From assembly GCA_030613515.1 (NCBI GenBank), contig JAUWLT010000004.1, positions 1 to 37,914 on the forward strand: 37,914 nt of DNA, given 5' to 3'. Of this stretch, positions 1 to 37,914 are shown piece by piece (positions within the stretch are counted from its first letter, which is position 1; each line of letters starts with the position of its first letter). The notes under the pieces are model-generated. The model did no database searches. It was not told the DNA's origin and saw nothing but the letters and a program-made list of their open reading frames with translations. This DNA comes from Desulfobulbaceae bacterium (GTDB lineage: Bacteria > Desulfobacterota > Desulfobulbia > Desulfobulbales > Desulfobulbaceae). The position numbers and the translations under genes are program-made.

Positions 1-102
1 GCATTTGACAGTAAGTTGGATGGGAACTCCATGTGGATTCCCGGCATGATGAGCCGGAAAAAACAGACTGTTCCAAACATGCAGAAAGCCTTTGGCTGCT
101 GA
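1..102 (+). CDS. C-terminal end of an unidentified gene (partial)
   Basis: Frame 1 is open from the first base to a TGA at 100-102, giving 33 codons (ending ...MQKAFGC). The other two plus-strand frames close within about 50 bases. A good terminator hairpin follows about 30 bases later, as expected for the end of a real transcription unit. The tail is too short to assign to a family. It could also be a chance open frame. Confidence 0.4.
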   Translation, partial: AFDSKLDGNSMWIPGMMSRKKQTVPNMQKAFGC

Positions 103-127
103 TCTCAGCTGCTTAAGTATTTTGGAA

Positions 128-163
128 TAAAAAAAGGATCGGCATTTGCCGGTCCTTTTTTTA
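128..163 (+). terminator. Rho-independent terminator, probably bidirectional
   Basis: An 8-bp stem (GGATCGGC/GCCGGTCC, one G-T wobble) closes a 4-base ATTT loop and is followed by a run of T. A run of A precedes it, so it could also stop transcription from the right. It closes the partial gene at the window start. Confidence 0.8.
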
Positions 164-212
164 TTTTGCAGAGAAAAATGTAACCTCTCAAAAATGGTGG
201 TTTTCGGTTTTT

Positions 213-274
213 GTAGGAGCCCAGTCCCTTGGGCGATACAATATCGACAATCGCCCAGGGGACTGGGCTCCTAC
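213..274. repeat. REPIN-like element, copy 1
   Basis: Two inverted units, each headed by GTAG followed by GA and a hairpin of the form GCCCAG-TCCC-CTGGGC. The left unit has one G-T wobble (TTGGGC). The layout (GTAG head plus short imperfect palindrome, in inverted pairs) matches REP/REPIN elements mobilised by RAYT (TnpA-REP) transposases. It lies in the intergenic space upstream of aroB. Confidence 0.8.
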
Positions 275-335
275 AGGGGCAGGCCAATATCCTAACGTAT
301 TGTGAAGTAATAAATAACAGGAGAAAAAAACGACA

Positions 336-1421
336 ATGACAGAAACTCTGGTAACCGTGGGACTAGATGAGCGCAGTTATCCTATTCATATCCGCTCGGG
401 CCTGCTGGCAGATATTAGTATGGATTTGCAGGAGAAACAGTTCGCCAGCCGCTATGGGGTGATCAGTGATGAATATGTAGCCGGCTTGTATGGCGAGAGC
501 TTGCTGCAATCACTGTCAAACGCCGGTATTCAGGCAGAATTGATTACCTTCCCAAGGGGCGAGGAATCCAAAAACCTGCAGACCATCGCCACTCTTGCCA
601 GTGAGCTTGCCAGGCGTGGTTTTGATCGTAGTGATGCCCTCATAGCCCTTGGAGGAGGTGTAACCGGAGATGTAACCGGCTTTTTGGCCTCAATCTACAT
701 GCGTGGCATCCCCTTTGTCCAGGTGCCGACAACCCTGCTTGCCCAAGTGGACAGTTCAGTAGGCGGTAAGACCGGGGTTGATATTCCGGAAGGGAAAAAC
801 CTGATCGGCACGTTTTACCAGCCCAGGTCGGTTTATATTGATACGGACGTGCTGCAGACTTTGCCCCGGGACGAACTGCGGGGAGGGCTTGCTGAAGTCA
901 TCAAATACGGTGTTATCCACGATGCGGACTTTTTTGCTTTCCTTGGCAGCAATCGTGATGCTGTTTTCGATTTGGACCGGAACGTCATTACCCGGCTCAT
1001 TGCCCGTTGCTGTGAGATCAAGGCATGGGTGGTTGAACAGGATGAGCGGGAAGGAGGGCTGCGCAGGATTTTAAATTTCGGCCATACCATAGGACACGCC
1101 GTTGAGGCTGCCTCCAGCTTTCGGATTATGCATGGTATGGCCGTTGGTATCGGGATGTGTGCTGCCGGTGATCTTGCAGTGAAAACAGGCTGTCTGTCCC
1201 GGCAGGACGCACATGAGATCCGTACAATGGTTGAGAGTTACGGCCTACCCGTGTCTGTTCCGGCTGAACTTGACCGGGATGTAATCAAAAAATATCTGCT
1301 AATCGATAAGAAGACAATCGGTGGCCGGGTTTTTTATGTACTGCCTGAGACCATTGGTAAGGTCATTATAACCGATCAGGTACGAAGTGAGGATGTTGAC
1401 TCTGTTCTGCGAAATGCTTAA
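336..1421 (+). CDS. aroB: 3-dehydroquinate synthase
   Basis: The 361-aa product matches AroB in length and motifs. This cytoplasmic, NAD- and metal-dependent enzyme converts DAHP to 3-dehydroquinate in the shikimate pathway. Visible family signatures are the NAD-binding GGGVTGDVTGF, the segment VPTTLLAQVDSSVGGKTGVD, the metal-site region LAEVIKYGVI, and NFGHTIGHAVE with its metal-binding histidines. The ATG has an AGGAG ribosome site about 14 bases upstream. A REPIN lies between it and the preceding terminator, so it probably starts its own transcript. No aroK is adjacent. Confidence 0.97.
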   Translation: MTETLVTVGLDERSYPIHIRSGLLADISMDLQEKQFASRYGVISDEYVAGLYGESLLQSLSNAGIQAELITFPRGEESKNLQTIATLASELARRGFDRSDALIALGGGVTGDVTGFLASIYMRGIPFVQVPTTLLAQVDSSVGGKTGVDIPEGKNLIGTFYQPRSVYIDTDVLQTLPRDELRGGLAEVIKYGVIHDADFFAFLGSNRDAVFDLDRNVITRLIARCCEIKAWVVEQDEREGGLRRILNFGHTIGHAVEAASSFRIMHGMAVGIGMCAAGDLAVKTGCLSRQDAHEIRTMVESYGLPVSVPAELDRDVIKKYLLIDKKTIGGRVFYVLPETIGKVIITDQVRSEDVDSVLRNA

Positions 1422-1486
1422 AATGATGTAGGCTTGATTCCAGGAAGTAAAAATCACAAAAACTTGAGAGTTCAATAAAAGATTCC

Positions 1487-1981
1487 ATGCCGATCTATGA
1501 ATTTTATTGCCGGGACTGTAATACGATCTTTAATTTTTTTTCCAGTCGTATCAATACCGAGAAGCGACCGGACTGCCCGAAATGCGGCAGGAAAGAGTTG
1601 AGCAAGCAGATGTCCACCTTTGCCACCATTGGCAAGGCAAAGGAAGAAGATGGTGATGATCCCCTGGCAGGGCTCGATGAAGCCAGGATGGAACAGGCCT
1701 TTGAGGGACTTATGCGAGATGCTGAGGGGATAAACGAGGACGATCCCCGTCAGATGGCCGGCCTGATGCGTAAATTTTCAGACAAGACCGGTATTTCCAT
1801 GGGTGATCAGATGGAAGAGGCCCTGTCACGCATGGAGGCCGGCGAAGATCCTGACCAGATAGAGCGTGAGATGGGTGACCTGCTGGATTCTGATGATGCC
1901 TTTACGCTTGAATCGATGAAGAAAAAAGTCAGCTCCGGCCCCAGACCACCAGTCCATGATGAGAAACTGTACGAGTTGTAA
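1487..1981 (+). CDS. FmdB-family zinc-ribbon protein
   Basis: The 164-aa product starts with the FmdB/CxxC-CxxC regulatory-protein fold (MPIYEFYCRDCNTIF, then CPKCG at residues 35-39), which forms one zinc ribbon. The remaining 110 residues are acidic, rich in Met, Asp and Glu, and probably helical or partly disordered. FmdB proteins are annotated as putative regulators with no established reaction. The gene is 65 bases after aroB with a weak GAGAG ribosome site, so it may be read from the aroB transcript. The family call is firm; the role is unknown. Confidence 0.85.
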   Translation: MPIYEFYCRDCNTIFNFFSSRINTEKRPDCPKCGRKELSKQMSTFATIGKAKEEDGDDPLAGLDEARMEQAFEGLMRDAEGINEDDPRQMAGLMRKFSDKTGISMGDQMEEALSRMEAGEDPDQIEREMGDLLDSDDAFTLESMKKKVSSGPRPPVHDEKLYEL

Positions 1982-2059
1982 CTATCTGTAATGTTAGCTA
2001 ATATATGGTATGTTTCTGCCCGGTACGTAATGTAGTGATTCCAATACCTTTGGATGTGC

Positions 2060-2131
2060 GTAGGAGCCCAGTCCCCTGGGCGATAAATGGAAAGGTATCA
2101 GTGTCAATCGCCCAGGGGACTGGGCTCCTAC
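2060..2131. repeat. REPIN-like element, copy 2
   Basis: Inverted pair of GTAGGAGCCCAGTCCCCTGGGCGAT units with a central spacer of about 20 bases. Both hairpins are perfect 6-bp stems with TCCC-type loops. It lies between the FmdB-like gene and the SPFH gene. Confidence 0.85.
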
Positions 2132-2257
2132 AACTTTACACCAAGAAGCATACAGGTGTACCCCTGGTTTTCCTGCTGTCAGCAGAATTCTCTTTTGGTA
2201 TCTTGATCGCTCTCCTGTATAATCAAACAACGCAGGTAAATTTTTCCGGAGACAGTC

Positions 2258-3382
2258 ATGGGTGTTGACAATGTAATTTTGCTGGAAGTACTGGAATGGT
2301 TTGATGAAACCGGCCGGGAACTGCTGCACCGGTTGCCGGAGCATGGTTCCGGGGAGATCAAATTTGGTGCTCAGCTGACGGTGCGTGAAAGCCAGGCTGC
2401 CGTCCTCTTTTACAAGGGCAGGGCAGGTGATGCGTTCGGCCCTGGACGTCACACACTGAAAACCGGCAATATCCCGTTGATTACCAAGATTCTCTCTGCG
2501 CCATGGGGCTTGATCAGTCCCCTGCGGGCCGAGGTGTATTTTGTTAACCTCAAGGTCTTTCCTAATCTGAAATGGGGCACTCGTGATCCGGTGGCCTTTC
2601 GTGATTCAGAGCTTGGGCTTGTCCGGTTGCGGGCACACGGAGTCTTTAATATCCGGGTGGTCCAGCCGGTACTTTTTATCAACACCCTGGCCGGAACCAT
2701 GGGTAAATATACCACTGAGCAGATTGAAGAGTATTTGCGGCGGGTGATTGTTTCCCGGCTTAATGACTATCTTGGTGAAACACTGGACACTCTTTTTGAT
2801 CTGCCCGGAAAGTTTGATGAACTGGCAACAGCTTTGAAAGAACGGTTGGTCAAGGATTTTAGCCGTTTTGGTCTTGCCCTGGATGAATTGTATATCACCT
2901 CTATTACACCGCCTGAGGATGTCCAGTCCGCCATAGATGACTCCAGTCGGCTTCGCGTGATCAAGGACATGGATAAGTTTGTCCGCATGAAGGCCGGTAT
3001 GGCCATGGAAAAGGCCTCGGAAGCAGGCGGTGAGGCCGGTGCCGGGCTTGGCATGGGCATGGGCATGATGATGCCTGCCATGTTTGCCGGATCCCAGGCA
3101 GGCGGACAGTCCACAGCAACGGCTGGACCTGTAAAAAATCAGTGTACTGATTGCGGAAACATGATTCCTGCAGATGCCCGGTTCTGCCCCTTGTGCGGGC
3201 ATCAACAGGTTGTTTTGATGCAATGTACAAACTGCGCTAAAAATTTAACCCCTGGAACCCGATTCTGCCCCCGTTGCGGCCATCCGGCCGATGAGAAACC
3301 CTCTGTTATTGTTTGTGTCCACTGTACAAGCGAAAATTTGCCTGAAGCAAAATTCTGTAATAATTGCGGCCGGAAGTTGTAA
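2258..3382 (+). CDS. SPFH-domain protein with three C-terminal zinc ribbons (YdjI/virion-core-like)
   Basis: The 374-aa product has an N-terminal SPFH-like domain of the YdjI or 'virion core protein' type (about residues 25-245), with the typical FYKGRAGDAFGPGRHTL segment. A Gly/Met-rich linker (GLGMGMGMMMP) follows, then three zinc ribbons: CTDCG..CPLCG, CTNCA..CPRCG and CVHCT..CNNCG. SPFH proteins scaffold membranes or large oligomers; no enzymatic site is seen. A GGAG ribosome site precedes the ATG. The next gene starts 20 bases downstream and also encodes zinc ribbons, so the two probably work together. The function is not known. Confidence 0.85.
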   Translation: MGVDNVILLEVLEWFDETGRELLHRLPEHGSGEIKFGAQLTVRESQAAVLFYKGRAGDAFGPGRHTLKTGNIPLITKILSAPWGLISPLRAEVYFVNLKVFPNLKWGTRDPVAFRDSELGLVRLRAHGVFNIRVVQPVLFINTLAGTMGKYTTEQIEEYLRRVIVSRLNDYLGETLDTLFDLPGKFDELATALKERLVKDFSRFGLALDELYITSITPPEDVQSAIDDSSRLRVIKDMDKFVRMKAGMAMEKASEAGGEAGAGLGMGMGMMMPAMFAGSQAGGQSTATAGPVKNQCTDCGNMIPADARFCPLCGHQQVVLMQCTNCAKNLTPGTRFCPRCGHPADEKPSVIVCVHCTSENLPEAKFCNNCGRKL

Positions 3383-3402
3383 CAATTAGCCGGGGCGGAT
3401 CA

Positions 3403-4647
3403 ATGAAAATTCGGGTTGAACAACCCTGTCCGCAATGTGGCGGTCTGATTACCCTGCAGGCTTCAGATCGGTTGCTGACCTGCCCCTATTGCGGGGTACG
3501 AAATTTTCTCCAGGCAAACGGGCCCTTTCGTTATGGACTGCCCGGCAAGGTTGATACCGCAGAACAGGACCGGCTGCTCCATGCGCCGTATCTTCGGTTT
3601 AAGGGCAATATCTTTCTTGTTACGGATGCAGGTATCTCGTACAGGGTAGTGGATACAACCCGGGACGGTTTTCCCATGCCTGGTCTGCCCCCATCTCTGG
3701 GCATGCGTCCCCAGGCCATGAAACTTGTTCGCCTCAATACAGAGAGCCGGGGCCGGTTTCTGCGTTTGAGCGTTAAGGCCAAGGTGATTCTGGACAAGGC
3801 TGCTCGTATCAATGATTTGTCCGGAAAGAGAGGAAATGAGCTGTACCATCGTGCTTATATTGGAGAAAATGTAAGCTTTATTTATCTTCCACTGCTCCGG
3901 ACCGATGACATGCTCGTTGATGCTGTTACAGGTCGGCCACTGGTAGCGCTTGAAAAAATAGCATCATTTCCCCTGAAAGGTGCACCTTTCAATCCGCGTT
4001 GGCAGATCAACTTTCTTGCCACTCTTTGTCCCCGTTGCGGCTGGAGCCTGGATGGTGAGGGCGATTGCCTGGTACTCACCTGCAGCAACTGTGATACGGC
4101 CTGGCAGGTGGGAGCGGCCGGACTTGAGCGTATCTCCTGCAAGATTGTATCAGGCGGGGCTGATACGTCTATATATCTCGGGTTCTGGAAGATCTCCGTC
4201 CATCTGCCCTCCATGAAAATCTGGAGTTTCGCGGATTTTATGGAACGGACAAATCAACCTGGTATTATTCGCAGGCAGTGGCATGATCGGGTAATGAATT
4301 TCTGGATACCGGCCTTTAAACTGCGACCCAAGATATTTCTCCGGGCAGGTCGTCAGGTCACCATCAACCAGTGGCGTCTTGATGATGAGCAGGAGATGCA
4401 TGTCCTGCCCAGCCTGTACCCGGTGACTCTGCCGTCTCTTGAGGCACGGCAGGCGCTTAAGGTCATTCTTGCCGCCTCTGCTGCCAGCCCGAAAAAAGTC
4501 TTCCCCTACCTGCATGGGGCGCATGCTGAAAATATTTCCTCTACTCTGGTGTTCCTGCCGTTTATCGATCAAAACCATGACTGGGTCCAGCCTCAGACCG
4601 GGACAGTGATTGCCAAGAGTATATTACGTTTTGGCAGGAGTCTTTGA
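3403..4647 (+). CDS. Zinc-ribbon protein of unknown function, partner of the SPFH gene
   Basis: The product is 414 aa from the ATG at 3403, chosen over the upstream in-frame start because that one overlaps the SPFH gene and a GGGGCGG purine stretch precedes this ATG. An N-terminal ribbon (CPQCGG...CPYCGV) and a second mid-protein ribbon (CPRCGW...CSNCDT) are clear. The rest is soluble with no recognised domain and no signal peptide. Its tight spacing behind the SPFH/zinc-ribbon gene suggests a shared complex. I do not recognise the family beyond the ribbons. Confidence 0.8.
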   Translation: MKIRVEQPCPQCGGLITLQASDRLLTCPYCGVRNFLQANGPFRYGLPGKVDTAEQDRLLHAPYLRFKGNIFLVTDAGISYRVVDTTRDGFPMPGLPPSLGMRPQAMKLVRLNTESRGRFLRLSVKAKVILDKAARINDLSGKRGNELYHRAYIGENVSFIYLPLLRTDDMLVDAVTGRPLVALEKIASFPLKGAPFNPRWQINFLATLCPRCGWSLDGEGDCLVLTCSNCDTAWQVGAAGLERISCKIVSGGADTSIYLGFWKISVHLPSMKIWSFADFMERTNQPGIIRRQWHDRVMNFWIPAFKLRPKIFLRAGRQVTINQWRLDDEQEMHVLPSLYPVTLPSLEARQALKVILAASAASPKKVFPYLHGAHAENISSTLVFLPFIDQNHDWVQPQTGTVIAKSILRFGRSL

Positions 4648-4651
4648 AAGT

Positions 4652-5233
4652 ATGTCAGGGAAGAGGGAAGAGGGAAAAGAAGTGACGGATGAGGCGGGTA
4701 ACGGTTTGCAGCAGAAATCCGATGAACAGTTCATGCACCAGGCCCTGGATGAAGCCCGGCTGGCCCTGGATGCAGGTGAGTTTCCCGTGGGCTGTGTGCT
4801 GGTGCTGGACGACCATGTGGTTGGACGAGGTCACCGCCGCAACAGTGGAGGTGCACTGTCCAATGAAATTGATCATGCCGAGGTGGTTACCCTGCAAAGG
4901 TTGCTTACCGATCATCCCGGTATTGACTGCAGTCGGGTCACTGCCTATTGCACCATGGAGCCCTGCCTGATGTGTTACGCCGCCATGCTGCTCTCCGGGA
5001 TCCGCAGGTTTGTCTGGGCCTATGAAGATGTTATGGGCGGCGGGACTTCTCTGGCTTTGCAGGGATTGTCTCCTCTGTACAAAGATATGGAAGTTGCATT
5101 GGTACCAGGTGTCCTTCGCCGTGAAAGCCTGACCTTGTTTGGCCGCTTTTTTCAAAATTATTCGTACTGGCAGGGCAGCCGGCTTGCCGATTATACTCTT
5201 GAGCAATGGAATATGGACAGGGAAAAGGAATAG
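4652..5233 (+). CDS. TadA-like nucleoside deaminase
   Basis: A zinc-dependent deaminase of the CMP/dCMP-TadA superfamily. The metal and catalytic motifs are visible as DHAEV (zinc His, catalytic Glu) and MEPCLMC (two zinc Cys). It could deaminate tRNA adenosine-34 or a free nucleoside or base; the C-terminal half diverges from classical TadA, so no symbol is given. The start is uncertain: ATG 4652 has GGAG 11 bases upstream, while GTG 4682 has a GAGG at better spacing. The first dozen codons lie in a 7-bp repeat array (GGGAAGA units), so the N-terminus may be a recent extension. Confidence 0.85.
   Translation: MSGKREEGKEVTDEAGNGLQQKSDEQFMHQALDEARLALDAGEFPVGCVLVLDDHVVGRGHRRNSGGALSNEIDHAEVVTLQRLLTDHPGIDCSRVTAYCTMEPCLMCYAAMLLSGIRRFVWAYEDVMGGGTSLALQGLSPLYKDMEVALVPGVLRRESLTLFGRFFQNYSYWQGSRLADYTLEQWNMDREKE
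4658..4678 (+). repeat. Heptamer array (GGGAAGA type) inside the deaminase 5' end
   Basis: Three consecutive 7-bp units, GGGAAGA, GGGAAGA and GGGAAAA, lie within the first codons of the deaminase gene. Confidence 0.75.
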
Positions 5234-5280
5234 GGGAGGAGAGGCTATGCCCACTCTTTTCCCTTTTCCTTTTCCCTATT
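5220..5280. repeat. Purine-tract inverted repeat (heptamer type)
   Basis: GGGAAAAGGAATAGGGG on the left is answered on the right by TTTTCCC-TTTTCCT-TTTCCCTA, forming an imperfect inverted repeat between the deaminase and radical SAM genes. Its left arm contains the deaminase stop codon. Confidence 0.6.
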
Positions 5281-5297
5281 TTTTTCGAGGAACAATC

Positions 5298-6320
5298 ATG
5301 ACTACTGAACCGGTAGCCCGTACCGTTGATTTCAAGCCTGGTGAGCGCAATGTCTTTTTTCATCTGTTGACAGGATGCAACCTGTCCTGCAAACACTGTT
5401 ATATAAATCCTTCCCAGCATGGAACGGCTACTTTACCCCTGCAGACGGTGCTGAAATGGTTAAAGCTCTTTGCCAGGCCCAAGCAGGATACAAATCTCAT
5501 CCTGCTTGGCGGTGAGCCCACCATGCATCCGGATCTTGCCGCGATTATCAAGGCGGCAAAATCCATGCGCTTTGGTGTTACCGTGGACTCCAACGGTTAC
5601 CTGTTCCATGACCTTCTCGACCGGGTGACCCCGTCGGAACTTGATTTTTTAAGTTTCAGCCTGGACGGTCCGGACGCAAGAGTCAATGATCCTCTCCGGG
5701 GTGAGAATGTCTTTGCCGTTTGTACGGAAAACCTGCAAAAGGCCGTGGCCCTTGGCTTTCGCACCAGCCTGATCTATACGGTTTCCGCTCGTAATATTGA
5801 TCATCTCCACCGCATGCCTGCCCTTCTTGCAGCTCTTGGTGTTCAGCGATTTTTTATTCAGGTCATTGGGTTGCGCGGTAAACCGGCTGCCGGAAAGCCG
5901 GAAAAATGTACGGAGTGGCAGGTGGATCGGCAGCACTGGCTGGACATAGTACCGCAGGTGGCCCGCGATGCGGCCGGGGCCGGCATTCATGTCACCTATC
6001 CCAGGGTTTTTCTTGAGCCGGAGGATGAGTTCCAATGTGCCGGCCGGGTGGCGGAGAATTATTTTATTTTTCCCAACGGTCGGGTGTATCAGTGCCCGCT
6101 CTGTGAAGACTATCCCATTCACAGTTTTTTCATTGAGGAAGACCTTCTCATCAAGCGCGACGGGCTCAACGAAGATCGTTTTTTTACTCTGGATATCCCG
6201 GAGGGCTGCGTAATGAATAAGCTGCTGCAGCCCGATACTATAGACTATCTTCCTGACGGCAGTCCCAGACACCGGATTTCCTGCTGCCTGCTGAAACAGG
6301 AAATGGGGCCTGTAGGCTGA
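5298..6320 (+). CDS. Radical SAM protein with SPASM-like C-terminus
   Basis: The product is 340 aa from the ATG at 5298, which has a CGAGGAA ribosome site; upstream in-frame starts overlap the deaminase gene. The SAM-binding [4Fe-4S] motif is CNLSCKHCY near residue 29, followed by LGGEPTMHPD and LSFSLDGPD, typical of peptide- or cofactor-modifying radical SAM enzymes. C-terminal cysteines (CAGR..., CPLCEDYP, and a late CC pair) suggest auxiliary Fe-S clusters of the SPASM/twitch type. No precursor peptide gene was found nearby. The substrate is unknown. Confidence 0.88.
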   Translation: MTTEPVARTVDFKPGERNVFFHLLTGCNLSCKHCYINPSQHGTATLPLQTVLKWLKLFARPKQDTNLILLGGEPTMHPDLAAIIKAAKSMRFGVTVDSNGYLFHDLLDRVTPSELDFLSFSLDGPDARVNDPLRGENVFAVCTENLQKAVALGFRTSLIYTVSARNIDHLHRMPALLAALGVQRFFIQVIGLRGKPAAGKPEKCTEWQVDRQHWLDIVPQVARDAAGAGIHVTYPRVFLEPEDEFQCAGRVAENYFIFPNGRVYQCPLCEDYPIHSFFIEEDLLIKRDGLNEDRFFTLDIPEGCVMNKLLQPDTIDYLPDGSPRHRISCCLLKQEMGPVG

Positions 6321-6464
6321 GCATGAAATCCATTACGAGGTTTGTAGCTCTGCGGTATCACATACCATCAAACTGTAAGTTGACACAGGTGCCTCATATT
6401 AGCGCAGTTGTTTCCGTTCGCTATAGCACCATTATGCGGGCGGGATCAACTGCGTTAAGATGGG

Positions 6465-7721
6465 GTGCCTGTGACGGCTTACCTGAGCATGGCTGAAGAT
6501 CTGCAGCATATATACGGTCTGGCTCTTGAGGCCCATGAGCAGAAAGATTTTGACCGGGCTGTGGAACTCTATGGACGGATTCTTGCCCGGTTCCCGGATG
6601 GTGATCTGGTTCTCTACAACCAGGGACTGGCCCTGTATCAGCTGGATCGTTTTGCAGAATCGGCTGCCGTCTTTGCACGAGCTGCGGATATTCGAGATGA
6701 TGACGCGGATACCTGGTTCAATCTCGGTTTGGCGTTGAAACAGGACGGCCGGCACCCTGAAGCGCGGCGTGCCTATGAACGCGCCTTAAATCTTGCCTCC
6801 GATGATGCTGATATCATATTTAACCTTGCCAACTGCTGTCGTGAAGGCGGCTATCCAGAGCAGGCGGCTGCATATTACGATCAGCTTTTGAATATTGAGC
6901 CTGACCATGTTTCCTGCTTGAATAATTTTGCCTATCTTTGTCATCTGCAGGGAGAATATGGGCGGGCTGAAGAGCTTTATAATCGTTTTCTGAACCTGCG
7001 ACCCGATCATCCGGGCGCCCTTCATATGCTTGCCGCCCTAAGCGGTACGGCAGATGACACACCTGCAAACGAGTATATTCGAGAGCTGTTTGATCAGTAC
7101 AGTGATACCTTTGAGCAGAGCCTGGTGGGAGAGTTGGAGTATCGCGTACCGGAGTTGCTGTTTGACCTTTTAGATCGTTATGATCCCAGTAGTTCAGGTT
7201 ATGAAAATTGTGTTGACCTGGGCTGTGGTACAGGGCTTGCCGGGGTAATTTTTAGTCCCCTGTGCAACCGGTTGACCGGTGTTGACCTGTCAGAGAAGAT
7301 GGTTGCCGTTGCTGCTGAAAAGGAAGTGTATGACACACGTGTAACTGCGGATGTGGTTCAATTCCTGCTGCAGGGTAACACGCAATATGATCTGTTTATC
7401 GCCGCTGATCTCTTGACGTATATGGCGGATCTTGAACCGCTGTTCCAGGCAGTCTCCCAAAAGAGCCTTCCAGGCAGTCTATTTGTTTTTTCCACCGAAC
7501 ATGGTGAGGATCCCGGCTGGCAGGTACGGCCCACCGGACGTTTTGCGCATTATCCAGACTATATTGCTGGAGTTGTCAGGAAATGCGGTGGGAAAATAGT
7601 TTGTACGCAAAAGGCCGACCTGCGCAGGGAAGGGGCCGCATGGATTGCCGGAGATATCTATCTGGCATCATTTAATCTGGCCGGAGCAGGCTGCAAAGAA
7701 ACGGAAAATGGTGATCAGTAG
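6465..7721 (+). CDS. TPR-repeat SAM-dependent methyltransferase
   Basis: The 418-aa product has five or six tetratricopeptide repeats (about residues 12-190), followed by a class I methyltransferase domain with motif I VDLGCGTGLAG and the acidic motif LTGVDLSEKMV. Such fusions usually methylate a protein bound by the TPRs, but the target cannot be read from sequence. The start is ambiguous among GTG 6465, GTG 6471 (GGGG 5 bases upstream) and ATG 6489. The TAG stop lies inside the GTAG head of a REPIN. The 144-base gap upstream holds no clear gene. Confidence 0.85.
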   Translation: MPVTAYLSMAEDLQHIYGLALEAHEQKDFDRAVELYGRILARFPDGDLVLYNQGLALYQLDRFAESAAVFARAADIRDDDADTWFNLGLALKQDGRHPEARRAYERALNLASDDADIIFNLANCCREGGYPEQAAAYYDQLLNIEPDHVSCLNNFAYLCHLQGEYGRAEELYNRFLNLRPDHPGALHMLAALSGTADDTPANEYIRELFDQYSDTFEQSLVGELEYRVPELLFDLLDRYDPSSSGYENCVDLGCGTGLAGVIFSPLCNRLTGVDLSEKMVAVAAEKEVYDTRVTADVVQFLLQGNTQYDLFIAADLLTYMADLEPLFQAVSQKSLPGSLFVFSTEHGEDPGWQVRPTGRFAHYPDYIAGVVRKCGGKIVCTQKADLRREGAAWIAGDIYLASFNLAGAGCKETENGDQ

Positions 7722-7797
7722 GAGGCCAGTCCCCTGGCCGAAAGAGCTGTGAGTATGATATCTCAGTCTCCAATCGCCCAGGGGACTGGGCTCCTAC
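7718..7797. repeat. REPIN-like element, copy 3, containing both convergent stop codons
   Basis: An inverted pair of GTAG-headed units. The left unit reads GGCCAG-TCCC-CTGGCC rather than GCCCAG-TCCC-CTGGGC, a compensatory pair of changes that keeps the stem intact. The GTAG at each end provides the TAG stop of the flanking convergent genes, the methyltransferase (+) and tatC (-). Confidence 0.85.
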
Positions 7798-8528
7798 TTT
7801 TCTTCTTTCTTTTTCTTTCCCGAAAAAACCCTGCTCGCAATAATTCCAGCTTCATATAATCCAAACAGAGGAAAAGAGAGCAGGACCGTTGCAGTGATAT
7901 CACCTGCAGTGAGCAGGAAAGAGAGAACGACAATGGCTATGTAAAAATATGTGCGTTTGGCTTTGAAATGGCCATGTTTGACAAGCCCGGTTGCCGAGGC
8001 CATGACCATGAGAAAGGGGATCTCAAAGGCAATGGCAAAGGCAAGCACTAACCGTGCGACAAAGGTGAGATACAACCCTAATTTTGGCATGGGTTCCAGA
8101 TTGGTGCCTGCATAACTCATGAAAAATGCCAGGGTCTTGGGCAGAACTATAAAAAATGAAAACAGTGCACCGGCAGCGAATAATCCTGTTGCCCAGAATA
8201 TGATTTTGCGGGCAATGCGTTTCTCATTGTCCAGCAGTCCCGGGGAGACAAACATCCATATCTGGTAGAGCAGGTAGGGGGAACTGACCAGGATCCCGAC
8301 CAGCAGGGCCAGTTTGATATAGGAGATAAAGGCCTCGGTCAGCTTGGTATAGACCAGGGTCTTGAGAGTTGGGTCGGCCAGGAACAAAGGCCTGGTACAG
8401 AGTCCTGCTATCGGGTCAATGAACAGATAGGCCACTACTGTGCAGATTGCAATGACCAGGAAGGAACGGGTCAGCCGCTTCCTCAGTTCCTCGTGGTGGG
8501 GCCGGAAATGTTCAAACGCGGTAATCAT
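7794..8528 (-). CDS. tatC: Sec-independent protein translocase TatC
   Basis: The 244-aa inner-membrane protein has six predicted helices and is the signal-peptide receptor of the twin-arginine translocase. Family marks include the N-terminal HHEELRKRL segment and SPYLLYQIWMFVSPGL before helix 3. It overlaps tatB by four bases (ATGA), so the two are translationally coupled. The pathway fits the twin-arginine signals seen here on NapA and on the ferredoxin near 21.6 kb. The TAG stop falls inside a REPIN. Confidence 0.96.
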   Translation of the reverse strand: MITAFEHFRPHHEELRKRLTRSFLVIAICTVVAYLFIDPIAGLCTRPLFLADPTLKTLVYTKLTEAFISYIKLALLVGILVSSPYLLYQIWMFVSPGLLDNEKRIARKIIFWATGLFAAGALFSFFIVLPKTLAFFMSYAGTNLEPMPKLGLYLTFVARLVLAFAIAFEIPFLMVMASATGLVKHGHFKAKRTYFYIAIVVLSFLLTAGDITATVLLSFPLFGLYEAGIIASRVFSGKKKKEEK

Positions 8529-9037
8529 GCTGCAGGGGAGGTCGGCGTGTCCTTTGTTTTGCCGGCAGCAGGGTCTTCTGTCGATTCGGGACTGCCCGAG
8601 GCCGTTACTTCTACCGCATGATCAGTTGTATCATCAGAGGCTTTTTCCTTTTCCCTCTTCCCTTTTCCCTCTTCCCTTTCCTCTGGTCTTGCCTGGGTAT
8701 CTTTTTCCCAGGGACGTTCTTCAAGGGGCTGTAGATCTATGACATCTTCTTCAATATCCTTGCCATCCGTCACTTCATCTTCAGGGTTCCATATTTTTGC
8801 CTTGTTCTCAAGCAGGTTATCTGTGAGTTGACCGGCTGTTTTGCGTAGATCTTCCTGGACCGAACTGATAACCTTGGTTTCTTCGCTCAGGTTTTCCTTG
8901 ACCTGATTCATGGTCTTTTTCAGCTCACCTATGCCTTTGGCCAATGAGCGGGCCAGTTCAGGCAGTTTATCCGGGCCGACTACGATCAGGGCCACGGCCA
9001 TGATAACTATCATTTCAGGAAGACCAATACCAAACAT
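8525..9037 (-). CDS. tatB: Twin-arginine translocase subunit TatB/TatA
   Basis: The product is 170 aa from the ATG at 9037 (MFGIGLPEMIVIMAVALIVVGPDKLPEL), which gives the canonical single N-terminal helix with the FG...GP signature and an amphipathic helix. The 31-codon upstream extension in the ORF track lacks family features and runs into a REPIN. Position before tatC and length favour TatB. The acidic/basic tail (about residues 115-135) is encoded by a perfect-period 7-bp repeat array, TTTTCCC/TCTTCCC on the plus strand, so it may be hypervariable. Confidence 0.93.
   Translation of the reverse strand: MFGIGLPEMIVIMAVALIVVGPDKLPELARSLAKGIGELKKTMNQVKENLSEETKVISSVQEDLRKTAGQLTDNLLENKAKIWNPEDEVTDGKDIEEDVIDLQPLEERPWEKDTQARPEEREEGKGKREKEKASDDTTDHAVEVTASGSPESTEDPAAGKTKDTPTSPAA
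8642..8683 (-). repeat. Heptamer array inside tatB
   Basis: Six contiguous 7-bp units on the plus strand: TTTTTCC, TTTTCCC, TCTTCCC, TTTTCCC, TCTTCCC, TTTCCTC. They encode the Glu/Lys/Arg-rich stretch of the TatB tail. Because 7 is not a multiple of 3, gain or loss of a unit would shift the frame. Confidence 0.85.
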
Positions 9038-9074
9038 GGGATCAAAGTGGTTTTGTGGTGAACAAAAATAGTTT

Positions 9075-9153
9075 GTAGGAGCCCAGTCCCTTGGATGATT
9101 GGTGGACAGAGTTTTGAGGCAACCCTTCATCGCCCAGGGGACTGGGCTCCTAC
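9075..9153. repeat. REPIN-like element, copy 4
   Basis: Inverted pair with a perfect right unit and a decayed left unit (CAGTCCCTTGGAT, stem partly lost). It lies directly upstream of tatB. It begins the gene-free stretch 9038-9478, which also holds the MITE-like element at 9186-9352 and a heptamer array at 9442-9469. Confidence 0.8.
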
Positions 9154-9185
9154 AGTTAACGACACAATTGTAAAACTCATGGACA

Positions 9186-9352
9186 CTAGTGTCGCGTCAA
9201 CGATGAAATGGCGCAAGATTGCGCAGTAGTTTTTTGTGCCTGCGTCTTTGTGGATTGGGGCGCATAGTAGAACTATGTAACTCAAGTCACAAAGAAGCAG
9301 GCGCGGAAAAGAACAAGAAAAATGCGTCAGTGTAGCGTTGACACGACACTAG
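9186..9352. mobile_element. MITE-like palindromic element, 167 bp
   Basis: The terminal inverted repeats are CTAGTGTCGCGTCAACG on the left and CGTTGACACGACACTAG on the right (one mismatch). An inner imperfect repeat (GTGCCTGCGTCTTTGTG against TCACAAAGAAGCAGGCGC) makes most of the element self-complementary. There is no coding capacity, as expected of a non-autonomous element moved in trans. The outer CTAG may be part of the ends or a target duplication; this cannot be settled from one copy. Confidence 0.75.
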
Positions 9353-9441
9353 ACCATAAACAATTGTTTACTGCCCTGAAGGGCTAACAATATACGGGAG
9401 TTGCAGGAAGGTGTCAAGTTGCTGTGCTGTCGCTGTCTTCA

Positions 9442-9469
9442 CAGTCCCTAACCCCTTATCCCTTGCCCC
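9442..9469 (-). repeat. Heptamer array (GGGNNNN type)
   Basis: On the minus strand, four contiguous units: GGGGCAA, GGGATAA, GGGGTTA, GGGACTG. It lies immediately downstream of the response-regulator stop codon. Confidence 0.75.
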
Positions 9470-9478
9470 TGTTTTTAA

Positions 9479-10822
9479 TCACATCTCGATCCCGTACAGC
9501 TTCATTTTCTGCCACAGGTTCTTTCTGCAGATGCCAAGCAGCGAAGCCGCCTTTGTCCGGTTACCCTCGGTGCTGTTCAATGCATTGAGAATGCAGTGTT
9601 TTTCTGTTTCAGCGAGGGCCTCTCCCAGAGGAATTGGTGGTCCCATTGTGTTCTGAGCTTTCTCTCCACGCAAATCTTCCGGCAGGTCGGTAACGGTAAT
9701 GACAGGATTTGGTGCCAGCACCGAGACCCGCTCCATGATGTTTCTCAGCTCCCGGACATTGCCGGGAAAGGGATAGTTCAGCAGGTAGGTCATGGCCTCT
9801 GGAGACAGGGACAAAGCAGTGTCCTTGTTGGTGCTGAACTCCAGCAGGAAATGGTTGGCTAAAAGAGCAATGTCCTCCCTGCGCTCTCTCAGCGGCGGCA
9901 TGGTCAGCGGGATGACCTGCAGCCGATAGAGTAAATCCTGGCGAAAACGACCAGCCTTGACCTCTTTTTTCAGGTCCCGTGCCGTAGAACTGAGAATGCG
10001 TACATCCAGCTTGATGGTTCTGGTGCCTCCTACCCGTTCACACTCATTCTCCTGCAGGACCCGCAATAACTTGGCCTGCAGTCCAAACGGAAGTTCACCA
10101 ATTTCATCCAGGAGCAGGGTGCCGCCATCGGCCATTTCAAAACGGCCGATTTTCTTTGCATGAGCACCGGTGAAGGCACCGCGTTCATGACCGAAGAGTT
10201 CGGACTCTATCAATCCCTCCGGGATAGCAGCACAGTTGATCCGGACATAAGGCTTGTCCGCCCTGTAACTTGCCCGATGAATTCCACTGGCTGCAAGCTC
10301 TTTTCCCGTACCTGATTCACCGGTAATCAGGACGGTTGCGTCTGTCGGGCCTGCCTGGTTGATCAGGTCAATGACCTGTCGGATGCGGCTGCTGTTGCCA
10401 AGTAGTGGAGTGTGCATCCGGCTGCAGCAGTCTTCAAGGGAGGCACAGCGGGCCTTGAACGATTGATTTTCCAGGGTCCGGTTAATGCGGATAACCAGAT
10501 CATCTATGTCAAACGGTTTCAGTATGTAATCAGTGGCTCCTTTTTTCAGGCAGCTTATGGCGTCATCCACGCTGCCATAAGCCGTCATCATGATTACATC
10601 GGTTTCGGAGGCAAGTTTGGTGATGGTCTCAAGGAGTTCTACCCCGCCAAGTTCGGGCATGCGGATATCTGAGATCACGATATGGTAGCTGCTGGCCTTA
10701 ATCTTTTCCAGTGCTTCCCTGCCGTTTACCACCGCATCAACGTTCCAGTTCTGCTGCTCCAGCCTGTCCTGGATAGTGATCCGCATGATTTCATCATCTT
10801 CTGCAAGAAGTATTCGAGCCAT
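9479..10822 (-). CDS. Sigma-54-dependent response regulator (NtrC family)
   Basis: The 447-aa product has a receiver domain (residues 3-120, phospho-acceptor Asp in VISDIRMP near residue 52), an AAA+ domain with Walker A GESGTGKE and the sigma-54 contact loop GAFTGA, and a C-terminal Fis-type helix-turn-helix (TEGNRTKAASLLGI). All parts of an active enhancer-binding protein are intact. ATG 10822 is preferred to TTG 10828. It lies downstream of the sensor kinase on the same strand, 328 bases away. It is the best candidate to bind the GTTACC-N4-GGTAAC palindromes before the three sigma-54 promoters in the nap/HAO region (inference). Confidence 0.93.
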   Translation of the reverse strand: MARILLAEDDEIMRITIQDRLEQQNWNVDAVVNGREALEKIKASSYHIVISDIRMPELGGVELLETITKLASETDVIMMTAYGSVDDAISCLKKGATDYILKPFDIDDLVIRINRTLENQSFKARCASLEDCCSRMHTPLLGNSSRIRQVIDLINQAGPTDATVLITGESGTGKELAASGIHRASYRADKPYVRINCAAIPEGLIESELFGHERGAFTGAHAKKIGRFEMADGGTLLLDEIGELPFGLQAKLLRVLQENECERVGGTRTIKLDVRILSSTARDLKKEVKAGRFRQDLLYRLQVIPLTMPPLRERREDIALLANHFLLEFSTNKDTALSLSPEAMTYLLNYPFPGNVRELRNIMERVSVLAPNPVITVTDLPEDLRGEKAQNTMGPPIPLGEALAETEKHCILNALNSTEGNRTKAASLLGICRKNLWQKMKLYGIEM

Positions 10823-10841
10823 TGTCAAGTATATGGTAAAA

Positions 10842-10869
10842 GGTATCAGGTGTCAGGTATCAGGTGTAA
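10842..10869 (+). repeat. Heptamer array (GGTRTCA type)
   Basis: Four contiguous 7-bp units: GGTATCA, GGTGTCA, GGTATCA, GGTGTAA. It lies just upstream of the response-regulator start. The gene-free stretch 10823-11150 consists of this array plus two hairpin elements. Confidence 0.75.
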
Positions 10870-10882
10870 CCTTAATCTTGCA

Positions 10883-10981
10883 ATTGGCAAGTTTACCGGA
10901 GATGCTTTGTTGCCGGGGACGCAGACGTATAAGCATACTTCAAGTCCTTGGCGGCAAAGCAGATTCGGTGAAATTGCCAAT
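10883..10981. mobile_element. MITE-like long hairpin, 99 bp
   Basis: Outer arms ATTGGCAAGTTTACCG and CGGTGAAATTGCCAAT (two mismatches) continue inward with TGCTTTG/CAAAGCA and further partial pairing. It carries no open reading frame. It lies between kinase and regulator genes, beside a second hairpin element. Confidence 0.6.
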
Positions 10982-10990
10982 CCCGGAGGG

Positions 10991-11103
10991 CGCTGAATAT
11001 GAGAAAAATAATATTTCATCAAACGAGTGAACTGAGTAATGTGTACATATGAGCGATAACATGTTGTTTCTCAAGGTTAAATATATTTTTCTCATATTCA
11101 GCG
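10991..11103. mobile_element. MITE-like AT-rich inverted-repeat element, 113 bp
   Basis: Near-perfect terminal inverted repeats of about 25 bases (CGCTGAATATGAGAAAAATA and its complement), one indel apart, bracket an AT-rich core without a gene. It is inserted between the kinase stop and the regulator start. Confidence 0.7.
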
Positions 11104-11150
11104 TGTAGGATTTAGGTGTAATGTGTAAGGCACCGGGGCTGAACCCGTTG

Positions 11151-12707
11151 TTAGGCTTTCAAGGGACACTTTTGCTTGGCCGGCAGGGTGATGGTGAAGG
11201 TGGCACCCTGGCCGACCTTGCTGCCGACAATCAAGGTGCCGCCCATTTTTTCTACCTGAGCATAGCTTACAGCGAGACCCAGGCCGGTACCCACCCCTAT
11301 GTCTTTAGTTGTGAAAAAGGGATCAAAAATTTTGTCCAGAATTTCCGGGGGAATACCGGGGCCTGTATCTTCGATCCGGATTTTTATACAGTTATCCCGT
11401 GCACCGGTTCGCACCCGTATGGTTCCGCCCTTGTCACCCAGGGCCTGGATCGCATTAAGGCCGATGTTGACGATGGTCTGCCGTAGTGCTTCCACATCAA
11501 TACAGTAGCATTCGTTGAGATAGAGATCCAGCTGCAGATCGATTTTTTGCATGCGGTAACTCAGGAGCTCAAAACACTCCCGGATGACCTTGTCAACATC
11601 AATTTTTTTCAGGTCCAGGGGGGTGTTGCGGCCAAAGTTCAACAGTTGGTGCATGGAGTGCTCAATCCGGCGCAGTCCCTTGTCTATCAGAGGCAGGTAG
11701 CGCTCAACGAGCTGGGGATTATCCGGTTCCTTTTGCAGGGCCTTAACACAGTTGAGCAGACCGCCAAGGGGATTGTTGACCTCGTGCGCTATACCTGAAG
11801 TCAGGAGGCCAAGGGCAGCCATTTTTTCATTCTGAAAGGCCTGCTTTTTTGTCGTGTCCAGCGTTTCACGGGAGGTGTCGAGACGGTGGCAGAGGTCGTA
11901 GAATGTATCACTGATGCTGTCAATTTCGTCTTTGACGAGTTTGTGTTTTGGGGTGGGGACAGGCTGGTCGGGATAACGGTCCATGGTTGAAGTGAGCTGG
12001 GCCAGGGGACGGGAAACAAGGGTCGAAAAAAGCCAGAACAGCATGGCTGTAACCATCGCGATGGAAAGCAGCCCATAGGTAATGATTGCGCGGTTATTTT
12101 CGTGAATTATGTTGTCAGCCCATTTGATAGGGATAGTAATGCTCAAGCCTCCTCGGATATCACCAAGTGCGTAGCCGTGCTGGGCATGACAATTGAGGCA
12201 TGACTCCTCAATTTCAAGCGGTGCAATATAGCGGAGAATACGGCCTTCCTGACTGTTTTCAACAGAGACAACTTCTTTTTCATCTCCCTTTTCGAGTCGC
12301 AGGAGGCTTGCACGTTCAAATTCGTCCGGAGTATTGGCAGGATTGATCGGCTTGAGGCTGGTGACCCGGAACATGCACCAACCGTCCCGGGCGGCATATT
12401 CGGAGAGCTCTCTGGTGACCATGGCGGGATTACGCTGGACATAGACCTGACCGCTGGCTGAGTGGATCACCGGTGTGTTGAGAAAGGGGTTTGGCCTGGC
12501 CCTGTCACTCTGGAGCACGAAGAGACCGTGATGGTCAGCTACCCATTTGCGGGTCAGCAGTATTTGTTTGTGAAGCATTCGGGCTTGCTGCGTGGCTTGA
12601 GCGTAGATCAGATCATGCTGTTTTTGAGAGGAGTAGATAAAAAGAAAACCGTATGAAAACAACAGGATGGCTCCATTGGCAATAATAAATTTTCCCTGGA
12701 GTTTCAC
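11151..12707 (-). CDS. Membrane sensor histidine kinase with heme-binding Tll0287-like (DUF3365) domain
   Basis: The 518-aa product has an N-terminal helix (about 8-26), a periplasmic domain of the Tll0287/DUF3365 type carrying a c-type heme motif CLNCH at residues 170-174, a second helix (about 207-232), a HAMP-like linker, an H-box [12 protein letters not shown] with phospho-His near 308, and an HATPase domain ([18 protein letters not shown]). Heme-bearing domains of this class are linked to redox or gas sensing. It should phosphorylate the NtrC-type regulator encoded just downstream. The start lies 38 bases from the first GTTACC palindrome, so it may be autoregulated. Confidence 0.93.
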
Positions 12708-12744
12708 GAAGCATTATCCTCTGACTGAATCATAATGAAGTGTT

Positions 12745-12793
12745 GTTACCTGATGGTAACATAGGCTAACGGAAAATGATACCTTCTGGTAAC
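12745..12793 (+). promoter_or_regulatory. Paired palindromic operators upstream of napD1 (set 1)
   Basis: Two 16-bp palindromes: GTTACCTGATGGTAAC at 12745-12760 and GATACCTTCTGGTAAC at 12778-12793, 33 bp centre to centre. The proximal one is centred 72.5 bp before the C of the -12 element at 12858. They also lie just upstream of the divergent sensor-kinase gene. Confidence 0.85.
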
Positions 12794-12843
12794 GATCGAT
12801 GTTTTTTTTTTTTTAACATTCTGAAAAGATGACATTTTTTAAC

Positions 12844-12860
12844 TGGAATAGTTATTGCTT
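12844..12860 (+). promoter_or_regulatory. Sigma-54 promoter P1 (napD1)
   Basis: TGGAATAGTTATTGCTT has GG and GC separated by exactly 10 bases, as in -24/-12 promoters. The predicted start is near 12870, leaving a leader of about 290 bases before napD1. In the gene-free stretch 12708-13158 I see only this promoter, its operators and the unexplained leader. Confidence 0.8.
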
Positions 12861-13158
12861 GTTCGATCATATGTTGATGTTTTCCGACATGGGTCAGGCT
12901 GACACAGGCTGACAGAGTTTTCTCTGATCAAAGCATGGAATCAGTTACTGCCTGACAGGCAGCGCACAGGAGTACTGGTTGTTGCCGGAGTCCCATGTAT
13001 TTGTGTCAAAAGAACTGCTGCCCGGGTACTGCTGATTTTTTTCCTGTTGAACCATACCTCCTTCTTGTTGCAAACTCTTTCAGGTAACGGGTTGGCTGGT
13101 ATCCGGGCGGTGGTATTATCGTCTTTCTTCTTCACTCACTCTCCATCCGGAAGATAAT

Positions 13159-13416
13159 ATGACCATTGGCGGTGTCGTGATAACAGTTCGTCCTGATGAT
13201 CGAAGAGATGTTGAAATCGCCCTTGCCCGGTTTTCAGAATTATCAGTCTACGGGAGTGACGAACAGGGGAATATTATCGCTGTGATAAAGAGTGAGGATT
13301 CGGGATCGATTGAAAAGGTAATCAGAACAATCGAAGAAATAGAAACTGTGGATAAGGTTAACCTGGCCTATCTCAATATTGAAAATGCGCCGGATACTTC
13401 TGCCGGTACGGCGTGA
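13159..13416 (+). CDS. napD: NapD-family maturation chaperone, paralog 1
   Basis: The 85-aa product has the NapD ferredoxin-like fold pattern: a first strand GGVVITVRP, then a turn before GNIIAVIKSEDSGSIEKVIRTIEEIETVDKVNLAYL. NapD binds the twin-arginine signal of NapA in the cytoplasm and holds back export until the molybdenum cofactor is inserted. A GGAAG ribosome site precedes the ATG. It is a separate unit from the napA operon, with its own sigma-54 promoter. A second NapD follows napA, so this copy may serve another partner or provide extra chaperone. Confidence 0.8.
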   Translation: MTIGGVVITVRPDDRRDVEIALARFSELSVYGSDEQGNIIAVIKSEDSGSIEKVIRTIEEIETVDKVNLAYLNIENAPDTSAGTA

Positions 13417-13503
13417 GCAACGATAGCTATTGTCTGGACATAAGAGTTCACCGGGGTGCCTGTGACCTCCTACGTCCGAACAGGGTTGTTGCAATGAAAA
13501 AAT

Positions 13504-13552
13504 GTTACCGCGCGGTAACGATGTATTGGCAGAGATGGTACCGTTTGGTAAC
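13504..13552 (+). promoter_or_regulatory. Paired palindromic operators upstream of the napA operon (set 2)
   Basis: GTTACCGCGCGGTAAC at 13504-13519 (perfect 16-bp palindrome) and GGTACCGTTTGGTAAC at 13537-13552, 33 bp centre to centre. The proximal centre is 72.5 bp before the C of the -12 element at 13617, the same geometry as set 1. Confidence 0.88.
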
Positions 13553-13602
13553 GCATGGCCGATATTTTTTGCTAACCAAAGAGTATCAAAGGAAAAAAAT
13601 AT

Positions 13603-13619
13603 TGGAATGCAAATTGCAT
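13603..13619 (+). promoter_or_regulatory. Sigma-54 promoter P2 (cytochromes-napA-napD2)
   Basis: TGGAATGCAAATTGCAT has the GG-N10-GC spacing of -24/-12 promoters, with TTGCA at -12. The predicted start is near 13629, about 90 bases before the first cytochrome gene. In the 301-base gap 13417-13717 only this promoter and its operators are evident. Confidence 0.87.
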
Positions 13620-13717
13620 ATTTTTATGATGTGGGGAATTGCTGGAGAAAATCAGTTTTTTCCGGTGTCAGGAAGCAGGCTGTCAAAGTGTTCTATTAAT
13701 ATTTAAGAGGGAGTGGA

Positions 13718-14350
13718 ATGAAGATGCCTTGTTTTTTCAGTAATGCTACTGTATTACGGCTACTGGCCGTTACCTCCTTGGTGGTTGGCTTGTGCCTGCC
13801 TGCCATAGCTGCAGAGTCGGCTGATGAAAAGGATAAGCCGGAACTTAAGACCCGGCCCGTTGTCGAGGAGTGTATGCGCTGTCATGATGTCAAGATGTAT
13901 GAGAGAGAATTGAAAAGTTCTCCGCATGCTGTTGACAAAGACAACAAGCCCATCTCCTGTGAACAGTGCCATCAGTTTCACTATAGTCCGCTCACCAGCT
14001 ATTATGCACGCCATGAGTATTATGATAAAAAAATCTTTGAACCCGGCGCGTTTGATCGGCGCAAGCTGCAGACCAATGCCCGTAACGGTATCTCAAATGA
14101 AAAATGCCGGGAATGCCACAAAGATCTGTCTAAAAATGTCAAAAATGAGCCGATTTCCGAAATTGGTCAACTCTGTCATGACGCCTTTCTTGGTAAAAAC
14201 GGCATGACTCGTAAAAATTGTGCGGGCTGTCATGTAAATATGGCCCATTTGCCGGAATTTGATTGGGATTTACAGATAAATGCAGAGTTTGTAAAAAAAC
14301 TTGCTGAAAGTGAAGCGAAAGCTGCCGACATGAAGGGGGAGAAAAAATGA
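13718..14350 (+). CDS. Periplasmic tetraheme cytochrome c of the nap operon
   Basis: The 210-aa product has a signal peptide (hydrophobic LLAVTSLVVGLCLPAIA, cleavage near AIAA-ES) and four CXXCH heme sites: CMRCH, CEQCH, CRECH and CAGCH. No other membrane segment is present, so once cleaved it should be soluble in the periplasm, unlike classical membrane-anchored NapC. It probably passes electrons towards NapA. The ribosome site is GGGAGTGG, and its stop overlaps the next ATG by four bases. It occupies the napC place in the Desulfovibrio napCMADGH order, but naming it napC would overstate the match. Confidence 0.88.
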   Translation: MKMPCFFSNATVLRLLAVTSLVVGLCLPAIAAESADEKDKPELKTRPVVEECMRCHDVKMYERELKSSPHAVDKDNKPISCEQCHQFHYSPLTSYYARHEYYDKKIFEPGAFDRRKLQTNARNGISNEKCRECHKDLSKNVKNEPISEIGQLCHDAFLGKNGMTRKNCAGCHVNMAHLPEFDWDLQINAEFVKKLAESEAKAADMKGEKK

Positions 14351-14787
14351 AAAAATCAATTTCCATGAAGCGTTACGGGAAAAGGTTGGCGGCTTGTGCA
14401 GTTTTTGGCCTTTTTCTTGCCCCCTGTTTTCAACCGGCTGTTACAGCCGGCACGTTTCAACATCTGAAGGCGCCTGATTCTGCTGCTGACTGTTATGAGT
14501 GTCATAAAGCGCACACTCCAAGAGTTGCCCAGAACTGGCTGGAATCAAAGCATGGGTTTACTTTGATGAAGTGTTTTGTCTGTCATGGTCAGCCGGATGG
14601 TCAGGGCTCGATTCCCTGGGCTGTGGTACCGGATGTTAAAGCAGTCTGCCGAAAATGTCATGAACCTGCAATGATAAGGATGGAGCAAAAATTCGGTGTG
14701 GACCCGGATTGTTATCAATGCCATCCGTTTCATCAAAATTCATTGCATCATGATGCATATGGCAGGACTGAAAGTAAAACTAAGTGA
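14347..14787 (+). CDS. Second periplasmic tetraheme cytochrome c (NapM-like)
   Basis: The 146-aa product has a signal peptide (AACAVFGLFLAPCFQPAVTA) and four CXXCH sites (CYECH, CFVCH, CRKCH, CYQCH) with additional histidines near each, suiting bis-His hemes. It overlaps the preceding cytochrome gene by four bases and is followed by napA. Its position and tetraheme character match NapM of Desulfovibrio nap operons, where it is thought to replace NapB as electron donor to monomeric NapA. The NapM label is an inference from context. Confidence 0.87.
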   Translation: MKKSISMKRYGKRLAACAVFGLFLAPCFQPAVTAGTFQHLKAPDSAADCYECHKAHTPRVAQNWLESKHGFTLMKCFVCHGQPDGQGSIPWAVVPDVKAVCRKCHEPAMIRMEQKFGVDPDCYQCHPFHQNSLHHDAYGRTESKTK

Positions 14788-14826
14788 GCAACAAACAGAA
14801 CAATCATAAAAAGGGAGAGAAAGATT

Positions 14827-17085
14827 ATGGAACTAACCAGACGTGAAGTCCTTAAGTATGCCGCTGCATCCTCAGCAATGATGGCAATCGGTGGTCCAAT
14901 GTCATCGGTTATGGCAGCTGATGCGGGAGAACCTGATAAGTGGGTCAAGTCCGTTTGCCGCTTCTGTGGCACCGGCTGTGGTGTTATGGTTGGTGTTAAA
15001 GATGGCAAGGTGGTAACCGTCAAGGGTGACCCGAACAATCATAATGAGGGATTTCTCTGTTTGAAAGGTGCCTTGATGCCGCCGATTGTATACGCCAAGG
15101 AGCGGGTTACCAAACCCTATATTCGCAAGAATGGAGTACTCAAGCCGGCATCCTGGGACGAGGCCATGAGCCTTGTCGTTTCCAAGTTTAAAGGCGCTAT
15201 CAAGGAACACGGACCGACTTCAGTAGCCTATTATGGTTCCGGCCAGGCCCTGACCGAAGAGACCTACCTGGCTTCCAAAATCTGGAAGGCCGGACTGGGC
15301 AGCAACAACGTCGAGGGTAACCCGCGTCTCTGTATGGCTTCTGCGGTTGGCGGTTATGTAACTACCTTTGGTAAGGATGAGCCGTGCGGCAGCTATGATG
15401 ATATTGACGCAGCCACCTGCTTCTTTATTATCGGCTCAAACATGTCCGAATGCCATCCGATTCTTTTTAAACGGGTTGCTAAACGCAAACAGGCTGATCC
15501 CAACGTCAAGATCATTGTTGCTGATCCGCGCAGAACCAATACTGCCCGTATTGCTGACGAGCATCTTTCGTTCAGACCGGGAACTGACTTGGCTATTATG
15601 AATGCGATGGCCTATGTTATCATCCAGGAGGAGTTGGATAATCAGCGCTTTCATTCAAAGTATGTCACTTTTATGACCAGTGACAAGAAGAAGGTTGATT
15701 TCGATGCCTATGTGAAGTTCCTGGAAGACTACACTCCGGAAAAAGCTGCAAAGCTTTCCGGTGTTCCGGCGGATCAAATCATCAGGTGTGCCAAGATGTT
15801 TGCCGAGGCCTCCGGCTCTATGTCTTTCTGGTGTATGGGGCTCAATCAACGCATCCGCGGCGTCTGGGCCAACAACCTGGTATCCAACCTGCATCTGTTA
15901 ACCGGTCAAATCGGCAAAACCGGTGCGACACCATTCTCGCTCACCGGCCAGCCCAATGCCTGTGGCGGTGTTCGTGATACCGGCGGACTCTGTCACCTGC
16001 TGCCTGCCGGACGTCTGATCAAGAAACCTGAACACCGTGCCCATGTGGAAAAACAGTGGGGCCTGAAACCGGGCACTATTGCTCCCAAACCCGGGCTGCA
16101 CACCGTTGCCCTGTGGAACGCCTTTTCCGAGGCCAAGGTCAAGGCAATATTTGTCATTTGCACCAACCCGGCTCATTCTATGCCCAATGTGAATATTTAC
16201 ACCGAGGGCATGAAGCGCGATGACAACTTTATGGTTCTCAGTGAGCCCTTTATGGATGCCGAGACGGTTAAGTACTGCGATGTTCTGCTGCCGCCGGCTT
16301 TCTGGTGTGAGAAGAGAGGGGTATACGGCTGTTCCGAGCGGCGTTACTCCTTGTTGGACCAGTCGGTAGAACCCATGGGCGAGTGCAAACCCGATGTTGA
16401 AATTCTGTTGGATTTTGCCAAACGCATGGGGGTGGATCCCAAAGTAATCCCATTTAAAAACTCCGATGATATCTGGGAAGAATGGCGCATAATGAGCAGC
16501 GAAACTCCGTACAACTTTGCCGGTATTACCAGACCGCGTTTGGAGAAGGAGTCCGGCATTCTGTGGCCCTGTCCGACCGAGGATCACCCGGGCACCAAAA
16601 TTCGCTATGTCCGGGGAGAGGATCCCAATATCCCCAAGGACTACAAGAACAAGTATCATTTCTACGGCAAACCTGACGGCAGGGCTGTAATCTGGTTCCG
16701 TCCATACAAGGGTGCGGCCGAAGAACCGGACAACGATTACCCCATGGTGCTCAACACCGGCCGGGTTATCGACCACTGGCATACCGGTACCATGACCATG
16801 AAGGTACCGGAGTTACGTCGATCCTTCCCAAATGCGTATGTCGAGGTGAACACAGAGGATGCCAAGAAATATGGAATCCAAAACGGTGACGACGTACTGC
16901 TGGAGACCAGGCGCGACAAGATGGTCTTCCAGGCCAAGGTATCTGATGTCTGCCGACCGGGCATGGTCTTTGTCCCCTGGTTTGATGCCAAGCTGATGAT
17001 CAATAAACTGACACTGAACGCCTTTGACAAGGGCTCCAAACAGCCTGAGTACAAGATTTGTGCTGTACGGATCAAGAAGGCTTAA
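14827..17085 (+). CDS. napA: Periplasmic nitrate reductase catalytic subunit
   Basis: The 752-aa molybdoenzyme reduces nitrate to nitrite in the periplasm. It has a twin-arginine signal (TRREVLKYAA), a [4Fe-4S] motif at Cys44, Cys47, Cys51 and Cys78 (CRFCGTGC...CLKG), and the molybdenum ligand Cys in RLCMASAVGGY near residue 169, followed by FGKDEPCGSYDDID as in NapA of sulfate reducers. The length is close to the monomeric Desulfovibrio enzyme. A GGGAG ribosome site precedes the ATG. It is in an operon with two tetrahemes and napD2. No napB is present. Confidence 0.96.
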   Translation: MELTRREVLKYAAASSAMMAIGGPMSSVMAADAGEPDKWVKSVCRFCGTGCGVMVGVKDGKVVTVKGDPNNHNEGFLCLKGALMPPIVYAKERVTKPYIRKNGVLKPASWDEAMSLVVSKFKGAIKEHGPTSVAYYGSGQALTEETYLASKIWKAGLGSNNVEGNPRLCMASAVGGYVTTFGKDEPCGSYDDIDAATCFFIIGSNMSECHPILFKRVAKRKQADPNVKIIVADPRRTNTARIADEHLSFRPGTDLAIMNAMAYVIIQEELDNQRFHSKYVTFMTSDKKKVDFDAYVKFLEDYTPEKAAKLSGVPADQIIRCAKMFAEASGSMSFWCMGLNQRIRGVWANNLVSNLHLLTGQIGKTGATPFSLTGQPNACGGVRDTGGLCHLLPAGRLIKKPEHRAHVEKQWGLKPGTIAPKPGLHTVALWNAFSEAKVKAIFVICTNPAHSMPNVNIYTEGMKRDDNFMVLSEPFMDAETVKYCDVLLPPAFWCEKRGVYGCSERRYSLLDQSVEPMGECKPDVEILLDFAKRMGVDPKVIPFKNSDDIWEEWRIMSSETPYNFAGITRPRLEKESGILWPCPTEDHPGTKIRYVRGEDPNIPKDYKNKYHFYGKPDGRAVIWFRPYKGAAEEPDNDYPMVLNTGRVIDHWHTGTMTMKVPELRRSFPNAYVEVNTEDAKKYGIQNGDDVLLETRRDKMVFQAKVSDVCRPGMVFVPWFDAKLMINKLTLNAFDKGSKQPEYKICAVRIKKA

Positions 17086-17090
17086 GCGAC

Positions 17091-17399
17091 ATGGCTATAC
17101 TGGGATTTCTGATTCACACCCTGGATGAGGATGTCCGGGAAGTGGAGGCAAAGGTCAAGAAGATGCCGGAGATCACCACCTACGGTGTTCACCAGGATCA
17201 CTTCATCGTGACGGTGGCGGAAGTCCCAGCCGATGATGTTGAAAAAATAATGAACAAGATTAAGGAGTTGGATGGTGTCTTAACCACCTATACCACCTAT
17301 CTGACCATTGAAGATGAAATTGATGAAAACGGCAACCTGCAGACAAATCTCAGCTTGACTGATTTGATGCGCAAGGAACCCAAAGACCCCATCAATTAA
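17091..17399 (+). CDS. napD: NapD-family maturation chaperone, paralog 2
   Basis: The product is 102 aa from ATG 17091, preferred to the track's upstream start, which overlaps napA. Pattern: MAILGFLIHTLDEDVREVEAKVKKMPEITTYGVHQDHFIVTVAEV..., with the beta-alpha-beta layout of NapD and a charged C-terminal extension of about 25 residues. It lies 5 bases after napA, so it is the likely cytoplasmic chaperone of the NapA signal peptide. A strong terminator follows at once. Confidence 0.88.
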   Translation: MAILGFLIHTLDEDVREVEAKVKKMPEITTYGVHQDHFIVTVAEVPADDVEKIMNKIKELDGVLTTYTTYLTIEDEIDENGNLQTNLSLTDLMRKEPKDPIN

Positions 17400-17406
17400 G
17401 CAGATT

Positions 17407-17445
17407 CCGGTCGTCACCCTTGTTGTGGCGGCCGGATTTTTTTTC
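17407..17445 (+). terminator. Rho-independent terminator of the napA operon
   Basis: An 11-bp stem (CCGGTCGTCAC with GTGGCGGCCGG, two G-T wobbles), a 7-base loop, then eight T. It separates napA-napD2 from the napGH-type genes. Confidence 0.88.
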
Positions 17446-17448
17446 TTG

Positions 17449-17472
17449 CATTGTGGGCATATGCCCACAATG
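17449..17472. repeat. Perfect 24-bp palindrome
   Basis: CATTGTGGGCATATGCCCACAATG is its own reverse complement. It starts 4 bases after the terminator T-run. It may be a protein-binding site or a repeat remnant; TGTGGG recurs immediately downstream. Its core (GTGGGC/GCCCAC) resembles the hairpin at 19811-19831. Confidence 0.7.
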
Positions 17473-17527
17473 TGGGACCATGTTCGTGCGTTGCCTGCAT
17501 GGCAGCTGCACGATGTCAGCTGTTTCG

Positions 17528-17595
17528 ATTGTAGGTGTAGTCTGTTAGGGACGTTTACGGCAACCTAAACAACTAACAGTCTACACGCCTCCAAT
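17528..17595. repeat. Imperfect inverted-repeat element upstream of the ferredoxin gene
   Basis: ATTGTAGGTGTAGTCTGTTAG on the left is answered by CTAACAGTCTACACGCCTCCAAT on the right, with further pairing inside (GTTTA/TAAAC). It could be a leader hairpin or a small mobile repeat. It ends about 20 bases before the next start codon. Confidence 0.6.
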
Positions 17596-17615
17596 TTAAC
17601 GGATCAGAGGATGAG

Positions 17616-18116
17616 ATGTTTGATCTTAAAAAACATTTTCTCCGGCCTCCTGGGGCTCGGAGTGAAAAGGAATTTCTCTCCCGCTGCCTGCAGTGCGGTC
17701 AATGCGCCCAGGTCTGCATTTTTGATTGTATCAAGATGCGGCGGGGTTTTAATTTTTTTCTGGCCGGTACACCGGAGATTAATCCCAAGGATGCCCCCTG
17801 CCATCTCTGCATGCGTTGCTCCGCCATTTGTCCTTCAGACGCTTTGCACGATGTAGCGATCGAAGATGTACGTATGGGCTTTGCAGAGCTTGACCGAAAA
17901 AAGTGCTATACTTGGAGAGAGTACCTGCTTTGCCGCAGCTGTTATGAGCGTTGCCCTATCAAATGGCGGGCTATGCGGTTAGAGAGAGGTGAGTATCCGG
18001 TGATTACCGATGAGTGTGCCGGTTGTGGGCTCTGTGAACATGTTTGTCCTGCCGATGCTATTGTGATTACGCCCACCAGGTTCCAGAGCAGCAGGGTTGA
18101 TGAGGGAGGCGCGTAA
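17616..18116 (+). CDS. Four-cluster ferredoxin, NapG/NapF-like
   Basis: The 166-aa product has four Cys-rich cluster sites: CLQCGQCAQVC, CHLCMRCSAIC, CRSCYERC and CAGCGLCEHVC. The opening RPPGARSEKEFL and the order of clusters resemble NapG/MauM ferredoxins, which pass electrons from quinol with NapH. The usual twin-arginine signal of NapG is absent, and an in-frame stop lies upstream near 17570, so the protein as read is cytoplasmic, like NapF. It overlaps the napH-like start (TAATG), so the two are coupled. I leave the symbol open between NapG and NapF. Confidence 0.88.
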   Translation: MFDLKKHFLRPPGARSEKEFLSRCLQCGQCAQVCIFDCIKMRRGFNFFLAGTPEINPKDAPCHLCMRCSAICPSDALHDVAIEDVRMGFAELDRKKCYTWREYLLCRSCYERCPIKWRAMRLERGEYPVITDECAGCGLCEHVCPADAIVITPTRFQSSRVDEGGA

Positions 18117-19768
18117 TGAAAAAACTGACACTGAAAACCTATCGCCGCACCTTCCAGATCTTTGTCGCAATATCCTTTATCATTATCCCCATTCTTAACC
18201 GTACTGATTACAGCTATGTGTATGGCAACTATTTCTCATTTCATCTGTTTGGTATAACGTTTGCCGATCCGTTGGCTGTATTGCAGTTGACTGTAAAAAA
18301 TTTCTACCTCACTGTAGATAATGCAATCGGTACCTTGCTGCCGCTGTTGCTTGCTTTCGCTCTTGGAACGGTCTTCTGTTCCTGGATCTGTGCGTACGGT
18401 CTTTTGTCGGAATGGACCCAGCAACTGAGCAGAAAAATTATGGGTCGTGGCCGTAAGGGATTACCACTCGACATGAATGGATTTCCTTTTAAAATGGCCA
18501 TCTTTACTCTTGGTTTCATCGGCTTTTTCATCTTCTCGACCACTCCGATACTGAATCAACTTTCAATGCCCGCCTGGTACACCAGGTTTTTTCAGTATTA
18601 CTTTGGTCAGGACATTATATCGCTCTGTTTTCTTTTCATTTTGGCAGTGCTGGCTTTAGAATTTTTTGCCGGCAAACGTCTCTGGTGCCGCTATGTCTGT
18701 CCCCAGTCGATTTTGATCACCTTAACTAAACAGTTCAACCGTAAGCGTATGAAGGTGGTTTTTGACCGGGAAAAATGTATCTGTAAACCAGGGCGTGAAC
18801 GGTGTGAATCTGCCTGTACTCTAAGTTTAAAGCCCAAAACACTTTATGATAGGGCTGAACTGGAATGCAGTAACTGTGGTGACTGTGTTGTGGCCTGCAA
18901 AAAAATGGGCAAGGCACTGTCCTTTGAATGGTTGCAGGGCAGAGAGTTTCTGGAGAGGACGGATTTTAAGGAAAGTATCCCTGAGCTGAAAAAAATTGGT
19001 ATTGGTCTTGCTGGGTTATCCGTGCTTATGGTCGTGAGTTATTATGTAGTTCCGGTAGTACGGAATGTAGAGTTTGCCGGAGAAAAATCGATGACCGAGA
19101 ACGCGCTGCTCAGCAATAAAAAAATCGCCTGGAATGACTCCAGGGGGGCCCAGTATTATGAACTGCTGAAGAATGGTACTCTGATCTGTGTGGGTGGTGA
19201 CTGGCCGGTGGAAGGTTTCAAGGGATGGCGGTGGGAATCCGTTGATGAAAATGGTTCCTTTAAAATTGTCAAAGAGGCTTCCCAACCAGGAATCTATACC
19301 ATTGCAAGAATGAGCAGTAAGATGGGCAGTGGTGGCCGCTTTATCATGGAACAGTATGTCGATGGTTCCATGGTTGAGGGAGAAGCTGAGGAATATCGCA
19401 TTGAAACCTATGATATTCTTGTATCAAGTCATGAAGAAATTGCTACGGTTATGGATGCTCGAGCAATCCTGAACCGGTATGCCGACGAAACCTATATTTT
19501 TGATCTCTCTGTCTTTGATCCCGGGGGTAAAAAGATCAAGAAAATTTTGACCGAGGGCGATCTGATTACCATCGAAGGCATGTTGACAGCCGTTCATCGC
19601 TGGATCAACAGTCCGGTTATCACTGCCTCAAGAGGCAAACCACCCAAGTTGCCGATTCATACCAGTATGGAGATACGTTTCCGCGACGGCCGGGTGAAAG
19701 TGATCAGTTTCGTTACTAACTCTACCAGGGACCGGAGTTCAGAGGTATTTGAGGATCTGTGGTTTTAA
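18116..19768 (+). CDS. napH: NapH-like membrane polyferredoxin with a large C-terminal periplasmic extension
   Basis: The 550-aa product is about 250 residues longer than ordinary NapH. Residues 1-320 match NapH/CcoG-type proteins: five predicted helices, the CSWICAYG and CRYVCPQ motifs, and cysteine groups CICKPGRERCESAC and CSNCGDCVVAC for Fe-S clusters. After the fifth helix (LAGLSVLMVVSYYVVPVV) comes a soluble stretch of about 230 residues, rich in beta-type sequence and probably periplasmic, that I do not recognise. NapH with NapG forms a quinol-oxidising route to NapA. In the absence of a membrane NapC, this protein may be the quinol dehydrogenase here (inference). Confidence 0.87.
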   Translation: MKKLTLKTYRRTFQIFVAISFIIIPILNRTDYSYVYGNYFSFHLFGITFADPLAVLQLTVKNFYLTVDNAIGTLLPLLLAFALGTVFCSWICAYGLLSEWTQQLSRKIMGRGRKGLPLDMNGFPFKMAIFTLGFIGFFIFSTTPILNQLSMPAWYTRFFQYYFGQDIISLCFLFILAVLALEFFAGKRLWCRYVCPQSILITLTKQFNRKRMKVVFDREKCICKPGRERCESACTLSLKPKTLYDRAELECSNCGDCVVACKKMGKALSFEWLQGREFLERTDFKESIPELKKIGIGLAGLSVLMVVSYYVVPVVRNVEFAGEKSMTENALLSNKKIAWNDSRGAQYYELLKNGTLICVGGDWPVEGFKGWRWESVDENGSFKIVKEASQPGIYTIARMSSKMGSGGRFIMEQYVDGSMVEGEAEEYRIETYDILVSSHEEIATVMDARAILNRYADETYIFDLSVFDPGGKKIKKILTEGDLITIEGMLTAVHRWINSPVITASRGKPPKLPIHTSMEIRFRDGRVKVISFVTNSTRDRSSEVFEDLWF

Positions 19769-19810
19769 TAATATCGGTGGGCACTTTTATTTTGCAACAA
19801 CGTTATATGT

Positions 19811-19831
19811 GTAGGGTGGGCTGTGCCCACC
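19811..19831. repeat. GTAG-headed hairpin (REP-like)
   Basis: GTAGGGTGGGC-TGT-GCCCACC forms a 7-bp stem with a 3-base loop behind a GTAG head. It lies just upstream of the DUF1566 gene. Its sequence differs from the four main REPINs. Confidence 0.55.
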
Positions 19832-19848
19832 GTTGTAGGGGAGAAACA

Positions 19849-20334
19849 ATGAAAACAATTCTTCGTCTAATTACCGTGTTTTTTGGTATTGTTATCTTTA
19901 CTTCGATATCTTCTGCTGCAGACATTGATAATGCGGCAAAGAATGGTGACCGTTTTATAATCGACGAGACGACGGTCACTGATACCGGGACCGGGTTAAT
20001 GTGGGCTGCTGGCGATAACGGTACCGACATCAGTCTGGTTGATGCACAAGCGTATTGTGAAAACTATACCGGTGGCGGATATGACGACTGGCGGCTGCCC
20101 ACCCAGGACGAATTGGCCACCCTCTTTGAGCTGGAAGCCTATAAAGGCAGCGGCTATTCCATAGTCGCTAACATAAAACTAACCGGGTGTTGTCCCTGGG
20201 CCTCGGATCGAAAGGACGCAAGGGTTGCCAGTTTTGATTTCGAATACGGCAATCCGGACTGGGGACATCCCATGTCAACCATCAATGCCAGGGCGCTGCC
20301 GGTCCGTGCTGCCGCAGGGCTGAAAACCAGGTGA
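19849..20334 (+). CDS. Exported DUF1566 (Lcl C-terminal) domain protein
   Basis: The product is 161 aa from ATG 19849 with a GGGGAG ribosome site; the upstream in-frame start has no ribosome site and reads through the REP-like hairpin. It has a signal peptide (VFFGIVIFTSISSAA). The mature part carries the DUF1566 pattern: RFIIDETTVTDTGTGLMW, then AYCENYTGGGYDDWRLPTQDELATLF, and a C-terminal PVRA. These domains resemble C-type-lectin-like folds and are found in secreted proteins of unknown role. A link to nitrate respiration is suggested only by position. Confidence 0.82.
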   Translation: MKTILRLITVFFGIVIFTSISSAADIDNAAKNGDRFIIDETTVTDTGTGLMWAAGDNGTDISLVDAQAYCENYTGGGYDDWRLPTQDELATLFELEAYKGSGYSIVANIKLTGCCPWASDRKDARVASFDFEYGNPDWGHPMSTINARALPVRAAAGLKTR

Positions 20335-20338
20335 TGGG

Positions 20339-20683
20339 TTAACGCTGGTTATCCTCTTTTCCAACCGGTTTTTTTCGCAGTCCGTCAATGGCGTGTCTGA
20401 TTCCCATGATCGGATTCGTTAAAAGCATCCTTGGACCTATTTCACGCATTATTTTTCGAATTGACTCCCGTTTGTCCGGCCTGTAGCAGTGGACCGGACA
20501 TTTTCCGCAGGTAGTTTTTCCATTCTGAAAGGGGCAGTTGTCCAACCGTTTACGGGCATAGGCAAGCAGTTTGTTGCATTCCGGGCATAATTCATGATTG
20601 TGATGGTGATTGAGACGGCAGTAGTGGCGGATCATCACCTCGATAGTTTTTTTTTCGCGTTGGATTCGGCTTATATTTTTCAT
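20339..20683 (-). CDS. YgbA-like nitrosative-stress protein (PF11756 type)
   Basis: The product is 114 aa from ATG 20683; the track's TTG start 11 codons upstream has no better ribosome site. The conserved pattern is visible: MIRHYCRLNHH...LCPECNKLLAYARKRLDNCPF, CGKCPVHCYRP and MREIGPRMLLTNPIMGI. The Cys groups could bind metal. In Escherichia coli, ygbA belongs to the NO-responsive NsrR regulon and supports recovery from nitrosative stress. Here it sits between the nap and HAO operons, convergent with the DUF1566 gene, which fits a role against NO made during nitrite reduction. Confidence 0.85.
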   Translation of the reverse strand: MKNISRIQREKKTIEVMIRHYCRLNHHHNHELCPECNKLLAYARKRLDNCPFQNGKTTCGKCPVHCYRPDKRESIRKIMREIGPRMLLTNPIMGIRHAIDGLRKKPVGKEDNQR

Positions 20684-20860
20684 ACGGATTTGTTTTATAG
20701 GTCGTATCTGTGACAATCTTGTAAAATTATATTTTTTTGCTATCCCGTTATTCCTGCGTAGGAGAGATGCGTTGCCTGTGATTGTTTACGAACAATCTGC
20801 CTCTATTTATGCCATAGGTCAAGTCATTCCTCTGGCAGGATGACGGAGGCAGAATAGAGT

Positions 20861-20911
20861 GTTACCAATTGGTGACACTCGAAAATGGCGGGTTCGTTAC
20901 CTGGTGGTAAC
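20861..20911 (+). promoter_or_regulatory. Paired palindromic operators upstream of the HAO operon (set 3)
   Basis: GTTACCAATTGGTGAC at 20861-20876 and GTTACCTGGTGGTAAC at 20896-20911, 35 bp centre to centre. The proximal centre is again 72.5 bp before the C of the -12 element at 20976. Apart from these sites and the promoter, I see no gene in 20684-21033. Confidence 0.87.
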
Positions 20912-20961
20912 GATGCGGGCGACTGAATGTGTAATTGCTTTAAAATACATCACTTTTTTTT

Positions 20962-20978
20962 TGGAACAGGAATTGCAT
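20962..20978 (+). promoter_or_regulatory. Sigma-54 promoter P3 (tetraheme-FeS-NrfD-HAO operon)
   Basis: TGGAACAGGAATTGCAT shows GG-N10-GC spacing and a TTGCA -12 box. The predicted start near 20988 is about 46 bases before the first gene. Confidence 0.87.
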
Positions 20979-21033
20979 CTCTTAGAAAAATTGAAAGTAA
21001 AATTATTGTCGCTGTTAACGCAGGGAGGTTTTC

Positions 21034-21582
21034 GTGCAACAGGAGTACAAGTCAAAAAGCTACAGCCATGTGTTCAAGATCATTCTAATTTTGATCGCTG
21101 TCTTAGGTCTTGGAGTTGCTGTGCGGGCGATGGTGATGCCGAAGACGTTTGGCGAATTCGGCCACTATAGAGGCAGTGCCATTGAAGATGAGATGAACCG
21201 GCCCATCCGCAACGGAACCAATGCCTCCTGTCTTGTCTGTCACCCTTATATCAGGCAAATGCATTTGGAAGGTGTGCATAATACGGTTTCCTGCGAGTTC
21301 TGTCATGGTCCGATGGCGGATCATGTCAAAGACGGCAAGGTAATTGCCGACCTGCCCATGAAACAGGGCGAGGAAATAAAAAAACTCTGTCTGCGCTGCC
21401 ATAACCAGATCATCAGGGCTCGGCCCAAAGAGTCGATAAAGATGATATCCATGCCCCAGCATCTTGAAGAGAAACATGTTCGAATAGATCATAACTGTAA
21501 TCAATGCCATAATGTCCACGCTCCGCTGATGTGGGTAAATCAGGCCAAGGCCATTGTCGGTGCAGGGGGGGACAGCAAATGA
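21034..21582 (+). CDS. Membrane-anchored tetraheme cytochrome c
   Basis: The 182-aa product starts at GTG with a GGGAGG ribosome site. One N-terminal helix (about residues 14-32) with no obvious cleavage site should anchor it in the membrane facing the periplasm. Four heme sites follow: CLVCH, CEFCH, CLRCH and CNQCH. Together with the next two genes (exported ferredoxin and NrfD) it resembles quinone-linked NrfD complexes of sulfate reducers. It likely transfers quinol electrons to the octaheme enzyme downstream. Its stop overlaps the next start (ATGA). Confidence 0.88.
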   Translation: MQQEYKSKSYSHVFKIILILIAVLGLGVAVRAMVMPKTFGEFGHYRGSAIEDEMNRPIRNGTNASCLVCHPYIRQMHLEGVHNTVSCEFCHGPMADHVKDGKVIADLPMKQGEEIKKLCLRCHNQIIRARPKESIKMISMPQHLEEKHVRIDHNCNQCHNVHAPLMWVNQAKAIVGAGGDSK

Positions 21583-22388
21583 TGGACGTTATACAAAAAG
21601 AAATGTCCCGGGATCGAAGGGCATTTATCAAAAACGTGCTGAGCGGAACCATAGCCGGTTCACTGCTGCTGGTAATTCCGGCAGGTGCTATGGATCTGGG
21701 AAATATACCGGAACAGATTACCGGTATGCGTGATGATACGGAACCATTTATTACCAAAAGAAAATTTGCTTTTATCGTTGATATTACCCGTTGCATTGGC
21801 TGCGGTTCCTGTTGTGTGGCCGATAAAAATGAATACCAGGTTCCCGATGGCATGTATCGGACCTGGGTTGAACGGTATGTGATTGATGATGAGGATAATG
21901 TATACGTTGACAGCCCGAATGGAGGGTTGGACGGATACCAGGAGCCGCGCAAGGATATTCCACATCCCGTTCGCGACACCTTTTTTGTGCCTAAGCTCTG
22001 CAATATGTGTGAGCATCCCTCCTGTGTGCAGGTCTGCCCGGTTGGTGCAACCTATCAGACCGATGACGGCTTTGTGTTAATTGATGCCAAGCGTTGCGTT
22101 GCCTGCGGTTACTGCATCCAGGCCTGTCCCTACTCTGTTCGCTTTATCAATCCCAAGACCAAGACCGCTGATAAATGTACCTGGTGTTATCACCGGGTTC
22201 GCAAGGGACTGCTGCCTGTCTGTGTTAATGTCTGTCCGGTACAGGCCAGGAAATTCGGTGACTTGAATGATAAGGAATCCGAAGTGTACAAAATTTTGCA
22301 CCAGCCGCATGTGGTCTCGATCCTGAAACCGGGAATGGGAAATAAACCGTCGCTCCACTATGTGGGCTTACGAAGAGAGGTGGTCTAA
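21579..22388 (+). CDS. Tat-exported four-cluster ferredoxin (NrfC/HybA type)
   Basis: The product is 269 aa from ATG 21579, overlapping the cytochrome stop; the track's longer form begins inside the cytochrome gene. A twin-arginine signal (SRDRRAFIKN plus hydrophobic stretch) is followed by four cluster motifs: CIGCGSCC, CNMCEHPSCVQVCP, CVACGYCIQACP and CTWCYHRV...CVNVCP. This is the layout of the electron-transfer subunit that pairs with NrfD-like membrane proteins. The next gene is NrfD and overlaps by one base. It would relay electrons between NrfD and the tetraheme cytochrome. Confidence 0.9.
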   Translation: MMDVIQKEMSRDRRAFIKNVLSGTIAGSLLLVIPAGAMDLGNIPEQITGMRDDTEPFITKRKFAFIVDITRCIGCGSCCVADKNEYQVPDGMYRTWVERYVIDDEDNVYVDSPNGGLDGYQEPRKDIPHPVRDTFFVPKLCNMCEHPSCVQVCPVGATYQTDDGFVLIDAKRCVACGYCIQACPYSVRFINPKTKTADKCTWCYHRVRKGLLPVCVNVCPVQARKFGDLNDKESEVYKILHQPHVVSILKPGMGNKPSLHYVGLRREVV

Positions 22389-23590
22389 TGAGTCCTGAAC
22401 ATGGAGTAGCGGCAGCAACCGCCTTGACCAATTTTGTTTTCCCCAACGATCTTCATGTGCACTGGAGCCTGATGATCGTTCTGTATCCCTATATTACCGG
22501 TATTGTGGCCGGCGCATTTATAGTGTCCTCACTCTATCATGTTTTTCATATTGAATCATTGAAGCCGGTGTCCCGCTATGCCCTGATCTTTGCTCTGGCC
22601 TTTGTGGCCTTTGCCACCATGCCGTTGCTCAATCATCTGGGCCATCCTGAGCGGGCAATGAGTATGATGTTTACCCCGAGCGCCTCCTCGGCAATGGCCG
22701 GTTTCGGTTATATCTATTCCGCCTATACCGTGCTCCTTATTCTTGAGATTTTGCTTATCTATCGCCCGACCCTGGTTGCCCTGAAAAAGACTTCGACAGG
22801 CTATATGCAAAAGCTATACGGCGTCCTGACCCTGGGCAGTGACAACGTGTCGGAAAAGTCCCTGGCCCTGGATCATAAAATAATCGCCTTTCTGGCAGCC
22901 ATAGGTATTCCCATGGCCTGTACCCTGCACGGCTATGTCGGTTTCATCTTTGGCGGGGTCAAGGCTAATCCCATGTGGGCTACACCCCTGATGCCGGTTA
23001 TTTTTCTGCTGTCAGCCAGTGTCTCCGGCATTGCCGGTATTATCCTCTCCTATATCCTGATCAAGACCTTTACCCGTAAGGCCCTTGATATGGACTGTGT
23101 CCGGACATTAATCAAGTTCCTCTGGGGCTGCTTTATCCTGGACTTTGTTTTTGAGATGCTTGAGCTTTTCTCCCATTACTATATGGCGACACATCACTGG
23201 CATCAACTGCATGCTCTCTACTTTGGCCCGCTGTACGGAACCTTCTGGGTAGCCCAGGTCGGCATTTTCTCCGTCATTCCTTTTGTAGCGCTTGGCATAC
23301 TCTCCCTGGTGAAACTGCCCGATGGCGTGGTGAAGTTTTTTGGTTCCATTGTCTCATTGATGATCCTTATTCAGGTTCTGCTCATGCGCTGGAATGTTGT
23401 TATCGGCGGCCAGTTGATGTCCAAAAGCGAACGGGGCCATACGGTTTTTCATCCGGAATGGTTTGAGAAGGAGGGTATTCTGGTTTCAATTATTATCATG
23501 ATTCTGCCTATCGTTTTTCTCTTTCTTCTCAGCAAGGTTTTTCCTTTCTGGCTTGATGATGATCCGGCAGCAAATAAGCAGTCTGTCTGA
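22388..23590 (+). CDS. NrfD-family integral membrane subunit
   Basis: The 400-aa very hydrophobic product has about ten predicted helices, typical of the NrfD/PsrC/HybB superfamily, which binds quinol in the membrane but carries no redox cofactor. Examples of helices are YPYITGIVAGAFIVSSLYHVF, ALIFALAFVAFATMPLL and the late IIIMILPIVFLFLLSKVF. The four-residue DDDP tail is cytoplasmic or periplasmic. Co-transcription with the exported ferredoxin and tetraheme cytochrome points to a menaquinol-oxidising complex. Whether it pumps protons cannot be said. Confidence 0.9.
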   Translation: MSPEHGVAAATALTNFVFPNDLHVHWSLMIVLYPYITGIVAGAFIVSSLYHVFHIESLKPVSRYALIFALAFVAFATMPLLNHLGHPERAMSMMFTPSASSAMAGFGYIYSAYTVLLILEILLIYRPTLVALKKTSTGYMQKLYGVLTLGSDNVSEKSLALDHKIIAFLAAIGIPMACTLHGYVGFIFGGVKANPMWATPLMPVIFLLSASVSGIAGIILSYILIKTFTRKALDMDCVRTLIKFLWGCFILDFVFEMLELFSHYYMATHHWHQLHALYFGPLYGTFWVAQVGIFSVIPFVALGILSLVKLPDGVVKFFGSIVSLMILIQVLLMRWNVVIGGQLMSKSERGHTVFHPEWFEKEGILVSIIIMILPIVFLFLLSKVFPFWLDDDPAANKQSV

Positions 23591-23603
23591 TGAGTAGGTT
23601 GCT

Positions 23604-23678
23604 ATGAGAAAAAACACATTTTCCCAAGAACAATACAAAATGAAAGGAGGGCATACCACGTTGAATAAAAGGAGGTGA
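23604..23678 (+). CDS. Possible 24-codon leader ORF between nrfD and the HAO gene
   Basis: ATG 23604 opens a 24-codon frame (MRKNTFSQEQYKMKGGHTTLNKRR). It contains one strong ribosome-site sequence (GAAAGGAGGG) and ends in a second (AAAAGGAGGTGA) that matches the 16S tail over nine bases. The second is 5 bases before GTG 23681, which opens only 8 codons. No known peptide is recognised. It may be a translational leader or the remains of a lost gene. Confidence 0.3.
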   Translation: MRKNTFSQEQYKMKGGHTTLNKRR

Positions 23679-23767
23679 CAGTGCAGACAGCGAAAGTTTG
23701 CAGGTAATTCGTAGATCGAATTGCATCTGGTTTAAGGTTAAAGACGTTCATATCAGGAGGAAACTGA

Positions 23768-25363
23768 ATGAAACATTTGAAAAAAACATTTTGTATTGCA
23801 GTCCTTGGGCTTTTTGCTGCCGGTTCGGCCTTTGCCACCACTGAGCAGTCAAAAAATACCCAGGACGAGGCGGCTAAAGCAATAAATGTGAAATGTGTGA
23901 ACTGCCATTTGAAAGAGAACGTTTCCCTGGTGAAACAGTGGCAGCATTCACCCCATGCAGCGGCAAAAGATGGTCAGGTCGGCTGTTATAACTGTCATGC
24001 CGCCAATAAAGGCGATGAACTTGGCTATGAGCATGAAGGTGCATTTATCAAGACCATTCTCTCGCCCATTGATTGTAATTTTTGCCATGAGCGCGAAGTA
24101 AAAGAGATGGTTAACTCGCATCATGCCACTGCCGGTGAAATTATGGCTTCACTGGATAACGTGGTTGGTGAGGTTATCTGCTCCATGGAACCCACCAAGG
24201 CCGATGTTGTCAACGGCTGCTGGCAGTGCCATGGCTCAGTGATTAAGATTAAACGTGGTAAAGACGGCAAGCCGCTTCATAATGAAGCCAAGGCCGTTAT
24301 GATCGATTACATGACCTGGCCCAATACCGGCATTGGCCGGATCAATCCGGATGGTTCCAAGGGTTCCTGTATGGCCTGCCATTCCAAGCATTCCTTCCGT
24401 TCCTCGATTGCCCGTCAGCCTGAGAACTGCGGAAAATGTCATCTTGGCCCGGATCATCCGCAGATGGAGATCTATAACGAGTCTAAGCATGGTATTGCCT
24501 ATAATGCTTCTGTCCGTGAAGGCGGAGCCAACGGCATGAATATCCTAAAGAATGGATCCTGGGTATTAGGTAAAGACTATTATTCAGCTCCTACCTGTTC
24601 TACCTGCCATATGGGTGCTTATGTGAAACTGGACGGTGGAATTGCTCCGAATACCCATAACGTTGGTGATCGTATTTCCTGGACCCTGCGTCCGAAAGTT
24701 TCCGTTAAATTGAATCGTGTAATTTTTAACGACGGCACAGTTGCAGATGTACCTGGTGATATTCCGCCTATGGCCGGACAGGAAGCCAAGTATAAAACCT
24801 ATGTACTGAAAGACGGCAAACTGAAAAAAACCATGGCCACCAAGCAGGTTGCCAAGGTTATCTCTTGGGAAGATCGTCGTAACAACATGAAGGGCGCATG
24901 TAAATCCTGTCATGGTATGCAGCAGGTGGATAACTTCTACACCCAGTTTGATTCTCTTGTTGTTACCTATAATGAGAAGTTTGCCAAGCCGACCAAAATG
25001 CTGTACGGAATGGCAAAGAAGGATGGCCTGATCCATGGTTCTACCTTCCATACCGAACTTGGTTGGATCTGGTGGGAGATCTGGCATCATGAAGGTCGTC
25101 GTGCCCGTCACGGCGCTGCCATGCAGGGGCCGGATTATACCCATTGGCATGGAATGTACGAAGTTGCCAAGCACTTCTATTTTAAGTTTATCCCCGAGCT
25201 GATGCATCTTGCAGAGGCTAAAGGTATGACGGAGAAGTACGAGAAGGTTATCAACGAGTTGCTTGCCAAACCTGAGCATGCCTGGTACAAAGCAGGCTTT
25301 GATACTGGCCAGATGGAAGCTATCAAGGCTGAGGCTGCCGAACGTTACGGAGACAAGAAGTAA
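23768..25363 (+). CDS. Octaheme cytochrome of the hydroxylamine oxidoreductase family
   Basis: The 531-aa product has a signal peptide (IAVLGLFAAGSAFA) and exactly eight CXXCH heme sites: CVNCH, CYNCH, CNFCH, CWQCH, CMACH, CGKCH, CSTCH and CKSCH. The HAO-like C-terminal region includes WEIWHHEGRRARHGAAMQGPDYTHWHG. HAO relatives in nitrate-ammonifying bacteria (epsilon-HAO type) reduce nitrite to hydroxylamine or ammonium, while nitrifier HAO oxidises hydroxylamine using a Tyr crosslinked to heme P460. I could not align that Tyr with confidence. No NrfA is in the window, so this is probably the nitrite reductase. GGAGG ribosome site; a terminator follows. Confidence 0.9.
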   Translation: MKHLKKTFCIAVLGLFAAGSAFATTEQSKNTQDEAAKAINVKCVNCHLKENVSLVKQWQHSPHAAAKDGQVGCYNCHAANKGDELGYEHEGAFIKTILSPIDCNFCHEREVKEMVNSHHATAGEIMASLDNVVGEVICSMEPTKADVVNGCWQCHGSVIKIKRGKDGKPLHNEAKAVMIDYMTWPNTGIGRINPDGSKGSCMACHSKHSFRSSIARQPENCGKCHLGPDHPQMEIYNESKHGIAYNASVREGGANGMNILKNGSWVLGKDYYSAPTCSTCHMGAYVKLDGGIAPNTHNVGDRISWTLRPKVSVKLNRVIFNDGTVADVPGDIPPMAGQEAKYKTYVLKDGKLKKTMATKQVAKVISWEDRRNNMKGACKSCHGMQQVDNFYTQFDSLVVTYNEKFAKPTKMLYGMAKKDGLIHGSTFHTELGWIWWEIWHHEGRRARHGAAMQGPDYTHWHGMYEVAKHFYFKFIPELMHLAEAKGMTEKYEKVINELLAKPEHAWYKAGFDTGQMEAIKAEAAERYGDKK

Positions 25364-25396
25364 TAGAAACCGTATAATTCGTTTAGAGTAGAATCT

Positions 25397-25438
25397 CCGC
25401 CCCGTTTTCCACTTCAGGAAATCGGGGCGGTTTTTTTT
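25397..25438 (+). terminator. Rho-independent terminator of the HAO operon
   Basis: CCGCCCCG/CGGGGCGG stem of 8 bp, extended inside by TCC/GGA, followed by eight T. It lies 34 bases after the HAO stop. Confidence 0.9.
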
Positions 25439-25455
25439 ATTGAGGATTTGTAGAT

Positions 25456-26145
25456 ATGTACCGAGACAAAAAAAGAAAAACAATGCGGTTGGTAACGTTT
25501 GTTTTTGCTGCTTTGCTGGCAATGACTCTTTCTGTTTATGCTGAGGATAAAAAAGTAGAAACGCTGTTAGATCAAGTTATATCCTTAAAGCTTGGTTTGA
25601 ATGGATATGCTGTTGGTGAAAAACTTTCTGCTGACCAGAAAAAAACAGCTGAAAAGAATCCTGTGCAAGGTGATGCCTACGAGGGAACCTATAAGTTTAA
25701 TGCTGAGGAGCTGATTGTCGTTGTTGATGCAAAAACAGACAGAATTCTGGCCATGTATCAGCAAAAAAAAGATGCTGATAAAGAACAGTTTAAGGCAATG
25801 GTTGCCGGCCTGATGGATCATTTTGATACTCCCACCACCATGGCTCATGGCAAGATGCTGTACTGGGCATTTAATAAACACGGGGCTGTTTCAGAAGATG
25901 TTTTTAATGCCTCAAAAAAGATAAAGGAGACCAGTGATCTTGGGATTATAGCCACTGTTAAATTTAGTTCTGAGCTTGATATAACTCCTGATTTAACTGT
26001 GAAGCAAGAAGGCATGGAAGAAAAAAATGACGGAGTTAAAAAAGAAGGAAAGAAAGAAGAACAAACACCAACCGGAGCAATCTATTTTATTATTACTTCT
26101 GACCTTCTGGTCAAAGAGTTCATGGCCGATCACACTCAAGAATAG
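25456..26145 (+). CDS. Exported protein of unknown function
   Basis: The product is 229 aa from ATG 25456 (GAGG ribosome site); ATG 25483 is an alternative. A basic start and hydrophobic stretch (VTFVFAALLAMTLSVYA) give a signal peptide, so the mature protein is periplasmic. It has no Cys, no heme sites and no recognised domain. A Lys/Glu-rich run (NDGVKKEGKKEEQ) lies near the C-terminus. Base composition is more AT-rich than its neighbours, hinting at a different history. It follows the HAO terminator and precedes purA. I do not recognise it. Confidence 0.7.
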   Translation: MYRDKKRKTMRLVTFVFAALLAMTLSVYAEDKKVETLLDQVISLKLGLNGYAVGEKLSADQKKTAEKNPVQGDAYEGTYKFNAEELIVVVDAKTDRILAMYQQKKDADKEQFKAMVAGLMDHFDTPTTMAHGKMLYWAFNKHGAVSEDVFNASKKIKETSDLGIIATVKFSSELDITPDLTVKQEGMEEKNDGVKKEGKKEEQTPTGAIYFIITSDLLVKEFMADHTQE

Positions 26146-26187
26146 AATACCTGCCAGGTAAATTTTTCCGGCCGCATTTTCCTGAAT

Positions 26188-26216
26188 TTGACTTTTTCCT
26201 CACTCTTTGCTATATT
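26188..26216 (+). promoter_or_regulatory. Sigma-70-type promoter of purA
   Basis: TTGACT at -35 and TATATT at -10 are separated by 17 bases, close to consensus. It lies about 90 bases before the purA start. Confidence 0.75.
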
Positions 26217-26287
26217 TCTTCGTTTTGTGTGGGCTGCTTACTTCCGTGTCGGAATGGTATTCAGCCTTTCCTCTTGTAATTACCTAA

Positions 26288-27607
<1,320 letters not shown>

Positions 27608-27612
27608 GTTAA

Positions 27613-27682
27613 GGGTAAGGGAAAAGGGAAAAGGAAATTGGCCGTTGGTAGGTTTGTTCCTTTTCCCTTACTTTCTCCCTTG
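27613..27682. repeat. Heptamer array with inverted copy
   Basis: GGGTAAG, GGAAAAG, GGAAAAG and GAAATTG units are followed by a mirrored CCTTTTCCCTTACTTTCTCCCTT tract, forming an imperfect hairpin between purA and rpoZ. Confidence 0.65.
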
Positions 27683-27760
27683 ATTTTGCCATGACTGTGT
27701 CCCATTGTATGACAGATACAGTACGCTGATAATTATGTTTTTATTTTAAGGAGGCCGTAA

Positions 27761-28039
27761 ATGGCTCGTATTACTGTTGAAGATTGTCTTGAGCAGGTAG
27801 GTGATGATAATCGTTTTGCCCTGGTTCATCTTGCTGTTGAACGTATCCGTCAGCACAGGAAAGGAGAACCTTTCCTTGTGCAGGGGAAAAACAAGGAAAT
27901 CGTTATGACCCTGCGTGAAATTTCCGCCGGTGAGGTGACCTTTGAAAATATTCAGGAACTGCCTAAACAGCGCCGAGCCCGGGAAGAAGCAGACCGTGAA
28001 GAGACTGCACCGGCAGAAACTGAAGAAGATCAGGCATAG
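27761..28039 (+). CDS. rpoZ: RNA polymerase omega subunit
   Basis: The 92-aa product begins MARITVEDCLEQVGDDNRFALVHLAVERIRQ, the conserved omega core that clamps the beta-prime subunit and aids RNA polymerase assembly. The C-terminal 35 residues are acidic (REEADREETAPAETEEDQ), as is common in the family. A strong AAGGAGG ribosome site lies before the ATG. In many bacteria omega also forms part of a ppGpp site; dksA lies further along the same strand. Confidence 0.96.
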   Translation: MARITVEDCLEQVGDDNRFALVHLAVERIRQHRKGEPFLVQGKNKEIVMTLREISAGEVTFENIQELPKQRRAREEADREETAPAETEEDQA

Positions 28040-28057
28040 ACAGGTCATTGAGCAGTC

Positions 28058-29194
28058 ATGAGTAGATGTTATTATGAGATCCTTGAAGTATCAAGGGATG
28101 CCGGCGGGGAGGTCATAAAGAAATCCTACCGTAAACTGGCCATGAAGTATCATCCAGATCGCAACCCCAATGATGCAGAGGCGGAAGCATGTTTCAAAGA
28201 GGCTGCCGAGGCCTACGAAGTACTCAGTGATCGGCAGAAGCGGCGGATATACGATACCTATGGCCATGAGGGATTAAAGAATACCGGTTATTCAGGCCCA
28301 GGTAATGCTGGTGATATTTTTTCCAATATCAATGAGATGTTCGGAGATCTGTTCGGGTTCGGCGGTCGTTCACGCAGGCGCGATCCCAATGCCCCGGTGC
28401 AGGGCGATGACCTGCGCTATGATCTGGAGATTTCCTTTATGGATGCTGTGCACGGCGTTGAAAAGGAGGTCGAAATAACCAAACGTGAGACCTGCTGGAC
28501 CTGTGAAGGTTCGGGAGCCCGTCCGGGCCATAAACCCCAGACCTGCCCCACCTGTAATGGCCGTGGCCAGGTTATCCGTTCCCAGGGTTTTTTTCAGGTC
28601 AGTGCAACCTGTCCCCAGTGTCACGGTTCCGGCCAAGTCATTTCCGAACCCTGTGCTGACTGTAACGGTCAAGGACTGGTTAACCGGAAAAAGACGGTCA
28701 AGCTTAAGATTCCTGCCGGGGTAGATACCGGTTCCCGCATGCGATTAACCGGTGAAGGTGAGGGGGGCCGCCGTGGTGGTCCTTCCGGTGACCTGTACGT
28801 GCTTATTCACGTTTTGGAGCACGAGTTTTTCCTGCGTGACGGCCAGGTCATTTTTCTGAGCTTTCCTGTGCCCATGGTTAAGGCAGCCCTGGGTTGCGAG
28901 GTTGATGTACCCACCATTCAAGGTTCTTCCAAGCTGAAAATTCCGGCCGGTACTCAGGCCGGTAAACGTTTTACCCTGCGGCGACAAGGTGTTCCCAGCC
29001 TGCGGGGAGGCAGTCGGGGTGACATGGTTGTCGAGGTGCAGGTCCAGACTCCGACCAAGCTCACGAAAAAACAGAAGAAACTGCTGCAAGAGTTTGACGA
29101 TCAGTACCATGAGGAAGAAGAAGGCTTTTTCTCCAGACTGTTCCATGGTCATTTTAAAAAGTTTAAGAAAGAAGAAGAGAAGGAAAAGGCATAA
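28058..29194 (+). CDS. dnaJ: Chaperone DnaJ
   Basis: The 378-aa Hsp40 co-chaperone stimulates DnaK. It has an N-terminal J domain with the HPD motif (KYHPDRNP near residue 30), a Gly/Phe-rich linker ([13 protein letters not shown]), four zinc CXXCXGXG repeats ([32 protein letters not shown]), substrate-binding domains and a Lys-rich tail. It starts 18 bases after rpoZ, so the two are probably co-transcribed. dnaK and grpE are not in the window. It is complete, with all zinc cysteines present. Confidence 0.97.
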
Positions 29195-29199
29195 AAGCA

Positions 29200-29227
29200 G
29201 GGAATAGGGACAAGGGATTAGGGACGA
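29200..29227 (+). repeat. Heptamer array (GGGNNNN type)
   Basis: Four contiguous units: GGGAATA, GGGACAA, GGGATTA, GGGACGA, in the dnaJ-moaC gap. A short TGACACC-type repeat follows at 29248-29271. Confidence 0.8.
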
Positions 29228-29261
29228 GCAGGTTGCTCCTTAAGCTTCTGACACCTGACAG

Positions 29262-29759
29262 ATGACACCTATGAATACAAAATTTACCCATTTTGATGAT
29301 GCCGGTAATGCCCGGATGGTGGATGTAGGCATTAAGAAGGAAACCGTGCGGGTTGCGACAGCCGAAGGACGGATCACCATGCTCCCTGCTGCCTACGAGA
29401 TGGTGCGGGCCGGCACCATGAAAAAGGGTGATGTCCTGGGGGTAGCCAGGATCGCCGGCATCATGGCTGCCAAGAAGGTGGATTCTTTGATTCCTTTGTG
29501 TCATCCCCTGGCAATTACCAAGGCGGATGTCTCCTTTTCTTTTCATGACGACATTCACACCATCGGGATAGAGGCTACTGTCGGTATTACGGGCAGGACC
29601 GGTGTGGAGATGGAAGCGTTGACGGCAGTTTCTGTTGCAGCCCTGACTATATATGATATGTGTAAGGCCGTAGACAAGGGTATGGAAATTTCTGTTATCC
29701 GCCTGGTAAAGAAAAGTGGCGGCAAGAGCGGGGATTTTGTCAGGAGCTCGGACAGGTAA
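29262..29759 (+). CDS. moaC: Cyclic pyranopterin monophosphate synthase
   Basis: The 165-aa enzyme works with MoaA to make cPMP, the first stable intermediate of the molybdenum cofactor. Family motifs are [16 protein letters not shown] at the start, the [28 protein letters not shown] block with the substrate-binding His, and [28 protein letters not shown]. The start may be ATG 29262 or ATG 29271; neither has a clear ribosome site, and both lie in a short ACACCT repeat. It supplies the cofactor required by NapA. Other moa genes are not nearby. Confidence 0.95.
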
Positions 29760-29920
29760 TTGCTACCGCTGGTCTGCGGAAAAATTTTCTTTGTTACCGG
29801 CCGTCTTTGTGGTATGTCCTCTGATAGCGCAGTAAGTTGTACAGAGCTGTATCGAAATATTGTTCATTAACTGTACTGGAAATAATAACCGGCTTACAGA
29901 CCAATGACCGGAGAATAATC

Positions 29921-30283
29921 ATGGACAGCAAACAACAGCAGAAATTCAAGGAACAGCTTGAGCAGATGAAAAGGGATGTCATCTCTGATGTTGAGCAGAC
30001 GCTCGCAGACATGACCAGCCAGAACGGTAATATTCCTGATCCCAATGATCGTGCTACGATGGAGTCGGATCGAAGTTTTGAGCTTCGTCTGCGCGGCAGG
30101 GAGCGTAAACTGTTAGATAAAGTTGACGAGGCCATTGCCAGGATTGATGAAGGAACCTATGGTGTCTGTGATGAATGCGGTAAAGATATCCGCATGAAGC
30201 GTCTTGAGGCGCGGCCGGTGGCTAAGTTCTGTATAGATTGTAAGATCAAACAGGAACAGCGAGAAAAAGCCCAGGGACGCTGA
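29921..30283 (+). CDS. dksA: DksA/TraR-family transcription factor
   Basis: The product is 120 aa from ATG 29921 with a CCGGAG ribosome site; the longer track start is unsupported. It has a coiled-coil N-terminal region with an acidic tip (FKEQLEQMKRDVISDVEQTL; ATMESDRSFELRLRGRERKLLDKVDEAIARI) and a C4 zinc finger CDECGKDIRMKRLEARP...FCIDCK. Such proteins enter the RNA polymerase secondary channel and act with ppGpp in starvation responses. It is 5 bases before galT, so the two share a transcript. Confidence 0.93.
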   Translation: MDSKQQQKFKEQLEQMKRDVISDVEQTLADMTSQNGNIPDPNDRATMESDRSFELRLRGRERKLLDKVDEAIARIDEGTYGVCDECGKDIRMKRLEARPVAKFCIDCKIKQEQREKAQGR

Positions 30284-30288
30284 CGGAT

Positions 30289-31290
30289 ATGCCGGAATTA
30301 CGTAAGGATCCTATCCTTGGCCGTTGGATAATTATTGCCAGGGAACGCGGAAAACGGCCAACGGATTTTGTGGTTGAACCATCGAAAACCAAGGGAGGTT
30401 TCTGTCCACTTTGCCCTGAACACGAGAAAACAACTCCCGATGAGGTGCTGGTCTATGGACGCGAACCGTGGATGGGGCCGAACTCTTCCAGCTGGAAGCT
30501 GCGGGTCGTACCTAACAAGTATCCGGCCCTGGTCATTGAAGGGGAACTTGACAAGCAGGGGGAAGGGCTGTATGACCGCATGAACGGTATCGGTGCTCAT
30601 GAGGTGGTTATTGAGAGCCCCAACCATGAGGACCAATTTGCATTCCTGCCCCATGACCAGATGATCCTGACCTTTCGGGCCTTTCGCGATCGTATCCGTG
30701 ACCTTTCCCAAGATGAACGTTTTGCCTATGTCATGGTGTTTAAAAATTACGGCAAGTCGGCTGGTGCATCACTTGAACATTCCCATTCACAGCTTGTTGC
30801 TCTGCCCATTTTGCCCCGGATGGTGGTTGCTGAACTTGAGGGCAGTCTGGCCTATTATAAATATAAGGATCGTTGCGTTTTCTGTGATATCATTCGTCAG
30901 GAGATCCAGCAGGACATCCGGCTGGTGTGCGAAAATGACAAGTTCGTTACCTTGGCCCCATTTGCGCCCCGGTCTCCCTTTGAGATGTGGATTATGCCGA
31001 GAGAGCATCACTCCTCGTACATAAACCAGGACGAGGCCTCTTTGTCCGCCCTGACTAATATCTTTTCCGAGAGTCTCAGGCGTCTGGATAGTTGTATCCC
31101 GGGAGTGCACTATAATTTTGTTCTGCATACCCAGCCGCTCAGGTCAAAGTCGCTGGGCCATTATCACTGGCATTTTGAAATCGTTCCCAAGCTGAGCAGT
31201 ATTGCCGGTTTTGAGTGGGGATCAGGTTTCTATATTAATCCCATACCCCCTGAAGATACCTGCCGGTATCTGCGTGAAGTCGAGCTGTAG
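30289..31290 (+). CDS. galT: Galactose-1-phosphate uridylyltransferase family protein
   Basis: The 333-aa HIT-superfamily nucleotidyl transferase exchanges UMP between UDP-glucose and galactose-1-phosphate. It starts with ELRKDPILGRWIIIARERGKRP, has an N-terminal zinc site FCPLCPEHE, a second CxxC (VFCDII), a GASLEHSHSQLVALP segment and the C-terminal HYHWHFEIVP containing the catalytic histidine. The length is normal. In anaerobic lineages this family may act on other sugar phosphates or ADP/UDP-sugars, so the substrate is not certain. It sits in a dksA-galT-response-regulator run. Confidence 0.92.
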   Translation: MPELRKDPILGRWIIIARERGKRPTDFVVEPSKTKGGFCPLCPEHEKTTPDEVLVYGREPWMGPNSSSWKLRVVPNKYPALVIEGELDKQGEGLYDRMNGIGAHEVVIESPNHEDQFAFLPHDQMILTFRAFRDRIRDLSQDERFAYVMVFKNYGKSAGASLEHSHSQLVALPILPRMVVAELEGSLAYYKYKDRCVFCDIIRQEIQQDIRLVCENDKFVTLAPFAPRSPFEMWIMPREHHSSYINQDEASLSALTNIFSESLRRLDSCIPGVHYNFVLHTQPLRSKSLGHYHWHFEIVPKLSSIAGFEWGSGFYINPIPPEDTCRYLREVEL

Positions 31291-31300
31291 GAGGAATCCG

Positions 31301-31660
31301 GTGGAAGAAAAAAAGAAAATTCTGCTCGTTGATGATGAGGAAGGTATCCAGCTGTTATACCGGGAAGAATTTGAAGATGAGGGTTACCTGGTGGACTCGG
31401 CTATTAACGGTGAGGAAGCACTGGTGAAATTCAAGGCCGGCCCGCCGGACCTGGTAATCCTGGATATCAATATGCCGGGTATGAACGGCATCGAAGTGTT
31501 GCGGCAGATGAAGGAGATGAATGCCGAACTGCCTGTCATTCTCAGTTCTGCCTACCAGGAGTATAAGGAGGATTTCGGTACCTGGGCCTCTGAAGAATAT
31601 ATTGTCAAGTCAGCGAACATGGATGAACTCAAGGCCGCTGTTCATAAATATCTTGACTGA
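31301..31660 (+). CDS. Single-domain response regulator (CheY-like)
   Basis: The product is 119 aa from GTG 31301 with an AGGAGG ribosome site, chosen over the longer track start that runs inside galT. It contains only a receiver domain: acidic pocket LLVDDEEG, phospho-acceptor Asp in LVILDINMPG, the conserved Ser in LSSAY and Lys in YIVKSAN. With no output domain it probably works by protein contact in a phosphorelay or chemotaxis-like route. No cognate kinase is adjacent. Confidence 0.93.
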   Translation: MEEKKKILLVDDEEGIQLLYREEFEDEGYLVDSAINGEEALVKFKAGPPDLVILDINMPGMNGIEVLRQMKEMNAELPVILSSAYQEYKEDFGTWASEEYIVKSANMDELKAAVHKYLD

Positions 31661-31661
31661 T

Positions 31662-31769
31662 CAGAAGACAGAAACCAGAAACCAGAAGCCAGAGATCAGT
31701 GGACAGAGTAGATCTCTGTAGTTCTGGTCTTTGTCCTCCGGCTTCTGTCCTCTGACTTCCGGCTTCTGC
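31662..31769. repeat. Heptamer array with inverted arms
   Basis: Seven units beginning CAGAAGA, CAGAAAC, CAGAAAC, CAGAAGC, CAGAGAT are followed by seven mirrored units (GTTCTGG ... CTTCTGT, CCTCTGA, CTTCCGG, CTTCTGC). The whole can fold into a long imperfect hairpin filling the gap before the FolE2-like gene. Confidence 0.8.
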
Positions 31770-31771
31770 CA

Positions 31772-32533
31772 ATGAAAGATATCCAGAACCTGCACGACGA
31801 TCGGCGTATCAATATCAGGAAGGTCGGTGTCAAGACGATTTCCTATCCCATTATGGTCCTTGATCGTGAAAAAAAACTCCAGCAGACCGTGGCCACGGTC
31901 AACATGTATGTCAACCTGCCGCACCGGTTCAAGGGAACGCACATGAGTCGTTTTGTCGAGATCCTGGACAAGTTTCACGGCGAGTTCAACCTGCAGAAGT
32001 TCCAGCTGATTTTAGAAGAGATGAAACAGCGACTCAATGCGGAAGCTGCCCACCTCGAGATCGGTTTCCCCTATTTCATGGAGCATGCGCCTGCTATCGG
32101 TTCCATAGGTATGGAACGGTACGAGTGCAGGATGCACGGCCGGCTGCAAGACGATAATGATCTGGTCATGGAAGTGGATGTTCCCATAACCCTGCCCGGA
32201 TCGGATTGTCCCGGTGATGGTCTGCCCAGATCCATGGGGCGTTGGGGTTACGTTCGGGTGGCTGTTCGTTTCAACGAGTTTATCTGGATTGAAGATTTAA
32301 TCGGCCTGGTGCAACAGGGAATTGCCGGAGAATCAAGTAGATTGGATTCTGTCGAATCTCTTTGCAGGCAGGTTGGTAAAGCGCTTGCCGATACCCGGGC
32401 AATCGGCTGGTTCCGGGTTGTGGTGGAAAACATTGCTGACGGCTACTCGACTTTTGCCTCTGTTGAATCCCCCTTGAGAACTGGGAACTACACAAACAAT
32501 AACTCCTCAGGTTCACCGACCGGAGTTTATTAA
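31772..32533 (+). CDS. FolE2-like protein lacking the catalytic motifs
   Basis: The 253-aa product has an N-terminal two-thirds that clearly matches GTP cyclohydrolase IB (FolE2), an enzyme opening folate/queuosine synthesis: DDRRINIRKVGVKTISYPIMVLDRE, MYVNLPHRFKGTHMSRFVEIL, AAHLEIGFPYF. The family's metal and catalytic motifs are missing: SLCPCSKEIS with the following AHNQRG is replaced by TLPGSDCPGDGLPRSMGRWG, the conserved LLKRxDEK...VTE stretch is deleted, and the C-terminal IHxHxAYA has become IADGYSTFA. It is therefore unlikely to have cyclohydrolase activity. No ribosome site is obvious; the start abuts a repeat array. Confidence 0.8.
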   Translation: MKDIQNLHDDRRINIRKVGVKTISYPIMVLDREKKLQQTVATVNMYVNLPHRFKGTHMSRFVEILDKFHGEFNLQKFQLILEEMKQRLNAEAAHLEIGFPYFMEHAPAIGSIGMERYECRMHGRLQDDNDLVMEVDVPITLPGSDCPGDGLPRSMGRWGYVRVAVRFNEFIWIEDLIGLVQQGIAGESSRLDSVESLCRQVGKALADTRAIGWFRVVVENIADGYSTFASVESPLRTGNYTNNNSSGSPTGVY

Positions 32534-32574
32534 CCGGAAAATCATTGAATTTTAAACCTTAACCATTTTTTACA

Positions 32575-34665
32575 ATGGCACAATTACTCTTTGAAATTGG
32601 AACTGAAGAAATCCCTGCAAGCTATATCAAACCCGCGCTCACCTTTATGGAACAGGCTGCTCAAGCCAAGTTTGATGAGCTTGGTCTTGGTTTTGGCCGA
32701 GTACAGTCGGTGGGAACCCCACGGCGATTGACTCTTGCTGTGGACGGTCTCCAGGAAAGCCAGCAGGACCGTAGCCGGGAACATATCGGACCTGCACGAA
32801 AGGCAGCCTTTGATACAGACGGTAACCCGACCAAAGCAGCCATGGGCTTTGCCCGTTCCAAAGGAGTCGCGATTGATGATTTGCAGGTCATTGATACTCC
32901 AAAGGGTGAGTACCTGATGGCCGTAGAAGAGATCAAAGGGGTGGCAACCGGCGAGTTGCTGCCTGAACTGCTCGATGAACTGCTTCGTTCCATTCCATTT
33001 CCCAAATCCATGCGCTGGGCCGACGGTTCCCTGAGCTTTGCCCGACCTATCCAGTGGCTGTTGGCCCTGTATGACGGCAAAATTGTCGACTTTACGGTTG
33101 AAGGTGTGCAGGCAGGCAATACGACTCAGGGTCACAGATTCATGGCCCCGGAGCCGGTGGAGGTGCAGGGGTATGACCACTACCTGGAGTTGCTGGCGGA
33201 AAAGTCGGTTATTGCTGATCCGATACAAAGGCGTGGACTGGTTATTGATGAGGTAGAGAAGGCAGTTCGGGAGCGTATTGGAGAGAGCGGCAAAGCGGTA
33301 CTTGATGAGGGCTTGATTGATACGGTAACCAACCTGGTTGAAATTCCCTGGGGCGTGTGCGGCTCCTTTGATGAAAAGTTCCTGGCCCTGCCCGATGAGG
33401 CGTTGATCACCTCCATGCGTGAGCACCAGAAGTATTTTCCGGTTGTTGATGAAAACGGAGAATTGATGCCTGTTTTTGTTGCTGTTAACAACACGGATAT
33501 CAAGGATAAAGAACTTGCAGTCAGTGGCCACGAGCGAGTTTTACGGGCGCGCCTTGAGGATGGCCTCTTTTTCTTTAACGAGGACAAGAAAAAGACCCTG
33601 GCCAGCCGCATGGATAACCTTTCAGGAATCATTTTTCATTATAAACTCGGTACAATGGCGGAAAAGAGTGAGCGGATTGCTGTTCTTGCCTCCTATCTTG
33701 CCGACCTGCTTGACCCGGCACTGAAAGAAGATGCAGTGCGAGTGGCCGGGCTTGCCAAGGTGGACCTGCTCACCGAGATGGTGGGCGAGTTCCCTTCCCT
33801 GCAGGGGGATATCGGTCGTGACTATGCATTGCTTGACGGTGAGAAACCTGCCGTGGCAGGTGCCATCCATGAACATTATCTACCGGTTCGGGCCGGCGGG
33901 GAACTACCCAAGTCCCTGCTTGGAGCCATTGTCGGCCTGGCTGACCGCATGGATACCATGGTCGGCTGCTTTGCAATCGGCGAACGGCCAACCGGCAACA
34001 AGGATGCCTTTGGTCAGCGACGATTGGCCATCGGTCTGATCAATATCATCCGCAGCCAGAATCTGTCCCTGCCCCTCATTGACCTGGCCCAAAAGGCAAT
34101 GGCTGAGTATGCGGACAAGATTGAAATCAAGGAAGATACACTGGACCAGCTGATGGCCTTTATCCGGTTGCGCTTTGTAAATGACCTGACAGCAGCAGGA
34201 GTCAAACAGGAGGTTGTAGAGGCCGCTACAGCAGTTAGTTTTGATGATCTCACCGACTGTCTGGCCCGCATAGAGGCCCTGAACAGTATGCGCAGTCGCG
34301 AGGAATTTGCCGTACTGGCAGGATCATTTAAGAGGATTCGTAATATCATCAAGGGTAATCGTGCAACAACAGTTGATCCTTCACTGTTTGCTGAAGATGC
34401 TGAAAATGAGCTGTTTACCACCTTGACTGCAGTCAGCGAGAAGGTGCAGCCCATGATTGAGGGCCGTGATTACAGTGGGGCCCTGGCAACCATGCTGACA
34501 ATGAAAGAACCGGTGGATCGATTTTTTGACGATGTTATGGTCATGGCCGAAGACCAGGCAGTACGTGCAAACCGTTTAAACCTGCTTACCGCCCTCGGAG
34601 CCCTGGTCCGCCAGGTCGGTGACATCTCCCGCATGCATGTGGAGGGAACAGGGGTTAGGGATTAG
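32575..34665 (+). CDS. glyS: Glycyl-tRNA synthetase beta subunit
   Basis: The 696-aa beta chain of the alpha2-beta2 bacterial GlyRS recognises tRNA-Gly. It begins MAQLLFEIGTEEIPASYI, with SVGTPRRLTLAV, FPKSMRW, ITSMREHQKYFPV, a central HD-type domain (KVDLLTEMVGEFPSLQG) and a C-terminal DALR-type anticodon domain. The length is typical. The last codons (EGTGVRD) and stop lie within a 7-bp repeat array, so the tail may have been altered by repeat growth. The alpha-subunit gene glyQ is not adjacent; a FolE2-like gene precedes it. Confidence 0.97.
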   Translation: MAQLLFEIGTEEIPASYIKPALTFMEQAAQAKFDELGLGFGRVQSVGTPRRLTLAVDGLQESQQDRSREHIGPARKAAFDTDGNPTKAAMGFARSKGVAIDDLQVIDTPKGEYLMAVEEIKGVATGELLPELLDELLRSIPFPKSMRWADGSLSFARPIQWLLALYDGKIVDFTVEGVQAGNTTQGHRFMAPEPVEVQGYDHYLELLAEKSVIADPIQRRGLVIDEVEKAVRERIGESGKAVLDEGLIDTVTNLVEIPWGVCGSFDEKFLALPDEALITSMREHQKYFPVVDENGELMPVFVAVNNTDIKDKELAVSGHERVLRARLEDGLFFFNEDKKKTLASRMDNLSGIIFHYKLGTMAEKSERIAVLASYLADLLDPALKEDAVRVAGLAKVDLLTEMVGEFPSLQGDIGRDYALLDGEKPAVAGAIHEHYLPVRAGGELPKSLLGAIVGLADRMDTMVGCFAIGERPTGNKDAFGQRRLAIGLINIIRSQNLSLPLIDLAQKAMAEYADKIEIKEDTLDQLMAFIRLRFVNDLTAAGVKQEVVEAATAVSFDDLTDCLARIEALNSMRSREEFAVLAGSFKRIRNIIKGNRATTVDPSLFAEDAENELFTTLTAVSEKVQPMIEGRDYSGALATMLTMKEPVDRFFDDVMVMAEDQAVRANRLNLLTALGALVRQVGDISRMHVEGTGVRD

Positions 34666-34678
34666 GGGTGAGGGGTTA
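34644..34678 (+). repeat. Heptamer array overlapping the glyS stop codon
   Basis: Five contiguous units: GGGAACA, GGGGTTA, GGGATTA, GGGGTGA, GGGGTTA. The glyS TAG stop falls inside the third and fourth units. Confidence 0.85.
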
Positions 34679-34699
34679 GTAACAGCAATTCCCAGAGGG

Positions 34700-34855
34700 T
34701 GCTGGGTTTCAGAGCCACAGATCAGCGAACGAGTTAATCTCTTGATGACCATTGATGGTATTGGCGAAATTACTGCTCTCACCTGGGTACTTGAAATTGG
34801 TGACATTGAACGATTTGGTCGTATCAGCCAAGTAGTGAGTTACGCAAAAAAATGA
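34700..34855 (+). pseudogene. IS110-family transposase C-terminal fragment
   Basis: The frame ending at 34855 reads ISERVNLLMTIDGIGEITALTWVLEIGDIERFGRISQVVSYAKK. This matches the start of the IS110/IS1111 Transposase_20 domain (helix-hairpin-helix, IPGIG...A..L..EIGD..RF). The N-terminal DEDD domain and the rest of the C-terminal domain are missing. Both ends are cut, leaving an insertion-sequence remnant next to the repeat array after glyS. Confidence 0.75.
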
Positions 34856-34877
34856 ACAGGAATTCCATAGGGCTACA

Positions 34878-34920
34878 TGAAAAAAATCAGGCGGCCCGAA
34901 AAAGTCCGGACCGCCTGATT
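34878..34920 (-). terminator. Rho-independent terminator of the small exported protein gene
   Basis: A 10-bp perfect stem (AATCAGGCGG/CCGCCTGATT) with inner CCGG pairing. In the minus direction it is followed by a T-run (the A-run at 34880-34886). It lies about 50 bases after the minus-strand gene's stop. Confidence 0.85.
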
Positions 34921-34972
34921 GACTGCAATATGGGGGAGAGCAGTCAAAAATATCCCTAGAGTATATAGGGGA

Positions 34973-35212
34973 CTACTTGCTCATAGGCGGGAATGTGGCA
35001 AGGCAGGCCTTCAACCCGTCCATATCCGCGGCCTTTTCCACACACGCTTTTTTCTGGGTCAGAAAATCCATTTTTGCGGCGTTATCTTTAGAATTTTCCA
35101 TTTTGCCGGCAATCTTGTCGAGCATTCTGGTTTGCTCTACAATGAATTCATTGGCAAGGGCGGGGCTGGCAATAAAGGCACAGGCAACGGTTGCAAGAAT
35201 CAGTTTTTTCAT
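34973..35212 (-). CDS. Small exported protein of unknown function
   Basis: The product is 79 aa from ATG 35212, with a strong TTGGAGG ribosome site on the minus strand. It has a clear signal peptide (KKLILATVACAFIASPALA-NE) and a short helical mature part with two Cys (KKACVEKAADMDGLKACLATF) that could form a disulfide. It has its own terminator, so it is a single-gene unit. I do not recognise the family. The stretch upstream (35213-35537) is AT-rich, and I see no gene or clear regulatory site there. Confidence 0.75.
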   Translation of the reverse strand: MKKLILATVACAFIASPALANEFIVEQTRMLDKIAGKMENSKDNAAKMDFLTQKKACVEKAADMDGLKACLATFPPMSK

Positions 35213-35537
35213 TTTAGTTTCCTCCAATTAGTTTGATAAAAAAGAAATAATGAACAATTGGAATCTCTTTAAAGCACCTACTGTGCCGGTTTGAAATTTT
35301 GTCAGCTCGCTCTCCATCGTAAAATCGTTGTAGACTTATTGGTGAACCTGTTTATCTCCTTGAAATTTTGAAGTAAATAATATAAAAAACAAAGAGATGT
35401 TTTTTAAGAGGCCAGGAACAATTTTAGATATGCGAGAGAGAAATCACCCGCAGACATCCATTCAGATGATCGAACAAACAAAAATATGCGCCCCTGTCCA
35501 GCCGCTTCTGTCTCCTTAAGAAAACAATATTCAACGG

Positions 35538-36480
35538 CTATAATCTAATTGCCTGTATTCCGGTGAATTTAAATGTGGCTCTATGGAGACAGTACCCTGC
35601 CTGTCTTTCCATCATATCATATTGATTTAATAAGATATTCCTCATGCTCTGATTCTTCAATGTGTCAATATGTTCAATATCCACTTCAACTAGATCGCCG
35701 TCCTTGAGCAGGCTGACGCAGCCCAGTGTGCCGTAACGAATGAAGGCTATATCCCCTTTGCGAAAGGCCGGCCTTCTGCACAGCTTTTCGCATTATCATC
35801 CAGGCCACGACATAAGAGAGTTCTCGCCCTGCATAACCATAAAACAGGTAGTCACTGCTCGGGTTCCTGATCGCCAGCCACTTCTTGAGTGCTTGCTCTG
35901 CTTCACTGCTGTAATAGACAACTCGTCCTTGGAAATTCTTCTCTCCCAGGTACAAAAGGATCTTACGTTCCGGTAGGATAATATCAGCCATTTTCACCCT
36001 GAGCAGCTGGCCAATACGCATACCAGTGTGCAGTAACAGCAAAATAAGAGCACGATCTCTCACAGTCGTAATGGCTGCAAGAATTTGCTGTAGATCTTCT
36101 GCAGAGATTGCCTTGGGGAGCACTTCCGGTAACTTGATTCTGATCTTTTTGTGCAGAATATTCAGCGGCAGCACCTCGTTATCAACCAGGTACTGAATGA
36201 AGGCGTAGACTGTGTGCCGATGATTTTTCACAGAGGTCATTTTTAAACCTCGTTCTTGCTTATGCTCGACATAGGCAGCAATATCCTTCCGACAAATTTC
36301 CTCTATGCTCAACCTTCCTAATGCCTGAAAAAACGACAAAAAAGTAATGAGTCTTTCGCCTGTCTGCCTGATGGTACTTATCTTTAAATTACGACGGTAC
36401 TTGTCGCATAGATGAAATATTGCGTGTTTGTAGCCAGGCAGGTCACTTTCTTCGAGCCTATCAATAGCTCGATTGAGCAC
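35538..36480 (-). pseudogene. Tyrosine recombinase (phage-type integrase), frameshifted
   Basis: The intact frame (264 aa, to 35686) has a SAM-like N-terminal domain, then the catalytic Arg in LLLLHTGMRIGQLL, the Lys region LYLGEKNFQGR and the HxxR box SLHSLRHTG. The frame then goes wrong (GLRQPAQGRRSS) and ends without the catalytic Tyr. In the next frame the sequence continues as LGCVSLLKDGDLVEV..., integrase-like, and reaches QYDMM at about the right spacing for the Tyr before a stop at 35538. A one-base deletion or two-base insertion near CACACTGGG would explain it. Probably inactive. Confidence 0.75.
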
Positions 36481-36571
36481 ACGGCGCCTTTTACTGGGTC
36501 GATAAACTTACAAAGCACCAGCAGAGGATGAGAGCAGCGTCCGGATGGATTCTGCATTTAATTTTGCATGG

Positions 36572-36796
36572 TCATGTCACAGTGCCACTGAGACCCTTGA
36601 GAACTTCTATAGCTCTGAATGCTTCTTCTTTAGGAACAAAGAGATGGTCGTGGAAATAGGCTGAGACCACATTGACGCTGATTTTGGCTTGAGCGAGCTT
36701 TTCTGAGATCGCTGCCAGAAAACCGACCGCATTGAGATCTGAATGAACATTGCATGTCTCAATCGTTCGTATACCTACTGTGTCGTTAAATGTCAG
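36572..36796 (-). pseudogene. ACT-domain protein fragment (ACT_3 type)
   Basis: The minus frame reads TIETCNVHSDLNAVGFLAA, then SEKLAQAKISVNVVSAY, then FHDHLFVPKEEAFRAIEVL, ending in TGA. This is the C-terminal half of small ACT_3 proteins (pattern HSxLxAVGLTA...CNVVAxxxHDHxFVP). An in-frame stop lies just upstream at 36800-36802 with no start codon in between, so the N-terminal half is lost. It occupies most of the gap 36481-36837; the rest of that gap holds a heptamer array. Confidence 0.75.
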
Positions 36797-36839
36797 GTAT
36801 TAGCTGATTGCTGATAGCTAACAACTAATTGCTTTTATC
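36791..36839 (+). repeat. Heptamer array (TNATAGC type)
   Basis: Contiguous 7-bp units TGTCAGG, TATTAGC, TGATTGC, TGATAGC, TAACAAC, TAATTGC, TTTTATC run up to the stop of the phospholipase D-family gene. Confidence 0.7.
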
Positions 36840-37914
36840 ACAGCTGTGATTCAATAGGCAGCCAGCCGGCAACGGAGAGGATAAACCGTCGCCAGAGAGA
36901 AGCATAGGGGTCGGTGGTATATACTTTTTCCTCCCCATCCCTGATGGTTACCCAGCGGATCAGATCTACACTGTCCTCTACCTCATCTTGCGGGACAAGC
37001 TCAAGTTGGAAGGCACCTTTGCTGCTTAACTGATCAAAATGTTCTGCTAAGGGGTTGGCCAGGGAGGGTGATTTAAACAGGATGCCGATCTCCGTGTTCT
37101 CATAAACTGAACGGGGATCAAAATTAAAAGAGGTGACAAACATCGCCTGCCTGTCAACAATAAACGCTTTGGCATGCAGACTTGACTTGCCGGAACCTGA
37201 AACGCCGGCTTTTTTCTTTTCCTTTCGTTCCTCAGGTGTCATTTTTTTATCCAGCTCGTACAGCTCAATACCGGCACGCAGCATTTCGCGACGGTACCTG
37301 GCATAGCCGGCATGAACCAGAATTACATCATTGGACGACAGAGAATTGGTCAATATCCGCACCCGAATACCACGTTTTCGAAGTGATTTCAAGAAATCAA
37401 CACCTGACCTGCCCGGCACGAAATAGGCAGATAAAATGATTAATTCCTTCTCTGTTTTTTCAAGATATTTTTTCAAACGTGGGGCGAGATAAAACTCCTC
37501 TGCCTGTACCTTACTGCTGATTTTTTCCGGTTTATCAGCAAGAACTGTGGCTGCCCCCCAATGGTAGACAATCGTACCTCTTTCTATACGCCGGACAAGA
37601 TCAGAACCTTTCAGGGCCTTGACATAGTCTGATTCCTTCTCCTCTTCTATCAGAGCATCCCAGCGGGGACGCAACTCATCCAGTGTTTCCCCTGTCAACT
37701 TCCTCTTCAACGTACTGATAGGATAGGACAGCTCGCTGTTCCAGTATTCATCAAATGAGGCGGATACCTCTTCCACCACCGGCCCGATTGTCATCACATC
37801 CAGATCGCCAAAGGCCAGGTCGGGGTCAGCCTCGAAGTACTCATTACCGATATTACGTCCCCCGACAATGGAGACACTGTTATCTACGGTGAACGATTTG
37901 TTGTGCATCCTCCT
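36838..37914 (-). CDS. Phospholipase D-family protein, ClsC/YmdC type (5' end outside window)
   Basis: The visible 358 residues run off the right edge. Both HKD half-sites of a two-domain PLD enzyme are present: MHNKSFTVDNSVSIVGGRN at the window edge, and LHAKAFIVDRQAMFVTSFNFDPRS. The GGRN and FNFDPRS contexts and C-terminal RRFILSVAGWLPIESQL resemble ClsC/YmdC cardiolipin synthases. The first ATG in the track is the Met of RRMHNK inside the first motif, not the true start. It probably makes cardiolipin at the inner membrane; the missing N-terminus prevents certainty. Confidence 0.88.
   Translation of the reverse strand, partial: RRMHNKSFTVDNSVSIVGGRNIGNEYFEADPDLAFGDLDVMTIGPVVEEVSASFDEYWNSELSYPISTLKRKLTGETLDELRPRWDALIEEEKESDYVKALKGSDLVRRIERGTIVYHWGAATVLADKPEKISSKVQAEEFYLAPRLKKYLEKTEKELIILSAYFVPGRSGVDFLKSLRKRGIRVRILTNSLSSNDVILVHAGYARYRREMLRAGIELYELDKKMTPEERKEKKKAGVSGSGKSSLHAKAFIVDRQAMFVTSFNFDPRSVYENTEIGILFKSPSLANPLAEHFDQLSSKGAFQLELVPQDEVEDSVDLIRWVTIRDGEEKVYTTDPYASLWRRFILSVAGWLPIESQL

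Follow-up and report, generated by a model that had tools for sequence, protein, structure and literature searches.

Background

By converting nitrate to ammonium, sulfur-cycle bacteria retain fixed nitrogen in sediments. Most of what is known about how they control this ammonification comes from NarXL/QP and the NrfS-NrfR system of Desulfovibrio. The latter activates nrfHA under nitrite stress via sigma-54, and sites have also been predicted before nap (PMC5701242, PMC3333781, PMC4641369, PMC6456213). The signal to which it responds has been described as unresolved (PMC5701242). NrfR also binds LurR-type sites, whose published form resembles GTC-N10-GAC (PMC6456213). A second body of work concerns the sensor domain itself. 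DUF3365 has been redefined as a single Cache fold that holds heme c covalently (sCache_heme), with CXXCH present in about 99% of its members. A signalling member that lacks the axial Cys was shown to bind NO tightly while forming no stable oxy complex, and is in these respects NO-sensor-like (February 2026 preprint, PMC12889525); nitrite, nrf and nap are not mentioned in the text of that preprint. In Geobacter GSU0935, either Met60 or water serves as the distal heme ligand; the domain binds NO, and a switch linked to redox state has been proposed (PMC8396549).

Here we describe a predicted heme c sensor kinase of this class, its presumed partner regulator and a set of predicted sigma-54 promoters in a 37,914-nt stretch of a Desulfobulbaceae genome (contig JAUWLT010000004.1, positions 1 to 37,914), referred to throughout as the window.

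A probable heme c sensor kinase and its presumed partner

The kinase gene (11151-12707, minus strand, GTG start) encodes 518 residues arranged as a first transmembrane helix, a periplasmic sCache_heme domain, a second transmembrane helix and a kinase core, which Pfam resolves into HisKA (residues 299-361) and HATPase_c (residues 404-511), with His308, within AHEVNNP, as the phospho-acceptor. The initial annotation had proposed a Tll0287/DUF3365-like periplasmic domain containing CLNCH, and the Pfam scan bears this out: PF11845 matches with E 3.1e-23 and 83.3 bits against a gathering cut-off of 24.1, the domain spans residues 34-193 (12129-12608, minus strand), and CLNCH, a covalent heme c motif, occupies residues 170-174 (12186-12200, minus strand). 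CXXCH is invariant in all 50 of the 50 aligned homologues, so its occurrence here is not a matter of chance. An AF2 model of residues 1-222 (mean pLDDT 93.5) gave Tll0287 (5b82) as its top Foldseek match, with E 8e-6, and the heme c sensor domains of Geobacter, 3b42 (E 2.6e-4) and 3b47, also near the top; the single Cache fold of the sensor agrees with all three. Taken from sequence, the kinase very likely carries covalent heme c in its periplasmic domain, and the genome encodes a cytochrome-c assembly protein.

No widely conserved Cys beyond the CXXCH pair was found in the kinase lineage by alignment, outside which the helix bearing the axial Cys of Tll0287 lies; on this evidence the lineage, like the signalling class, lacks the axial Cys that characterises the stand-alone redox proteins. 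Position 59, mostly His across homologues and otherwise Gln, Met, Tyr or Asn, is a possible candidate for the distal heme ligand. Such a residue would also suit a sensor in which ambient potential sets the oxidation state of the heme iron and thereby kinase activity, rather than NO or nitrite doing so by binding, as has been proposed for Geobacter GSU0582 and GSU0935. These two proteins are among the closest solved structures to our model, and their proposed ligand switch pairs His144 with Met60 or water (PMC8396549). Yet the same Geobacter domains bind NO (PMC8396549), as does, tightly, the signalling member that has been tested (PMC12889525), and we consider a redox sensor unlikely, though deserving of serious attention.

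On the minus strand, the kinase gene is followed by one (9479-10828) for an NtrC-type response regulator, the presumed kinase partner; the earlier placing of the kinase upstream of a sigma-54 activator is thus correct when read along the direction of transcription. The NtrC-type architecture of the regulator is complete, comprising REC with Asp54, a sigma-54 AAA+ domain bearing the GAFTGA motif, and a helix-turn-helix of Fis type (HTH_8). The kinase-regulator pair is kept in relatives at loci L006, L007, L009, L010, L116 and L117, and the recognition helix of the regulator is alike within the lineage, in the species where its sequence was read. One rpoN is present in the genome.

Nap and octaheme genes beside the kinase

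The kinase is divergent from napD1, as first annotated; this chaperone gene (13159-13416, PF03927) lies on the opposite, plus strand, as do the genes that follow it. These are two tetraheme cytochromes, one NapC/NirT-like (13718-14350) and one in a NapM-like position (14347-14787); a napA-like molybdopterin nitrate reductase (14827-17085), whose best match, NF010055 NapA, falls below that model's curated cut-off; napD2 (17058-17399); a napG-like ferredoxin (17616-18116); and a napH-like protein that is considerably extended at its C terminus (18116-19768). Further along the plus strand stands an operon of a tetraheme cytochrome that is hydrophobic over a stretch at its N terminus (21034-21582), an NrfC-like Fe-S protein (21531-22388), an NrfD-like membrane module (22388-23590, PF03916) and an octaheme cytochrome with eight CXXCH motifs (23768-25363), whose PDB neighbours are 4qo5 and hydroxylamine oxidoreductases. 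Since NrfA was not detected in this genome, which is 85% complete, the octaheme protein is a probable nitrite (or nitrite/hydroxylamine) reductase, a direction and a substrate that we infer. In Desulfurivibrio, octaheme cytochrome genes are up during nitrate ammonification (PMC12142623).

Several other features of this region may be recorded. A single nap cluster holds both napD genes; the napH-like protein is 550 residues long, of which about 270 extra C-terminal residues have no Pfam match; the octaheme gene is followed on the plus strand (25456-26145) by a gene for a secreted-looking protein of 229 residues, also with no Pfam match; and tatBC genes neighbour the cluster.

Three predicted sigma-54 promoters with paired palindromes

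A sigma-54 matrix with weights set by hand was run along both strands of the whole window, position by position. Its three top-scoring sites are all intergenic and on the plus strand: CTGGAATAGTTATTGCT (12843-12859), before napD1; TTGGAATGCAAATTGCA (13602-13618), before the cytochrome-napA operon; and TTGGAACAGGAATTGCA (20961-20977), before the tetraheme/NrfCD/octaheme operon. Counted over the whole window, the plain sigma-54 consensus is no more frequent than chance, so the evidence lies in the rank and position of these sites, together with the palindromes that accompany them, and not in their number. Ahead of each predicted promoter stand two GTTACC-N4-GGTAAC palindromes resembling upstream activating sequences (UAS). 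The first pair consists of GTTACCTGATGGTAAC (12745-12760, exact) and GATACCTTCTGGTAAC (12778-12793, one mismatch), the second of GTTACCGCGCGGTAAC (13504-13519, exact) and GGTACCGTTTGGTAAC (13537-13552, one mismatch), and the third of GTTACCAATTGGTGAC (20861-20876, one mismatch) and GTTACCTGGTGGTAAC (20896-20911, exact). The spacing within pairs is 33, 33 and 35, and the gap from pair to promoter element is 49 nt at all three promoters.

This arrangement is confined to the window within its own genome. The exact palindrome has three copies in 2.67 Mb, all in the window, and pairs occur only at the three window promoters; other one-mismatch palindromes are singles, in or between unrelated genes. 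A composite score for pair and promoter reaches 50-52 in the window, whereas the maximum was 39.1 over 100 first-order Markov sequences and 35.7 over 925 kb of other loci. The window values are in-sample, since the weights for sigma-54 and for the composite were chosen by hand once the motif was known. This matching set of three predicted DNA control sites is newly mapped here for the lineage.

The genes behind these promoters bear on the nature of the signal. The predicted regulon consists purely of nitrate and nitrite genes, which would make a substrate-linked signal the more natural one and counts against the redox sensor considered above; we favour a nitrogen oxide over redox as the signal. 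Divergent from promoter 3 is a YgbA_NO family gene (20339-20716, minus strand; PF11756, E 3e-39). The family is named for response to nitrogen oxides, and the position of this gene lends mild support to an NO-related signal. In L010, too, nrfHA has a member of this family nearby, and in genome G281 (L268) nrfHA adjoins a YgbA-like frame, recognised by eye.

The layout in relatives

Four relatives that were not used in defining the pair and promoter layout, L006, L008, L010 and G281, carry it as well. The composite score is 50.5 before napD1 in L006, 52.1 in L008 at a site some 250 bp ahead of the kinase gene itself, 46.5 before nrfHA in L010 and 45.1 before nrfHA in G281, even though about 100 kb separates that last site from the G281 kinase-regulator pair. 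Incomplete forms were also found: L117, which has nap and nrfHA, contains a palindrome pair with no -24/-12 element in register, and L007 and L116 have one near-site only, before the kinase itself. L006 lacks a counterpart of the second unit of the window: its napD1 and cytochrome gene, which flank that unit in the window, stand close together.

The units could be real and yet be read by another NtrC-type activator, leaving the heme kinase and its neighbour to control something else. A motif-pair search of 395 genomes does return matches beyond our own genome, near amtB/glnK/glnA-like genes and GAF-AAA activators. Since similar TACC-N4-GGTA pairs stand near other sigma-54 activators, the motif alone does not name its regulator, and the match between the window regulator and its sites is itself a prediction. 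Against this, the layout accompanies the kinase-regulator pair in L006, L008, L010 and G281 and is missing from 57 other loci, and the recognition helix of the regulator is conserved together with it. We judge control by another activator to be improbable, and the neighbouring regulator to be the better candidate.

The pairs near amtB/glnK/glnA-like genes (names assigned by eye) belong to other Desulfobacterota families (L251-L259), and we rejected them as sites of the same regulator because a different, GAF-AAA activator is present there. The placement of the genes themselves also varies. In L116, L007 and L268 the kinase-regulator pair is separated from nap and has DHQS and Band-7 genes as its neighbours, and the nrfHA genes of G281 adjoin a tatB-like gene, as the window cluster does; together these placements suggest one ancestral region that has been rearranged.

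Sensor phylogeny and linkage to ammonification genes

Sensors were collected by similarity and not by their neighbouring genes, and a tree of 73 was inferred by a quick method. The window kinase falls within a clade of eight (support 99), in which an NtrC regulator is paired with every member whose region is available, and this is nested in a clade of 37 (support 83). A napA, nrfA or octaheme gene lies within 10 kb of 25 of the 37 members, compared with 1 of 32 other sCache_heme proteins, a count that left out four loci fetched by nrfA. The corresponding Fisher p of 1e-8 is only a guide, because the clade was delimited from the tree itself and because its members are related and inherit their neighbours. 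Where at least 5 kb is available on both sides, the fractions are 15/19 and 1/24.

In many other members of the larger clade the NtrC regulator is replaced by a short one of about 230 residues, probably of NarL type. At L130, L133, L158, L157, L134 and L162, kinases of this clade with a short regulator stand beside an octaheme gene, some of them with nap genes also, and the relatives L010 and L117 adjoin nrfHA.

Relationship to NrfS-NrfR

As a reference for NrfSR we used four nrfHA loci of family f43, taken as Desulfovibrionaceae, whose identity as NrfSR rests on gene order. All four have a sCache_heme kinase and an NtrC regulator nearby, divergent from nrfHA, and NrfS is thus very probably of the same heme sensor class as the window kinase. 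Given this shared sensor class, the common sigma-54 logic and the similar kinase and regulator pair, one might suppose that the window pair is simply the Desulfovibrio NrfS-NrfR orthologue, already described. The sequences speak strongly against it: the f43 sensors fall outside the 37-member clade (AU p 4.6e-5 against a common clade), and the f43 regulators, at 31-35% identity, are no closer to the window regulator than are other NtrC proteins. On these two grounds orthology was rejected, and we regard it as highly improbable. The two f43 kinases that were scanned are, in addition, hybrids with REC and Hpt, the recognition helix of the f43 regulators differs from that of the window regulator, and the published site type appears to be another one. 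The GTC-N10-GAC pattern has one copy in the window, at 2926, far from nap, which is a weak test since the pattern was seen in just one of the four reference loci. The linkage of the clade, together with the position of NrfS-like kinases outside it, indicates a distinct lineage whose role resembles that of NrfSR.

A model for the control of ammonification

That a regulatory system exists here is well supported. The specific scheme that we propose runs from a nitrogen-oxide signal through the heme kinase and the NtrC regulator to the paired palindromes and three sigma-54 promoters, and we think that as a whole it is probably correct. Its domains, heme motif, gene pairing, promoter and UAS layout and linkage are read from sequence; from these we infer heme attachment, the binding of the regulator to its sites, the direction of the signal and the ligand. 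One covalent heme c would sit in the periplasmic Cache domain between the two transmembrane helices. Periplasmic NO or nitrite, the most likely ligands, would reach the heme and change its coordination, and this change would be relayed via the second transmembrane helix to the kinase core. Phosphate would then pass from His308 to Asp54 of the regulator, which would bind the paired GTTACC-N4-GGTAAC sites and drive sigma-54 polymerase at the three promoters. The nap genes and the octaheme nitrite-reductase operon would be raised together, so that a build-up of nitrite is avoided.

More tentatively, and with about as much doubt as confidence, we suggest that kinases of this lineage may constitute a widespread, undescribed ammonification switch in Desulfobacterota, recruited apart from NrfS. 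It would have at least two output types, one NtrC-type and sigma-54-dependent and the other using the short, probably NarL-type regulators, and through either of them periplasmic NO or nitrite would be signalled to nap, nrfHA or octaheme genes. With its small and exact predicted regulon of three promoters, a heme c kinase such as this offers a clean system for the question of nitrite versus NO versus redox, and sCache_heme sensors, to which PMC12889525 assigns no physiological role, would gain a concrete one.

Comparison with known systems

The sensor class itself is already known, and the window kinase conforms to it: PF11845, CXXCH, the single Cache fold, two transmembrane helices, a fused signalling module and the lack of an axial Cys are shared with the sCache_heme proteins of PMC12889525 and with GSU0582, GSU0935 and Tll0287, in the last feature with the signalling class. 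What differs is that the window lineage is tied to ammonification genes and to a predicted sigma-54 regulon. The initial annotation had put forward a candidate heme c sensor of nitrate and nitrite ammonification. The tie to ammonification stands, through the matching sigma-54/UAS regulon and the linkage of the lineage to nap, nrfA and octaheme genes; novelty in kind does not, given PMC12889525 and the precedent of NrfS-NrfR. The kinase lineage and its regulon nonetheless appear undescribed in the open-access literature that was searched.

With NarX/NarQ-NarL/NarP the window system has in common periplasmic sensing that controls nap or nrf, but its kinase has a heme c Cache domain and its output is through NtrC and sigma-54. 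The Pfam scan of the kinase gave no match to the NarX-type helical sensor domain, and the partner is NtrC-type, not NarL-type, in keeping with the earlier claim that the system is unlike both NarX/NarQ and NsrR. The best-matching models for the kinase core and the NtrC regulator are those of ZraS/ZraR and AtoS/AtoC, although the scores are far under the curated cut-offs and the sensor domain and targets are different. The nearest functional likeness is to NrfS-NrfR, in the two-component, sigma-54-dependent control of nitrite, and probably nitrate, reduction, and in the sCache_heme kinase of the NrfSR-like loci. The two of their kinases that were scanned are hybrids. The window system is distinguished by its predicted GTTACC-N4-GGTAAC site and by predicted targets that are nap and octaheme genes; and while NrfS-NrfR adjoins nrfHA divergently, the window kinase diverges instead from napD1.
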